Part shown: piece after piece, positions 1 to 64,000 of the stretch
Layout of the letters: each line of letters opens with the position of its first letter
How positions within the stretch are numbered: the first letter of the stretch is position 1
NCBI GenBank assembly: GCA_002456995.1
Contig: NTKC01000001.1
Span: forward strand, 104,564-168,563
From: Candidatus Thioglobus sp. MED-G25
GTDB lineage: Bacteria; Pseudomonadota; Gammaproteobacteria; Arenicellales; UBA868
Direction of reading: 5' to 3'
DNA length: 64,000 nt
Translations under genes and position numbers: made by a program
The notes under the pieces: model-generated
What the model was told of the DNA's origin: nothing
The model's database searches: none
Seen by the model: the letters and a program-made list of their open reading frames with translations, nothing else

Positions 1-2
1 GG

Positions 3-539
3 GGAGTTTTTCTTGCCTTCCAGTATCCGGTCGAGATTCCAGGAGTTAGCAATGTTTATTTGTTGAAAGCAGCTGTCAACGAAATTCGAAAACATCGCGG
101 GGAAAGCGAACTCGATGCGGTGAAATTTCTCAAGCTGGTACGCGAAAAACTGAAGCTGGTCGACATGAAGGAAGAATTCTTGCACCGTGCGATTAACGAA
201 GGATTTTCTGGGGGTGAAAAAAAACGCAACGAGATATTCCAGATGGCCATGTTGGAACCGAAACTTGCTATCCTGGACGAAACTGATTCGGGTCTGGATA
301 TCGATGCTCTCAAAGTCGTCGCCCAAGGTGTCAATGAGTTGCGGGACTCGAGCAGATCGATTGTTATGGTCACACACTACCAGCGATTGCTTGATTACAT
401 CGTACCTGACTACGTTCATGTTCTGGCCGGTGGACGAGTGGTCAAGTCGGGTGGTAAAGAGCTGGCTTTAGAGCTTGAAGAGCACGGTTACGGTTGGATC
501 GAAGGCCAAACCGCCGAACTTCTCGAAACCAGGGCCTGA
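3..539 (+). CDS. sufC: SufC, Fe-S assembly ATPase (partial, 5' end outside window)
   Basis: Frame 3 reads [30 protein letters not shown]... then [36 protein letters not shown], typical SufC; the ORF track starts at an internal TTG. Confidence 0.95.
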
Positions 540-543
540 ACCA

Positions 544-1884
544 GTGAATATCGCTGCTTCTAACGCCGACGCCGCCGACTATGTTGCGGCACAGCAGATC
601 GCAGCTGGCGCACTGCCGGCTGCTGGTACGCCTTGGTTGGACGCCAGTCGAGACAAGGCCAAGGTGATTCTGGCTGATGTTGGGCTACCCACGACCCGGC
701 TGGAGGACTGGAAATACACCAACACGCGATCGATTACACGAACCAAATTCGATCCGGTCCTGCGTTCGGAAAGCTGGTCTGAGACCGCGGTTATTGAACA
801 ACTGAAAGTGCCCGAACTAAAAAGTCATCGGCTCGTATTTGCCGACGGGATTTTCGTGTCTGAATTGTCAAGTGATGCCGATCTGCCCCGGGGTGTCAGG
901 GTCATGAGTATGGCGCAGTTGTTGCAGTCTGAGCCGGAGTATTTGAAATCCGCATTGGGGTCAGCTTTACCGGAATCACCGCATGGATTTACGGCGATGA
1001 ATTCGTCGTTCATATCGGATGGTGCTTTCGTAGAAATCGGTGCTGAAGTCATGCTCGATAAACCGATCGAACTTCTGTTTGTTTCAGCATGTAGTGGCAA
1101 AGATCGGCTGGGATTGCCCCGAAACCTGGTGCTGTGCCGATCCGGCAGTTCTGCGACCGTTGTCGAGCGTTACCTGTCGGCAACAAAGTCTCGGTCACTG
1201 ACTAACGTTGTCACCGAAGTGGTACTCGATGACAGCGCCAGTTTAAATCATTACCGGGTTGTTGACGAAAGCGCTGACAGTTTTCACGTTGGCGGTCTTT
1301 TTGTCCAACAGGATCAATCGAGTCGGCTTGACGCCTGCTCTGTTGTAGTGGGTGGTGGCCTGGTACGTAACGACGTGCTGGTGAATCTGAATGCGCCCGG
1401 TGCGGCAGTTGATCTAACCGGCCTTTATCTCGGTCGAGGTCGAAGCCACATTGATAACCATACGCATGTGGTTCACCATACACCAGACGGCACCAGTCGG
1501 GAACATTACAAAGGCATTTTGGATGACCGTTCCCGGGCTGTCTTTCACGGTCGAATTACAGTCGAATCAGGAGCCCAGCAGACCGATTCAGAGCAGAGCA
1601 ATCACAATCTGCTGCTATCCAGAGATGCCGAAGTAGACACCAAGCCGCAGCTTGAGATCTATGCAGACGATGTGAAGTGTGCGCATGGGGTCACTGTCGG
1701 TCAGTTGGATGACAAAGCTGTTTTCTATTTGCGTGCGCGCGGGGTCGGTGAGGACGAAGCGCGCAAAATGCTCACACTAGCCTTCGCTGCCGATGTCCTT
1801 GCAAAGATCGAGCAGCCTGCGCTCAAGGGCTACCTTGAACGTTGTGTCAGCGATCTATTGTCGTCCATAACGCACACCAGTTGA
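544..1884 (+). CDS. sufD: SufD, Fe-S cluster assembly protein
   Basis: LEDWKYTNTRSI near the N-terminus and DDVKCAHGVTVGQLDDKAVFYLRARGV at the C-terminus; likely GTG start at 544 rather than 475. Confidence 0.92.
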   Translation: MNIAASNADAADYVAAQQIAAGALPAAGTPWLDASRDKAKVILADVGLPTTRLEDWKYTNTRSITRTKFDPVLRSESWSETAVIEQLKVPELKSHRLVFADGIFVSELSSDADLPRGVRVMSMAQLLQSEPEYLKSALGSALPESPHGFTAMNSSFISDGAFVEIGAEVMLDKPIELLFVSACSGKDRLGLPRNLVLCRSGSSATVVERYLSATKSRSLTNVVTEVVLDDSASLNHYRVVDESADSFHVGGLFVQQDQSSRLDACSVVVGGGLVRNDVLVNLNAPGAAVDLTGLYLGRGRSHIDNHTHVVHHTPDGTSREHYKGILDDRSRAVFHGRITVESGAQQTDSEQSNHNLLLSRDAEVDTKPQLEIYADDVKCAHGVTVGQLDDKAVFYLRARGVGEDEARKMLTLAFAADVLAKIEQPALKGYLERCVSDLLSSITHTS

Positions 1885-3143
1885 TGAACATTCCTCGAGC
1901 CAGTACACAAGGCGCACTCTCCCCACTTGATGTCGAGGCGGTAAGGCGAGACTTCCCGGCATTACACCAGCAGGTCAATGACCGGCCGCTGGTTTATTTG
2001 GACAGCGGTGCGAGTTCGCAGAAGCCCGAACAAGTTATCGAAGCGCTGAACAACTACGAGCGACATGACCACTCGAATGTGCATCGTGGTGTTCACACCC
2101 TTAGTCAGCGCGCAACTGAGGCTTATGAAGCATCGCGTACCAAGGTGCAACAGTTTATCAATGCCAGATCAGTCAAAGAAGTTGTATTTACCCGCGGAAC
2201 GACCGAGGCAATCAACTTGGTCGCCCAGAGTTATGGCCGTGCCAAACTGCAATCTGACGATGAAATACTGATTACAGAGATGGAGCATCACGCCAACATT
2301 GTCCCTTGGCAGTTATTGTGCGAACAGACCGGCGCCAAACTCAAGGTCGTTCCGTTTGACGATACGGGTGTGCTAGAGATGTCGCGGCTTAAGGACCAAC
2401 TCACCGAAAAGACACGTATCGTTGCCGTGACACATGTATCGAACGCATTGGGTACGGTCAACCCGGTCGGGCAAATTATTCAACTGGCGCACGATGCCGG
2501 TGCAGTTGTTCTAGTGGATGGTGCACAGGCGATTCCGCACGGACCGGTCGATGTCACTGCGCTGGAGTGCGACTTCTACGCGTTTTCCGGACACAAAGTT
2601 TATGGCCCCACTGGCATCGGTGTGTTGTACGGTAGAGAATCCCTACTCGAAGACATGCCGCCATGGCAGGGTGGGGGTGACATGATCAAAACAGTCAGTT
2701 TTGATGAAACGACCTACAACGATCTGCCTTACAAATTTGAAGCAGGAACACCGCATATCGCCGGGGCTATTGGTCTGGGTGCTGCCGTGGATTATGTGAC
2801 AGCGCTGGGCTCCGATTGCATTGCCGCGCACGAGCATCAGTTGATCAACTACGCAACTGAACGGGCGAACGCGGAAAAAGACATGCACATTTTTGGCCAA
2901 GCACCAGTCAAGGCAGGTATCCTGTCTTTTGCCCTGGATGGTATACACCCACACGACATCGGAACAATTCTTGATCAAGAAGGAGTTGCGATTCGTACCG
3001 GACATCATTGTGCCATGCCGGTAATGACGCATTACGGGGTTTCAGCCACGGCAAGAGCCAGCTTCGGCCCCTATAACACGATCGATGACATCGATGTGCT
3101 GTTTCGGGCGATGGACAAAGTGCGCGAGATGTTTAGACAATGA
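1884..3143 (+). CDS. sufS: SufS cysteine desulfurase
   Basis: FSGHKVYGPTGIGVLYG PLP-lysine motif and RTGHHCAMPVM active-site Cys; ATGA overlap with sufD. Confidence 0.95.
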   Translation: MNIPRASTQGALSPLDVEAVRRDFPALHQQVNDRPLVYLDSGASSQKPEQVIEALNNYERHDHSNVHRGVHTLSQRATEAYEASRTKVQQFINARSVKEVVFTRGTTEAINLVAQSYGRAKLQSDDEILITEMEHHANIVPWQLLCEQTGAKLKVVPFDDTGVLEMSRLKDQLTEKTRIVAVTHVSNALGTVNPVGQIIQLAHDAGAVVLVDGAQAIPHGPVDVTALECDFYAFSGHKVYGPTGIGVLYGRESLLEDMPPWQGGGDMIKTVSFDETTYNDLPYKFEAGTPHIAGAIGLGAAVDYVTALGSDCIAAHEHQLINYATERANAEKDMHIFGQAPVKAGILSFALDGIHPHDIGTILDQEGVAIRTGHHCAMPVMTHYGVSATARASFGPYNTIDDIDVLFRAMDKVREMFRQ

Positions 3144-3598
3144 CTGAACTACGAGATCTTTATCAGGCCGTAATTCTCGACCACAACAACAATCCACGGA
3201 ATTACGGTAAGTTGACATTGGCCAATCGACATGCCGAAGGGGTGAATCCTCTGTGTGGTGATCAGGTCAATGTGTTCTTTAGACTCGGCGACGACGTCTC
3301 AGTGAAAGAAGTTGGGTTTGAGGGCCGCGGTTGCGCGATCTGTATGGCGTCAGCTTCGATCATGACCGAGACTGTTAAGCATCTGAGCGTCGTGCAGGCC
3401 GATCAGTATGTCACGGCATTCTGCAGCCTGGCAGTCGGTGAGAATTCTGATTTCACGGGGCGGCTTGATCTGTCGACGCTGAATATACTGGCCGGTGTTA
3501 AGGCTTATCCGGCGCGTATCAAATGTGCGACCTTGGCGTGGCACACAGCCCGTTCAGCGTTGTCTAAGGGTGGCGCAAGCGTTACAACCGAAACCTAA
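3140..3598 (+). CDS. sufU: SufU-type Fe-S assembly protein
   Basis: DHNNNPRNYG, NPLCGDQ, GRGCAICMASASIMTE; overlaps the end of sufS. Confidence 0.9.
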   Translation: MTELRDLYQAVILDHNNNPRNYGKLTLANRHAEGVNPLCGDQVNVFFRLGDDVSVKEVGFEGRGCAICMASASIMTETVKHLSVVQADQYVTAFCSLAVGENSDFTGRLDLSTLNILAGVKAYPARIKCATLAWHTARSALSKGGASVTTET

Positions 3599-3613
3599 AG
3601 GTGTAGACAAGTT

Positions 3614-4195
3614 ATGAGTATTAAGAAACACTACGATGCGTTTGTCGGCAAGTTTATAGGTGACGAAAATGAAGACTCGACACTGCCTTATGCACAAGCC
3701 GGTGAATCGGCCAGTGACGCAGAGTTTGCGGTGGATGGATCGTCGTTAGCCCATGACAATGCCGAGATTGAGCCCGTTTCAGAGGGTGTGATTACTCCAG
3801 ACACTGTAATCACCCGCACTGATGCCGACCAGGATCCCGCTGAGACAGAATCCGAACTAGAAACAGGGCCAGAGGTTACAGGTGGTGGCGACCCCGAACT
3901 GCGGAGTCGAGTCATTGCAGCACTTAAGGAAATTTACGACCCCGAGATACCTCTGAATATCTATGATCTAGGCCTTATCTACAGGATAGATATAGACCCG
4001 GACACTAATACCAGCATTGATATGACGTTAACGTCGCCAAACTGTCCAGTCGCTGAGAGTCTTCCGGGTGAAGTTGAAAACGCCGCAAAAACTGTTGAAG
4101 GTATTGGTGATGTTCAACTTGAACTGGTCTGGGATCCGCCCTGGGATATGGACCGTTTGGGTGAGGCGGGTCGGCTGGAACTGGGCCTGTTCTGA
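3614..4195 (+). CDS. sufT: SufT-like DUF59/MIP18 family protein with acidic N-terminal extension
   Basis: ALKEIYDPEIPLNIYDLGLIY and TLTSPNCPVAESLPGEV motifs in suf context. Confidence 0.88.
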   Translation: MSIKKHYDAFVGKFIGDENEDSTLPYAQAGESASDAEFAVDGSSLAHDNAEIEPVSEGVITPDTVITRTDADQDPAETESELETGPEVTGGGDPELRSRVIAALKEIYDPEIPLNIYDLGLIYRIDIDPDTNTSIDMTLTSPNCPVAESLPGEVENAAKTVEGIGDVQLELVWDPPWDMDRLGEAGRLELGLF

Positions 4196-4201
4196 ACGAC
4201 T

Positions 4202-4522
4202 ATGAGCGATTGGTTAAACGTTGCATCCACTGACGAGTTGAAACCTGGTGAAGTTAAGGTTGTCGATATAGACGGCACCGATGTCGCTTTGTTTAATATC
4301 GCTGAGGAGTACTTTGCGGTTGAGGACCTTTGCACCCATGACGGTGCAGAAATCGCTTCCGGTTGTATTCACGGCGATGTCATAGAATGTCCAAGACATG
4401 GTGCTCGATTCAGTATCCGCACCGGCGAAGTTACAGCACCGCCGGCCTATGAACCGCTTCACCTCTTTGCGCTTGAAGTGAGAGCTGAACAGATTTTTGT
4501 GCGAGATGATCGGTGGGACTGA
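4202..4522 (+). CDS. Rieske-type ferredoxin (non-heme oxygenase ferredoxin-like)
   Basis: CTHDGAEI...IECPRHGARFSIRTGEV: two CxH Rieske motifs. Confidence 0.9.
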   Translation: MSDWLNVASTDELKPGEVKVVDIDGTDVALFNIAEEYFAVEDLCTHDGAEIASGCIHGDVIECPRHGARFSIRTGEVTAPPAYEPLHLFALEVRAEQIFVRDDRWD

Positions 4523-4555
4523 GGCAGCAAAGTCCACACAGTATTTGATCCAAAA

Positions 4556-5941
4556 ATGATGAAAAAGCTGTTTATCAAAACATTTGGTTGCCAGATGAAC
4601 GACTATGATTCACGAAGGATCGCGGATCTGCTCGCTCAATCACACGGCATGGAAAAGACCGATGATGCCCAATCGGCGGATGTTCTGTTGCTGAACACCT
4701 GTTCTGTACGAGAGAAAGCGCAAGAGAAAGTATTCTCACAACTGGGCCGCTGGCGTAAATTGAAGGACAGTCGGCCACAATTGGTGATTGGAGTGGGGGG
4801 TTGTGTGGCAAGCCAGGAAGGAGAGGCAATTCTCAGTCGAGCACCTTATGTCGATCTGGTATTTGGACCACAGACCTATCATCGATTGCCATCGATGTAC
4901 GATGCACTGATGTCAGAGCGACAGAGTCGGGTGGACGTCAGTTTTCCGGAGATCGAAAAATTTGACCACCTGCCTCCGCCGCAGAGCGACGGTTGCCGAG
5001 CTTTCGTTTCCGTCATGGAAGGTTGCAGTAAGTATTGCACTTTCTGTGTCGTTCCCTACACCAGAGGAGAAGAATTCAGTCGACCGTTTGACGATGTAAT
5101 CACAGAAATCTATGAACTTGCAGAGCAAGGTGTTAAAGAGGTAACGCTACTCGGACAGAACGTCAACGCTTATGCCGGTGCCCGACACGGTGGCGGCAAG
5201 GTCGGTTTTGCGGAACTAGTCCGTTACACCGCGGCAGTAGAAGGTATTGAGCGGTTGCGGTACACCACCTCTCACCCGATCGATTTTGATCAGGATCTAA
5301 TAGATGTTTATGCCGATGTACCTGAACTGGTCAGCCATCTTCACCTCCCGGTACAGAGTGGCTCCGATAGGATACTCAGACTGATGAAACGCGGTTACAC
5401 CGTGGCAGATTACGAACAGATTATCAGGCAGGTGAAGTTACAACGCCCAGGGTTGTCAGTTTCAACTGACTTTATAGTTGGATTCCCCGGTGAAACTGAT
5501 GACGATTTTGATCAGACCATGGACTTGGTTGACCGTGTGGGATTCGACCAGTCGTACAGCTTTGTTTACAGTGCCAGGCCGGGCACGCCGGCGGCAGTGT
5601 TGACGGACGAATTGTCTGCAGAGGTCAAACAGCAGCGGTTAATCCGCCTGCAGGAACGAATCCGGCAGTTTGCGAGTTCGATCAGTCAGCAGATGATTGG
5701 CACCCTCCAACGGGTTCTGGTCGACGGACTGTCAAGAAAAGATCCCCAACAGTTAAGCGGTCGCACTGACAACAATCGGGTGGTCAATTTTTTGAGTTCT
5801 TCACAGTGTGAGAACCAGTTTGTTAATATCATGATAACTGAAGCGCTGCCGAATTCTCTGCGTGGCCACAGGGCTGAGGACACTTCCCATAATTCTGCTA
5901 TCATGAGAACCGGTCAAACACGGGCAAGCAACGCCGCTTGA
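4556..5941 (+). CDS. miaB: MiaB tRNA-2-methylthio-N6-dimethylallyladenosine synthase
   Basis: [51 protein letters not shown] (radical SAM CxxxCxxC). Confidence 0.96.
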
Positions 5942-6912
5942 AGACGATAACAACTCCGGTCACCTTCCACCTCAATCCGGAAAGTAACCAGCGCCTCGCT
6001 GGTCTGTGTGGGGAATACAACATTAACCTCAAACAGGTCGAGGAACGACTCGGTGTGAAGATCTCTAACCGGGGGCACCTGTTCTGTATAGACGGTAGGT
6101 CTGATGCTGTTAAGCAGGCAGGGACCGTGCTCCAAGCACTGTACCGTGATACTGAGACTGATCCAGCATTGACTGCGGAAAAGGTTCACTTGGCAATCTC
6201 ACAGATTCCGTACGATGAAGAAACAGGCGAACCAGAAACCCAAGATGTTGTGATTCGTTTTCGCAAGACCATAATTCAAGGCAGGAATCCAAACCAGCGA
6301 TCCTATCTGCGTAACATCATGGCTCATGATCTCACCTTTGGTATTGGGCCAGCGGGTACCGGCAAGACATACTTAGCCGTCGCCTGCGCTGTGCAGGCCT
6401 TGGCAGATAACGAGGTAGACAGAATTGTTTTGGTGCGACCCGCAATTGAGGCGGGTGAGCGGCTTGGTTTTTTGCCGGGCGATATTGGTCAGAAAGTGGA
6501 TCCATACCTCAGACCTCTTTATGACGCGTTGTACGAAATGTTGGGTTTTGAGCGTGTCGGCAAGCTCATGGTTCGAGGAATTATTGAGTTGGCACCGTTG
6601 GCTTACATGCGTGGCCGTACGCTGAATGAATCGTTCATCATTCTTGACGAGGCTCAGAATACGACGAGCGACCAGATGAAAATGTTTCTTACACGGATTG
6701 GCTTTGGTTCCAAAAGTGTAATCACGGGGGATGTGACACAGGTCGATCTGCCGAAGGGATCTCGCTCAGGGCTTCGTCATGCCAGTGGTGTACTCGCTCA
6801 TGTAGAAGGCATAGCGGTGTCTCAATTCACTTCACGTGATGTAGTCAGGCATCCTCTGGTTCAGAAAATCGTGGAAGCCTATGAAGTCGACGAGGGAGAA
6901 AGACCAAAGTAG
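5938..6912 (+). CDS. PhoH-like ATPase
   Basis: [16 protein letters not shown] Walker [13 protein letters not shown] start. Confidence 0.93.
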
Positions 6913-7370
6913 TGAACACTGCAATCGAAGTCCAGCTGAGTCTTGACGATGAGCTAGTGCCGGATGGATCAAGAATAACAGCCTGGGTTGATTGTGCTCT
7001 GAAGTCTGTACAAAAAAGAGCTGTATCGATCACGGTGCGGGTTGTTACGCAAGATGAAATGCAGAATCTTAACGTCCGGTTCCGGAACCAGAACTCCGCT
7101 ACTAACGTTCTTTCATTTCCCTCGGATAATTTTGGATCGCAGCGCACGGGAGTCAGTGGTGATATCGTGGTTTGTTCGGTAGTTGTTCAAACCGAGGCAC
7201 AAGAACAGAACAAAGCCGCAGATGCACACTGGGCCCATATAATTATTCATGGCGTACTGCATCTGTGTGGGTATGACCATATAACCGATGCCGTGGCTAC
7301 TGATATGGAATCACTCGAAGTGCTAATTCTTCGTCAGTTGGGATTTCCAGATCCCTATCAATTGCGCTAG
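6912..7370 (+). CDS. ybeY: YbeY endoribonuclease
   Basis: ATNVLSFPSD and HGVLHLCGYDH zinc motif; phoH-ybeY-corC-lnt synteny. Confidence 0.95.
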   Translation: MNTAIEVQLSLDDELVPDGSRITAWVDCALKSVQKRAVSITVRVVTQDEMQNLNVRFRNQNSATNVLSFPSDNFGSQRTGVSGDIVVCSVVVQTEAQEQNKAADAHWAHIIIHGVLHLCGYDHITDAVATDMESLEVLILRQLGFPDPYQLR

Positions 7371-7386
7371 GTGATAGGCTCGGCTT

Positions 7387-8226
7387 ATGTCAAATAGACA
7401 ACAATGGTGGCGCCCTGTCATCAGTCGGTTGTGGCTTTTTCTTCGCGGGGTGCCGTTGAGTCGAGAGCAACTGTTTGATGTGTTGCGGCAGGCCCATCAC
7501 AGAGAATTGCTGGATGACGATACCCTACTGATGATGGAACGCGTTGCGGTAGTTTCTGACCTTCAGGTCGATCAGGTCATGGTCGCCAGAGCGCAGATGG
7601 TTACCGTAGATTCCAGCCGGACGATGGATGAACTGCTACCGGTAATTATCGAATCAGCGCATTCGAGATTTCCAGTGACGGGCGGTGATCGCGATACAGT
7701 ACTTGGAATCTTATTGGCCAAGGATCTGTTGCGCCATCTTCGTGAAAATGGTGACCATAACCTGCCCTGGGAAAGTCTGTTGAGACCGGCGGTGTTTATT
7801 CCGGAGAGCAAACGTCTGAACGTGCTCTTGCAGGAGTTCAGGGCCAGTCGCAATCACATGGCTATTGTGGTGGATGAATACGGCGGTGTCGTTGGTCTGG
7901 TAACTATTGAAGATGTACTTGAACAGATCGTCGGTGACATTGAGGATGAGCATGATGTCGATGAAGGAGCCGGTATGGTTCTCCGACGTGGCACTGACTA
8001 TTGTGTGGTAAAGGCAATGATGCCGATCAGTAGCTTTAATCAAATCTTTGATACGGCGCTGAACCCGCTGGAGTTCGACACATTGGGGGGCCTTGTTACG
8101 TCCGAACTCGGCCATCTACCGGCCAGAGGTGAATCAGTAGACCTGCCCGGGATTCATGTCGAAGTACTCAGCGCCGACAGCCGTCTTCCCCGCTTACTGC
8201 GAGTCACTCGCAAGCCTTTGCCTTGA
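7387..8226 (+). CDS. CorC/HlyC family CBS-domain protein
   Basis: [57 protein letters not shown]. Confidence 0.93.
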
Positions 8227-8259
8227 CACCGCCGGTGGTCGAAGTGTTCGGCCAGCACA

Positions 8260-9762
8260 TTGAGTTCTAGCGATTTATTGAGGCGGTTCGGCCCAGTTCT
8301 TACTGCCGTCGCAGCCGGCGGTCTATTTCCGTTGGGTTTTGCACCGTTCGAGTATGCACTGGTCGCACCCCTGTCTTTGGCGGTACTGTTTTTGTTGTGG
8401 TTAACAGCCGGTCCCCTGCAGGCAGCTTTGTTGGGGTTCTGGTTTGGTCTAGGTGCCTTTGGTGTGGGCGTATCTTGGGTTTATGTCAGTCTGCACAACT
8501 TTGGCCAGATGCCCGCACCGCTTGCCATCTTGACCGTTGTAATTTTTGTGTTGATGATGTCGGGATATGTAGCGGCTACGGGGTGGTTGCAGTCTTGTTG
8601 TCGTCAGCATCGGTCAGCTGTGAGACTGCTGCTGATCATGCCCGCCTGCTGGATTCTTGGGGAATGGCTACGCGGCTGGCTATTTAGTGGGTTTCCGTGG
8701 CTCTATCTCGGTTATGGGTTGATTGATACACCATTGGCAGCACTGGCGCCAGCTGGCGGTGTGTTGGCAGTCGGTGCCGCCGGCGCTGTCTGTGGTGGCG
8801 CGATCATGATGTTGGTTACAGGGCCGCTACGAGACCGTGTGCTGGCAGTTTGTACCCTGGTTATTGTAGGGGCGGGGGTGTTGGTGCTTGATCGTATTGA
8901 ATTTGTTCAATCTACTGGAAAGCCGCTTCGGATCGCGATCATTCAGCAGAATGTTTCCCTCGAGCGCAAATGGTCTGCAGATAATCTTGAAGCAATCGCT
9001 CAGAGCTATTTGTCGGTTTCCCGTCAAGTAGAGCAGGCGGACCTGATTGTTTGGCCCGAAGCCGCACTGCCGCTTTACCATGACCAAATTCCGCCGGCCT
9101 ATCTCACGCAACTCAGGGCGCTGCCGGCCGACATATTATTGGGTGTTCTGGAACGCAGCCGAAACAACGAGAGAACAGAGTTCTTCAATAGCGCACTGGG
9201 CCTGGGTGTAGTTGATACCATGTACCGCAAACGGCGCTTGGTGCCATTCGGTGAGTTTCTTCCATTCCGCCCACTCTTCAGTTGGGTACTGAACTACCTG
9301 AACATCCCGATGTCTGACTTTGCGGCCTGGCCGACAGCGCAACAGCCAATGCGTCTGGCAGGGCAACCCGTCGGCGTTTCGATCTGCTATGAAAATGAAT
9401 TTGGACATCTCATCAGAAAATCATTGCCAGCATCGACAGTGCTGATTAATCTCAGCGAGGAAGGGTGGTTTGGCAACTCTCTGGCCCCTCATCAGCGACT
9501 GCAGATGGCCCGTATGAGAGCCATGGAAAGCGGTCGAGCCCTGATCAGGGCCAGTAATAACGGACTGTCCGCGCTGATTTCTGCCAAGGGAAAACTACTT
9601 ATTGTCGGACCACAGTTTCAACCCGATACGGTTCGCGGTAGCGTTGTTCCGATGTCCGGTGTCACACCGTTTGTACGCCTGGGTAACCTACCCATATTGC
9701 TGCTGTCAGTAATGGTAATCGCAGGCTCATTCTTGAAGCGATTTAGGTACCGTACTGTCTGA
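8260..9762 (+). CDS. lnt: Apolipoprotein N-acyltransferase
   Basis: Multi-TM N-terminus plus nitrilase domain (LIVWPEAALPLY, KRRLVPFGEFLPFR, VSICYENEFG); TTG start. Confidence 0.93.
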   Translation: MSSSDLLRRFGPVLTAVAAGGLFPLGFAPFEYALVAPLSLAVLFLLWLTAGPLQAALLGFWFGLGAFGVGVSWVYVSLHNFGQMPAPLAILTVVIFVLMMSGYVAATGWLQSCCRQHRSAVRLLLIMPACWILGEWLRGWLFSGFPWLYLGYGLIDTPLAALAPAGGVLAVGAAGAVCGGAIMMLVTGPLRDRVLAVCTLVIVGAGVLVLDRIEFVQSTGKPLRIAIIQQNVSLERKWSADNLEAIAQSYLSVSRQVEQADLIVWPEAALPLYHDQIPPAYLTQLRALPADILLGVLERSRNNERTEFFNSALGLGVVDTMYRKRRLVPFGEFLPFRPLFSWVLNYLNIPMSDFAAWPTAQQPMRLAGQPVGVSICYENEFGHLIRKSLPASTVLINLSEEGWFGNSLAPHQRLQMARMRAMESGRALIRASNNGLSALISAKGKLLIVGPQFQPDTVRGSVVPMSGVTPFVRLGNLPILLLSVMVIAGSFLKRFRYRTV

Positions 9763-9795
9763 TGAGTCCCGAGTAGTCAGTGCTAAACTGCCCCG

Positions 9796-10701
9796 ATGAA
9801 AGCCAATTCTGATAACCGTCTGGTTGTGGCCATCTCTTCACGGGCGTTGTTTGATCTCGAAGAGAGTCATCGTGTCTTCACCGAAGAGGGTGTAGATGCA
9901 TATTGCCGGTACCAGATCAGCCACGAAGACGAGATTCTAAAGCCCGGGGTGGCTTTTTCGTTGACCCGAAAACTGCTGAACCTTAACCGTTTAGTGAAAA
10001 CCAACCGGCGTGTCGAAGTAGTACTGATATCCCGCAACAGTGCTGACACTGGTCTGCGGATATTCAATTCGATCAGCCACTACGGGCTGGGAATTACACG
10101 AGCTGCATTTTCAGGTGGTGCCAGTCCGTTTCCTTACGTCGCACCGTTTAATGCCGACCTGTTTCTCTCTACCGATCCCCAGGATGTACGACACGCGCTC
10201 GACGCTAACATCGCGGCTGCCACTATCGTGCCCTCGCAGATTGTTGATAGCGAGGGTGATCAATTACGGATCGCATTTGACGGCGATTCCGTTCTGTTTG
10301 CTGATGATTCCGAACGGGTCTACCAGGAACAGGGTTTGGTCGCCTTCTCCGAATCCGAACGGGCAGCGGCAGATTCACCCATGGTCGGAGGGCCATTCCG
10401 ACATTTTCTTTCCATTCTTCATCATCTGCAGTCTGACTGGCCAGAAGATTGTTCACCAATCCGTACCGCTTTGTTTACCGCCAGGAGTGCACCCGCACAC
10501 GAACGGGTTATCCGAACACTCAGGGCATGGAACATACGCATTGATGAAGCCGTATTTCTGGGGGGGTTGGATAAAGGCGCGTTTCTGAGGACTTTTGGGG
10601 CGGATATTTTTTTCGATGATCAGACGGAACACTGCGAATCAGCGCGCCAGTTTGTGGCAACTGGCCATGTTCCACATGGTGTGGCAAACGAAGGTGGTTG
10701 A
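9796..10701 (+). CDS. Cytosolic 5'-nucleotidase (NT5C1-like family)
   Basis: LVVAISSRALFDLEESHRVF, ITRAAFSGGASPFPYV, FDGDSVLFADDSERV. Confidence 0.85.
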   Translation: MKANSDNRLVVAISSRALFDLEESHRVFTEEGVDAYCRYQISHEDEILKPGVAFSLTRKLLNLNRLVKTNRRVEVVLISRNSADTGLRIFNSISHYGLGITRAAFSGGASPFPYVAPFNADLFLSTDPQDVRHALDANIAAATIVPSQIVDSEGDQLRIAFDGDSVLFADDSERVYQEQGLVAFSESERAAADSPMVGGPFRHFLSILHHLQSDWPEDCSPIRTALFTARSAPAHERVIRTLRAWNIRIDEAVFLGGLDKGAFLRTFGADIFFDDQTEHCESARQFVATGHVPHGVANEGG

Positions 10702-10787
10702 TGGGGTTTCGCTGTAGCTTGATATAATTCGTCTACCGGCTGTGTGGATGCGGTGCCGGCAGATTAATTTCTCTTGCTTGAATTCAA

Positions 10788-12170
10788 ATGATGAAAACAC
10801 TAATTTACCGGACCATAATCTGTGCGACACTCATGTTGCTTCTGGGGCCGATGCAGTCGAACGGAGCGGGCTTGCCGCTGGCACTCGATGGCCAGACTCT
10901 GCCCAGTCTGGCTCCCATGCTGGAAGATGTACTACCGACTGTGGTCAACATTTCGACCGAGGGACGGGTGTCAGCTAGCGGCAGTCCGTTTCAATCGGAT
11001 CCATTTTTCAAGCACTTTTTTGATTCGCGTCCCGACAGCCAGCCCAGACAACGCCCTACACAGGGTCAGGGATCGGGTGTCATCATTGACAGTGAATCCG
11101 GCTACGTGGTGACCAATCATCATGTGATCGAAAACGCGGACCAGATTCGTGTTCGTTTGGATGACGGCCGTTCGTTTGAGGCGAAGGTGGTGGGTGCCGA
11201 TCCCGAAGCCGATGTCGCAGTCATCCAGATACCAGCACAAGGCCTGAGGGCGATCAATATTGGAGATTCGGATTCGCTTCGAGTTGGAGATTTTGTGGTG
11301 GCGATCGGCAATCCGTTTGGATTAAGTCAAACGGCGACCTCCGGAATCGTTAGTGCACTCGGCCGAAACCGACTCGGTATAGAGGGTTATGAGGATTTTA
11401 TTCAAACCGATGCATCCATCAACATGGGAAACTCGGGTGGGGCACTGGTCAATCTGCGTGGAGAACTGATTGGGGTGAATGCGGCCATCATTTCTGGAGG
11501 TGGCGGCAGCGTTGGAATTGGTTTTGCTATTCCGGTCAACATGGTGATGAGCCTGATCAAGCAGATCATTGAGTTCGGCGAAGTGCGGCGCGGAATGCTC
11601 GGTGTACACATTCAAGATCTGACACCGGAGCTTGCTCAAGCATTTGGTATTGAGTCTGGCGACGGTGCCCTCATTATGCAGGTTATACCGGGCTCAGCAG
11701 CAGAGGCTGCAGGTCTTAAGGAAGGCGATGTCATCACCAAGGTAAACGGTCGAGTCATCAAAGGTATGACAGAACTTCGAAACATCATTGGCATGTTGCC
11801 CGCTGATGAAGAAATCGAGGTGACCTATCTGCGTGAAGACGAATCGCTCACCAAGAAAATACGCATCAGAGCGCGGGTTGCCAAATCCGGTCAAGGCGTA
11901 CAGATCAGCAAAAGGTTCGAAGGCGCTCGTCTGGAAGACGTCGACGGCAGCAGCAGTCAGCATGGCCAACCCGGGATAAGGGTTGTAGAGGTTACTCAAG
12001 AGAGTGCCGCCTGGCAGGCGGGCCTGCGGTCGGGCGATATTATTCTTACAGTGGACAAGCAAAAAGTGTTCAGCCTGAAAGATCTGGTACAGATCGTAAA
12101 CGGAAGAACCAGCGAACTTTTGCTGCTTATTCAGCGCGGTGAATCAGCATTGTATCTGTGGATACCGTAA
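10788..12170 (+). CDS. DegP/DegQ-family periplasmic serine endoprotease (two PDZ)
   Basis: Signal peptide, GSGVIIDSESGYVVTNHHVI, TDASINMGNSGGALVN catalytic Ser, PDZ repeats. Confidence 0.94.
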   Translation: MMKTLIYRTIICATLMLLLGPMQSNGAGLPLALDGQTLPSLAPMLEDVLPTVVNISTEGRVSASGSPFQSDPFFKHFFDSRPDSQPRQRPTQGQGSGVIIDSESGYVVTNHHVIENADQIRVRLDDGRSFEAKVVGADPEADVAVIQIPAQGLRAINIGDSDSLRVGDFVVAIGNPFGLSQTATSGIVSALGRNRLGIEGYEDFIQTDASINMGNSGGALVNLRGELIGVNAAIISGGGGSVGIGFAIPVNMVMSLIKQIIEFGEVRRGMLGVHIQDLTPELAQAFGIESGDGALIMQVIPGSAAEAAGLKEGDVITKVNGRVIKGMTELRNIIGMLPADEEIEVTYLREDESLTKKIRIRARVAKSGQGVQISKRFEGARLEDVDGSSSQHGQPGIRVVEVTQESAAWQAGLRSGDIILTVDKQKVFSLKDLVQIVNGRTSELLLLIQRGESALYLWIP

Positions 12171-12227
12171 CGAAAAACTGATCCAACATATGACCACTAC
12201 GGTTCAAACTGAACGCCAAGCCAGATC

Positions 12228-12920
12228 ATGAAACAAGACCTTATCGCACCGTCTATTCTTTCAGCCGACTTTGCAAAACTGGGTGAAGACGTCGAAGCTG
12301 TGATCGCATCTGGCGCCGACATGGTGCATTTTGATGTTATGGACAACCATTACGTTCCAAATCTGACGATAGGTCCCATGGTTTGCCAAGCCTTGCGTAG
12401 CCATGGTATCGAGGCACCCATAGACGTCCATCTGATGGTAAAGCCTGTGGATCGGATTATTCCCGATTTTGCCGATGCTGGAGCGACCTATATTTCTTTC
12501 CATCCTGAAGCCAGTGACCATGTTGATCGCACACTACAACTGATTCGAGACAACGGATGTCGGCCCGGCCTAGTGTTCAATCCTGCCACACCGCTAGATT
12601 CTTTACGCTATGCGATACACAACATAGACATGATTCTGCTGATGTCAGTGAATCCAGGATTCGCTGGACAGAAGTTCATCTCAACCACATTAGAGAAGCT
12701 TAAACAGGTTCGGGCGATGATCGACGAGTCGGGCTTGGAGATACGACTTGAGATCGATGGGGGTGTCAATCTGGAAAACATCGGCGCCATAGCGCAAGCA
12801 GGTGCTGACACCTTCGTCGCTGGGTCGGCTGTTTTTAGTGCCGGCAATGATTCGGACCCAAACCGCTACGATTCAGTAATCGCTGAGTTGCGTACTGCGC
12901 TCGCCCAGGCTAGACGATGA
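12228..12920 (+). CDS. rpe: Ribulose-phosphate 3-epimerase
   Basis: [45 protein letters not shown]. Confidence 0.96.
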
Positions 12921-13636
12921 GTCAGGCCGGCCCTGGTTCGGCCGGGCGATCCCTGTCACGCCCCCTGTCGGTACGCGCGGTACTGTTTGATCTTGACGGT
13001 ACGCTGGTCGATTCCGCGCCGGATCTGACCCTTGCGGCCAACAAAATGTTGAGTGCATTGGGGTACCCCCAGGTGAACTGCACGCAAGTGAAGGGTTGGG
13101 TCGGTGATGGTGTACGCAGCTTGGTCCTGCGCGCGCTGACCGCGATTGTGGGAGATGTGCCAGATGAATCCTTAATCGAGCAGGGCTATGGCCTCTTTCA
13201 GCGCTATTACGCCGAATCAGTTTACCAAGACAGTACGCTTTATCTCGGGGTCCATGAAACGTTGCAAACGCTGAAATCTAGTGGGCTCGCATTAGCCTGC
13301 GTCACCAACAAACCGAGCCGTTTTACCAAACCGGTGCTGGAGAAATCCGGGCTAACCGGGTTCTTCGGCGCTGTGGTATCCGGCGACGATCTGCCACTGA
13401 AAAAACCCGATCCGGCGCCACTTCAGTTTGCCGCCGAGCAACTGGGAGTGCCGCTGACAGCCTGTGTGCTTGTCGGTGATTCGATCAACGACATTTGTGC
13501 TGCCGGTGCCGCCGAGATTCCGGTGTTGTGGGCTACCTACGGGTATGCCGGCCAGGATGATATCGAACAGGACGCAACTTATGGGGCAATTGATACGATT
13601 GTTCAGCTGTGTGAGTGCCTGCAAGTCGCCAGCTGA
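12917..13636 (+). CDS. gph: Phosphoglycolate phosphatase
   Basis: [35 protein letters not shown] motifs. Confidence 0.94.
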
Positions 13637-13810
13637 GTACAATAGACCTAGATCTCCTGGAGATCGACAATACTATTGCTGTTCATCAGCGGGACGACAG
13701 CCTTCAAACCCCAATGAACTCACTATCGAACCATTTGTCGTGTTTACTGAACTACGCTGTAGTCTACCGAGACATACCGGAATTGCCCACGGTTCAGGAA
13801 AAATTCTGAA

Positions 13811-15304
13811 ATGATTAGCCGATTAGACTATGACCAATATCGGGCTGCTGGTTACAACCGTATCCCCATGGTGAGGACGGTACTGGCCGATTTCGAGACG
13901 CCAGTTAGCACGTATGTCAAACTTGCTCAGGGTGCATACAGCTACCTGCTTGAGTCAGTACAGGGCGGCGAGAAGTGGGGCCGCTACTCGATGATCGGAT
14001 TGCCGTGTGCAACCGTGATCAAGGTCGACGGTGATCAGGTTGTGATTGAAGAGGACGGTGAAGTGATACACAGCCAGTCGACCGATGATCCACTGAGTGC
14101 CATTCAACAGATTCAGCATCAGTTCCGTGTCCCTCAAATCGATGGCATGCCCAGATTTACCGGTGGTCTGGTCGGTTACTTCGGCTACGAAACAATCAAT
14201 TATGTAGAAACCCATCTGGGGGAGACTGCCAAACCCGATCCAGTTGGAGCGCCGGATATTCTGCTGATGGTGTCAGATGAAGTTGTTGTGTTTGATAATC
14301 TCAGTGGTCGGCTCCATGTCATCGTACACACCGACCCTGAAGCAGAGGATGCATTTGAAGCCGGTAATCACCGTTTAGACGAGCTGGCGAGTCAGATTCA
14401 GCAAGAGACGGTGTCGGCGGCTGTACCAACCACTACGCCGGTTGCAGAGGACGATTTTGTTTCTTCGTTTGAACAAGTCGAGTTTGAAGCTGCTGTTGAA
14501 GCGGCCAAGGAATATATTCGCAGCGGCGATGTTTTTCAGACAGTGCTGTCACAGCGTCTGTCCATACCTTTTCGGGCCGAACCTCTCACCATGTACCGCG
14601 CACTGCGCACAGTCAATCCTTCGCCCTACATGTACTATCTCGACTTGGAGGATTTCCACATCGTCGGTTCCTCTCCGGAAATTCTGGCCCGACTAGAAGA
14701 CGGACAAGTCACGGTACGGCCCATTGCCGGCACCCGCCGTCGGGGACACACCGATGAAGAAGATCGGCATCTCGAGCAGGAACTGATTTCTGATCCCAAA
14801 GAACTTGCCGAGCACCTGATGCTGGTGGACCTCGGGCGTAATGATGTTGGTCGCATAGCCCAAATCGGTTCAGTCAAACTGACTGCAAAGATGGAAATCG
14901 AACGCTATTCACACGTGATGCACATTGCCTCTAATGTGGTAGGACAATTGCGCGATGACTATGATGCGATTGACGTACTTCGCGCAACATTTCCAGCCGG
15001 GACCGTGTCCGGCGCACCCAAGGTGCGCGCAATGGAGATCATCGAAGAGCTGGAGCCAGACCGTCGTGGTATTTACGCTGGAGCGCTGGGTTACATTGGT
15101 TGGAACGGGAATATGGACACAGCGATTACGATTCGTACAGCCATCATTGCCAATGGACGGTTATACATTCAAGCCGGCGCTGGTATCGTTGCCGACTCGA
15201 TCCCCGCCCAAGAATGGAAAGAATGTATGAACAAAGGCCGAGCTGTATTCCGCGCGGCAGCAATGGCTGCTCAAGGGCTCGATCTGGCAGTGCTTGATGA
15301 CTAG
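13811..15304 (+). CDS. trpE: Anthranilate synthase component I
   Basis: RPIAGTRRRG, EHLMLVDLGRNDVGR, FPAGTVSGAPKVRAMEII. Confidence 0.96.
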   Translation: MISRLDYDQYRAAGYNRIPMVRTVLADFETPVSTYVKLAQGAYSYLLESVQGGEKWGRYSMIGLPCATVIKVDGDQVVIEEDGEVIHSQSTDDPLSAIQQIQHQFRVPQIDGMPRFTGGLVGYFGYETINYVETHLGETAKPDPVGAPDILLMVSDEVVVFDNLSGRLHVIVHTDPEAEDAFEAGNHRLDELASQIQQETVSAAVPTTTPVAEDDFVSSFEQVEFEAAVEAAKEYIRSGDVFQTVLSQRLSIPFRAEPLTMYRALRTVNPSPYMYYLDLEDFHIVGSSPEILARLEDGQVTVRPIAGTRRRGHTDEEDRHLEQELISDPKELAEHLMLVDLGRNDVGRIAQIGSVKLTAKMEIERYSHVMHIASNVVGQLRDDYDAIDVLRATFPAGTVSGAPKVRAMEIIEELEPDRRGIYAGALGYIGWNGNMDTAITIRTAIIANGRLYIQAGAGIVADSIPAQEWKECMNKGRAVFRAAAMAAQGLDLAVLDD

Positions 15305-15345
15305 TCCGGTGTAGTAACTGACAGAGTTAGTCCAGGAAATTAGAC

Positions 15346-15912
15346 ATGTTGCTCATGATCGATAATTACGATTCGTTTACGTATAACCTGGTGCAGTATC
15401 TGGGTGAGTTAGGTCAGGAAGTCATCGTTTATCGAAACGACCAGATCAGCCTCGACGAAATTGGCAAACTTGCACCCGACCATATCGTGATTTCACCGGG
15501 GCCGTGTACACCAAATGAGGCCGGCATATCGGTAGATTTGGTCAAGGAATTTGGTGCGCATATCTCTATACTGGGCGTTTGTCTGGGGCATCAGAGTATT
15601 GCCCAGGCCTTCGGTGGCGTCATCGTGCGAGCGAGGCGGTTGATGCACGGCAAAACCTCTATGATCTTGCACCAGGGTGGAGGATTATTCAGGGGGGTGC
15701 CGAGTCCTTTTCAGGCCACCCGATATCACTCTTTGGTGGTTCAGGAGGCTTCCTTGCCGGATTGTTTTGAAATTACGGCACGGGCCGATGATGACGAAAT
15801 TATGGGTATACGGCACCAGGAGTGGCCGCTCCAGGGCGTTCAGTTTCATCCCGAATCCATACTGACCCAGTATGGTCACCAGCAACTGCAGAATTTTCTT
15901 GACGGCGCTTAG
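15346..15912 (+). CDS. trpG: Anthranilate/aminodeoxychorismate synthase glutamine amidotransferase
   Basis: [38 protein letters not shown]. Confidence 0.95.
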
Positions 15913-15914
15913 CC

Positions 15915-16724
15915 ATGGAAAGGCCACGCGCCGATATTCTGGAACGCATACTTGAGCGTAAACGCGAGCAGGTTGCGAAGTTGCGTGGGACGACATCACA
16001 GTCAACCCTTGATCGCCTGGTTGCATCGCAGGAGCCACCGCGCGGATTTATAGATGCTTTGTTGACTCGCACGTCACAGGGTGGTGCCGCGGTGATCGCT
16101 GAGATCAAGAAAGCTTCACCCAGTCAGGGCGTGATACGTGCCGACTTCGATCCGACCTCAATCGCCTTGAGTTATGCCAAAGGTGGTGCGGCCTGCCTTT
16201 CAGTGTTGACGGAACCTGATTTTTTTCAGGGTCAGGCCGAGGACCTTGTGGCTGCACGTTGCGCCAGCAGGTTACCGGTTTTACGCAAAGATTTCATAGT
16301 CGACCCTTGGCAGATCGCCGAATCCCGGGCTATCGGTGCGGACTGTATACTGTTGATCGTTGCGGCGTTGGACCCAACGACTATGGTTGAGTTGGCAGCA
16401 GCCGCATCTGACTATAGCTTGGATATGCTGATCGAAGTGCATGATAGGAACGAACTCGAACTGGCACTGGCGATCAAACCAAAAATGATTGGTGTGAACA
16501 ACCGTGATTTACATACATTCAAGACAACGCTGACGACAACGCTCGATTTGTTGCCTTCGATACCTGACGATGTGCTCGTGGTCACGGAAAGTGGAATTCA
16601 GACAGCCCAGGATGTTGTTTTAATGCGACAGAACGGTGTGAGTAGCTTTCTAGTTGGAGAAGCGTTTATGCGGGCTGAAGAACCAGGCCAACGGTTGGCT
16701 GATTTGTTCGATCTTACACACTAA
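15915..16724 (+). CDS. trpC: Indole-3-glycerol phosphate synthase
   Basis: AEIKKASPSQGVIRADFDP, LSVLTEPDFFQG, VNNRDLHTF. Confidence 0.96.
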   Translation: MERPRADILERILERKREQVAKLRGTTSQSTLDRLVASQEPPRGFIDALLTRTSQGGAAVIAEIKKASPSQGVIRADFDPTSIALSYAKGGAACLSVLTEPDFFQGQAEDLVAARCASRLPVLRKDFIVDPWQIAESRAIGADCILLIVAALDPTTMVELAAAASDYSLDMLIEVHDRNELELALAIKPKMIGVNNRDLHTFKTTLTTTLDLLPSIPDDVLVVTESGIQTAQDVVLMRQNGVSSFLVGEAFMRAEEPGQRLADLFDLTH

Positions 16725-16742
16725 ACGGATACGGTTAACCAG

Positions 16743-17159
16743 ATGCACGCAACAGTGACGGTTACGACGGACAACGCACTGCTGGGTTCATCAGATAGCG
16801 GTCATCAAGTAACTATGGACATGGCACCTGATCTGGGCGGTCAGAATCAGGGCCCGCGGCCTATGGAAATGTTACTGCTGGGTATGGGTGGCTGCACGCT
16901 CATCGATGTGATGTTCATCCTGCGTAAATCGCGTCAGGCATTCAGTGATATGCGAGTGGAACTCGAGGCGCAACGGGCCGAAGAAATTCCACAGGTATTC
17001 ACCCGGATTCACGCCCATTTTGTCGTCAGTGGCAATGACCTCGATCCTAAAAAGGTCGCTAGGGCGATTGACCTTTCTGCTGAAAAATACTGTTCAGCAT
17101 CCAGGATGCTGGGTGCGGTTGCAGAGATTACGCACGATTACGAAATCGTGTCAGACTAA
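16743..17159 (+). CDS. OsmC family protein
   Basis: GPRPMEMLLLGMGGCTLIDVMFILRKSRQ, SAEKYCSASRMLG. Confidence 0.9.
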   Translation: MHATVTVTTDNALLGSSDSGHQVTMDMAPDLGGQNQGPRPMEMLLLGMGGCTLIDVMFILRKSRQAFSDMRVELEAQRAEEIPQVFTRIHAHFVVSGNDLDPKKVARAIDLSAEKYCSASRMLGAVAEITHDYEIVSD

Positions 17160-17206
17160 GGCTCTGACGCCTCATGGCTCGGCACTGACTACCGGAATCC
17201 TGGCGC

Positions 17207-18259
17207 ATGGAATTTATTACAAGCTGGTTCAAGCAACATTTTTCAAACCCTCAGGTTGTGTATTTGGGGTTGTTCCTCCTGGTGTTATTCGCGGTGCTAA
17301 TTCTGATGGGTCAGATGATTGGTCCCGTACTTGTCGGAATCGTGATCGCTTATTTGTTGGAAGGGTTGGTCAGTAAATTTGAGGGTATGAGGGCACCCCG
17401 ATTTATTGCAGTCTTGATCGTATTTATCGTATTTCTGTTGTTTTTCGTCGTGATACTTTTTGGATTGTTGCCGTTGGTGTCGCAACAGGCCACCCAGTTT
17501 GTGCAGCAGATTCCAAACATGTTGGGGAAAGGGCACGCAGCTATGCTGAAACTACCGGACATGTATCCAGATCTCGTTTCTCAAACCCAGATCGATGTAA
17601 TCATGACAGCCATGCGTTTGGAGCTGACATCTTGGGGTCAGGCAATAGTTTCTATTTCTATGTCATCAGTTGTTGGACTGATTACGGTGCTGATTTATCT
17701 TGTGTTGCTGCCGTTACTGGTATTTTTTTTCCTCAAAGACAAACAGGTGATGATGCAGTGGTTAAGTCGCTTCGTCCCCAAAGAACACCAGTTGGTAGAA
17801 CAGGTTTGGATCGAAGTCGATCGACAGATAGGCAACTATGTCCGTGGCAAGTTCTGGGAAATCGTTGTCGTCTGGATTGCCTGCCAGATCACTTTTTCGT
17901 TCCTGGGTCTCGAATACGCGACCTTGCTGGCCATGCTTGTCGCATTGTCTGTCCTAATTCCTTATGTTGGCGCTGCAGTGGTCACAATTCCTGTGGTATT
18001 GGTGGCATGGTTCCAGTGGGGTTGGGGTAGCGAATTTGGTTATTTATTTGCTGCATATGTTGTTATCCAACTATTAGATGGTAATTTGTTGGTGCCTATT
18101 TTGTTTTCAGAGGTCAATAACCTGCATCCCGTGGCGATCATCTCGGCTGTTTTAATCTTTGGGAGCCTTTGGGGTCTGATCGGCGTATTTTTCGCGATAC
18201 CACTCGCTACATTGGTCCATGCGGTAATTAATGCCTGGCCAAAAAATACCGAGGCTTAG
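17207..18259 (+). CDS. AI-2E transporter (PerM) family membrane protein
   Basis: Multi-TM; FFLKDKQVMMQWLSRFVP, IPYVGAAVVTIP, QLLDGNLLVPILFSE. Confidence 0.88.
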   Translation: MEFITSWFKQHFSNPQVVYLGLFLLVLFAVLILMGQMIGPVLVGIVIAYLLEGLVSKFEGMRAPRFIAVLIVFIVFLLFFVVILFGLLPLVSQQATQFVQQIPNMLGKGHAAMLKLPDMYPDLVSQTQIDVIMTAMRLELTSWGQAIVSISMSSVVGLITVLIYLVLLPLLVFFFLKDKQVMMQWLSRFVPKEHQLVEQVWIEVDRQIGNYVRGKFWEIVVVWIACQITFSFLGLEYATLLAMLVALSVLIPYVGAAVVTIPVVLVAWFQWGWGSEFGYLFAAYVVIQLLDGNLLVPILFSEVNNLHPVAIISAVLIFGSLWGLIGVFFAIPLATLVHAVINAWPKNTEA

Positions 18260-18354
18260 GATTCAAGTCAGCATATTTGGTGTGACTGCATAGTCATATC
18301 TTCTGTCGCCTGCGTTAAAAATATTGATTGAGCGGAGTCACTTGACGCATAACG

Positions 18355-19677
18355 GTGACGAGGTATCATCGACAGTTATTCAGAAAAAATAAGGCATGTT
18401 TACCGTTGGATAGCAGAAATTCAACAGTCAGCAGCAGAACCGCAGCGGGTGAGCGCTTCAGGACCGAGGACTCAACTGGCAACGGTTTCTCTCGCGCGTA
18501 TGAACGTTGGGGTCTTCGCCAGTTGTTTCAGCAGATGGGCGATCCTCAGGTATCGATGCGATTGTGGGACGGTTTTAGCATTACACCTCGTCAGGGAGAA
18601 TCGCTGGCGACAATCAAAATTCACAGTCGTCGGACCCTCGCACAATTAGTCCTGAAAGGTGACGTTGCGTTCGGTGATGAGTTTGCAGCCGGCAATATCG
18701 AGATCGATGGCGATCTGGTTGCGCTGCTGGTTGAACTGTATGGCAGTCGGGCACAACAGCGGTCGTTTCTTGCGCGAGTGGTTGAGCTTCTTTTCCGCAA
18801 TAGACCGCGCAGTAACACACTGCAGGGTTCACGTGACCATATCCATCATCATTACGACATCGGTAATGCATTTTATAAGTTGTGGTTGGACCATGAGATG
18901 CAGTACACCTGCGCCTATTTTCCGGAGCCGGACATGAGTCTGGAAGCGGCCCAACAAGCCAAAATGGATCACATCTGTCGAAAATTACGCCTTGAGCCGG
19001 GTGACCGGGTAGTAGAGGCCGGCTGTGGCTGGGGATCACTCGCCCGACACATGGCACTCCATTACGGTGCCAAGGTGACAGCCTGGAACATTTCTCATGA
19101 GCAAGCCAGGTATGCCACTGAGCGGGCAAAAGCAGAAGGGTATGATGACAGGGTGCGTTACGTGGAGGATGACTACAGGAACATCAGTGGTGAATATGAC
19201 GTATTTGTATCGGTGGGTATGCTGGAACACGTAGGCGAACAGAATTATTCAGCTCTGGGTTCGGTAGTCGACACGTGCCTTGCCGCAGACGGCCGGGCAT
19301 TGATTCACACGATTGGTCGAAACCAACCGAAGCTAATGAATGCATGGATTGAAAAAAGAATATTTCCAGGTGCCTATCCACCGACCCTACGAGAAATGAT
19401 GGGCATTCTCGAACCAAACAATTTTTCAGTACTTGATGTTGAAAATCTCAGGTTGCACTATGCCCGCACACTGGAACACTGGTTGTTGCGTTATGACGAT
19501 GCCAGCGATGAAGTTGTCGAAATGTTTGATCCGGCATTTGCTCGGGCCTGGCGACTTTATCTGTGTGGTTCGATTGCTGCCTTTCTCTACGGATCGTTAC
19601 AACTCTTCCAAGTTCTGTTTGCCCGTGGGCGGGACAACACCGTACCCTGGTCAAGACAGCACCAGTATCTTTCCTGA
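18355..19677 (+). CDS. cfa: Cyclopropane-fatty-acyl-phospholipid synthase family methyltransferase
   Basis: HHHYDIGNAFYKLWLDHEMQYTCAYF, VVEAGCGWGSLARHMA; GTG start at 18355 uncertain. Confidence 0.9.
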   Translation: MTRYHRQLFRKNKACLPLDSRNSTVSSRTAAGERFRTEDSTGNGFSRAYERWGLRQLFQQMGDPQVSMRLWDGFSITPRQGESLATIKIHSRRTLAQLVLKGDVAFGDEFAAGNIEIDGDLVALLVELYGSRAQQRSFLARVVELLFRNRPRSNTLQGSRDHIHHHYDIGNAFYKLWLDHEMQYTCAYFPEPDMSLEAAQQAKMDHICRKLRLEPGDRVVEAGCGWGSLARHMALHYGAKVTAWNISHEQARYATERAKAEGYDDRVRYVEDDYRNISGEYDVFVSVGMLEHVGEQNYSALGSVVDTCLAADGRALIHTIGRNQPKLMNAWIEKRIFPGAYPPTLREMMGILEPNNFSVLDVENLRLHYARTLEHWLLRYDDASDEVVEMFDPAFARAWRLYLCGSIAAFLYGSLQLFQVLFARGRDNTVPWSRQHQYLS

Positions 19678-19696
19678 ACGGTAGTTACAACGAACA

Positions 19697-20008
19697 ATGC
19701 GCCGCGTCTACACTGCTGCAACGCTGCCGGAAGCGCACTTGATTCTGCAACAACTTGAAAGCGCCGGAATCAACGCTCGGGTATTTAATGAGAACGCACA
19801 GGGCGCTATCGGAGAACTGCCAGTCACCGATACCTGGCCGGATGTTTGCATCGTTCAGAATCACCAATTTCATGCTGCCCGGGCAGTGATTGAGCGTTAC
19901 GAAACCAGCTCGGAAGACGAGCTGTTATGCAATTCTTGTGGTGAGACCTCCCCAGGCAGTTTTGAAGTGTGCTGGCAGTGTCATGCAGTCCTGTCGACAC
20001 AAGCTTGA
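19697..20008 (+). CDS. DUF2007-like signal-transducing/Zn-ribbon protein
   Basis: RRVYTAATLPEAHLILQQLESAGINARVFNE; C-terminal CNSCGE...CWQC zinc ribbon. Confidence 0.75.
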   Translation: MRRVYTAATLPEAHLILQQLESAGINARVFNENAQGAIGELPVTDTWPDVCIVQNHQFHAARAVIERYETSSEDELLCNSCGETSPGSFEVCWQCHAVLSTQA

Positions 20009-20131
20009 GGAGGTGTAAGAACCCGGCATCAGAATCCGATAGGATCGACATTTCGAATTTGGAGGTTGCCCCCCAATCTGTCAGATAGGATAGTCGCGGC
20101 GGAAGCGGTTCAATATAGTAAAATCAGGTCA

Positions 20132-20158
20132 CCCCAGATCGGACTGGCCGATCTGGGG
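20132..20158. promoter_or_regulatory. Perfect 11-bp inverted repeat (hairpin) upstream of the DUF4389-like gene
   Basis: CCCCAGATCGG-ACTGG-CCGATCTGGGG, no adjacent T-run, 17 bp upstream of ATG 20176. Confidence 0.6.
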
Positions 20159-20175
20159 ATAAAATATTCACGATA

Positions 20176-20484
20176 ATGGACGCACACGAACCTACTGAAC
20201 TTCGAACCGGCGAAACCTGGTTGCGCCTGGTGGTGATGCTTGTTTACTTCTTTATGGTGTTTTACGTGGTGAAGTTTCTGGTTGGAATCAGTATGCTTTT
20301 TCAGTTTGTCTTGGTCGTCTTCAGGGGCTCAGTCAACATCCGACTCAAAAAGTTCACTGCGGATCTCAATCTTTTTGCATACAACGTGCTGCAATACGTA
20401 TCTTGGAACACCGATCAACGACCTTTCCCGTTCTGTGACTGGCCCTGCGCGGAAGATCTGTCCGCGCCTGCCGAAGATCGCTGA
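20176..20484 (+). CDS. DUF4389-like membrane protein
   Basis: Two hydrophobic segments, YFFMVFYVVKFLVGISMLFQFVLVVF, YVSWNTDQRPFPF. Confidence 0.75.
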   Translation: MDAHEPTELRTGETWLRLVVMLVYFFMVFYVVKFLVGISMLFQFVLVVFRGSVNIRLKKFTADLNLFAYNVLQYVSWNTDQRPFPFCDWPCAEDLSAPAEDR

Positions 20485-20523
20485 GCGTGATGGGTTCAAC
20501 AGTCTGATTCCCATACCAGTTCG

Positions 20524-23130
20524 ATGAACCGTTCGATGGACGAACGATACGACCCACAGGTCATCGAACGTCAGGTCCAGGACTACTGGTTGCAGAACCA
20601 CAGTTTTGAAGTGACTGAGGACTCTACCCGGGAAAAGTTCTACTGCCTTTCGATGTTACCCTACCCCTCGGGCCACCTTCACATGGGTCATGTGCGGAAC
20701 TACACCATCGGTGATGTCATGAGTCGATATCAGCGCATGTGCGGTCGCAACGTGCTCCAGCCCATGGGTTGGGATGCATTTGGCCTGCCGGCGGAAAATG
20801 CTGCAATCCAACGCAAAGTCCCGCCGTCGGAATGGACCTACCAGAACATAGAGCATATGCGAGGGCAGCTGAAACGCATGGGATTTGCCTATGACTGGAC
20901 ACGAGAAGTCACCACCTGCCGGCCCGAGTATTACCAGTGGGAGCAGTGGTTTTTCACGCGTCTTCTAAAGAAGGGGCTGGCCTATCGGAAAAATGCAGTG
21001 GTGAACTGGGATCCGGTTGATCAGACCGTGCTGGCGAACGAACAGGTTGTCGATGGCAAAGGCTGGCGTTCCGGTGCACAGGTAGAGAAGCGAGAAATAC
21101 CGCAATGGTTCATAAGGATCACAGCCTATGCAGACGAACTTCTGGAAGAATTCGACCAATTAGATGGTTGGCCCGATTCTGTAAAAACCATGCAGCGAAA
21201 TTGGATCGGCCGATCGGTGGGTCTGGAAGTAGATTTTGCACTCGCTGATGGGGGGGATCCGCTGCGGATTTTTACCACCCGGCCTGACACCCTTTTCGGC
21301 GTCACTTTCATGGCGGTTGCTGCTGACCACCCACTAGCGCGTCGAGCGGCCGACGGGAACACAGCGATAGCAGACTTTCTCGAACAGTGCCGAAGCGGAG
21401 GTACCAGTGAGGTCGACGTCGAAGCGATGGAAAAGATCGGCCTGCCATTGGGTGTGAATGCGGTAAATCCGCTCAGCGGAGAACATATTCCAGTCTGGGT
21501 CGCGAACTTCGTGCTGATGGGCTACGGTACCGGTGCAATCATGGCTGTTCCTGGTCACGATGAAAGGGATCATGGGTTCGCGCAAAGATATGGGCTTCCA
21601 ATACAGCAGGTTATTGCTCCAGCAGACGGCCGCGAAATTGATGTAAAGACGGCCGCGTGGGTAGACAAACAGAACATAGTGACCGTTAATTCAGGGACGT
21701 TTAGCGGTCTTGATTATGATGCGGCCTTTAAGCGTATTGCCGATCATGTCGAAGCTTTGGGCATTGGCCGTCGCCAGGTTAATTATCGTTTGCGGGACTG
21801 GGGAGTATCCCGGCAGCGCTACTGGGGTTGCCCAATTCCAGTCGTACACTGTGAACATTGTGGGGAAGTCCCAGTCCCGGATGATCAACTGCCGGTCCTT
21901 CTGCCGGAAGATGTCACATTCATGGGTGTGCAGTCACCCATTAAAGCAGACCCACAATGGCGGCAGACAGCCTGCCCTCAGTGTGAGCGACCCGCAGAAC
22001 GTGAAACCGATACGTTTGACACTTTCGTGGAATCGAGCTGGTACTACGCTCGCTATTGCACACCGGGTGCCGATGCAATGCTGGATGAACGCGCCGATTA
22101 CTGGCTACCTGTAGATCATTACATCGGTGGTATAGAACATGCGGTGATGCACCTGTTGTATTTTCGTTTCTGGCACAAACTGATGCGCGATTCAGGTATT
22201 GTCAGCAGTGATGAGCCAGCCACGAAGCTTCTCTGTCAGGGGATGGTTCTGGCCGAGGCGTACTATCAGGACAGTACAGAATCCGGCAGAACCTGGATCC
22301 CACCCGACGAAGTTCGGGTCGAGCGGGACGACAAAGGAAAAACGATCAGCGCGGTGTGGTTGCGCGATGGCACGACGGTTAACCCCACGGGTTGGACCAC
22401 CATGTCGAAGTCCAAAAACAATGGCGTAGATCCGCAAGACATGGTGGATCGCTACGGTGCTGACACTGTGCGCCTGTTTACGATGTTCGCGTCACCTCCG
22501 GACCAGACCCTGGAGTGGAATGACGATGCTGTTGCAGGTTCATTGCGCTTCCTGCGGCGGTTGTGGACGCTGGTCTATCGTCACCAGTCGTGCCTTTCAG
22601 GCGCAAACGACTTAAACCAGGCCTTCGAATGGGATGCTGAAACCCGTGAAATGCGTCGACTGGTCTATACAGTGCTCCAGCGTATCAATCGGGATATGGC
22701 GCGAAATCAGTTCAACACAGTGATCGCAGCGAGTATGGAACTGTGTAATGGACTGGATCATTTTGAGCCTGGCGAGGATCCCGCTCGGCAATCTGCCCTG
22801 CGTGAGGCGATGGATATTCTGATACGTGTGTTGTCACCAGTGGTGCCCCATATTGCCCACAGTTTGTGGCAGCTCATGAATTCGGGCGTTGAGCTTCTCG
22901 ATGCGAGTTGGCCAGAGGTCGATGCCGCAGCGTTGCAGACATCTAGCTGTAAGCTGGCTGTTCAGGTTAATGGCAAACTGCGGGGTCAAATTGAGGTAGC
23001 GATGGATGCTGATGAACTGCAGATCCGAGAACAAGTGTTGGCCGATGAAAAGATTGGCCGCCATATTGGTGAATCAGAGATCAAACGATTTATCGTGGTA
23101 CCGCAGAAACTTGTCAACGTGGTGATCTGA
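20524..23130 (+). CDS. leuS: Leucyl-tRNA synthetase
   Basis: MLPYPSGHLHMGHVRNYTIGD (HIGH-like) and MSKSKNNGVDP (KMSKS). Confidence 0.97.
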   Translation: MNRSMDERYDPQVIERQVQDYWLQNHSFEVTEDSTREKFYCLSMLPYPSGHLHMGHVRNYTIGDVMSRYQRMCGRNVLQPMGWDAFGLPAENAAIQRKVPPSEWTYQNIEHMRGQLKRMGFAYDWTREVTTCRPEYYQWEQWFFTRLLKKGLAYRKNAVVNWDPVDQTVLANEQVVDGKGWRSGAQVEKREIPQWFIRITAYADELLEEFDQLDGWPDSVKTMQRNWIGRSVGLEVDFALADGGDPLRIFTTRPDTLFGVTFMAVAADHPLARRAADGNTAIADFLEQCRSGGTSEVDVEAMEKIGLPLGVNAVNPLSGEHIPVWVANFVLMGYGTGAIMAVPGHDERDHGFAQRYGLPIQQVIAPADGREIDVKTAAWVDKQNIVTVNSGTFSGLDYDAAFKRIADHVEALGIGRRQVNYRLRDWGVSRQRYWGCPIPVVHCEHCGEVPVPDDQLPVLLPEDVTFMGVQSPIKADPQWRQTACPQCERPAERETDTFDTFVESSWYYARYCTPGADAMLDERADYWLPVDHYIGGIEHAVMHLLYFRFWHKLMRDSGIVSSDEPATKLLCQGMVLAEAYYQDSTESGRTWIPPDEVRVERDDKGKTISAVWLRDGTTVNPTGWTTMSKSKNNGVDPQDMVDRYGADTVRLFTMFASPPDQTLEWNDDAVAGSLRFLRRLWTLVYRHQSCLSGANDLNQAFEWDAETREMRRLVYTVLQRINRDMARNQFNTVIAASMELCNGLDHFEPGEDPARQSALREAMDILIRVLSPVVPHIAHSLWQLMNSGVELLDASWPEVDAAALQTSSCKLAVQVNGKLRGQIEVAMDADELQIREQVLADEKIGRHIGESEIKRFIVVPQKLVNVVI

Positions 23131-23720
23131 TGAACACGCCTATCATGGGGGCGGGTGGAGGTTTCAGCGTTGACAGTGGGGTCTCGCCATGGGGCAGATA
23201 CAAGGCACAGATCGTGGCTGGGTTCTTCTATCTCTTTGTACTGGCAGGGTGCGGGTTCCACCTGCGCGGTGAGATGGTGTTGTCTCCCATACTGAGTGCA
23301 CCCTATGTCAATGCGGCTAATGCCGAGTTCAAAGAGGATCTCACGAAAGGCTTAAATCGCAGAGGCATCAGGGCAGTTAATGACCCCGAAATTGCGAGTG
23401 CAATTATCGATCTTGTCAGTGTCAAGTTTGACCGTCAGGTACTGTCCATCAACAGTCGCGGGCAGGCGACAGCTTATATTCTGACCTACCAAGTGCTCTG
23501 CCGTTTCGTAGATCGGACCGGTCGTGTTCTTGCTAGCCCAGCCCGCCTGAAGCTAAGTCGAACGCTGGAGTACCAGAGCACCCAGGTGCTACCGAAGAAA
23601 CAAGAAGAAGATGCTTTACGTGCACGCATGCGTGAGGACCTGGTGCAGCAGATCTTGCGCCGCCTAAATAGTGTGTCGCAAGCTTCTCCTGGAGGTTTGA
23701 AAACAGAGCAGTTTTCTTGA
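23130..23720 (+). CDS. lptE: LptE, LPS assembly lipoprotein
   Basis: LAGCGFHLRGE lipobox and motif; between leuS and holA. Confidence 0.92.
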   Translation: MNTPIMGAGGGFSVDSGVSPWGRYKAQIVAGFFYLFVLAGCGFHLRGEMVLSPILSAPYVNAANAEFKEDLTKGLNRRGIRAVNDPEIASAIIDLVSVKFDRQVLSINSRGQATAYILTYQVLCRFVDRTGRVLASPARLKLSRTLEYQSTQVLPKKQEEDALRARMREDLVQQILRRLNSVSQASPGGLKTEQFS

Positions 23721-23748
23721 TGTTGGTAGGAACAAGGATGATCGACTT

Positions 23749-24786
23749 TTGCGAGTAAACCCATCAGCACTCAATGCCCAGTTAGAGAAGGGGCTGGTCA
23801 GTGCTTACGTTTTGTTTGGTGCTGAACCATTGATGCTCGAAGAGGCGGCTGATCAAATCCGCACGGTAGCCCGTCAGGTAGGGGTTGATGAAGTACGTTC
23901 GATGACCGCCGGTGTCGATTTGGACTGGTCAGAATTAAATGCAAACGCCCGGTCGCTGTCATTGTTTTCGAGTCGGCGTTTGATCGTAATCCGGTTACCA
24001 ACAGGTAAGCCAGGAGATGCTGGGTCAAAGGCAATATTGACTTATTTAGATGAGAACGTTGAGGACACTATCCTGGTTGTTATCGCGGGACGGGTCGATA
24101 AGCGGGGCCAGTCCAGCAAATGGTTCAAGGCAATGGAAAAGGGGGGGCTGGCGATAGAAGCCCGAGCCCTGACACGCGATCAGTTGCCGCGATGGATCGA
24201 GCAACGTCTTAACAGTCAGGAAATCGTCGGCACTGCGGGTGCAGTCCAGAGGCTAGCCTATTACGCCGAGGGCAACCTAATGGCCGCAGCACAGGAGATC
24301 AGCAAACTGGCACTCGTACTCGGGACTGGCGCGACGCTGGACGAGAAACGACTGGATGAACTTACCCAAGATCAGGCCCGCTTCAGTGTCTACAATTTGG
24401 TGGACACTGCATTGTCAGGAGACGAGATCAGGGCCCTGCGGATATTGAGTGTGCTACGGCGGGAAGGTACTGAGTCGGTGCTGTTAGTGTGGGCTCTCGC
24501 GCGCGAGGTCCGGACGCTAGAAGCAGTCTCAGCTGCGCTTGCCAGCGGAGAATCACAAGCGGACATTTTCCGCCGCCATCAGGTCTGGCGCAGCCGTGTC
24601 AATTGTGTGAACGCCGCACTCAGACGCCATCCACACGGATATTGGGCCGCGTTGCTGTCTCGACTGTGCCAGCTTGATTATGTGGTTAAGGGTCGTAAAA
24701 GTGCGGCCGGTAATGTCTGGGCTGAACTCGAACAGGTACTGTTGTCGGTTTGTGGTATAAATACCATTTCTATAAGTGTGACTTAA
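23749..24786 (+). CDS. holA: DNA polymerase III delta subunit
   Basis: LVSAYVLFGAEPLMLEEAADQIR; leuS-lptE-holA synteny. Confidence 0.92.
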   Translation: MRVNPSALNAQLEKGLVSAYVLFGAEPLMLEEAADQIRTVARQVGVDEVRSMTAGVDLDWSELNANARSLSLFSSRRLIVIRLPTGKPGDAGSKAILTYLDENVEDTILVVIAGRVDKRGQSSKWFKAMEKGGLAIEARALTRDQLPRWIEQRLNSQEIVGTAGAVQRLAYYAEGNLMAAAQEISKLALVLGTGATLDEKRLDELTQDQARFSVYNLVDTALSGDEIRALRILSVLRREGTESVLLVWALAREVRTLEAVSAALASGESQADIFRRHQVWRSRVNCVNAALRRHPHGYWAALLSRLCQLDYVVKGRKSAAGNVWAELEQVLLSVCGINTISISVT

Positions 24787-24798
24787 CACATTGAAAAT

Positions 24799-26079
24799 AT
24801 GAAAGAAGCGCTCGACAGTCACATCGATTTATCACAATACGTTCGCAACTGTGGCATGGCAGCCCGCACGGCCAGTCGGATTGTGGCGCAGGCATCAACG
24901 CGTCAGAAAAACGAAGCGTTGCTGGCCATGGCGCAGGCTATTGCCGCTGGACAAAGCCGGATTTTGGAGCAAAACCACCTGGATGTTGCGGCCGGTAAAC
25001 AGCAGGGCCTGGCTGACGCGCTGCTCGACCGCTTGGAACTGACGCCTGACCGGGTGGGATCGATGGTACAAGGCTTGCAACAGGTTGCGTCACTACCGGA
25101 TCCGGTGGGTGAGATCAGTGAATTAAATCGTAGACCTTCGGGCATCGAGGTCGGCCGCATGCGAGTGCCTTTGGGTGTGATTGGCATCATCTATGAGTCC
25201 CGACCGAACGTCACCGCTGATGCAGGCGGGCTATGTCTTAAATCGGGGAATGCCGTTATTCTGCGGGGTGGCAGTGAGGCGATTCGATCTAACCTCGCCA
25301 TCGCTGGGTACTTGCAAGAAGGCTTGCAGCTGGCAGGCTTACCTGCCTCAGTCATACAGGTGTTCGACAACACCGACCGCAGTGTGGTGGGGGAGTTGCT
25401 CGGAATGTCCGAATTTGTCGATGTCATTGTGCCACGAGGCGGTCGCGGTCTTATCGAACGTGTGAGCCGTGAGTCGACAATACCCGTGATCAAGCATCTC
25501 GATGGAAACTGCCATGTTTACATCGATAGCGCGGCGGATATTGACCAGGCGGTCGCCATTGCTTTTAATGCTAAGTGCAGGCGTTACGGTGTATGTGGCG
25601 CAATGGAAACCTTGTTGCTGGCAGAATCTGTTGCTGAAAAGGTACTGCAACGTTTGGTTCCCAAGTATCAGGCTGAAGGTGTTGAAGTCCGCGGTTGTGG
25701 ACGTACCAGGCAACTGGTGTCCGGCGCGATCGCTGCCACCGAGGAGGACTGGGGCACGGAGTTTCTGGCTCCTGTCCTAGCCGTGCGGGTGGTGGTAAAC
25801 CTCGATCAGGCAATTGAGCATATTGAACGTTATGGCTCTGGCCACACCGATGCAATTGTGACCCAGGACCTGGAGGCCAGTCGACGCTTTCTGCGGGAAG
25901 TCGACTCTAGTTCGGTTATGGTCAATGCATCGACTCAGTTTGCAGATGGTTTTGAATACGGCCTTGGTGCGGAGATCGGAATCAGCACAGACAAACTACA
26001 TGCCCGCGGCCCAGTTGGATTGGAAGGATTGACCACTCGAAAGTTCATCGTACTTGGCGCCGGTAGTGTGCGACCCTGA
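24799..26079 (+). CDS. proA: Gamma-glutamyl phosphate reductase
   Basis: [33 protein letters not shown]. Confidence 0.96.
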
Positions 26080-26752
26080 AGTCTTGGGAGCAGTCGTCGT
26101 CGACAAAACGGATACGAGTCCCGTCGTGGGTATTTTTGGGGGTACGTTCGATCCCGTACATAACGGTCACTTACAGGTGGCTGATGCGGTCAGGCGGCAG
26201 CTGCCGATGGACAAAGTGCTGTTTATCCCGGCGGCGGCACCTTTGCTGAGAGTTGAACCGTTGGCTGACCCTGTTCACCGACTTGAAATGGTTCGCCTTG
26301 CAGTTGACGGTTGGCCAGGGTTCGAAACAGACGACCGGGAAATCAGGCGGGCGGGGCCATCTTATAGCGTGGTGACGCTTGAGGAATTGAGGCAAGAACT
26401 GCCATCGATGCCACTTTGCCTGATTCTGGGAATTGACACAGTTTTGCGTCTGACCGAATGGTACCGCTGGACCGAACTGCTGGAACTGGCCCACATCGCG
26501 GTTATGGGCCGGCCCGGCTGGCATCTACCTGCCGTCCTGCCCGACTGGTGGATGCAGGCCAGAGTGGACACAGGCGATGATCTGGTCAGGTGTACAGCCG
26601 GATCGGTCGTCTGTGTCGATGTTCCCCGGTTGAATATTTCATCAACGGGCGTTCGTACTGAGATATTGCAGGGCACAGTGAGCACTGAGATTTTACCCGA
26701 ACCGGTCGTCAACTATATTAAGGATCATGCACTGTATGGCTACCACAACTGA
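26054..26752 (+). CDS. nadD: Nicotinate-nucleotide adenylyltransferase
   Basis: [29 protein letters not shown]; true start uncertain. Confidence 0.94.
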
Positions 26753-27131
26753 CCCCAGCGTTCAAACCACTGAAGATCTCAAGGCCATGGTTTTAGCCGC
26801 ACTGGAGGATGCCAAGGCCAACGATGTTCGACAACTCGATGTCCGGCGTCTTACCGACATCACAGACTGGATGGTGGTGGCCAGTGGCACTTCCACGCGT
26901 CATGTTCTTGCTCTTGCAGATCATGTACGGACCCAGGTGAAGGCGCAAGGCTTGTCACCTATTGGTACGGAGGGCGAATCCGGTAGTGACTGGGTACTAT
27001 TAGATTATGGTGATGTTGTGGTTCATCTGATGCTGCCCGATACCCGCGGGTTCTACGACTTGGAAGGATTGTGGGACGATCGTTTATCGAGCGTGGTTCA
27101 GCTCACTCGGGAAAGACAGACTGATCTTTGA
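26727..27131 (+). CDS. rsfS: Ribosome silencing factor
   Basis: LTDITDWMVVASGTSTRHVLALADHV, DWVLLDYGDVVVHLM. Confidence 0.94.
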   Translation: MHCMATTTDPSVQTTEDLKAMVLAALEDAKANDVRQLDVRRLTDITDWMVVASGTSTRHVLALADHVRTQVKAQGLSPIGTEGESGSDWVLLDYGDVVVHLMLPDTRGFYDLEGLWDDRLSSVVQLTRERQTDL

Positions 27132-27135
27132 ACTG

Positions 27136-27627
27136 ATGCGTCTACTGCTAATTTCCGTGGGCCGGCGTATGCCGACGTGGGTTAATGAAGGCTTTGCTGA
27201 CTATGCAAAGCGGCTTCGAGGTTCGGCCCGCCTGGAACTGGTGGAAGTGGAGCCGGGTAAACGCAGCCAGAAACCAGATGTGGAGCAGTTGGTTCGTGAG
27301 GAAGGTGAACGGTTACTGTCAGTGGCTCCATCAGACCATAGGCTGGTTGCCCTGGATGTCATGGGAAAACAATTGTCCAGTGAGGATCTTGCACAGAAAC
27401 TTGGCAACTGGATCGACCAGGCTCAGGATGTTGCACTTCTGGTTGGTGGCGCGGATGGCTTGTCTGCACAGGTGCTTGAACAAACCGACGAATGTTGGTC
27501 ATTGTCGAGATTTACCCTGGCTCATTCCTTGGTCCGAGTTGTTATTGCCGAACAACTCTATCGGGCCCACAGTATTGTTATGGGTCTGCCTTATCATCGG
27601 AACCGGCGACCGAAAAAGAGGGTCTGA
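27136..27627 (+). CDS. rlmH: 23S rRNA (pseudouridine1915-N3)-methyltransferase
   Basis: LLVGGADGLSAQV, LSRFTLAHSLVRVVIAEQLYRAHSIVMGLPYHR. Confidence 0.95.
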   Translation: MRLLLISVGRRMPTWVNEGFADYAKRLRGSARLELVEVEPGKRSQKPDVEQLVREEGERLLSVAPSDHRLVALDVMGKQLSSEDLAQKLGNWIDQAQDVALLVGGADGLSAQVLEQTDECWSLSRFTLAHSLVRVVIAEQLYRAHSIVMGLPYHRNRRPKKRV

Positions 27628-27629
27628 CT

Positions 27630-28211
27630 GTGCCCCTGTGCCTTGCATCGGCTTCTCCCCGGCGGCGGGACTTATTGAATCAGGTTAAGGTGCCTTTTAC
27701 CGTTCTGGTTGTCGACCTTGATGAGACGCGGTTACCAGATGAACCTCCAAATAATATGGTGGCACGCCTCGCCAGCGGTAAAGCCACGACCGCAAAAAAC
27801 TGGTTTGTCGAGCACGGCAAACCAGTGCCAGCCATTCTTGGAGCGGATACCTGTGTCGTGATTAACAAGGAAATATTGGGTAAACCGGCCTCGCGTTGTG
27901 AAGCCGTCTGTATGCTCCACAAGTTGTCAGGCCAGACGCATCAGGTCTACACGGGCATCGCCTTGCTGTCGGGCACGGCAATCCAGACTCAGACAGTCGT
28001 GAGCGAGGTAACATTTACCCGGCTAACGAGTGCTCAGATCGAGAACTACTGCGACGGCACGGAGCCTTTCGACAAGGCCGGTGCCTACGCGATCCAAGGT
28101 ATGGGAGCAACATTTATCAGTCACATCAGCGGAAGCTACTCGAATATTATGGGCTTACCTCTCCACGAGACATACGCGTTGTTAACTGAGGCCGGTTGGT
28201 CAGGGTCGTAA
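27630..28211 (+). CDS. maf: Maf family nucleotide pyrophosphatase
   Basis: VPLCLASASPRRRDLL, ILGADTCVVI, GAYAIQGMGATFI; GTG start at 27630. Confidence 0.93.
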   Translation: MPLCLASASPRRRDLLNQVKVPFTVLVVDLDETRLPDEPPNNMVARLASGKATTAKNWFVEHGKPVPAILGADTCVVINKEILGKPASRCEAVCMLHKLSGQTHQVYTGIALLSGTAIQTQTVVSEVTFTRLTSAQIENYCDGTEPFDKAGAYAIQGMGATFISHISGSYSNIMGLPLHETYALLTEAGWSGS

Positions 28212-28262
28212 CATAGTGCAGTCGGTTGCTAGCGAGAACGAAAACGTCGATAGGGTTGTGAT

Positions 28263-28634
28263 GTGATTACTCGGCCCCTCATTATCATTTTATTGTTGAT
28301 TTTTTCGGGGGGTATCCCAAATTTGTTCGCGGGTCAGGGCATCCCTGAGATGTTGCTCGAGCAGCCTATTCTTGGTGAAGATTGGCCTGATCGGCGCACG
28401 ACCAAGACCGTACTTTCTATACCACCGATCAAAAAACTGCTGGCGCTTTTTATTGAAGACTCTCGCCGACAGGTGACCATCCGTTATCCCGGAGGTGACA
28501 AGGGTAATTCCTGGGCGCTGGAGTTGCGCGAATGGCTGGTTGCATTGGGCATTCCATCGAGCTACATCGTGCTGGAACCCGGGTCAGGTGGGCAAGATCG
28601 CCTGCTGCTGCTGCTAGAAGCCGGTGACACGTAA
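28263..28634 (+). CDS. Uncharacterised exported protein
   Basis: N-terminal hydrophobic signal-like segment; no family recognised. Confidence 0.55.
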   Translation: MITRPLIIILLLIFSGGIPNLFAGQGIPEMLLEQPILGEDWPDRRTTKTVLSIPPIKKLLALFIEDSRRQVTIRYPGGDKGNSWALELREWLVALGIPSSYIVLEPGSGGQDRLLLLLEAGDT

Positions 28635-28684
28635 TTATCTATGTGATGCAATCCGGTCGACAACTCTAAACCAGCACAGGTTGA

Positions 28685-29488
28685 ATGGCGATGAAAGTGG
28701 CAGCACTCCAGATGAATTCCGGTGAAGTGATGGACGAAAACCTCACAGTCGCAGACCGCCTTATTTATCAAGCGGCTGAGTTTGGTGCCGAACTCGTTGT
28801 GTTGCCGGAAAATTTTTCTCTGATGACCGGAGATCACGAAGTTAGACTTGCTGCGGCCCAGCGTGGTCAGGAAGTTCGACGTTTTCTGTCGGAGCTGGCA
28901 AAAAAACACTGCATTTCGCTGGTGGGGGGTTCGATTCCGCTGGCAAGCACAGAAGGAAAAGTTACGAACAGCTGTTTGATGTATGGCGCAGACGGCGAGT
29001 TTCTTGCACGTTACGACAAGATCCATCTTTTCGACGTTGATGTAGGCCGGGGAGAGTCGTATCAGGAGTCAGCTCGAACTACCGCGGGGTCACAACCAGT
29101 GCTCGTTCCCCTGCACAACACCCAGGTGGGGCTGACGATCTGTTACGACATGCGTTTCCCAGAACTCTTTCGAACGCTGAGTGAGCGTGGTGCTGAAGTG
29201 TTTACCGTTCCGTCCGCATTCACTGTGCCAACCGGACAAGCGCACTGGCATGTTCTGCTGCGTTGCCGGGCGATTGAGAATCTCGCCTGGATCATCGCGC
29301 CGGCGCAGGCGGGGTGTCATCCGGGTGGTCGAGAGACCTTCGGCCACAGCCTGATTATTGATCCATGGGGCGAGGTTGTCGCTGAGCAGACCGAACCTAT
29401 AACCCAGTTGGTGCTGGCCGACATCGATCTTGAATTGGTTCGGGACAAACGGCGCCGCTTTCCGGTATTGACTCACCGTCGGCTCTAA
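28685..29488 (+). CDS. Carbon-nitrogen hydrolase (nitrilase/Nit-like)
   Basis: LVVLPENFSLM (Glu), ARYDKIHLFDVD (Lys), GLTICYDMRFPELFR (Cys). Confidence 0.94.
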   Translation: MAMKVAALQMNSGEVMDENLTVADRLIYQAAEFGAELVVLPENFSLMTGDHEVRLAAAQRGQEVRRFLSELAKKHCISLVGGSIPLASTEGKVTNSCLMYGADGEFLARYDKIHLFDVDVGRGESYQESARTTAGSQPVLVPLHNTQVGLTICYDMRFPELFRTLSERGAEVFTVPSAFTVPTGQAHWHVLLRCRAIENLAWIIAPAQAGCHPGGRETFGHSLIIDPWGEVVAEQTEPITQLVLADIDLELVRDKRRRFPVLTHRRL

Positions 29489-29550
29489 CCCGAGTAGTGA
29501 ATCGGGCGGTTCGCCTGACTAGGCTGGTTGTGAGATAACCGCGTGATACC

Positions 29551-30030
29551 CTAAATAAACAAATTGACGTTGGCTTCACCAGCGTGTTCGAAGTAGGTCG
29601 CAGCCCCACCGATGTCGATGTCATCGATAAAATCTTCTCGCTTCATGTCAAATAAATCGATGGTCATCTGACAACCGATCAGTTTCGCATCGGCTTCAAG
29701 ACACAAATCCCGAAGCTCCTCAATCGTGGCCACGCCTTTTGACTTGATGGTATTTTTCATCATGCTGGTCATCATTGTTTCCATCCCGGGTATGGCCGTA
29801 CCCAGAACCGGGAACCAGCTGTTCATACCCATTGGCATGGGCATGCCGGGATTGCCGAGGGGGCTGACTCTAAGGTTGAGCTCTTTCTTGAGCAGTTGCA
29901 GTCCGTAAAAGGTAAAAAACATGGTCACCTGGTAGCCCAGTGCCGCGGCTGTCGAGGCCAGAATGAAGGGCGGGTAAGCCCAGTCGAGCGTGCCTTTTGT
30001 TGCTATGATGGTCAGTCTTTTAGAGTCCAC
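29551..30030 (-). CDS. dsrE2: DsrE2-like (DsrE/DsrF/DsrH family) sulfur-trafficking protein
   Basis: TKGTLDWAYPPFILASTAAALGYQVTMFFTFYGLQLLKK, KLIGCQMTIDLFDM; adjacent to tusA. Confidence 0.88.
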   Translation of the reverse strand: MDSKRLTIIATKGTLDWAYPPFILASTAAALGYQVTMFFTFYGLQLLKKELNLRVSPLGNPGMPMPMGMNSWFPVLGTAIPGMETMMTSMMKNTIKSKGVATIEELRDLCLEADAKLIGCQMTIDLFDMKREDFIDDIDIGGAATYFEHAGEANVNLFI

Positions 30031-30088
30031 GGTTTATCCCCTTCGGGGTGGTGTCGTAGCCAAGTCAGCTATGGTCAGTTGGCTCGGT

Positions 30089-30322
30089 TCAAACGGATTT
30101 TTTCAGCGTGAAATGGAACTCGCCCTCCACCTCCGAAGAGTCCAACAGTTCGTTGCCGGTCTGTTTTGCGAATGCTTCAAAGTCTTTGACGGAACCGGGG
30201 TCGGTCGCCATGATCTTCAGAATTTGACCACCGGTCATCGCGTTTAGGGTTTTCTTGGCCCTGAGGATGGGCAGGGGGCAGTTGAGTCCGCGCGCATCGA
30301 GTTCCTGGTCAAAGTTGGACAT
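30089..30322 (-). CDS. tusA: TusA sulfurtransferase
   Basis: LDARGLNCPLPILRAKKTLNAMTGGQILKI (CPxP motif). Confidence 0.94.
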   Translation of the reverse strand: MSNFDQELDARGLNCPLPILRAKKTLNAMTGGQILKIMATDPGSVKDFEAFAKQTGNELLDSSEVEGEFHFTLKKSV

Positions 30323-30476
30323 ATCGGTTGCCTCTACGATGTAGTTTTAGATTCATGGTGTTACAACACCAGACATTGTGATTCGCTTGGTTGGTCGGTG
30401 CCTACACCACCAAATGGCTAGACCAGTGTACCGTTGTCAGGCGTTGGATTCATGGTTAATTAGCATCTGTTACAAA

Positions 30477-30505
30477 GATATTCTAATCGAAGGATATTCT
30501 AATCG
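30477..30505. repeat. Tandem direct repeat GATATTCTAATCG (x2) in the tusA / M48 divergent intergenic region
   Basis: gatattctaatcg at 30477-30489 and 30493-30505, 3-nt spacer. Confidence 0.8.
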
Positions 30506-30628
30506 TAAGATTAAACGCATCGCTGAGGTGCCAATAAAAGCAAAAAAGACGGTATCGAGTTCGATAGGTATGACGTCAGCGTTCAGGTTGGAACCGGGGG
30601 TCACCGCTGACGGGGGTACAATCAGGCC

Positions 30629-32077
30629 GTGAAACCATCTTTTTCCAAGGTGCTAGTGCAGGCCCGGTTCTGTCTGTTTTTCGTTGCTCTGGCGGTGTTA
30701 CGTTGCCCGCCAGTTGATGGCGCCGATTTGATTCGACTGGATGGTGATGCGCTGAAGGTGGTGGTCACTGCTGAAGAGCAGGCGTTGGGCCGCGAATTCA
30801 TCCGTCTGGCCCGCACGAGCTTGCGTTTGATTGAAGACCCTTTACTGGTGCACGGTGTGGCCCGAATTGGCGCTCGTTTGACCCAAGTCCTGAACGTAGA
30901 CCCGGGGATCATCGGGTTTCATCTGGTCGATAACCCCGCGATCAATGGTTTCGCAGGTCCGGGCGGTCAGATCGTTTTGTTTACGGGTCTGATTGCAACC
31001 GCTGAAACTGAGGCGGAGTTTGCCTCGGTGGTTGCACATGAATTGGCTCATGTTACCCAGCGTCATTTGCCACGAATGATCGAACGTGCTCGTAAGCGGC
31101 AGATACCCGCGACGGCTGGACTGATTGCTGGAATTCTTCTTGGCGGTCAGGCAGGTGCGGCCACCATGGCCGCAACAAATGCTGCAACCCTATCGGATCA
31201 TTTAAGCTATTCACGCACATTTGAACGCGAAGCAGATGCCGTTGGTTTAAGAATACTGAGTACTGCAGGCTATGCCCCGCAGGCAATGGCGCGGTTTCTC
31301 CAGCGTCTGGTACAAGATACCCGGTTTCAGGTGAACGAGACACCCGAATATTTTCGCACTCATCCACTGTCACTTGACCGGGTCGCAGAAATTGAATCAC
31401 GTGCGGTAGGTCATGCTCAGGAAGCAACGTCGCAGACGCAAGAGTATTTGCTTTTGCGGGCGAGAGCCCTGGCGAGGTACGGCGTAGATGCAGAACACCT
31501 GATCGCTACTTTTCAAAGCCAGGCGGCAGCGGATATTCCAGAAGTGGCAAGTGCCGGTCGTTATGGCCTGCTTCTCAGCGGCCTGCGCACAGGAGCCTAC
31601 AATCAGTCCGTAGAGCTGGCCCTGTCACTACGGGCGCAGTCACCCAACAATATTTTTTATGTGGTGGGCTTGGCCGAGTCACTGCAGGCGGCGGGTGACC
31701 TTAACAATGCCTTGGAGCTGCTCGCTGAAGCCGCGGCGACGGTACCGAATGACCCTGTACTGGCGAGCTATTATGCCGATATGTTGATCAAGGCCGGTAA
31801 ACCTGACCAGGCCAAACCGGTGATTCGTGCCGGACTTCGGGCCTTACCGCACAGCATGCGACTGTTCAAATTGTTGGCACGCGCTGAAGGCGAACTTGGC
31901 CGTACCGCAGAATCATTCCAGGCACTTGCTGAATACCACTATCTTTCAGGAGATCTTCAGACAGCGCTGGCCAAGTTGACAGCTGCGCTGCAGCACGCGC
32001 AAGCAAGCGCTTATTTGACAGCGAGTATTACTGCCCGTCGAGCTGAGATACTGCAAGAATTCGAGCCGAAGGACTGA
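30629..32077 (+). CDS. M48-family metalloprotease with TPR (BepA-like)
   Basis: SVVAHELAHVTQRH (HExxH), FEREADAVGLRILSTAGY, C-terminal TPR-like region. Confidence 0.93.
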   Translation: MKPSFSKVLVQARFCLFFVALAVLRCPPVDGADLIRLDGDALKVVVTAEEQALGREFIRLARTSLRLIEDPLLVHGVARIGARLTQVLNVDPGIIGFHLVDNPAINGFAGPGGQIVLFTGLIATAETEAEFASVVAHELAHVTQRHLPRMIERARKRQIPATAGLIAGILLGGQAGAATMAATNAATLSDHLSYSRTFEREADAVGLRILSTAGYAPQAMARFLQRLVQDTRFQVNETPEYFRTHPLSLDRVAEIESRAVGHAQEATSQTQEYLLLRARALARYGVDAEHLIATFQSQAAADIPEVASAGRYGLLLSGLRTGAYNQSVELALSLRAQSPNNIFYVVGLAESLQAAGDLNNALELLAEAAATVPNDPVLASYYADMLIKAGKPDQAKPVIRAGLRALPHSMRLFKLLARAEGELGRTAESFQALAEYHYLSGDLQTALAKLTAALQHAQASAYLTASITARRAEILQEFEPKD

Positions 32078-32383
32078 CTACCAAATTGAAAGAATCGCCA
32101 CACAAAATAGAGAAACCGTCACGGCAGATATTAGCGGTCTGTACTTAGAGTGGAGTCGGACCACTGGGAGAGCATCGGGGGGTCTAAACCGATCGAAATG
32201 CCCTGCAAATTGGTTCATTATGTAGTCGACGCATTTACGTCAGAAGTTAATTTCAAGCAGATCTTATGAATTATGGGTTGTCATGAACTGAAATTCGCGT
32301 TACAAGTAGTGGGTAAGACTCGCGAGTTCGTTCGAATAAACGTGCGTAAAAGGTCTGCGACGACAATCAGCTGGAGGATCAAG

Positions 32384-32806
32384 ATGCTTAGGTTTAGAAA
32401 TATTCTAGCCGCAGTGTCGGCGGTTCTATTGTTAGGACTGGCGAGCAGTTACATGCCCATAGCGGCAGCGGGAGATTTGCCGACCGAAAAAGGTTGCAAG
32501 ACACTCAAAGAAGCAGACAGCGTGATGAAAGGCTGGTGTGCAGCGATTACTCGCAGAAAAGGAAATTGCTTGTCCTGTCATCAAGCCGTGGTGGATAACT
32601 GGCCGGCGACATTACCGCCAGGAGGCAACATCGGACCACCGTTCGTTGCTATGAGTGCACGATTTCCCAATAGCGAAGATCTTCGGGCCCAAATCTGGGA
32701 TCCGACCGTCAAGAATCCCAATTCATCGATGCCGCCTTTTGGCAAACACAAATTAATCAGCGAAAAAGACATCGACAATATCGTAGCCTGGTTATCGACG
32801 CTTTAA
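32384..32806 (+). CDS. soxX: SoxX c-type cytochrome
   Basis: Signal peptide MLRFRNILAAVSAVLLLG, CLSCH heme motif, SMPPFGKHKLISEKDI; RBS GGAGG upstream; soxY follows. Confidence 0.94.
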   Translation: MLRFRNILAAVSAVLLLGLASSYMPIAAAGDLPTEKGCKTLKEADSVMKGWCAAITRRKGNCLSCHQAVVDNWPATLPPGGNIGPPFVAMSARFPNSEDLRAQIWDPTVKNPNSSMPPFGKHKLISEKDIDNIVAWLSTL

Positions 32807-32858
32807 ATACACAGGATAACGATAGTAACGAAATAGTTTAAAGGAGGTTATACCCACC

Positions 32859-33326
32859 ATGAAACGCAGAGTATTTCTCAAAGGATCTTTTGCTGCGGGA
32901 ACGATCGCTGTTGCCGCCGCTGCTGGATTACTGACGCCCCGTCGCGTACTGGCTGCGAGCTGGCCGGAAACAGCGTTTGATGCCAAGAACGAAGCTGATG
33001 CGGTAAAAGCACTATTCGGTGACATGCCAGTGGTCGACAGCGATGCCATCAGTATTAAAGCGCCGCTTCAGGCCGAGAATGGAGCGGTGGTGCCCATTAA
33101 GGCCTGGACATCGTTGTCAAATGCGGAAGCTATTGCGATCGTGGTAGAGAAAAATCCTGCCCCCTGGGCAACGTCAGTCGAAGTCATGCCGGGCGCCGGG
33201 GGACTTTACAGCACACGGATTAAGATGGGGCAGACCTCACCGGTCACCTGCTACGTTAAGGCAGGTGGGAAAATACATAAAGCCGCACATGTGGTGAAAG
33301 TGACTGTTGGTGGTTGTGGCGGTTGA
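32859..33326 (+). CDS. soxY: SoxY sulfur carrier subunit
   Basis: Tat-like signal, C-terminal VTVGGCGG swinging-arm motif. Confidence 0.97.
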   Translation: MKRRVFLKGSFAAGTIAVAAAAGLLTPRRVLAASWPETAFDAKNEADAVKALFGDMPVVDSDAISIKAPLQAENGAVVPIKAWTSLSNAEAIAIVVEKNPAPWATSVEVMPGAGGLYSTRIKMGQTSPVTCYVKAGGKIHKAAHVVKVTVGGCGG

Positions 33327-33356
33327 CCACAATACCTGGACTAAGGAGATAAGATC

Positions 33357-33671
33357 ATGGCAGCAACCAAGATGAAAATTAAGAAAGACAAGTCCGGCGG
33401 TCACGTGGTTATGGTGTTGGTCAAACACCCAATGGAAACCGGCAATCGCAAGGATAAAAAGACCGGCAAAAAGGTGCCGGCGCATTATGTTAAGACGATG
33501 GTCTTCACGCACAATGGAGCTGCTGTGGCGCAAGCGAGCCTCGGTCCGGCGGTGTCCAAGAATCCGTTGACGCAGATTTTGCTCACCAACTCCAATAGCG
33601 GTGATACGGTCTCTGTACAGTGGACGGACAATCAGGGTGAGACCGGCGGCACTGAAGCGACAATCAAGTAA
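33357..33671 (+). CDS. soxZ: SoxZ
   Basis: HPMETGNRKDKKTGKKVPAHYVK; after soxY. Confidence 0.96.
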   Translation: MAATKMKIKKDKSGGHVVMVLVKHPMETGNRKDKKTGKKVPAHYVKTMVFTHNGAAVAQASLGPAVSKNPLTQILLTNSNSGDTVSVQWTDNQGETGGTEATIK

Positions 33672-33733
33672 CGTCGATCATGGAAAGATCAAAACCACAT
33701 CCGGTGGGCCGAGCGTTTCCAGGAGGAGATAAA

Positions 33734-34588
33734 ATGAAAAAATTTCTGACAGCAGTTCTCATGGCAGGCGCATTCGTCATCGGAGCACCCGCAGCCAACG
33801 CAATATCCGAAGCCGAAATCAAAAAAGACATCGAGGAATTCCAAAATTTCTTTCTGAAACGCTTTCCTGGGGTGACACTTGCTGAGTACTCTGACGGGGT
33901 AAACGCGTTGCCACAATATGCTGAACGCCGGGCCAACTGGGAGTTGCTGATGGAGTTTCCCCCCTACGAGACCGAAATGGACAAAGCAGCTGAAGAATGG
34001 GTTAAGCCGTTTGCCAATGGCAAGACATTTGACGACTGTGACCTGGCAGCAGGTAACGTGTACCCGGTTTATGATGCGGCGACAGATGACCTGCGGACGC
34101 TGGTTGGAGACATCAATGCTTGCCTTAAGGCGAATGGCGAGAAACCGATCAGGAACGTCAAGGTCGGAAAGATGGCACGCTTGATTGCACATTATCGAGC
34201 GCAGTTTAATGGTCAACCGATGGCAGTCGATTATTCTCAGGCCGGTGCACAGAAGTGGTATGAGAAAGGCCGTCAGTTTTACTGGGCCAAACGAGGCCAG
34301 CTGAATTTTTCCTGTGCGAACTGTCATGTCCAGAATGCAGGCAACAAGATTCGCGGTGACGTCCTGAGCCCAGGTTTGGGCCATACCAGCGGGTTCCCGG
34401 TCTATCGAACGAAGTGGGCTGTAGCCGGTAAACCCTGGGGGACTATTCATCGTCGTTACGGTGGTTGTAACAAACAGGTTCGTGCTAAGCCATTCAAGGC
34501 TCAGGGGGCTGAGTACAAGGCGTTAGAGCTTTATGAGGCCGTTATGAACACCGGCGTTCCCCTCAAGGTGCCCAGTCAGCGGCAATAG
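33734..34588 (+). CDS. soxA: SoxA c-type cytochrome (single CxxCH)
   Basis: Signal peptide, CANCH heme motif, YGGCNKQVRAKP active-site Cys; AGGAGG RBS before ATG 33734. Confidence 0.95.
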   Translation: MKKFLTAVLMAGAFVIGAPAANAISEAEIKKDIEEFQNFFLKRFPGVTLAEYSDGVNALPQYAERRANWELLMEFPPYETEMDKAAEEWVKPFANGKTFDDCDLAAGNVYPVYDAATDDLRTLVGDINACLKANGEKPIRNVKVGKMARLIAHYRAQFNGQPMAVDYSQAGAQKWYEKGRQFYWAKRGQLNFSCANCHVQNAGNKIRGDVLSPGLGHTSGFPVYRTKWAVAGKPWGTIHRRYGGCNKQVRAKPFKAQGAEYKALELYEAVMNTGVPLKVPSQRQ

Positions 34589-34611
34589 CAAATGTTATAC
34601 GTCACAAAAAC

Positions 34612-34636
34612 AGCCTGGCTCACGCCAGGCTTTTTT
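34612..34636 (+). terminator. Rho-independent terminator after soxA
   Basis: AGCCTGGC-TCAC-GCCAGGCT followed by a T run. Confidence 0.88.
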
Positions 34637-34698
34637 CTCGGTCTTGAATCTGATCCAAAGAAAAACGGGTCTTGGCAGAATGTTCCTAAGGTCAATCG

Positions 34699-36450
34699 AT
34701 GAGTCTCAATAGGCGGGAATTTATTCAACTGCTGAGTCTCGCTGCTGCGGCCGGCTTACCGCTGACTGGACGTTCCAGTAGTTCTGATCCGGCACAGATT
34801 TATGATTTGCCCCCCTTCGGTAATGTGTCGTTATTGCACTTTACCGATTGCCATGCCCAGCTTTTACCTCTGTATTTTCGTGAACCCAGTGTCAACATTG
34901 GATTGGGCGATGCATTCGGCAGGGTGCCTCACCGTGTGGGCAGCTATTTCCTAGATTATTTCTCGATCCCGCAGGGTTCGCCGGAGGCCTATGCCTACAC
35001 CTGTCTGGACTTTGAGTCCATGGCTCGACAATTTGGAAAAGTCGGCGGTTTTGCGCATCTTGCGACTTTGATCAAGCGGATTAGAGCATTACGGCCTCAC
35101 AGTTTATTACTGGACGGCGGAGACACTTTGCAAGGCTCAGCCACGGCGTTGTGGACCCAGGGTCGGGACATGATTGGCGCCAGTAAGTTGCTGGGTGTCG
35201 ACATTATGACCGGCCATTGGGAATTCACCTATGGCATGGACCGGGTACGCGCGATCATCGACGGTGAACTGGATCCCATCGAGTTTCTTGCGCAGAACGT
35301 TGTGCTCACTGAGGACGCCGCGTTCGACGACAAACCAGCTTATGATCCAGAGTCCGGACAGGTATTCAAACCATACACCTTGCGTGAACTGAATGGGGTC
35401 CGAGTCGGCATTATCGGCCAGGCGTTTCCCTATACCAGTCTCGCCAATCCAAGATACATGGTAGAAGACTGGAGTTTTGGCATTCGAGACAACCAATGCC
35501 AGTCTATGGTGGATTCGCTCAGGGACCAAGGTGCTGAACTGGTCGTTGTTTTGTCCCACAACGGCATGGACGTTGACCTCAAGATGGCACAGCGCGTATC
35601 CGGAATAGATGTGATACTGGGCGGCCACACCCACGATGGTGTACCGGTACCCGAGATCGTGAACAGTCCTTCGGGTCGCACACTGGTGGTCAATTCAGGG
35701 TCCAATGGCAAGTTTCTGTCTGTGATGGATCTTGATGTTCGTCACGGTCATCTGGTGGATTACAAGTTTCGAATGCTGCCGGTCTTTTCCAATTTCTTAC
35801 CCGCAGATGCTGAGATGGCCGCCTACGTTGACAGTGTTCGGGCACCCTTCGTTGACCAATTGACCCGAGTCGTCGCGACAACAGAGGTTACGCTGTATCG
35901 CCGGGGCAACTTTGGCGGTACATTTGACCAGGTAATTCTTGATGCTTTGCTAAGCGTCCGTGGCGCCGACATTGCATTTTCACCGGGATTCAGATGGGGT
36001 ACCAGCCTGTTGCCCGGGGATTCAATTACCTATGAACACGTGATGGACCAAACCGCAATAACGTATGCCAAGTCGACTCTGAACGAGATGACAGGTGAGA
36101 TGATCCACCAATTGCTTGAGGGCATCGCAGATAATTTATTTAACTCGGACCCTTACTACCAGATGGGGGGAGACATGGTGCGGGTCGGTGGGCTGACCTA
36201 CACAATCGACCCGGCAGCAAAGATTGGACGGCGAATCTCGCAGCTAGAAATTTCTGGAAAGCCGCTAGATTCGGCGAAAACCTACCGGGTTGCAGGTTGG
36301 GCCAGTGTCAATCCGCAGCCGGATGAATTACCCGATATATGGGATGTGGTGTCAGAATATCTAGTGGATACTCGGGTGGTTCGTGATGTGGCATTGAATC
36401 TGCCTAGGGTAAAAGGCGTAGATAGAAATCCGGGCGTTATAAAGTCATAA
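34699..36450 (+). CDS. soxB: SoxB thiosulfohydrolase
   Basis: VSLLHFTDCHAQLLPLYFREPSVNIG, LLDGGDTLQGSATALWTQG, VVLSHNGMDVDLKMAQRVSGIDVILGGHTHDG. Confidence 0.96.
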   Translation: MSLNRREFIQLLSLAAAAGLPLTGRSSSSDPAQIYDLPPFGNVSLLHFTDCHAQLLPLYFREPSVNIGLGDAFGRVPHRVGSYFLDYFSIPQGSPEAYAYTCLDFESMARQFGKVGGFAHLATLIKRIRALRPHSLLLDGGDTLQGSATALWTQGRDMIGASKLLGVDIMTGHWEFTYGMDRVRAIIDGELDPIEFLAQNVVLTEDAAFDDKPAYDPESGQVFKPYTLRELNGVRVGIIGQAFPYTSLANPRYMVEDWSFGIRDNQCQSMVDSLRDQGAELVVVLSHNGMDVDLKMAQRVSGIDVILGGHTHDGVPVPEIVNSPSGRTLVVNSGSNGKFLSVMDLDVRHGHLVDYKFRMLPVFSNFLPADAEMAAYVDSVRAPFVDQLTRVVATTEVTLYRRGNFGGTFDQVILDALLSVRGADIAFSPGFRWGTSLLPGDSITYEHVMDQTAITYAKSTLNEMTGEMIHQLLEGIADNLFNSDPYYQMGGDMVRVGGLTYTIDPAAKIGRRISQLEISGKPLDSAKTYRVAGWASVNPQPDELPDIWDVVSEYLVDTRVVRDVALNLPRVKGVDRNPGVIKS

Positions 36451-36470
36451 ACTAATATAATTGAATAACT

Positions 36471-36695
36471 ATGTTCTTAATAAATAATATATTTAATAAT
36501 CTATATAGTAAAATAACAATAATAGGATATACTGTTGTTATTATTGCGATATTAAGTGCGCCATTAGCACTGTCTGCAGGACCACCACCGGGCGCAGATA
36601 GCGCTGTATGGTGTGAACAAAATGCGGACGAATGTAGCGAATGGTGTGCAGATAATGTCGAGGAAGAAATCTGTCAAGAGCCAGAATGTGACTGA
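36471..36695 (+). CDS. Small exported Cys-rich acidic protein, uncharacterised
   Basis: Hydrophobic segment ending APLALSAG, then AGPPPGADSAVWCEQNADECSEWCADNVEEEICQEPECD; AT-rich 5' half. Confidence 0.6.
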   Translation: MFLINNIFNNLYSKITIIGYTVVIIAILSAPLALSAGPPPGADSAVWCEQNADECSEWCADNVEEEICQEPECD

Positions 36696-36795
36696 AGGAT
36701 CCAGCAGCAAATTTGATTCTGATTGTCTGGGACTTCACTTCCCTGACTGAGTAATCGGTTATCATTTAACCTACCATCAACAAGGAGAATTTGAG

Positions 36796-37443
36796 ATGAA
36801 AATTGTTAGAAGTATTAGTAGTGCGATTCTAGCCATGGTCGTGTCTTTGCCAGTTCTAGCGGGAGATCCTGTCGGTATCACCCCCAATTTGATGTCGGTC
36901 ACGGTCATGCACAACGGTGCTGCCACTGAAATTGTCCGTAATCAGGACAATGCCAATACCGTAAGTGCGGCATTTGCAAAGACTTCAAGAAAATGCCCCC
37001 CATTTTGTATCCAACCATCTTCGTTAGCACCGGGCGTTGAAACGATAGGTGAACAAGAGATCATCGCTTATGCCAAGCAGATGAGCGATGGCGATGATTC
37101 CATTGTCGTCGTTGATTCGAGAACTCCCAACTGGGTCGCCAAAGGCACCATACCCAGCGCAATCAATGTGCCCTGGACTAAGCTCAATCCAGCCAAAGGT
37201 GCGACGCCCATCGAAATTGCTGAGATCTTGCAAGACGTATTCAATGTGAGCGAATCCGAAGGTTTGTTCGACTTTACCAATGCCAAAACTGCAGTGATGT
37301 TCTGTAACGGAATGTGGTGCGGCCAATCTCCGAACAATATCAAGAACCTACTCAAAGTCGGTTACCCGGCTCACAAAATCAAATGGTATCGCGGTGGCAT
37401 GCAGGACTGGGAAATTCTCGGTCTAAGTACCGCAAAACCTTAA
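36796..37443 (+). CDS. Exported rhodanese-domain protein
   Basis: Signal peptide; VVDSRTPNWVAKGTIPSAINVPW; MFCNGMWCGQSPNNIKNLL active-site loop; AAGGAG RBS. Confidence 0.92.
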   Translation: MKIVRSISSAILAMVVSLPVLAGDPVGITPNLMSVTVMHNGAATEIVRNQDNANTVSAAFAKTSRKCPPFCIQPSSLAPGVETIGEQEIIAYAKQMSDGDDSIVVVDSRTPNWVAKGTIPSAINVPWTKLNPAKGATPIEIAEILQDVFNVSESEGLFDFTNAKTAVMFCNGMWCGQSPNNIKNLLKVGYPAHKIKWYRGGMQDWEILGLSTAKP

Positions 37444-37461
37444 TCGAACGAAATCGTGTTA

Positions 37462-37491
37462 TTAAGAAGGGCAGATGATTGCCCTTCTTAA
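37462..37491. terminator. Perfect 12-bp hairpin after the rhodanese gene (possible terminator or mRNA 3' end)
   Basis: TTAAGAAGGGCA-GATGAT-TGCCCTTCTTAA; no long T run follows. Confidence 0.6.
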
Positions 37492-37522
37492 GCACGAGCT
37501 ACGTGTTACTGCCCACTCCAAC

Positions 37523-37720
37523 ATGGATAACGCATACTACGAAACAGTAGACCATCTCGAAAAACTGGGTATTGATCAGGACTATATTCAGGGATGGGTG
37601 GGTGGATACTTACGTAATCCAGAGCGTGAGGAACAACGGGTGACCGACGCTTATAAAGCCGGTTATGAAGATGGGCAGGCTGGCGTTACAGACAAGGCTC
37701 AAGACTGGCAGCGTAGCTGA
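37523..37720 (+). CDS. Small uncharacterised protein (65 aa)
   Basis: MDNAYYETVDHLEKLGIDQDYIQGWVGGYLRNPEREEQRVTDAYKAGYEDGQAGVTDK; start revised because upstream codons of ORF 37475 lie in the hairpin. Confidence 0.55.
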   Translation: MDNAYYETVDHLEKLGIDQDYIQGWVGGYLRNPEREEQRVTDAYKAGYEDGQAGVTDKAQDWQRS

Positions 37721-37753
37721 GCATTTGTCCGGTAGGTCTGAGCTCCGACTGAT

Positions 37754-38338
37754 CTACGTTGTTTCGGATGGGCTATCGACTGCAGCCGAAGAGCCCAGGA
37801 TGTTCCTTATCGACTTCTGAACTTGATCAACAGCATTTCGCGCGTCGATCTCCGTGATCTGATCCATGACCCAACGATTGGTCTGATCGTATCCCATGAG
37901 CTGTTGAATTTGTGCGCCGAAAGTCCTTAAGAGGGAATACCCCGGACCATCTTTTCCATACTTACATTGACTAAAGTCTTTGCTGCGGACATTGAACGTG
38001 TCTATAAAGGACTCGGTGTAATCTCCTGGCCCCAATACCTCTTCAGCGTTTCGGTGGAGATGTCCCGCACAAGATTGCGTGAGCTCGATAATAAAATGTT
38101 CCCGATCTCCGGGTTGCAAACGTGTCGAACTGATACGATCACAAATATGAATTAGAAAGACTAAGTATTCACTAATGACTGCGACGCGTTGTGCATCATC
38201 GTGATAATTGAACTCCTGGGCGTGGAGCTGCTTAGTACCATCAAGCGCAACTTGCCAGCAAACATAAGCAAGGGCTCCAGCGTTTTCTTCTATTGAAACT
38301 GAATGCTCACGAGCCGGCCATCGATCGCGTATTCTCAC
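37754..38338 (-). CDS. Uncharacterised protein (194 aa)
   Basis: Long ORF on minus strand with no competing plus-strand gene; co-directional with 67-aa ORF and Cas6-like gene. Confidence 0.6.
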   Translation of the reverse strand: MRIRDRWPAREHSVSIEENAGALAYVCWQVALDGTKQLHAQEFNYHDDAQRVAVISEYLVFLIHICDRISSTRLQPGDREHFIIELTQSCAGHLHRNAEEVLGPGDYTESFIDTFNVRSKDFSQCKYGKDGPGYSLLRTFGAQIQQLMGYDQTNRWVMDQITEIDARNAVDQVQKSIRNILGSSAAVDSPSETT

Positions 38339-38395
38339 AGCGCAAGTCTACCGCGTGTAAGCGGTCTTCTAAGACCCACGGTTTCGGTCTGGAGT

Positions 38396-38599
38396 TTATC
38401 GATGAGATCCCTTTTCCTCATGCGCGAGGTCGACAAGTTGAGTTGCAAGTTCGTCGAACGTTTCGCGATACCCATCTAGAATATCACCACTGTGCGGTAC
38501 AAAATAGTCTTCCTGGGCGACGCCAGATTTGCGTTCTCGGGCAATAAATTGTTTTTGCATGTGAATCATTTTTTGTATGATTTCTTGTTTAGTGCTCAT
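38396..38599 (-). CDS. Small uncharacterised protein (67 aa)
   Basis: MSTKQEIIQKMIHMQKQFIARERKSGVAQEDYFVPHSGDILDGYRETFDELATQLVDLAHEEKG; GGAGAC RBS upstream. Confidence 0.6.
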   Translation of the reverse strand: MSTKQEIIQKMIHMQKQFIARERKSGVAQEDYFVPHSGDILDGYRETFDELATQLVDLAHEEKGSHR

Positions 38600-38688
38600 T
38601 TGAAGTCTCCTTGAGACTCAGTCGAAGGCAGTAATTGGTAATGTAAGCTGGCAACGTTCTGGCATGGTACTTTGCAGTCCTTCGGTTG

Positions 38689-39375
38689 TCACGCAGAGGT
38701 TGAATCGTAAACCGCATCAATGCCACGATGCGGCAAGAATAGCCCACAGCCCAGTTTTCGGCCCTCACCTAGACCGAACTGTTGAATTGATAATGATTCG
38801 CCGGGCTTAAGATCGGCAATCATCAAGCTACGCGTTCGGAGTGTTCTGGTTGGCGTGCAAATGAGACGGGTTTTCCCACAGAGCAGTTTAGTTGGCGTTA
38901 TACCTAGGCTTTTCAGTTGTGTGTTGGCCCACTGTAGGAATTTGGTTTCGTCCTGGATGTCTTCGTTAGCGACAACGTGACGCGCAAATACCGTGTTCAG
39001 TGGGTTTAAAAGCCGCACTCTGGCTGGACCAATCTCGATAATCTGGTCATTCACCACGATGTGATCGCCACACAGTAATTGAGCTGATTCGAGCGTGTCC
39101 TGATGAAGTCTAACCACTAGTCGCGCTCGACCCGAGAGCTGTAAAAACCCATTGTCGTCAGGCCGTATCCAGCCATTGCCAGATTCGGCGATGTGAACAT
39201 GGTGTATGCCCACCCATTTATCGTGATGTATCCATGGTAGTGGACGGGCAAGCGCATCAAACAGCGGGTAGGCATGGTCTACTGGCAGCGACTGGCCGGT
39301 TATTTTGAACACCAGGTCGACAAGGTCAGAGGCATCTAAGCTCGTTTGTTGCGGTGGGGATTCCTGCCAGAACAT
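38689..39375 (-). CDS. Cas6/Cmx6 (type I-MYXAN-like) family protein, orphan
   Basis: DLVDLVFKITGQSLPVDHAYPLFDALARPLPWIH...VGIHHVHIAESGNGW, SGRARLVVRL, LRTRSLMIADLKPGESLSIQQFGLGEGRKLGCGLFLPHRGIDAV (C-terminal Gly-rich loop); recognised from memory of the family. Confidence 0.68.
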   Translation of the reverse strand: MFWQESPPQQTSLDASDLVDLVFKITGQSLPVDHAYPLFDALARPLPWIHHDKWVGIHHVHIAESGNGWIRPDDNGFLQLSGRARLVVRLHQDTLESAQLLCGDHIVVNDQIIEIGPARVRLLNPLNTVFARHVVANEDIQDETKFLQWANTQLKSLGITPTKLLCGKTRLICTPTRTLRTRSLMIADLKPGESLSIQQFGLGEGRKLGCGLFLPHRGIDAVYDSTSA

Positions 39376-39511
39376 AGTGATCTCAGATAAGGGCTTTAAT
39401 AGGGCTAGGACACAATCTGGCTAAGCGGCGTGCCAGAATAAGATAACAGAACCGCGTGAGTTCTACAGCGCAATCTCATTGAAGCGGTGCGTAGTATTTC
39501 CTCCGAATCTG

Positions 39512-40387
39512 CTAGGGAATACGGATGTTGTCATGAAAACGACCCCGATAAAACAGTCGCCCACGGCCTCTTTCGGTACTATCTTGAAAAGGCTCACGAC
39601 GATGCGGAGTGTTATTAGACAAGACACCTTCTGATGGCCCGAGTTGCCGGTGAAACACCAGGTCTGTGCGTTGTCTGAGTATCTCGGCAAGCGCCTCTAC
39701 AGCCTCGTGTGACAAAGGGTCCTGGCGCCATTGAATGTTGTGACGTCGAGTCGTGTATCGCATGTAAATGCGGCCAGGATCTTGCCAGAACACGGGTCCG
39801 GACTGGGCCTGTCGCGGTCCGTCGGGTGCTTGACTATTGGCGGGTATGGTCATCACATCTGCCTGGCTTAAGGCAGCGACATAATCAGGATTCGTTTGTG
39901 CCAGCAGCGCGTAGACAATCTCATGGTTGATCAGTTCTGTTGCACCGCCTTCAAGCGCAGGCCGCACACAGTGCAGCAACATCGCTCGGACAGGGTATGT
40001 TTCAGGATAGTAGTAACCGTCGGTGTGCCAGTTCAGTTCAGAATTGGTATAGGGTATGTAACGCGCTTTCGAGCCGGGACTGACTTCAATTTTTGTCAAT
40101 CCCGCAGTAACGACCGATTGGTGCAGATTCTTCAGACCGACTTGATGGCACAATGCAAGTACGGCAGTGTCGTTAACGGCTTGAGCACAGCGGTAGTGTG
40201 CAAAATTAGCCACTGCAACCCGCTCACGCAACTTTGCGAGTTCTTGGTGGTTCAAGGTAGTAGGATCGACAATATCAACGGGTGGCGAAGCTATAACTGC
40301 CCGGTAGTCGTCAAGCCGTTGGGCAAGACAATCGGTAGATACATCGGTTGAAAATAAAGCAGTGCTTTCAGAGAGCTGTGAAACCAT
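39512..40387 (-). CDS. TauD/TfdA-like Fe(II)/2-oxoglutarate dioxygenase
   Basis: LNWHTDGYYY (HxD), LLHCVRPALEGGATELINHEIVYALL, YTTRRHNIQW. Confidence 0.82.
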   Translation of the reverse strand: MVSQLSESTALFSTDVSTDCLAQRLDDYRAVIASPPVDIVDPTTLNHQELAKLRERVAVANFAHYRCAQAVNDTAVLALCHQVGLKNLHQSVVTAGLTKIEVSPGSKARYIPYTNSELNWHTDGYYYPETYPVRAMLLHCVRPALEGGATELINHEIVYALLAQTNPDYVAALSQADVMTIPANSQAPDGPRQAQSGPVFWQDPGRIYMRYTTRRHNIQWRQDPLSHEAVEALAEILRQRTDLVFHRQLGPSEGVLSNNTPHRREPFQDSTERGRGRLFYRGRFHDNIRIP

Positions 40388-40647
40388 GTCTGTGACCGGT
40401 AACGATTAACGCGCTGTGTACAGCAAAGACTTTTTATGTCGCAGTTGATTCTAGTCGTCTAATAAGACCGGGCAACTCTCCCGTTGGAGCAGTGTCGGGG
40501 TGACTGAGGTTTTATGAAGATTCGATACCACCGAATCGAGGAGACTGATTTAAACGAGCACTCACCATTTTTTGACGGAAAATGAGGGCGTTTTACACCT
40601 AATATGACCCGTTAGCGAAACAATTCGGTGACCAATCCGGGGTCATC

Positions 40648-40663
40648 TATCCCCTATGGGATA
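40648..40663. promoter_or_regulatory. Inverted repeat upstream of dsrA, possible operator
   Basis: TATCCC-CTAT-GGGATA, ~115 bp before dsrA ATG. Confidence 0.35.
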
Positions 40664-40776
40664 TGTCTGGACGCAACGTATGCTACCCCAAGGAGAATGT
40701 CGCTGGAGCTTGGGCGCAACATACAATCATCATGTAGGTACGAGCGACCCACACAATTAATTGGAGAAAGCAGGAT

Positions 40777-42054
40777 ATGGCTGACCGCGAACCGCACCCA
40801 ACACCTATGTTGAATGAGCTCGAAACCGGACCTTGGCCGAGTTTCGTGTCGGGCATCAAGCGTCTCCGGGACGATCATCGCCAGGACCGGGTCAATGGTG
40901 TTGCCAACGACTTGCTGGGCCAGTTGGAGCATTCCTATGAAACACGCAAGGGTTACTGGAAAGGCGGTACCGTCAGTGTCTATGGTTATGGGGGTGGGAT
41001 CATCCCTCGTTTTTCTGAGGTTGGTCAGCAGTTTCCGGATTCAAAAGAGTTTCACACGCTCAGGGTACAGCCGCCAGCAGGTAATCATTACAGCACAGAC
41101 ATTCTTCGACAGCTAGCCGACAGTTGGGAGAAGTGGGGTTCGGGTCTGGTGACGTTCCATGGTCAGACCGGCAACATCATGTTTATCGGTGCAACGACTG
41201 ACAACACGCAACACTTTTTTGACGAGATCAATGATTATGGTTTTGATCTGGGTGGGGCGGGGCCTTGTGTACGGACGGCGCAGTCGTGTGTTGGGGCGAG
41301 TCGATGTGAGCAATCGTGTGCGAACGAGCACAAAATTCACCGCACCTTGGTAAACAACTTCACTGATGATGTTCATCGCCCAGCGCTACCCTACAAATTT
41401 AAGTTCAAGATATCGGGTTGTCCAAACGATTGTATGAATGCGATTGAACGAGCCGACATGGCAGTTATTGGCACCTGGCGTGATGACATCAAGGTTGACC
41501 AAGACGAGTGGAAATCCTACGTCGAAACCAAAGGGCGTCAGCACACGATCGATAACATCATTACACGGTGTCCAACCAGTTCTTTGAGTCTTAAAGACGA
41601 CGACTCACTGGAAATAGACAATCGCAACTGTGTGCGCTGTATGCACTGCATCAACGTGGTGCCCAAGGCTCTCTCGCCAGGATCCGACACTGGGGTGACG
41701 GTACTGATGGGCGGTAAACGCACGCTCAAGATCGGTGATTTGATGGGTACCGTGGTGGTGCCCTTCATGAAAGTAGATTCGGAAGAGGATTACGAGCGAC
41801 TGGTAGAGATCGCCGAAAACACCATAGATTATTGGGCTGAAAACGGTCTCGAACATGAGCGTTGTGGGGAAATGATCGAGCGGATCGGTTTGATCAATTT
41901 TCTGGAAGGCATCGGTATTGATGTTGATCCAAATATGGTTGCCGAGCCACGCGAGTCATCTTACGTCCGGATGGACGGCTGGGATGAAGAAGCGATCAGA
42001 TGGTTTGAGCGCAAAGGTGAGCAGAAACGAGTGGAACCAAACGCTGTCGCCTAA
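40777..42054 (+). CDS. dsrA: Reverse-type dissimilatory sulfite reductase alpha subunit
   Basis: FKFKISGCPNDCMNAIERADMAVIGTWRDDIKVD, RNCVRCMHCINVVPKALSPG; dsrB follows. Confidence 0.97.
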   Translation: MADREPHPTPMLNELETGPWPSFVSGIKRLRDDHRQDRVNGVANDLLGQLEHSYETRKGYWKGGTVSVYGYGGGIIPRFSEVGQQFPDSKEFHTLRVQPPAGNHYSTDILRQLADSWEKWGSGLVTFHGQTGNIMFIGATTDNTQHFFDEINDYGFDLGGAGPCVRTAQSCVGASRCEQSCANEHKIHRTLVNNFTDDVHRPALPYKFKFKISGCPNDCMNAIERADMAVIGTWRDDIKVDQDEWKSYVETKGRQHTIDNIITRCPTSSLSLKDDDSLEIDNRNCVRCMHCINVVPKALSPGSDTGVTVLMGGKRTLKIGDLMGTVVVPFMKVDSEEDYERLVEIAENTIDYWAENGLEHERCGEMIERIGLINFLEGIGIDVDPNMVAEPRESSYVRMDGWDEEAIRWFERKGEQKRVEPNAVA

Positions 42055-42087
42055 TCCGCCAACAGGGGACGAGTAGGAGTATTTTTT

Positions 42088-43164
42088 ATGGCTAAAAAAG
42101 AAATGCGACGCCCGATTGAGTCGGGTTGCCCGGATGGTTTCCAGTACATGCATCCAGTCATGGTCAAGAACTTTAGCCAGTGGAAATGGCACGACCACCC
42201 GCGACCTGGAGTACTGCGGCATGTGGCCGAAAGTGGAGACGCCATCTGGACTGTCAGAGCGGGGACCCAGCGCATCCTCGATGTTTTTACCCTGAGAACG
42301 TTATGTGACATAGGCGATGAATTTGCCGACGGTCATGTTCGATTCACGATTCGCAGCAACATCGAGTACATGGTAGACGGGGAAGAAAAGGTCAATCCGT
42401 TAATTGGTGCACTGGAGAACGCAGGTTTCGTGGTGGGCGGTACAGGAAATTCAGTGGCGATGATTGCCCATACCCAGGGCTGGTTGCACTGTGATATTCC
42501 CGGTACTGACGCATCGGGAATCGTGAAGTCGATGATGGATGAATTGATTGATGAGTTCAAAAACTGCAACATGCCCAACCGGGTTCATATCACGACGTCC
42601 TGCTGTCAGATCAATTGCGGTGGTCAAGGCGATATTGCGATCAACGTTCAACACACCAAGCCGCCAAAGATTAACCACGATCTGGTGGCAAATGTTTGTG
42701 AGCGGCCGTCGGTTGTGGCTCGTTGCCCAGTTGCTGCAATTCGACCGGCACAGGTCAATGGTAAGCCAACCCTGGAAGTTGATGAAAAGAAATGCATCTG
42801 TTGTGGTGCTTGCTATCCACCGTGCCCACCCATGCAGATTAACGATCCTGAGCATACAAAACTCGCCATATGGGTGGGTGGGAATCACTCTAATGCGCGC
42901 AGCAAGCCGAGCTTTCAGAAGCTTGTCGCCTCAGGAATCCCAAATAATCCGCCCCGCTGGCCGGAAGCGACGGCCATCGTCAAGAAAATTCTCAATACCT
43001 ACAAGGATGATGCCAGAGATTGGGAGCGAATAAACGACTGGATCGATCGCATTGGCTGGTCACGATTTTTTGAGCTGACTGGTCTAGCTTTTACGAAGTA
43101 TCACATCGATCACTGGCGCGGTTCGCGTAAGAGCCTCAACTCATCTACCCATATTCGGTTTTAG
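42088..43164 (+). CDS. dsrB: Reverse-type dissimilatory sulfite reductase beta subunit
   Basis: HITTSCCQINCGGQGDIAINVQHTKPPKINHD, EKKCICCGACYPPCPPMQI. Confidence 0.97.
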   Translation: MAKKEMRRPIESGCPDGFQYMHPVMVKNFSQWKWHDHPRPGVLRHVAESGDAIWTVRAGTQRILDVFTLRTLCDIGDEFADGHVRFTIRSNIEYMVDGEEKVNPLIGALENAGFVVGGTGNSVAMIAHTQGWLHCDIPGTDASGIVKSMMDELIDEFKNCNMPNRVHITTSCCQINCGGQGDIAINVQHTKPPKINHDLVANVCERPSVVARCPVAAIRPAQVNGKPTLEVDEKKCICCGACYPPCPPMQINDPEHTKLAIWVGGNHSNARSKPSFQKLVASGIPNNPPRWPEATAIVKKILNTYKDDARDWERINDWIDRIGWSRFFELTGLAFTKYHIDHWRGSRKSLNSSTHIRF

Positions 43165-43173
43165 AGAAACGAG

Positions 43174-43566
43174 ATGAAATTCTCGGTTATGGTCAACGAG
43201 GGACCGTACACCCATCAGGCTGCTGATACGGCCTATCACTTTACCCGGGCGGTGCTCGACGCTGGCCACGAGATTTTTCGCATTTTTTTCTACCACGACG
43301 GTGTTCACAATGGTACGCGGTTGACGACCCCACCCCAGGATGACCGCCATATCGTAGATCGGTGGAGTGAACTGGCGCATGATCATGACATCGACCTAGT
43401 GGTGTGTGTCGCCGCCGCCCAGCGTCGTGGCATCCTGGATAAAGAAGAAGCCAAACGCAACGGTAAAGATGGTGACAATATCGCACCGGGATTCAGAATT
43501 TCTGGCCTGGGTCAGCTGATCGAGGCCGGCATTGAAGCAGATCGACTGGTCGTCTTTGGTGATTAA
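43174..43566 (+). CDS. dsrE: DsrE
   Basis: MKFSVMVNEGPYTHQAADTAYHFTRAVLDAGHEIFRIFFYHDGVHN; VVCVAAAQRRG conserved Cys. Confidence 0.95.
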   Translation: MKFSVMVNEGPYTHQAADTAYHFTRAVLDAGHEIFRIFFYHDGVHNGTRLTTPPQDDRHIVDRWSELAHDHDIDLVVCVAAAQRRGILDKEEAKRNGKDGDNIAPGFRISGLGQLIEAGIEADRLVVFGD

Positions 43567-43582
43567 CGAATCAGGTAAGGCT

Positions 43583-43981
43583 GTGAAAAAATTTATGTAC
43601 GTCAATCGCCACGCTCCCCACGGGACTATCTATCCGCTTGAAGGTCTTGAAGTGGTGCTCATTGGTGCCGCTTTCGATCAAGACGTCAGCATGGCGTTTA
43701 TTGGTGACGGCGTGTTCCAACTGAATAAGGGCCAGGACACTGCCGATTCAGGCATGAAGAATGTTGCACTCACCTATGGCGCGTTGGGCGATTATGAAGT
43801 CACCAAGCTGTACGTAGAGCAGGAATCGCTCGACGAAAGAGGCCTAGAATTGAATGATCTGATGAATCTGACTTGGGAAGATGAAGAAGAGAACTGGGCA
43901 GAAAAACCGTCGATCCAGGTGGTCAGCCGAGCACAGTTGTCAGACCTGCTTGAACAGCAGGATGTGATCCTGAATTTCTAA
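43583..43981 (+). CDS. dsrF: DsrF
   Basis: RHAPHGTIYPLEGLEVVLIGAAFDQDVSMAFIGDGVFQL; GTG start at 43583; between dsrE and dsrH. Confidence 0.93.
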   Translation: MKKFMYVNRHAPHGTIYPLEGLEVVLIGAAFDQDVSMAFIGDGVFQLNKGQDTADSGMKNVALTYGALGDYEVTKLYVEQESLDERGLELNDLMNLTWEDEEENWAEKPSIQVVSRAQLSDLLEQQDVILNF

Positions 43982-43989
43982 CATTGACG

Positions 43990-44292
43990 ATGCTGCACAC
44001 GGTCAACAAATCGCCGTTCGACAGTCACAGTCTACAGACCTGTCTGGGACTGGCTAAAGCAGGCAGCGATATTTTGCTGATAGAAGATGCAGTGTATGCG
44101 GCAATGTCCGGTACGGCTGTGACGTCGATGGTCGAATCCGCGATGAGTTCCTCCACCATTTACGCGTTGGAGTCGGATCTCAGGGCACGCGGAATTGGAT
44201 CCGAGAAGATGATCAGCGGAATAAATCTCGTTGGCTACGATGGCTTTGTGGAACTTGCGGTAACCAACGATAAAGTGCAGAGCTGGTTATAG
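43990..44292 (+). CDS. dsrH: DsrH
   Basis: MLHTVNKSPFDSHSLQTCLGLAKAGSDILLIEDAVYAAM. Confidence 0.93.
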   Translation: MLHTVNKSPFDSHSLQTCLGLAKAGSDILLIEDAVYAAMSGTAVTSMVESAMSSSTIYALESDLRARGIGSEKMISGINLVGYDGFVELAVTNDKVQSWL

Positions 44293-44314
44293 ATTATTTA
44301 AAAGGAGATTTGAA

Positions 44315-44647
44315 ATGGCATTTGAAATCAATGGTAAAACCTACGAGACAGACGAGGAAGGCTATCTCGCTAACTTGAGTGACTGGAACACTGACGTTGC
44401 TGGCCGTATGGCAACTGAGGATGACTGCGATCTCAGTGAAAACCACTGGGAAGTCATCAAATTTTTGCGCGATTACTATGAGGAGTATCAGATTGCGCCA
44501 GCAGTGCGGGTACTGACCAAAGCTATTGGAAAACGATTGGGTAAGGATAAAGGCAACAGTAAATATCTCTATGAACTTTTCCCTTATGGCCCGGCCAAGC
44601 AGGCCTGCAAGTATGCAGGTCTGCCCAAGCCAACCGGCTGCGTCTGA
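44315..44647 (+). CDS. dsrC: DsrC sulfur carrier
   Basis: C-terminal arm KQACKYAGLPKPTGCV with two conserved Cys; strong AAGGAG RBS. Confidence 0.97.
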   Translation: MAFEINGKTYETDEEGYLANLSDWNTDVAGRMATEDDCDLSENHWEVIKFLRDYYEEYQIAPAVRVLTKAIGKRLGKDKGNSKYLYELFPYGPAKQACKYAGLPKPTGCV

Positions 44648-44654
44648 ATGTCGA

Positions 44655-44694
44655 GCCGTGTCACGATTGACTCAGTCTATTAGCCGGACACGGC
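44655..44694. promoter_or_regulatory. Hairpin in dsrC-dsrM intergenic region
   Basis: GCCGTGTC ... GACACGGC, 8-bp perfect stem with 24-nt loop. Confidence 0.5.
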
Positions 44695-44728
44695 ATCCGC
44701 CGGGTCGAATTTCTAGAGAGCGTTAGTT

Positions 44729-45466
44729 TTGATACTGGGCACTGTCTATGCCTTCCTGTTTCTCGTGGCAGTGTTCTGTCTCGTTGTCGGTGTGGCTTTG
44801 CGTGTTATCCGTTACAGCAGGACACCGGTGCCGTTGGTCATTCCAACCACACCGGCACCAACGACGACTCGCGGAGTTGTCGCTCTGATGTTTCGCGAGG
44901 TCGTGTTGTTTGAGAGCCTTTTCAAAGGAAGCAAATGGACCTGGCTTTTTGGCTGGTTATTTCATTTTGGGTTGGTCGTTGCTCTGTTGCGTCATTTACG
45001 ATACTTCACAGAACCGGTATGGCAATGGGTTGAAGTGATCCAATGGGTCGGTCTCTACGGGGGTGGTGTGATGCTGTTTGGTTTACTGGGGCTGTGGGCC
45101 CGTCGTTTCCTGGTCGATCGGGTTCGTTACATCAGCGCGCCGTCGGATCACCTGATGCTGGCACTGCTGGTCGCTATCGCAGGTTCTGGGTTTGCCATTA
45201 AATATGGTGTTCATACCGACATCGTCGCACTAAAGGCGTTTACTCGTGGGTTGTTGGTGTTCGACTGGCAGCCGTTGCCGGCTGAGCCTTTGTTGCTGAT
45301 CCACCTGACACTGGTCATCTTTTTGATGGTCATATTTCCGTTCAGCAAGCTCCTCCATGCACCAGGTGTATTCTTTAGCCCTACCCGCACGATGAAAGAC
45401 ACGCCCCGGGAAAAACGCCACAGCGCGCCGTGGGCAGACGAAATTAACCGGTCAACCCTACGGTAG
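44729..45466 (+). CDS. dsrM: DsrM membrane cytochrome b-type subunit
   Basis: Multi-TM, LFGWLFHFGLVVALLRHLRYF, FPFSKLLHAPGVFFSPTRT; upstream of dsrK. Confidence 0.94.
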   Translation: MILGTVYAFLFLVAVFCLVVGVALRVIRYSRTPVPLVIPTTPAPTTTRGVVALMFREVVLFESLFKGSKWTWLFGWLFHFGLVVALLRHLRYFTEPVWQWVEVIQWVGLYGGGVMLFGLLGLWARRFLVDRVRYISAPSDHLMLALLVAIAGSGFAIKYGVHTDIVALKAFTRGLLVFDWQPLPAEPLLLIHLTLVIFLMVIFPFSKLLHAPGVFFSPTRTMKDTPREKRHSAPWADEINRSTLR

Positions 45467-45469
45467 TAT

Positions 45470-46972
45470 TTGCTCATGGCGAAACACGAATTCTCCATCC
45501 CCGTTGTCAAGTCGACCCTTGAAATCCCACCAATTCAGCCGGGGGCAATGGCACACAGTAGTCCCTTTGTCGCCAAAGCCGAGCATCAGCAACCATTAGG
45601 GTTCCCCGGTGAGCTGGTTGATAACTGGAAATCGGTTGCCATAGACAAAATGGAGGAACTACTCGGCAAATATCGTGCACTGCCGGTTTTTCTTGATTCG
45701 TGTGTGAAGTGTGGTGCTTGCACGGACAAGTGCCACTACTACCTGGGTACCGGTGATCCCAAGAATATGCCCGTAGCCCGGCAAGATCTTTTGCGGGGCG
45801 TCTATCGCCGTTATTTCACAGTCGCCGGCAAGTACTTTCCAAAACTGGTGGGCGCAGTCGAGTTGACCGAGGAAGTCATTGATGACTGGTATCGTTACTA
45901 CCATCAATGTTCCGAATGCCGACGTTGTTCGGTTTACTGCCCCTTCGGTATCGATACGGCAGAGATCACGATGGCCGGACGCGAAATTCTGGCCTCGATC
46001 GGTGTCGGGCAGAAGTATGCCAACGAAATCATCGGCAAGGTGCACAAAATCGGGAATAACCTCGGTCTGCCGGGACCCGCATTTATCAATACGTTGGAAG
46101 GCCTTGAAGAAGAAGTCGAGGAAGAGATTAATGTGCCCGTCAAATTCCCGCTGGACCAGGTGGGGGCAGATGTACTGTTAGTGACACCGTCTGCTGATTT
46201 TTTTGCTGAGCCCCATGTTGATGGTCTGATTGGCTATGCCAAGGTCTTTCATCAGGCAGGTATCAGCTGGACCTTGAGTTCTTATGCTTCAGAAGCTGCA
46301 AACTTTGGCATTTTCATCGGCAACTACGAAAACATGCAAAAGGTCGCTGAACGCATTCGTCAAGCCGCAATCGATCTTGGTGTAAAGCGGATTGTGGTGG
46401 GTGAATGTGGTCACGCCTGGCGGGTTGCTTACAGTTTCTGGAACACGTTGATCGGACCGTTTGATTTTCTGGATCCGGCATATCCTACGCCTCAACATAT
46501 CTGTGAGCTGACGTATGACTTACTACAACAAGGCCAGCTCAAGCTCGATCCAGCCCAGAATGATGACAAAGTGGTGACATTTCATGATTCATGTAATGTC
46601 TCGCGAGGTTCGCGCATGGGCGATACGCCCGGAGGACAATTTACCATTCCCAGAGCGCTGATCAGGTCGGCCTGCTCGCATTTTGTTGATATGGCACCAG
46701 AAACTACACACGAGCACACATTTTGTTGCGGCGGCGGCGGCGGGTTGCTCACCGATGACCTTCTCGAACTCAGGGTAAAGGGAGCGCTACCTCGCGTGAG
46801 TGCTCTAAAGCGGGTTATCGAGGAGGACGGTGTGACGCACATGGCAGCAATCTGTGCAATCTGCAAGAGCCAGTTCAGCAAAGTTTTGCCGGAATATGGC
46901 ATGGGTATGGACATGGTGGTGAGTGTTCACCAGCTCATCGGCGATGCGCTCGTGTTTGAATCGGCTCAATAA
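45470..46972 (+). CDS. dsrK: DsrK, HdrD-like Fe-S subunit
   Basis: SCVKCGACTDKCHYYLGTGDPKNMP, CSECRRCSVYCPFGID, HTFCCGGGGGLL (CCG domain). Confidence 0.96.
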   Translation: MLMAKHEFSIPVVKSTLEIPPIQPGAMAHSSPFVAKAEHQQPLGFPGELVDNWKSVAIDKMEELLGKYRALPVFLDSCVKCGACTDKCHYYLGTGDPKNMPVARQDLLRGVYRRYFTVAGKYFPKLVGAVELTEEVIDDWYRYYHQCSECRRCSVYCPFGIDTAEITMAGREILASIGVGQKYANEIIGKVHKIGNNLGLPGPAFINTLEGLEEEVEEEINVPVKFPLDQVGADVLLVTPSADFFAEPHVDGLIGYAKVFHQAGISWTLSSYASEAANFGIFIGNYENMQKVAERIRQAAIDLGVKRIVVGECGHAWRVAYSFWNTLIGPFDFLDPAYPTPQHICELTYDLLQQGQLKLDPAQNDDKVVTFHDSCNVSRGSRMGDTPGGQFTIPRALIRSACSHFVDMAPETTHEHTFCCGGGGGLLTDDLLELRVKGALPRVSALKRVIEEDGVTHMAAICAICKSQFSKVLPEYGMGMDMVVSVHQLIGDALVFESAQ

Positions 46973-46974
46973 AC

Positions 46975-48960
46975 GTGAGTGATGTTAATCAAGAGGAAAC
47001 CCCGATGGCAGATGTAGAGGCACAGGTTCAAGCATTGACTTTTCGAAAATATGCGGACGGCGAGACGCATGCCTACGACGATTTAAAAGAAAAGATTTTC
47101 ACTGCTGATCATTCCGACAAATGCCCAACCTATGTTCATCGCACCCCCCCGTGCCAAGGCAGTTGCCCGTCGGGAGAAGATGTTCGTGGCTGGTTACAGA
47201 TCGTTCGCGGCATGGAACCCCCGCCCGAAGGTGTCGAATGGCAGGAATATGCGTTTCGCCGTTCAACAGAAGCAAACCCCTTTCCGGCCATGATGGGTCG
47301 GGTGTGCCCAGCACCCTGCGAGGCGGGCTGTAATCGCAACCAAGTTGATGACTTTGTCGGCATCAATGCTGTGGAACAGTTTATCGGTGATACCGCGTTC
47401 CAGCAGCGCTACCGGTTTGAGGAACCCCCGGAACTGTCAGGAAAACGAGTAGCGATTGTAGGGGGTGGGCCCGCAGGCCTTTCCGCGGCTTATCAGTTAC
47501 GACGTCGCGGTCATGCCTCGACGGTGTTTGAGATGCAGGATCAACTGGGTGGTATGTTTCGTTACGGTATTCCAGGGTACCGGACGCCTAGAGACATTCT
47601 GGACCGAGAGATTGAGCGGATACTGGAATTGGACGCCATAGATGTTCAAACAGGGGTTCGAATCGGACGTGATCTAAGTATCGGAGAACTGGAGGCTGAT
47701 TATGATGCGGTTCTGTGGGCTATTGGCTGTCAGACTGGTCGCGATCTGCCAGTGGATGGCTGGAGTGGCGCGGCAAACTGTGTGTCCGGTGTGAGATTTC
47801 TGGAAGCATTCAACACAGGTCGAATGCAGGTGAGCGCTGAACGGGTGGTGTGTATCGGTGGTGGCGACACGTCTGTTGACGTGGTTTCTGTAGCCCGTCG
47901 GCTAGGACGAATAAAGAATTTAAACAGTCAGGACCGCCCAGAGGCCGTCATTGGTGGATATACCGCACACGACTCAGCGATGGCCGCAATGCGACAGGGC
48001 GCGCAGGTCACGTTGACGGCTTTGTTTAACCAGGCGCAGATGACGGCAGCGGCAGAAGAAATTGATGACGCCCTCACTGAGGGGGTGACCATATTGAATG
48101 GCGTAATGCCTGTTGGTCTGATTAAAGGTGCGGATGGCCGTGTGACCGCGGTTCGAATGAGTGAGTGCGTCGTTGACAAGCAAGGCGTTCCACAACCGGT
48201 TGAGAACACGGAATTTGAGATCGAGACTGATCTAGTGGTCTCGGCGATTGGTCAGGGTGGCGACCTGTCGGGTATTGAGGAACTGGGCAATGAGCGATCC
48301 CTGATCGAAGCTGATCAATTTTTTCAGGTTCCCGGGCGTCCAGGCCACTTCGTTGCTGGCGATATTGTTCGCCCCCACTTGCTGACAACCGCAATCGGAC
48401 AAGCGGCTGTTGCTGCTGACAGTATCGATCATTATTTGAAAACCCAGGAACTGGTACGTCGGCCCAAAGTCGATGTCCACCATTTCAGCCTACTCAATAA
48501 ACTCCACGAACAGAAACTCGCTCCGACAGAATACGATCATACCCAGAATTGGGGAACCGACACGGCAGATTATGTGATTCACAACTACGAGGATCGTTCA
48601 GCTCACGAAATAATTCCATCTGATAAACTTTTTCTGGCCCATTTTTTAGAGGAGAATCGCTATCAGCGAGAAGCATCGGTACCCGATGCAGATGCAGTCC
48701 TAAGTCATTTCGAGGAACGACATCGCGGGCTCAGCACAGAGGCGGCTCAAGCCGAATCAGAGCGTTGTATGAGCTGTGGTATGTGCTTTGAGTGCGACAA
48801 CTGTGTCATTTACTGCCCTCAGGATGCTGTATTCCGAGTCAATAAAGATGAGTCAACGACCGGTCGTTATGTGGATACCGATTACGATCGATGTATAGGG
48901 TGTCATATCTGTGCGGATGTGTGCCCTACTGGATACATTGATATGGGCATGGGGAAGTAG
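46975..48960 (+). CDS. dsrL: DsrL NAD(P)H:acceptor oxidoreductase
   Basis: VAIVGGGPAGLSAAYQLRRRGH (GltB/D-like FAD), CPAPCEAGCNRNQVDDFVGINAVEQ, C-terminal 2x[4Fe-4S]; in-frame ATG at 47005 possible. Confidence 0.95.
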   Translation: MSDVNQEETPMADVEAQVQALTFRKYADGETHAYDDLKEKIFTADHSDKCPTYVHRTPPCQGSCPSGEDVRGWLQIVRGMEPPPEGVEWQEYAFRRSTEANPFPAMMGRVCPAPCEAGCNRNQVDDFVGINAVEQFIGDTAFQQRYRFEEPPELSGKRVAIVGGGPAGLSAAYQLRRRGHASTVFEMQDQLGGMFRYGIPGYRTPRDILDREIERILELDAIDVQTGVRIGRDLSIGELEADYDAVLWAIGCQTGRDLPVDGWSGAANCVSGVRFLEAFNTGRMQVSAERVVCIGGGDTSVDVVSVARRLGRIKNLNSQDRPEAVIGGYTAHDSAMAAMRQGAQVTLTALFNQAQMTAAAEEIDDALTEGVTILNGVMPVGLIKGADGRVTAVRMSECVVDKQGVPQPVENTEFEIETDLVVSAIGQGGDLSGIEELGNERSLIEADQFFQVPGRPGHFVAGDIVRPHLLTTAIGQAAVAADSIDHYLKTQELVRRPKVDVHHFSLLNKLHEQKLAPTEYDHTQNWGTDTADYVIHNYEDRSAHEIIPSDKLFLAHFLEENRYQREASVPDADAVLSHFEERHRGLSTEAAQAESERCMSCGMCFECDNCVIYCPQDAVFRVNKDESTTGRYVDTDYDRCIGCHICADVCPTGYIDMGMGK

Positions 48961-48990
48961 ACGCTTGCTTGTTTATGAACCAGAAGTCGA

Positions 48991-49362
48991 ATGACTCAGC
49001 GTCTTGCAATAGCGTTACTGATGATTCTCAGCTTTGGCGCCTCGAGTATCGCTGACGTAAACCTACCGTCATATCCAAAAGGGAGGGGTGAGTACTGTGT
49101 GGAACCGACAGATGTCATGCGTCGTGATCACTTTGAGTACTTGATGCACCACCGACAGATTTCGGTGCACTTGGGCGTGCGATCTAAAAGGCATAGCCTG
49201 GTGGGTTGCGTGGACTGTCATGCATCGCAGGCAGACGATGGGACTTATATTTCGGTAAATGAGCCGGGACAATTCTGTCGAAGCTGTCATGTCTATACGG
49301 CAGTCAAGATAGATTGTTTCAGTTGCCATGCTGCAGTCCCTGATGCTGTGGTAAAACAATAA
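48991..49362 (+). CDS. dsrJ: DsrJ triheme cytochrome c
   Basis: Signal peptide and three CxxCH (CVDCH, CRSCH, CFSCH). Confidence 0.95.
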   Translation: MTQRLAIALLMILSFGASSIADVNLPSYPKGRGEYCVEPTDVMRRDHFEYLMHHRQISVHLGVRSKRHSLVGCVDCHASQADDGTYISVNEPGQFCRSCHVYTAVKIDCFSCHAAVPDAVVKQ

Positions 49363-50102
49363 TGACGAATCCAGAAAACAAGCCACGACGTCGTTTCCTC
49401 GGTAGGACGGGTGCCGGCACTGCCCTCCTAGCGCTCGCGCCGGGCGTAAGACTCGTAGATCTGGTGTTGGCAAAAGATGAAGATGAGCCTGCGTCGGACG
49501 AAACTCGTTGGGGGCTTCTGGTTGATGCCAACCGGTGTACCACTGGCTGCCGCGCCTGTGTGTCGGCTTGTGAAGACGAGCACGCATTGGCTAAGACCGG
49601 TAGAAACCGACTGGACCCGCAATGGATCCGTAAGGTTGAATTGGTCGATGAATCTAACGATCGGTCACTATCCATACCGCTGATGTGTCAGCACTGTGAG
49701 GACCCGCCCTGTGTTGAGGTATGTCCCACCGGTGCGTCATTCAAGCGAGCAGATGGCATGGTGCTGGTGGACAAACATACCTGTATTGGTTGCCGTTACT
49801 GCATGATGGCCTGCCCATTCAACGCAAGGTCTTTTGTCCACGAAGAGGTCACTGGACAGAAAAGCTATTCTCCGCGTGGCAAAGGCACGGTTGAGAGTTG
49901 TACCTTATGTGTCCACCGAGTAGATAACGATCGTACACCGGCGTGTGTCGAAAGTTGTGCGGTCGATGGGCATGGCGCACTCGCTTTTGGGGATCTCAAT
50001 GATGCGGAAAGCACTGTGTCAAAAACGGCGCGCTCACAACCCCATCGGGAACTTCGGCCTGATCTTGCGCTGAACACTGGTGTACGCTATCGCGGAGTTT
50101 AG
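49362..50102 (+). CDS. dsrO: DsrO periplasmic ferredoxin-like protein
   Basis: N-terminal RRRFLGRTG Tat-like signal; multiple Cys clusters (CTTGCRACVSACE, CQHCEDPPCVEVCPTGA, CIGCRYCMMACPFNAR). Confidence 0.95.
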   Translation: MTNPENKPRRRFLGRTGAGTALLALAPGVRLVDLVLAKDEDEPASDETRWGLLVDANRCTTGCRACVSACEDEHALAKTGRNRLDPQWIRKVELVDESNDRSLSIPLMCQHCEDPPCVEVCPTGASFKRADGMVLVDKHTCIGCRYCMMACPFNARSFVHEEVTGQKSYSPRGKGTVESCTLCVHRVDNDRTPACVESCAVDGHGALAFGDLNDAESTVSKTARSQPHRELRPDLALNTGVRYRGV

Positions 50103-50112
50103 AGCCCAGCGT

Positions 50113-51312
50113 ATGGACAAGATTCGGTTTCAGGTTCTTGCAGGCACCCACACCGGCTACCGGCTACTGTTGTGGCTGTTGATTATTCTGATCGGCATCG
50201 GGCTGATTGCAGCACACCACATGGAATCCCAAGGTCATTGGGTGACGGGGATGGACAACCGAGTAGTCTGGGGATTACCTCATGTGTTTGCGATATTTCT
50301 GATCTTGTCGGCTTCAGGCGCGCTTAATACCGCATCAATCAGTTCAGTGTTTGGTGGTTCAGATTACCAACCATTGGCACGGCTATCTGGTCTGTTAGCG
50401 GTTACATTACTAACAGGCGGTCTGGCAGTTCTTGTTTTGGACCTGGGCCGACCGGACCGTCTGGTTGTGGCGATGACGTATTACAACTTCAGTTCGGTGT
50501 TTGCTTGGAATGTGTTCCTATATACCGGATTTGTGTTGGTGGTGCTGATCTATTTGTGGGTGATGATGACGCCGCAAATGCGCGGTTATGTCAGGTCGGT
50601 CGGGATGGTCGCCTTAATTTGGAGACTGATCTTAACCTCCGGGACAGGGGCAATATTCGGATTTCTTGTTGCGCGAGATGCCTATGACACCGCGATCATG
50701 GCGCCCCTTTTTATCCTGATGTCCCTGTCACTGGGGATGGCTGTTTTCTGGGTGTCGACCCTGACGTTGTGTCGCTGGAACGGTTACCTGCTTTCACCTG
50801 AACTGTCAGGAAAACTTCGTCGGCTCTCTGCTCTGTTTATCCTCGGTGTACTGTATCTGGTGGCGTTGCACCATCTGACTAATCTTTATATGGCCCATCA
50901 CCAGGGGATAGAGCGATTCCTGTTGGTTGATGGCGGCGTCTACCCCTGGCTGTTCTGGTTGGGCTTCGTTCTGTGCGGGGGCATTGTTCCCGTCTGGTGG
51001 TTTTTGGACCGTCGTTTCAGTACCCCAGCCTGGACAGTGACCGCCGCGCTGATGGTGATCGTGGGCGGTTTGTGCCATCTTTATGTCACCATTATTGGTG
51101 GGCAGGCCTATCCCTTGCGCCTGGTGTCCGGTTATCGCGTTGACAGTGGGTTTTACGATGGTGAAATTACACACTACCTACCCAGTCTGCCGGAACTGGC
51201 ATTGGGTATTGGCGGGGTGAGCCTAGCCCTGCTGATGATCGTGGTGGCTGTCCGAATTCTGCCATTTCTGCCCACGGTAACCGGGTCACTGCCCGGCTCG
51301 AACCAGGGTTAG
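50113..51312 (+). CDS. dsrP: DsrP integral membrane protein (NrfD family)
   Basis: Multi-TM; LDLGRPDRLVVAMTYYNFSSVFAWNVFLYTGF; likely ATG at 50113. Confidence 0.94.
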   Translation: MDKIRFQVLAGTHTGYRLLLWLLIILIGIGLIAAHHMESQGHWVTGMDNRVVWGLPHVFAIFLILSASGALNTASISSVFGGSDYQPLARLSGLLAVTLLTGGLAVLVLDLGRPDRLVVAMTYYNFSSVFAWNVFLYTGFVLVVLIYLWVMMTPQMRGYVRSVGMVALIWRLILTSGTGAIFGFLVARDAYDTAIMAPLFILMSLSLGMAVFWVSTLTLCRWNGYLLSPELSGKLRRLSALFILGVLYLVALHHLTNLYMAHHQGIERFLLVDGGVYPWLFWLGFVLCGGIVPVWWFLDRRFSTPAWTVTAALMVIVGGLCHLYVTIIGGQAYPLRLVSGYRVDSGFYDGEITHYLPSLPELALGIGGVSLALLMIVVAVRILPFLPTVTGSLPGSNQG

Positions 51313-51369
51313 CCGCACCCCACTGGATTATCTGCAGAGACCGGAACCAGCAGCGGAGTAGACACAGCA

Positions 51370-52737
51370 GTGAATCGATTTCTGATCTCGGCGGCCCACA
51401 GATCCTCTGGAAAAACTATCGTCAGTGCCGGCCTGGCTACAGCATTGACACGACGCGGCCACAAGGTCTCAACGTTTAAGAAAGGCCCGGACTACATTGA
51501 TCCCATGTGGTTGGGACTTGCCTGTGGGCAGCCGTGCTGGAATCTTGATTTTTTTACGATGGGCCGTGATGAGATCAGAGAATGTTTTGTGCGACAGTCA
51601 GCTGGAGCCGACGTTGTCCTGATCGAAGGTAACAAAGGACTGTTTGATGGACTGGATGTCGAGGGCGGGGACAGTAACGCAGCACTGGCTAAACTTCTGA
51701 ACATTCCTGTAGTTCTGGTGATTGACGTGACGGGGATGACACGGGGCATTGCCCCACTGTTGTCGGGTTATATCGCTTTTGATCCGGAAATCCGAATCGC
51801 CGGCGTTGTGCTTAATCGCGTCGCGGGGCCAAGGCAGGAACACAAACTCCGCGCAGCCATCGATCGTTATACCGATCTGACCGTGTTGGGTGCGATACCC
51901 CGGTCAGAAGAACTGCACATCGAAGAGCGTCACCTCGGTTTAGTCACGAGCGCTGAACACGATCAGGCAGATATCTGGTTGGGTTCTGTGGCGAAGACCG
52001 TTGACGCCGCTGTGGATATTGAGGCATTGCTGGGTCTAACCGATGGGTTTACTGAAGAAATGCTTGTAGAACCGGTTAAGAAAACGCAGACAGTAGATCT
52101 GCGTGTTGCTATTGCCCGGGACAAAGCATTTGGGTTTTATTATCCAGACGATCTGGCAGCATTCAGTCGAGCAGGTGCGGAACTTGTACCTTTTGATACC
52201 TTGAATGATCAACAACTGCCGGATGTAGATGGCCTGTTCATTGGAGGTGGATTTCCCGAGCAATTCATGGATCAATTGTCAGCCAACAAGCGTATGCTTG
52301 AATCAGTCCGCACATTCATTGAGGAGGGTGGTCCAGCCTATGCTGAATGTGGTGGACTGATGTATTTATGCCGATCAATGCGCTTGTCTGATGCGGTTGT
52401 CGAACTGGTGGGTGTTATACCGGCAGATGTAGTCATGGAAGATCGTCCCGTTGGAAGGGGCTACATGGTGTGCACCTCGACAGCTGCACATCCCTGGCCC
52501 AACGTTGCGCGGGCAGCGCCACAATCTTATCGGTTCCACGAATTTCACTATTCCCGATTGATGAATCTGAGTGACTCCAGCGAAACTGTATTTGAGGTCA
52601 ACCGTGGCTATGGCATCGACGGCAAGATAGATGGCTATGTTTGCCATAACCTGCTAGCAACCTACGCTCACCAGCGTCAGGTCTGCGATAACCCCTGGGT
52701 AGATCAATTCGTCGAATTTGTTCGCGGCTGCCAATGA
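51370..52737 (+). CDS. dsrN: DsrN, cobyrinate a,c-diamide synthase-like (siroheme amidation)
   Basis: AAHRSSGKTIVSAGLATALTRRGHKVSTFKKGPDYIDPMW; C-terminal GATase YAECGGLMYL. Confidence 0.95.
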   Translation: MNRFLISAAHRSSGKTIVSAGLATALTRRGHKVSTFKKGPDYIDPMWLGLACGQPCWNLDFFTMGRDEIRECFVRQSAGADVVLIEGNKGLFDGLDVEGGDSNAALAKLLNIPVVLVIDVTGMTRGIAPLLSGYIAFDPEIRIAGVVLNRVAGPRQEHKLRAAIDRYTDLTVLGAIPRSEELHIEERHLGLVTSAEHDQADIWLGSVAKTVDAAVDIEALLGLTDGFTEEMLVEPVKKTQTVDLRVAIARDKAFGFYYPDDLAAFSRAGAELVPFDTLNDQQLPDVDGLFIGGGFPEQFMDQLSANKRMLESVRTFIEEGGPAYAECGGLMYLCRSMRLSDAVVELVGVIPADVVMEDRPVGRGYMVCTSTAAHPWPNVARAAPQSYRFHEFHYSRLMNLSDSSETVFEVNRGYGIDGKIDGYVCHNLLATYAHQRQVCDNPWVDQFVEFVRGCQ

Positions 52738-52748
52738 GGAATTAACTG

Positions 52749-53114
52749 GTGCGTAAAAAGACTGAAAACCCAAGATCGACACAAAAATCGTTCAGAATTA
52801 CTGAGGACGCTGCAGAAGAGATTTTGCAGTCTATGAGCCAAACCAATACCACCACTGGGTCGCTTCGTATTGCTGCAAAACGCAGACCCGATGGATCTAT
52901 AGACTACGCTATGGGTTTTGATGAAGCAGACGATACTGACACCGTGCTGGAGCAATACAGTGTCGAGATGTTGATAGGTGTCACCAGCCTCGATCTTCTG
53001 GCAGGTGCTCTTTTAGATTGTGTTCGGTTGGAAACGAATGGTGCTAAAGAGTTTATATTTCTCAACCCGAATGATCCGCAATTCGTGCCGCCGGACGCAA
53101 ACGTCTGTGAGTAG
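52749..53114 (+). CDS. dsrR: DsrR, A-type Fe-S scaffold-like protein
   Basis: FRITEDAAEEILQSM..., GSLRIAAKRRPDGSIDYAMGFDEADDTDTV; directly after dsrN. Confidence 0.88.
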   Translation: MRKKTENPRSTQKSFRITEDAAEEILQSMSQTNTTTGSLRIAAKRRPDGSIDYAMGFDEADDTDTVLEQYSVEMLIGVTSLDLLAGALLDCVRLETNGAKEFIFLNPNDPQFVPPDANVCE

Positions 53115-53176
53115 CAGTTTTTGAAGGTGGACGCTAAAAGGACTGACCATGTTGGCGACTGAAAATAAGACGAGGT

Positions 53177-54130
53177 TTGTTGCAGAACCCACTCGACCGT
53201 ATACTGAAAGGATCGCAGTCAACTGAGCGTTTTAAAGTTGATGGTACGGTGACCGACCACTGTGCGATTGACGGAGTACTGCTATCCATGAAGGAGCCAC
53301 TCGACAGTATTCGATTGTGGGCGTCCGAGATACGCCAGGGAAATTTTTCTGCACGCCTACCGCAAACATCGAAAACCAAATCCGAAGGTTTGACCGACGA
53401 TATCAATCGGCTCGCAGAGTGGCTGGAATCATTAGCCGAAGACCAAGAGGCTCAGCTCCTCGTTCAGCGGAGTCAACTCGAACAGGAATCCGGTCGAGTA
53501 CTGCGATTTGAAGAGCGCACTCGGCTCGCCAATGAACTGCATGACTCGCTTGCTCAGACACTGGCTGGACTGAAAATGCAGGTGCGAGTTCTGGATGACA
53601 CGCTTCGACAAGATAATGAGGCGGCGATATGGCAGGAAATGGAAAGAATTCAGGCAGCACTGGACGATGCAAATACCGAGCTGCGGGATCTGATCACGCA
53701 TTTTCGCTCACCAATTGAGAGACAGGGAATCATTCCAGCTATAGAAAAATTGGTCTCTCGTTTTCGTCTGCAGATGTCGACCGATGTCGTTCTACAGAAT
53801 GAGTGGCCAGAGTCAGTTTTTGATGGAGAACTTGAATCTCAGGTACTGCGCATTGTGCAGGAATCGCTGCACAATGCGCGAAAACATAGTCAAGCCAATC
53901 TCGTCAGGGTGCTGCTGACTCACGGTGAAGTGCATCGATACCGTGTTGTTGTTGAAGATGATGGCGTTGGGTTTTCTACCGATAATTTGCCCACTGATGG
54001 TTCGGGGCATTTTGGCCTCTCCATTATGCGCGAACGTGCAGAGGCGATCGACGCCGATTTAAGAATTGAAAGTGAAAATAGTGAAGGAACTCAGGTAATA
54101 CTGGAATTCAACGGCCTGGGATGTCATTGA
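53177..54130 (+). CDS. NarX-like (HisKA_3) sensor histidine kinase, apparently soluble
   Basis: HAMP-like linker; RTRLANELHDSLAQTLAGLKMQVRVLDD phospho-acceptor; VVEDDGVGFS ATPase motif; no TM segment seen; TTG start uncertain. Confidence 0.85.
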   Translation: MLQNPLDRILKGSQSTERFKVDGTVTDHCAIDGVLLSMKEPLDSIRLWASEIRQGNFSARLPQTSKTKSEGLTDDINRLAEWLESLAEDQEAQLLVQRSQLEQESGRVLRFEERTRLANELHDSLAQTLAGLKMQVRVLDDTLRQDNEAAIWQEMERIQAALDDANTELRDLITHFRSPIERQGIIPAIEKLVSRFRLQMSTDVVLQNEWPESVFDGELESQVLRIVQESLHNARKHSQANLVRVLLTHGEVHRYRVVVEDDGVGFSTDNLPTDGSGHFGLSIMRERAEAIDADLRIESENSEGTQVILEFNGLGCH

Positions 54131-54159
54131 ATGGCTTGATCATAGATTATGACGGAACG

Positions 54160-54825
54160 ATGAAAGCATTACTTATCGATGATCATGCGCTGTTCCGAGC
54201 AGGGCTCAGCGGTTTGCTTGAACGTCGTGGAATTGAAGTCGTGGCATCTGTGGGTAGTGGAGAGGAAGGGATTGGCACCCTGGAGACACTCTCGCCAGAT
54301 ATTATTTTGCTGGATTTGCGCATGCCTGAGCAAAGTGGTCTCGATGTGCTTGACGCGTTGCCTACTGAACAATCCGATGTACCAGTCGTGATATTGACGA
54401 CCAGCGCCGATGAGAATGATCTAGCTAACGCGCTTCGAAAGGGTGCTCGCGGTTACCTGATGAAGGATATGGAGCCAGACGAACTGGTGGTCGCTTTACA
54501 GGAGATCAAAGCGGGAAAAACTGTAGTGGCGCCAGGGCTGACTGGTGTGCTGGCAAATCTTGTGAAAAACGACGACCGCCGACCCAGCAAGGACTCAAGT
54601 GGACCATTTTCTGAACTGACTCCCCGGGAACGGGAGATTCTGGGTCATCTCGCAGAAGGTCAGAGCAATAAAGTCATCGCTCGACACCTGGAAATCTCAG
54701 ATGGCACGGTCAAGTTGCACGTTAAGGCGATACTGCGAAAACTGGAAGTACATTCACGCGTTGAGGCCGCTGTGATGGCCGTCGAACATGGCATCCGGCG
54801 CCGTGTTGACCGGCAGCAGAACTGA
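54160..54825 (+). CDS. NarL/FixJ-type response regulator
   Basis: MKALLIDDHALFRAGLSGLLERRG, DIILLDLRMPEQSGLDVL, LTPREREILGHLAEGQSNKVIARHLEISDGTVKLHVKAILRKL. Confidence 0.93.
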   Translation: MKALLIDDHALFRAGLSGLLERRGIEVVASVGSGEEGIGTLETLSPDIILLDLRMPEQSGLDVLDALPTEQSDVPVVILTTSADENDLANALRKGARGYLMKDMEPDELVVALQEIKAGKTVVAPGLTGVLANLVKNDDRRPSKDSSGPFSELTPREREILGHLAEGQSNKVIARHLEISDGTVKLHVKAILRKLEVHSRVEAAVMAVEHGIRRRVDRQQN

Positions 54826-54868
54826 TAGTGAGCTGTTGAGGTTTTAATACTCGAGAAACCGCGCGCAG

Positions 54869-55177
54869 CTACAGGTAGGATTGCCGATCAGCACGTCGCC
54901 GGCCCGCACGTTGAATAACAATACCGCGGATGCTTTCTGGGCCGTCTATCTTGAGGTGTGGGTATTTAGGATTGAGGGGTTCGAGGTGCCATTCGCCAGC
55001 TGTGAGACGCAGCTGCCTGAGAATAATCTCACCCTTGTAGTCAGCAATCACATAGCAACCGTCATGTACGGCGCTGCCTGGTTCTGACACCACCACGCAA
55101 CCGTCAGGGAACTCAGGTGCCATGCTGTCGCCGAGCACCTGCAGTGCAAAGGGCTCACTGCCGGCACAATTGCTCAT
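54869..55177 (-). CDS. S24 (LexA-like) peptidase-domain protein lacking an HTH
   Basis: FALQVLGDSMAPEFPDGCVVVSEPGSAVHDGCYVIADYKGEIILRQL. Confidence 0.85.
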   Translation of the reverse strand: MSNCAGSEPFALQVLGDSMAPEFPDGCVVVSEPGSAVHDGCYVIADYKGEIILRQLRLTAGEWHLEPLNPKYPHLKIDGPESIRGIVIQRAGRRRADRQSYL

Positions 55178-56922
55178 GCTGGTTTGTCCAGAGTGTGGTT
55201 GAGCTGTTCGACCATGCGCCGTAATGATTCCTTGTCTAAACAGTCCAGGGTCTGGTGGGAGAAACTTTCGAGCGCATCAATACGGCTTTCCAAAATCCGT
55301 TGTTTAATGTCCGGCAGACTGGATGCTTCCATGCTGAACTCGCGCAGACCCAGACCCAGCAGCAGTCGTGTGAAGGCAGGGTCCCCTGCCATTTCACCAC
55401 ACATTGACACGGGAATTCCAGATCGGTTTCCTGCCTTAATGACCTGATGAATGAGTCGCAAAACCGATGGGTGTAGCGGATCGTACAAATAGTTGACCTC
55501 GTCATCTATTCTGTCGATGGCCAGTGTGTACTGGATCAGATCATTGGTCCCAATAGATAGAAACTTAAGCTTCCGGGCAAACAGATCGGCGGCGACTGCA
55601 GCTGCGGGCACCTCGATCATGCCGCCGATGGGAACGTCTGGATTAAACACTTTACCTTCTTTCTCCAGCTCCCGGCAGGTTTCGCGGACCAGTTCCAGAG
55701 TCTGATCAAGTTCGTCAAGGCTGGAAATCATAGGGATCATGATTCTAGCGTCACCGCGCGAGGCAGCACGAAAGATTGCACGTAACTGGGGTTTGAACAA
55801 AGTAGGTTCGTTGAGACACAGGCGTATTGCCCTAAGACCCAGCGCAGGATTAATCGTTTTTTCACCATCGGCACGACCGCCATCCACCTGCTTGTCAGCA
55901 CCGAGATCCAGAGTCCGTATGGTGATTGTCCCCGATACTGAATCAAGGACCTGGCAATAAGCTTCGTACTGTTCATCTTCAGTTGGTGGTTCGGAGCGGT
56001 TCATGAACAGAAATTCAGTGCGATAAAGGCCGACACCTTCTGCCCCAACTAGCGCTAATCCAGGCAGATCTTCAGGAAATTCGATGTTGGCCAGAAGCTT
56101 CACGTTAATGCCGTCCTGCGTGACAGCTGGCCGGTCACTCAGGAGCGCAAGCTTTGCCGTATGTTGGGCATGTGCCTTCTGACGCCGGCGGAACTTGACC
56201 AGCATGTTTTCGTCTGGTGCGACGATGACCGTGTCGTTAGCCGCATCAATGACCAGCACGTCATCGTTCCGGATATAACGAATTGCGCTGTGCAAGCCGA
56301 CCACGGCAGGTATATGTAGACTGCGAGCGAGGATGGCAGTGTGTGAAATAGGTCCGCCTAGGCTGGTGATGAAAGCACGGACACCCCGCTGATGCAAGGA
56401 TACAGTCTCTGCAGGTGTCAGATCGTTTGTAACGATAATCTGGTCATCAAGACGCGAGTTCAATTGCGCGGGTTCGGAAAGCACCGGCCCAAGCAACTCG
56501 ATCATCACTCGATCTACGACTTGATGCACGTCGTTTTTCTTGCTTCTCAGGTAAGGATCTTCGATCTGGTCGAAGAACGCGACCAGCGTGTCGGCGTGTG
56601 TTTTTAGAGCACTTTCAGCATTTTTCTGGTCTCGGCGTATCGACGTCACGGGCTGTTCCGAAATCACCGGGTCGTCGAGCATCAGCAGATGGACTTCAAT
56701 AAACGCAAGTGTTTCCGGTGGCGCGTCAAGAGGAATGGTATTTTGTAGCTCGTGCAGTTCTGCTTTGACGTTGGCCAGTGCCGTTCTGAATCGCTCGATC
56801 TCGGTGTCGACGGACTCCTGGGAGATACTGTAGTCAGGGGTCGTCCGTCTCCAGCGTTCAAGTACGACAGCACGACCGAAGGTCAGCCCATTTCCAATGC
56901 CGGAGCCATTAAGCGCTAACAC
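55174..56922 (-). CDS. ptsI: Phosphoenolpyruvate-protein phosphotransferase (EI)
   Basis: TSLGGPISHTAILARSLHIPAVVG (His site), GAEGVGLYRTEFLFMNR, PVSMCGEMAGDP. Confidence 0.95.
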   Translation of the reverse strand: MLALNGSGIGNGLTFGRAVVLERWRRTTPDYSISQESVDTEIERFRTALANVKAELHELQNTIPLDAPPETLAFIEVHLLMLDDPVISEQPVTSIRRDQKNAESALKTHADTLVAFFDQIEDPYLRSKKNDVHQVVDRVMIELLGPVLSEPAQLNSRLDDQIIVTNDLTPAETVSLHQRGVRAFITSLGGPISHTAILARSLHIPAVVGLHSAIRYIRNDDVLVIDAANDTVIVAPDENMLVKFRRRQKAHAQHTAKLALLSDRPAVTQDGINVKLLANIEFPEDLPGLALVGAEGVGLYRTEFLFMNRSEPPTEDEQYEAYCQVLDSVSGTITIRTLDLGADKQVDGGRADGEKTINPALGLRAIRLCLNEPTLFKPQLRAIFRAASRGDARIMIPMISSLDELDQTLELVRETCRELEKEGKVFNPDVPIGGMIEVPAAAVAADLFARKLKFLSIGTNDLIQYTLAIDRIDDEVNYLYDPLHPSVLRLIHQVIKAGNRSGIPVSMCGEMAGDPAFTRLLLGLGLREFSMEASSLPDIKQRILESRIDALESFSHQTLDCLDKESLRRMVEQLNHTLDKPA

Positions 56923-57194
56923 TACTCATCTTCTCCGAAGCGGTTCGCAAAAAGTGCTTTGATCTGATTAATAGCAGCCTGGGCATCGTCACCATCTGCA
57001 GTCACGCAAATGTGAGTACCCTGGGTCGCTGCCAGCATCATGAGCCCCATAATGCTCTTACCGTCACACACATGTTGTCCCGCCCGTACTTCAACCTTGG
57101 CGTCAAATTCTGCAGTGGTCTTGACCAGACTGGCACAGGCGCGGGCATGGAGGCCCAGACGGTTAATCACCTCGACGTTCTGTGAAACTTTCAC
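56922..57194 (-). CDS. HPr family phosphocarrier protein
   Basis: VINRLGLHARACASLVKT (active-site His), KSIMGLMMLAA. Confidence 0.95.
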   Translation of the reverse strand: MKVSQNVEVINRLGLHARACASLVKTTAEFDAKVEVRAGQHVCDGKSIMGLMMLAATQGTHICVTADGDDAQAAINQIKALFANRFGEDE

Positions 57195-57195
57195 G

Positions 57196-58065
57196 TCAGG
57201 TTGGCAGTGAATTCATGTTGAGATCGCGGTGGGCGACCTGAACAGGGGCATCTCGGTATTGAAAATACTCGACAAGCCGCTGCGCAACATAGACGGATCT
57301 ATGCTGCCCGCCGGTGCAGCCTAAAGCGACTGTCAGGTAACTTCGGCTTTCATCATAATGCGGTAGCCAGTGATCAAGAAAGCCACCGATCTGGTTGACC
57401 AGTTCTCGTGCTGTGCCATCAGTTTCGAGAAAGTCAATTACTGTATTATCCAGGCCTGTCATGTCACGAAGTTCGGTTTCCCAGTAGGGGTTGGTCAAAC
57501 AACGAACGTCAAAAATATAGTCCGCATCTGATGGGGTTCCATGTTTGAACCCGAATGACTTGAAGACAAGAGTTGTTCCGCTTTGATTCTGTCCGCTGAC
57601 AAACTGACGGATCATCGCGCGTAGCTCGTAAGGGCTGGTAGAAGTGGTGTCTATACGGCGATCTGCATCTTGTTCCAGCGGCGATAGCAGTCGCCTTTCT
57701 TCAACGATTCCGTCGATCAAGGTCGTTGTGTCATTGGTCAAAGGGTGTCGACGGCGGGTCTCACTGTATCGTCTGACTAGAGTCTCGTCATCGGAAATCA
57801 GGAAGATGATTCGAACGGCGAATCCGGCATTGCGCAAATATCCTAGACTCGAAGGGACGGCCTGAAGAAACTGTCGGTTGCGTGAGTCAATACTGACAGC
57901 AGCTCGGTCAGAAAGGCCTTCAGTGTTTTGTCCCAGATAATCGGACAGCTGTGGCAATAGCACAGCAGGCAGATTATCGATGCAGTAATAGCCGAGATCC
58001 TCCAGAGCGTGCAGCGCAATGCTCTTACCTGATCCGGACATACCGCTGACTATAATGAAATCCAT
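57196..58065 (-). CDS. rapZ: RapZ RNase adapter / nucleotide-binding protein
   Basis: IIVSGMSGSGKSIALHALEDLGYYCIDNLPAVLL, VALGCTGGQHRSVYVAQRL. Confidence 0.95.
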   Translation of the reverse strand: MDFIIVSGMSGSGKSIALHALEDLGYYCIDNLPAVLLPQLSDYLGQNTEGLSDRAAVSIDSRNRQFLQAVPSSLGYLRNAGFAVRIIFLISDDETLVRRYSETRRRHPLTNDTTTLIDGIVEERRLLSPLEQDADRRIDTTSTSPYELRAMIRQFVSGQNQSGTTLVFKSFGFKHGTPSDADYIFDVRCLTNPYWETELRDMTGLDNTVIDFLETDGTARELVNQIGGFLDHWLPHYDESRSYLTVALGCTGGQHRSVYVAQRLVEYFQYRDAPVQVAHRDLNMNSLPT

Positions 58066-58126
58066 CGTGTTGGCTGCTGGTTAGTTGTTTTGATCGTTGG
58101 AACTCTGACGGGCCCCCTGTGTGATG

Positions 58127-58591
58127 TTAGGTCAGGAGCGCAAACAGCGTCTGGGCATCGCGCGCCCTGAAAATAGCTTCTCGTTGCTCTGTATTGTTAA
58201 ACGTTTCTGCCAGACTGGCCAGTATGTTGAGGTGCTGTTCTGTGGCATTAGCCGGTACCAGCAGCCCCACAATTAGCTGGATAGGTCTATCATCTACCGA
58301 ATCAAAATCAAGCGCTTGCCGCAATCGGATAACCGCAGCCAATGGTTCGGTCAGGCCATTCAAGCGACCGTGAGGTAGGGCAATCCCATCGCCTATCCCC
58401 GTACTTCCTAGTCGCTCGCGTTCATTTAGCACTTGGAACACAGTGTCTCGATGCAGATCAGGTCGATTGTGAGACAGTAATCTTGCGAGCTCCTCGAGCA
58501 TTCTTTTCTTGCTGGGAGCTGAGACGTTTAGTCGTATTCTGCTTGTGCTGAGTAATCCTGTTAAAAGACGGGGATGTGCTGTCGAATTCAT
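58127..58591 (-). CDS. ptsN: PTS IIA-Ntr
   Basis: NERERLGSTGIGDGIALPHGRL (active-site His). Confidence 0.93.
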   Translation of the reverse strand: MNSTAHPRLLTGLLSTSRIRLNVSAPSKKRMLEELARLLSHNRPDLHRDTVFQVLNERERLGSTGIGDGIALPHGRLNGLTEPLAAVIRLRQALDFDSVDDRPIQLIVGLLVPANATEQHLNILASLAETFNNTEQREAIFRARDAQTLFALLT

Positions 58592-58663
58592 GGGCGCCTA
58601 TTCTTCAGAAGACAGTTTGCAGGAGACAGGGATCGGCTCGATGGGAATGGATCGGGCGGGCTG

Positions 58664-59053
58664 TCAGAGCACTGATTTTCGCTGGTTTGCCGGAGGAATG
58701 TTCATTTGTTCGCGGTACTTCGAGACTGTGCGTCGGGCGATAAACATACCTTTATCGGCGAGTATCTTGGAAAGGATACTGTCGCTGACTGGCTTCGAAT
58801 GAAGCTCTAATTCTATCATTTTTCGTATCTGTGCCTGAACAGCACGGGCTGATTGGCCCTCTCCCTTGTTCACGCCGACTTTGGTGGTGAAGAAGTGTTT
58901 GAATTCAAAAATTCCCTTCGGTGTCAGCATATATTTGTGGTCAGTTGCCCGCGACACCGTTGATTCGTGCAGATTAAGAGCCGATGCAATTTCGCGCCTT
59001 GTCAGTGGTTTTAATCGACTCTCTCCTTCAGTCATAAATTCTTGCTGTCGCAT
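58664..59053 (-). pseudogene. rpoN: Truncated RpoN (sigma-54): only the C-terminal DNA-binding region
   Basis: LTRREIASALNLHESTVSRATDHKYMLTPKGIFEFKHFF and RpoN box ARRTVSKYRE; in-frame upstream reading reaches a stop ~35 codons before the ATG; no N-terminal domains before lptB. Confidence 0.85.
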
Positions 59054-59223
59054 AACGATTTCTGTTGCGACGCGTAGAATTGTCGCATCTGCGGTGTTAG
59101 CTGCAGCTGCGATTCTGCTCGAATTTGTAGCGATTACTTTATAGCCACAAGACTCAACTCATTGACGCAAAAACATTTTCATTGCAGGGATATCAGTTTG
59201 CCAGGGATAACAATCAACTGCTG

Positions 59224-59949
59224 TCAAAGACTGAATTCATCACCCAGATAAATGGTGCGGACTTCAGGGTGGGCGAGTATATGATCTGCTGTTCCGGACG
59301 TCACTATTCGGCCTTGTGCAAGAATGTAGGCGCGATCACAGATACCTAGGGTCTCCCGTACATTGTGGTCAGTGATCAGGACGCCGATTCCGATATCCCG
59401 CAGGTGGGTAATGATGCGCCGAATATCACCCAAGGAGATCGGATCTATACCTGCGAAAGGTTCGTCCAGCAGCATAAAAGCAGGCTGCACGGCAACTGCT
59501 CGAGCGATTTCGACGCGCCGGCGTTCGCCACCGGAGAGGCTGTAGCCTTTGGCATCGCGTTTGTGTGCAATACCAAACTCGGACAGCATGGCATCAGTTC
59601 GCTTCAGCCTCTGTTCTGCACTGAGGTCGGGTAAGGCCTCAAGTACAGCCAGGATATTCTGTTCTACAGTCAGTCGTCTGAAGATCGATGGCTCTTGGGG
59701 CAAATAGCCAATCCCCAGCCTGGCTCTGGCATGCATGGGAAGATCACCGATGTCGGCGTTGTCCAGTTGAACAAGACCATCTCCCCGCCGGGTAAGACCA
59801 CAGATCATGTAAAAACAGGTTGTTTTACCTGCGCCATTGGGGCCCAAAAGGCCTACAATTTCCCCACTATTTACGCGTAGGTCAACATGATCCACGACAA
59901 CCGAACCGCGAAATTGTTTTACCAGTCCGTGTGTCTCCAGTGTGGCCAA
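59224..59949 (-). CDS. lptB: LptB, LPS export ABC ATPase
   Basis: [52 protein letters not shown]. Confidence 0.96.
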
Positions 59950-60010
59950 AAGAATATCTCCCGATCAATAGGTATGCAATGTAAGTCCGGGGCAACACCG
60001 CATCTCAACT

Positions 60011-61114
60011 TTACTTCTCATCGTCGTTAAGGTTGTTTTGCCAGGTGGTAGACCAGGTGTCGTTGACGTTCTGCAACAGTCGGAGCCGTAGCGACGGCAT
60101 CCAGACATCAAAACCTACTGGCGGCGAGATCATTTTCCAGTTGTTGCTGACTTCAAGGATACGAACTCTCGCACCATTCATGAGCTTCCCGACCACGACC
60201 GAGTCTGGTCCGGTCGACGGTGCACTACGCAAGCGTACATTGTCGCCGGAGACTATACCGGTCGGACCCTGTCCGGACACATAACGACCGTAAATCCACA
60301 CCCTCACTCCGCGGGTAACGTTCACCTTGGACCAACCGTCGCTTGAGGTGATTACTTTCGCGGGATCGCCCGCGTTCAGTGCGCCAATGGACGGTGAAGC
60401 CTGACTGCGAACGCCATACATTAACGCGCCGCCTTCGACAACATATGCGGCACGAAATGTTGCGGTCTGCAGGCTGTTTGAATGAGTGGCAGTCGACATG
60501 TCTTTTGCATCGGGACTGCCGGTACTAGCAACCGTTGTTGCACTGGTTTCTTTGGATCTCGGTTGTAATACGATTCGCGGTCGATCTGAACCGCTGGTAA
60601 CGAGAGTTGCTGGGGACTGACTGGAGCCGACCTTTGGTTGTTCAGGCGCTTTGGTTGTTCGAGTCTGACCACGGACCTTCATCTTATCCCGCGCCATATC
60701 GTAGACGATGGTTTCACCAGAGATGGTATCGCGACCTTGTCTGATTGTGGCTTGATCGATAAACGTGACTATATTATTGATTTCATCCAGTTCGATAATC
60801 TTACTCTGGCCGATGACGTCGTGCGGTTTCTGATCGGGCCGCTGTCGAAAAACAGCAGGATTGCCTCGTGCTATCGCCTTTTCCAACTGCTCACCCTGGT
60901 AAAAAAGTTCGACCTCGTCCGCAATGATTCTGATCGTGCCTTGCTTGATTGAGACATTGCCACGGTAAATCCGCTGTCCGCTGCCAAAGTCAAGTTCGAC
61001 TTCGTCCGCTTCAATCAGGGCTGGTTGGTCACGGTCACTTTCCAGCGCGTGTACGGCCGTCGACGGAATCACTGATAAGGCGAGGAGAACCACAACGAAA
61101 AGCGGAGGGGACAT
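60011..61114 (-). CDS. lptA: LptA-like OstA-domain protein with C-terminal SH3-like domains
   Basis: Signal peptide; PALIEADEVELDFGSGQRIYRGNVSIKQGTIRIIADEVEL (OstA); C-terminal YGVRSQASPSIGALNAGDPAKVITSSDGWSKVNV and VRLRSAPSTGPDSVVVGKLMNGARVRILEVSNNWKMI; likely ATG at 61114. Confidence 0.88.
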   Translation of the reverse strand: MSPPLFVVVLLALSVIPSTAVHALESDRDQPALIEADEVELDFGSGQRIYRGNVSIKQGTIRIIADEVELFYQGEQLEKAIARGNPAVFRQRPDQKPHDVIGQSKIIELDEINNIVTFIDQATIRQGRDTISGETIVYDMARDKMKVRGQTRTTKAPEQPKVGSSQSPATLVTSGSDRPRIVLQPRSKETSATTVASTGSPDAKDMSTATHSNSLQTATFRAAYVVEGGALMYGVRSQASPSIGALNAGDPAKVITSSDGWSKVNVTRGVRVWIYGRYVSGQGPTGIVSGDNVRLRSAPSTGPDSVVVGKLMNGARVRILEVSNNWKMISPPVGFDVWMPSLRLRLLQNVNDTWSTTWQNNLNDDEK

Positions 61115-61226
61115 AAGCTGAATTCTAACAAACCGAGGTTGATTACCCTTGAGAGGACGACATTGTTGACATTCGGGCAAACGATTGCGGGCTGGATAAG
61201 CTCGAACGAGACGACCTGCCGGCTAA

Positions 61227-61670
61227 TTACCGGAGTTTAATGGTCATTCTATCGGTTGACGTCACGCTGCCCACGGCCGTGTCTGTTGCGCCTTGAGTGA
61301 CCTGAACGTTACCCTGCAGCAGAATCTTGGTACCGTCTTCATAGATCCAGCCGGAGTCACTGGAGGTTGTTCGTACCAAATTATTCTGGTCATATTGATC
61401 CAGCCGGAGGTCTTCCAATAGAGACCCTGGCGTTGAGGAATTATCTGGGAAATGTTTCAGATTTTTGCCGACTAGTACGTAGGCGATACCATTGGTATCA
61501 CGTCCGGTGGTCGTGAACTTATGCATGTAATAGTCCGGTTCATGGCTGATAGTCGGTGTATTTTGGTGTAATTTAGGCTTGAAAAAATTCGCCTGTAGCC
61601 ATAGGCTCAGTCCAATCATTACCACAATCGCGGCGACGAGCACTGCCTGTTCAAGGTATCGATCAGCCAT
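61227..61670 (-). CDS. lptC: LptC
   Basis: N-terminal TM anchor, EPDYYMHKFTTTGRDTNGIAYVLVGKNLKHFPD; between kdsD and lptA. Confidence 0.9.
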   Translation of the reverse strand: MADRYLEQAVLVAAIVVMIGLSLWLQANFFKPKLHQNTPTISHEPDYYMHKFTTTGRDTNGIAYVLVGKNLKHFPDNSSTPGSLLEDLRLDQYDQNNLVRTTSSDSGWIYEDGTKILLQGNVQVTQGATDTAVGSVTSTDRMTIKLR

Positions 61671-61671
61671 T

Positions 61672-62643
61672 TCAGAATATGCCGGCCCGCATTAGGTCGA
61701 GTGCATTGAGGGCGCCAATCGGACGCTGTTCTGGATCTACTGCAAACAATCCGTTGATTGAGTGTTGACGCATAAGTTGGACGACTTCAGCGGCCAGCGC
61801 ATCGGCGGTGGTTGACCGAGGGTCCGACACCATCACCTGGTCAATCACTGCGGTTTTGACATCTATGGACTGATTTATGGAGCGCCGGACATCACCGTCA
61901 GTATATATACCGATCAAGTGGCCTTCGGGATTGACTATACCGGTCATGCCCAGGCCTTTGGCCGACATCTCTTCCAGCGCTGTGGTGAGTTGACTGCCGG
62001 ATGCAACCAGTGGCATGTCACGACCGGTGTGCATGACATCCCGAACGTAAATCAATAGACGTCGTCCCAGGGTACCACCAGGGTGAGATCGCGCGAAGTC
62101 GTCGCGGCTGAATCCGCGGGATTTGAGTACGGCTACGGCCAGCGCATCTCCCATACCCAGAGTAGCCGTAGTGCTGACTGTGGGCGCCAGGTTGTGTGGG
62201 CATGCTTCCTTGTCGACACTGGTATCGAGACATTCGACCGCTGTAGTACCCAGCGTAGATGCTGCCTGACCGGTCATGGCAATCAGGGGTATGCCCATGC
62301 GTTTAATGATGGGCAGTAGGGTTAAGATCTCAGGGGTTTCCCCGGAGTTCGAAATGGCGATCACTAGGTCGCCCGGTGTGATCATCCCCAGGTCCCCGTG
62401 ACTGGCTTCTCCGGGGTGGACAAAAAATGCCGGAGTACCGGTACTGGCTAGCGTTGCAGCTATTTTTCCGCCGATGTGGCCTGATTTCCCCATGCCAACT
62501 ACTATGACGCGGCCTTTACAGGCCAGCAGCAGCTCGCACGCACGGCTAAATCTGGCATCAAGTCGGTCCGCGAGCTGCCCCAACGCACGGCTTTCCAGGG
62601 ACAAGACCTCTCGGCCTTCAAGAGTAAAATCAATTTTGTTCAT
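61672..62643 (-). CDS. kdsD: Arabinose-5-phosphate isomerase (KdsD/KpsF/GutQ)
   Basis: VVGMGKSGHIGGKIAATLASTGTPAFFVHPGEASHGDLGMI; two C-terminal CBS domains. Confidence 0.95.
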   Translation of the reverse strand: MNKIDFTLEGREVLSLESRALGQLADRLDARFSRACELLLACKGRVIVVGMGKSGHIGGKIAATLASTGTPAFFVHPGEASHGDLGMITPGDLVIAISNSGETPEILTLLPIIKRMGIPLIAMTGQAASTLGTTAVECLDTSVDKEACPHNLAPTVSTTATLGMGDALAVAVLKSRGFSRDDFARSHPGGTLGRRLLIYVRDVMHTGRDMPLVASGSQLTTALEEMSAKGLGMTGIVNPEGHLIGIYTDGDVRRSINQSIDVKTAVIDQVMVSDPRSTTADALAAEVVQLMRQHSINGLFAVDPEQRPIGALNALDLMRAGIF

Positions 62644-62832
62644 GACGCCTTAAATTGTGATTAAGCAGTCAGCACGTGATCTGGGCTATTCTACTGGAAT
62701 CATGCATTGTCAGTGTTCAGCGATACGGATCGTGATTCAGGCCAAACACTGCTCCGGCTCCGGGCTTGTTGGACTATTAAAAGTCCAACCGCAGGTCCGT
62801 TCAGCGAGGCGCTCGTTGCCGAATAGGGGTTT

Positions 62833-64000
62833 ATGATGGACTTCCCGGTGCTGTATTCCAAAATAATCCTTGGCCGACCGTTCCTGATGTTGGTGTTGCT
62901 GCTTGGTGTTCTCATCTTTTTCTCAGCTAATGTCAGCCATTTCCGTCTGGACGCGTCTGCTGATTCTCTGCTGCTGGAGGGTGACGAAGACCTCCGAGTA
63001 TTTAGGCAGATGTCTGAGCGATATCAAACACGCAGCTTCATCTTTGTTGCGTTTATTCCAAATCAGGATCTTTTTGCTCAGAGCACGCTCAATGTGATCA
63101 GTCAGATTAAGAATCAGATCACAGCGCTTGACGGCGTGGAATCGGTAGTCACCCTGCTCGATGTTCCATTGCTGAAGCAGCACAAGGGATCTTTATCAGA
63201 GATAGCCGGTAGTTACCGAACCTTGGAGAGTCCACTGGCCGACACAGATAAGGCAAGGGACGAACTGATTGTCAGCCCTATATTCAGCGATCTGGTGATC
63301 AGTGCGGACGGCAAAACGACTGCACTGCAGGTTAACCTGGCAGAAAACACGCAGTTAATCGCGTTACAAGCCGAGCGTGACCAGCTACTGTTGCGAAGCC
63401 AGCAAGCCAACTTCACAGTCAGCAAGAAAGAATCGCTCAACCGCGTTGAGCAGGCTTACATCTTGGCAAAAGACCACGCCGATCAGCATAACCACCAGCT
63501 GATCGGACAACTTCGCGGCGTCATGGATCAGCACCGAGATCATGGGCAACTGGTGTTAGGCGGCGTGCCAATGGTGGTCGATGACATGATTACCTTCATA
63601 AGGAACGATCTGTTGGTTTTTGGTTGTGGTGTCTTTTTGTTTCTGGTTTTGATTTTGAGCCTGATCTTTCGCCAGCCACGCTGGGTGTTGTTACCGTTGA
63701 TCAGTTGTGCCTATGCCGGTCTGACGATGGTAGGACTTCTGGGGTTCATGGACTGGCCGGTCACAGTAATTTCGTCAAACTTCGTTGCACTGATGCTGAT
63801 TATTACCATGTCTATGACAGTCCATCTGATTGTTCGATATCGGCAACTCGAGCGGGATGAATCAGGTTGGTCGCAGCAGGAGTTGGTGTTTAAAACGACA
63901 CGGAAAATGTTCTGGCCATGTCTCTATACTGCGTTGACCACAATCATTGCCTTTGGATCGCTAGTATTCAGTGATATCAAGCCGGTGATTGATTTCGGCT
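62833..64000 (+). CDS. RND superfamily (MMPL-type) transporter, partial (3' end outside window)
   Basis: ATG at 62833 opens MMDFPVLYSKIILGRPFLMLVLLLGVLIFF...SADSLLLEGDEDLRVFRQMSERY, running open to window end; not in the ORF track because no stop is reached. Confidence 0.85.
   Translation, partial: MMDFPVLYSKIILGRPFLMLVLLLGVLIFFSANVSHFRLDASADSLLLEGDEDLRVFRQMSERYQTRSFIFVAFIPNQDLFAQSTLNVISQIKNQITALDGVESVVTLLDVPLLKQHKGSLSEIAGSYRTLESPLADTDKARDELIVSPIFSDLVISADGKTTALQVNLAENTQLIALQAERDQLLLRSQQANFTVSKKESLNRVEQAYILAKDHADQHNHQLIGQLRGVMDQHRDHGQLVLGGVPMVVDDMITFIRNDLLVFGCGVFLFLVLILSLIFRQPRWVLLPLISCAYAGLTMVGLLGFMDWPVTVISSNFVALMLIITMSMTVHLIVRYRQLERDESGWSQQELVFKTTRKMFWPCLYTALTTIIAFGSLVFSDIKPVIDFG

Follow-up and report, generated by a model that had tools for sequence, protein, structure and literature searches.

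Genes and features of the locus

The gene analysed here lies within a window of 64 kb, the whole stretch of DNA that was studied. Its reading frame is open from 39375 to 38689 on the minus strand, starts with ATG and encodes a protein of 228 aa. It sits between sox-like genes at 33-36 kb and a dsr operon starting with dsrA at 40777, as the original prediction had stated. The following features were mapped around it:

37475..37720, plus strand: Alvin_2107-family "globule sulfur oxidation protein" (NF049856, 99 bits; cut-off 60)
37754..38338, minus strand: c9, 194 aa, recurrent in the cluster, no Pfam/NCBIfam match
38396..38599, minus strand: c13, 67 aa (family alignment; no Pfam match above cut-off)
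38689..39375, minus strand: Cas6-family (PF09559/TIGR02807) protein, 228 aa, dsr-linked clade (profiles, model and tree)
39512..40387, minus strand: TauD/gamma-butyrobetaine-hydroxylase-like 2OG-Fe(II) dioxygenase (c1), 291 aa (PF02668, E=1.3e-18)
40648..40663, no strand assigned: inverted repeat TATCCC-N4-GGGATA, upstream of dsrA in the 389 bp that separate it from the divergent TauD-like gene
40777..42054, plus strand: dsrA, dissimilatory sulfite reductase alpha (TIGR02064, 619.6 bits), divergent from the cas6 cluster
42088..43164, plus strand: dsrB (profile match)
43174..44647, plus strand: dsrE, dsrF, dsrH and dsrC of an oxidative-type dsr operon (profiles; DsrC also PF04358)

The row in the window reads TauD-like gene, Cas6, c13 and c9. 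The TauD-like gene is located upstream of cas6 and in line with it, 389 bp away from dsrA, and it adjoins dsrA in most related loci. c13 directly follows cas6 in the window and is found elsewhere after a DsrC paralogue, c9 was also present in four extra families of a 399-genome sample described below, and the Alvin_2107 family was recurrent near the cluster in related loci. No cas3, cas5, cas7, cas8 or adaptation gene was found beside the window cas6, its neighbours being the TauD-like gene, c13, c9 and dsr. A perfect 12-bp inverted repeat (TTAAGAAGGGCA/TGCCCTTCTTAA, 6-nt loop) was observed at positions 37462-37491 of the window, between a rhodanese-like gene and the Alvin_2107-family gene.

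The window protein is a member of the Cas6/Cmx6 family

The original prediction recognised a Cas6/Cmx6 protein from the motifs GIHHVH, SGRARLVVRL and GLGEGRKLGCGLF, all of which were found in the minus-strand frame from 39375 to 38689. The profile and structure searches it had proposed agreed with this assignment. The protein exceeded the curated cut-offs for TIGR02807 (126.2 bits; cut-off 98.85) and PF09559 (200.3 bits; cut-off 26.7), was matched by six PADLOC Cas6 profiles and matched the Cas6 chain of the type I-B CAST complex (PDB 8fcj) with E=3e-18. An AlphaFold model built from six sequences was of moderate confidence (pLDDT 71.6, pTM 0.70), with a poorly modelled glycine-rich loop. Foldseek comparison of this model with the PDB returned 14 matches with E<=0.001, every one of them a Cas6. 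Foldseek and alignment indicated a Cas6 double-ferredoxin (RAMP) fold carrying the glycine-rich loop GLGEGRKLGCGLF. The window protein is a true Cas6/Cmx6 family member.

In CRISPR systems, crRNA is matured by Cas6. The host genome (1.6 Mb, 86% complete) contains exactly one copy of the Cas6-family protein, and searches of this genome returned no match for Cas1, no match for Cas7/DevR and, for cas3_core, helicase-like matches only, all under the cut-off. No CRISPR-type direct repeats were detected within the 64-kb window, in agreement with the lack of CRISPR noted in the original prediction.

Type I-B (formerly I-MYXAN) Cas6/Cmx6 proteins, such as that of Synechocystis sp. PCC 6714 (NZ_CP007544) and the CAST Cas6 in 8fcj, have the Pfam/NCBIfam family, the fold and the glycine-rich loop in common with the window protein. 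Identity between CRISPR Cas6/Cmx6 proteins and the window protein was 26-33%, and the plasmid members shared D33-H34 and R89. The only relatives linked to CRISPR came from cyanobacterial plasmids, where all except the Gloeobacter gene directly adjoin a cas3 gene, whereas the window gene is part of a dsr cluster. The Gloeobacter morelensis gene, on plasmid pGMOR1 (NZ_CP063846), has no annotated cas neighbours within ~4 kb, and a PAPS-reductase-family gene and a cupin gene are located just downstream; it is perhaps another non-CRISPR Cas6.

Cas6 and dsrA occur in the same genomes

The first sample comprised 369 genomes from the same class as the host of the window; dsrA was searched with TIGR02064, and matches with E<1e-30 were counted as true dsrA. 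PF09559 was found in 118 of the 369 genomes, among them some of 1.0-1.6 Mb. Almost all carriers had a single copy, and they spanned 58 family labels (hand count). dsrA was found in 119. Both genes were present in 111 genomes, Cas6 only in 7, dsrA only in 8 and neither in 243 (Fisher p=7e-75, kinship ignored). The exceptions were soft. In all seven Cas6-only genomes (L102-L106, L068 and L093), cas6 was still flanked by genes of the cluster, and one of these genomes showed a fragment of dsrA where the contig ends. In the dsrA-only genome G123 the TauD-like gene and c10, a small protein of the cluster described below, adjoin dsrA at the end of a contig. Presence of cas1 showed no association with Cas6 (50/118 Cas6-positive versus 85/251 Cas6-negative genomes, p=0.13); it was missing from 68 of the 118 carriers, including near-complete genomes of 1.0-1.1 Mb, and no Cas1 match was detected within 20 kb of cas6 among the contigs listed.

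The second sample, 399 genomes from the phylum, contained PF09559 in five, the genome of the window among them. The four other loci carried four family labels and were all directly divergent from dsrA, with a DsrC paralogue ending in KGGY as the next gene in three. The first named relatives belonged to Thiomargarita, Parabeggiatoa, Thioploca and Sedimenticola, all genera of sulfur oxidisers.

Cas6 belongs to a conserved cluster divergent from the dsr operon

Gene-order maps of the related loci were made with profiles. Where cas6 and dsrA were found on the same contig, they were separated by 0.66-4.5 kb in 82 of 84 pairs, and all 82 were divergent. In the few genomes where cas6 was distant from dsrA (G109, G325), both genes were kept. 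The dsr side of the conserved order reads dsrC-H-F-E-B-A, pointing away from the cas6 cluster, and the opposite strand carries a TauD-like 2OG oxygenase, c10 (~63 aa), an optional c14 (~235 aa), Cas6, a DsrC paralogue lacking cysteines and c13. Among loci with a long enough contig, the TauD-like gene was found in 71/104, c10 in 87/110, c14 in 41/110, the DsrC paralogue in 85/116 and c13 in 52/113. Flanking genes outside the cluster varied while the order of these partners stayed conserved.

The DsrC-family paralogue, the commonest gene directly after cas6, has a C-terminus reading KGGY and no C-terminal cysteines. In the literature, Cys-less DsrC paralogues go by the name RspA. None was found near the window cas6; the sole other DsrC-family match in the host genome is a fragment at the edge of contig C7, possibly a DsrC paralogue. 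c10 was absent next to the window cas6 and had no match in the host genome. Elsewhere it was detected in 33/39 Cas6-positive genomes, 1/8 dsr-positive genomes without detected Cas6 and 0/33 other genomes, thus tracking Cas6 among dsr-positive genomes (Fisher p=2e-4), and genomes in which it is separated from cas6 (G109, G032) retain it as well. Pfam and NCBIfam name only the TauD-like, DsrC-like, YbiX-like oxygenase (c6) and Alvin_2107 families among the cluster members. Comparison with solved structures gave no convincing relative for c10, c14 or c13; the c10 model is small and helical, with moderate confidence.

Up to three 2OG-Fe(II) oxygenase-like families recur around the cluster, c1 and c6 identified by Pfam and c16 by eye, and this recurrence hints at oxygen-linked regulation. 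Several genomes (e.g. loci L160-L164) also contain a second dsrAB located away from the cas6 cluster, mostly without adjoining dsrEFH.

Conservation results thus revised two points of the original prediction. The gene had been described as an orphan, and it is instead a member of a conserved dsr-flanking cluster. Its association with a sulfur-oxidation island holds across genomes as far as dsr is concerned, as the proposed comparison of neighbourhoods showed; of the two pathways, dsr and sox, the tie was demonstrated with dsr only.

Residue conservation and phylogeny separate dsr-linked from CRISPR-linked proteins

Residue conservation was compared between 124 dsr-linked sequences and seven CRISPR members. 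G201, G203, G209, G211, R83, R89, H34, W3 and N67-G68-W69 were invariant or nearly so in the dsr-linked set, in which the glycines of the glycine-rich loop were conserved at 97-100%. The four glycines and R89 were likewise invariant or nearly so in the CRISPR members, R132 was common to both groups, and D33-H34 was shared by the dsr-linked proteins and 7/7 CRISPR members. In contrast, W3, W69 (within the NGW motif), E143, K163 and G167 characterised the dsr-linked clade and were not shared with the CRISPR members. The position corresponding to LH(D/E), which follows helix 1, was occupied by a histidine in 5/7 CRISPR members versus 12/124 dsr-linked proteins; the window protein, with HH50-51, is one of these 12. 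H58 of GIHHVH was considered as a conserved general base. It is present in 94% of the main clade, and the proposal was rejected because several sub-lineages have lost this residue and the CRISPR members differ at the position.

In a tree including the seven CRISPR-annotated sequences for comparison, the dsr-linked proteins grouped as a single clade at the end of a long branch (ultrafast bootstrap 100%), and the sampled CRISPR relatives fell outside it. This topology fits a single domestication, which probably happened once, judging from the sequences compared. The clade is a Cas6 lineage outside CRISPR, tied to one metabolic pathway.

Candidate RNA targets and elements near dsrA

The gap between dsrA and dsrB often contains a strong hairpin of variable sequence and conserved shape (e.g. 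L059, L125 and L132; mean z -2.2 over 40 loci). A stricter count found it in 35/71 adjacent loci, 0/8 second dsr copies and 0/5 loci from genomes without detected Cas6. As a universal Cas6 target this hairpin was rejected: it occurs in 35/71 loci only and is absent from the window and from several lineages, reduced genomes among them, in which the gene is retained. For some lineages the hairpin is a lead, and it is possibly a stability or processing element. It was the one hairpin examined as a candidate for the processing of dsr/sox mRNA suggested in the original prediction.

Most of 82 related loci carry the inverted repeat TATCCC-N4-GGGATA ahead of dsrA, and in many of them CACCCCAT-N-GGTAGGGT and CCTAGACTT follow. 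Some second dsrA copies are preceded by the repeat as well, and its mismatches are of both the wobble and the C.A kinds. These two properties led us to discard it as an RNA target and suggest a DNA operator instead; the repeat is probably an operator or promoter element of a dsr regulator. Neither nine loci nor the window region gave an Rfam match. No general RNA target was found among the dsrA-dsrB hairpin, the upstream inverted repeat and the Rfam families.

Discussion

Collectively, the data presented indicate that the Cas6-family protein was almost certainly domesticated from CRISPR as an accessory of the dsr locus. The protein is independent of CRISPR and shows strict linkage to dsr. Recruitment from immunity is probable because the gene is a near-constant neighbour of dsr, with or without CRISPR, and the same conserved tie greatly strengthens the original proposal of a repurposed protein or a misleading CRISPR annotation.

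In the reading that best explains the data, a CRISPR-derived Cas6-fold protein was taken over as an accessory of the dsr sulfur-oxidation locus and has been kept there within a small gene cluster transcribed divergently from dsrAB. It would still bind structured RNA via its glycine-rich loop and basic residues and, with c10 (63 aa), the Cys-less DsrC paralogue, c13 (67 aa) and the TauD-like oxygenase as partners, would adjust dsr expression after transcription, for example through the stability or processing of dsr-region transcripts. RNA binding is suggested by the conservation of the glycine-rich loop and basic residues, and post-transcriptional control of dsr by the position of the gene and the regulatory-type DsrC paralogue. 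Approximately 90% of the dsr-linked members lack the CRISPR-type histidine, which argues that binding may matter more than cutting. DsrC paralogues of the Cys-less type are generally regarded as regulatory proteins, and Allochromatium controls its dsr genes partly at a post-transcriptional level. We consider the chances of RNA-level regulation of dsr by the Cas6-family protein to be evenly balanced. The fuller proposal falls slightly below that: a stand-alone Cas6-derived RNA-binding regulator may be a core accessory of dissimilatory sulfur oxidation in Gammaproteobacteria (GTDB sense) and may form, together with the Cys-less DsrC paralogue and c10, a hitherto unrecognised module that controls dsr post-transcriptionally.

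The main rival is a role at the protein level. The Cas6 fold could serve purely as a scaffold for Dsr proteins and, together with c10, the Cys-less DsrC paralogue and c13, help to assemble, chaperone or regulate the proteins of the DsrAB/DsrEFH/DsrC sulfur relay, RNA binding being lost or irrelevant. The partners are of the sulfur-relay type (the DsrC paralogue) or small proteins, the histidine of the CRISPR relatives is mostly lost from the dsr-linked proteins, and the clade-specific invariant W3 and NGW motif could be interaction surfaces. However, conservation of the RAMP glycine-rich loop and of R89, a basic residue, remains at 97-100%, which fits a retained RNA contact, and we regard this explanation as unlikely, though worth serious attention.

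An action on tRNA or another general RNA in sulfur-dependent modification appears improbable. DsrEFH and DsrC are homologous to TusBCD and TusE of the tRNA 2-thiouridine pathway, the Cas6 fold binds RNA, and a TusE/DsrC paralogue is the commonest downstream neighbour of cas6 (85/116). Yet this paralogue, with its KGGY terminus, has none of the C-terminal cysteines that sulfur transfer requires, and the cas6 gene is missing from genomes without dsr although tRNA thiolation is general.

dsr clusters move horizontally, and co-transfer of a gene that rides the island with no role in sulfur oxidation would also yield co-occurrence. We consider such hitch-hiking very improbable, given that a single copy is kept across the 58 family labels and in highly reduced genomes, that both genes are retained where cas6 has become separated from dsrA (G109, G325), and that partner order is conserved while the other flanking genes vary. 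An ordinary Cas6 that acts in trans for CRISPR arrays at other sites of the genome, as name, family and the cas1 found somewhere in 50/118 genomes might suggest, is barely credible and largely refuted by the 68/118 genomes without cas1 (near-complete genomes of 1.0-1.1 Mb included), a presence that tracks dsr rather than cas1, the lack of Cas1 or Cas7/DevR matches in the host genome and the lack of Cas1 matches within 20 kb of cas6 among the contigs listed.

Domestication as a dsr accessory is the reading we retain. Both the fold and the family are known, and the dsr setting is new as far as the open-access literature goes: no paper connecting Cas6/Cmx6 with dsr was found in PMC. We know of no Cas6-like gene in the standard dsr set dsrABEFHCMKLJOPNRS. 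In the oxidative dsr locus of sulfur-oxidising Proteobacteria (Allochromatium-type dsrABEFHC...), cas6 is a steady divergent neighbour of that operon.

These findings bear on annotation as well as on biology. "CRISPR-associated" labels on dsr-linked genes mislead in genome annotation, and the gene serves well as a marker of an oxidative dsr locus. The dsr pathway, which is central to the sulfur cycle, would gain an unstudied accessory module. A Cas6 clade fixed in a central energy pathway, across lineages and reduced genomes that lack cas1, would clearly exemplify a passage from immunity to metabolism.
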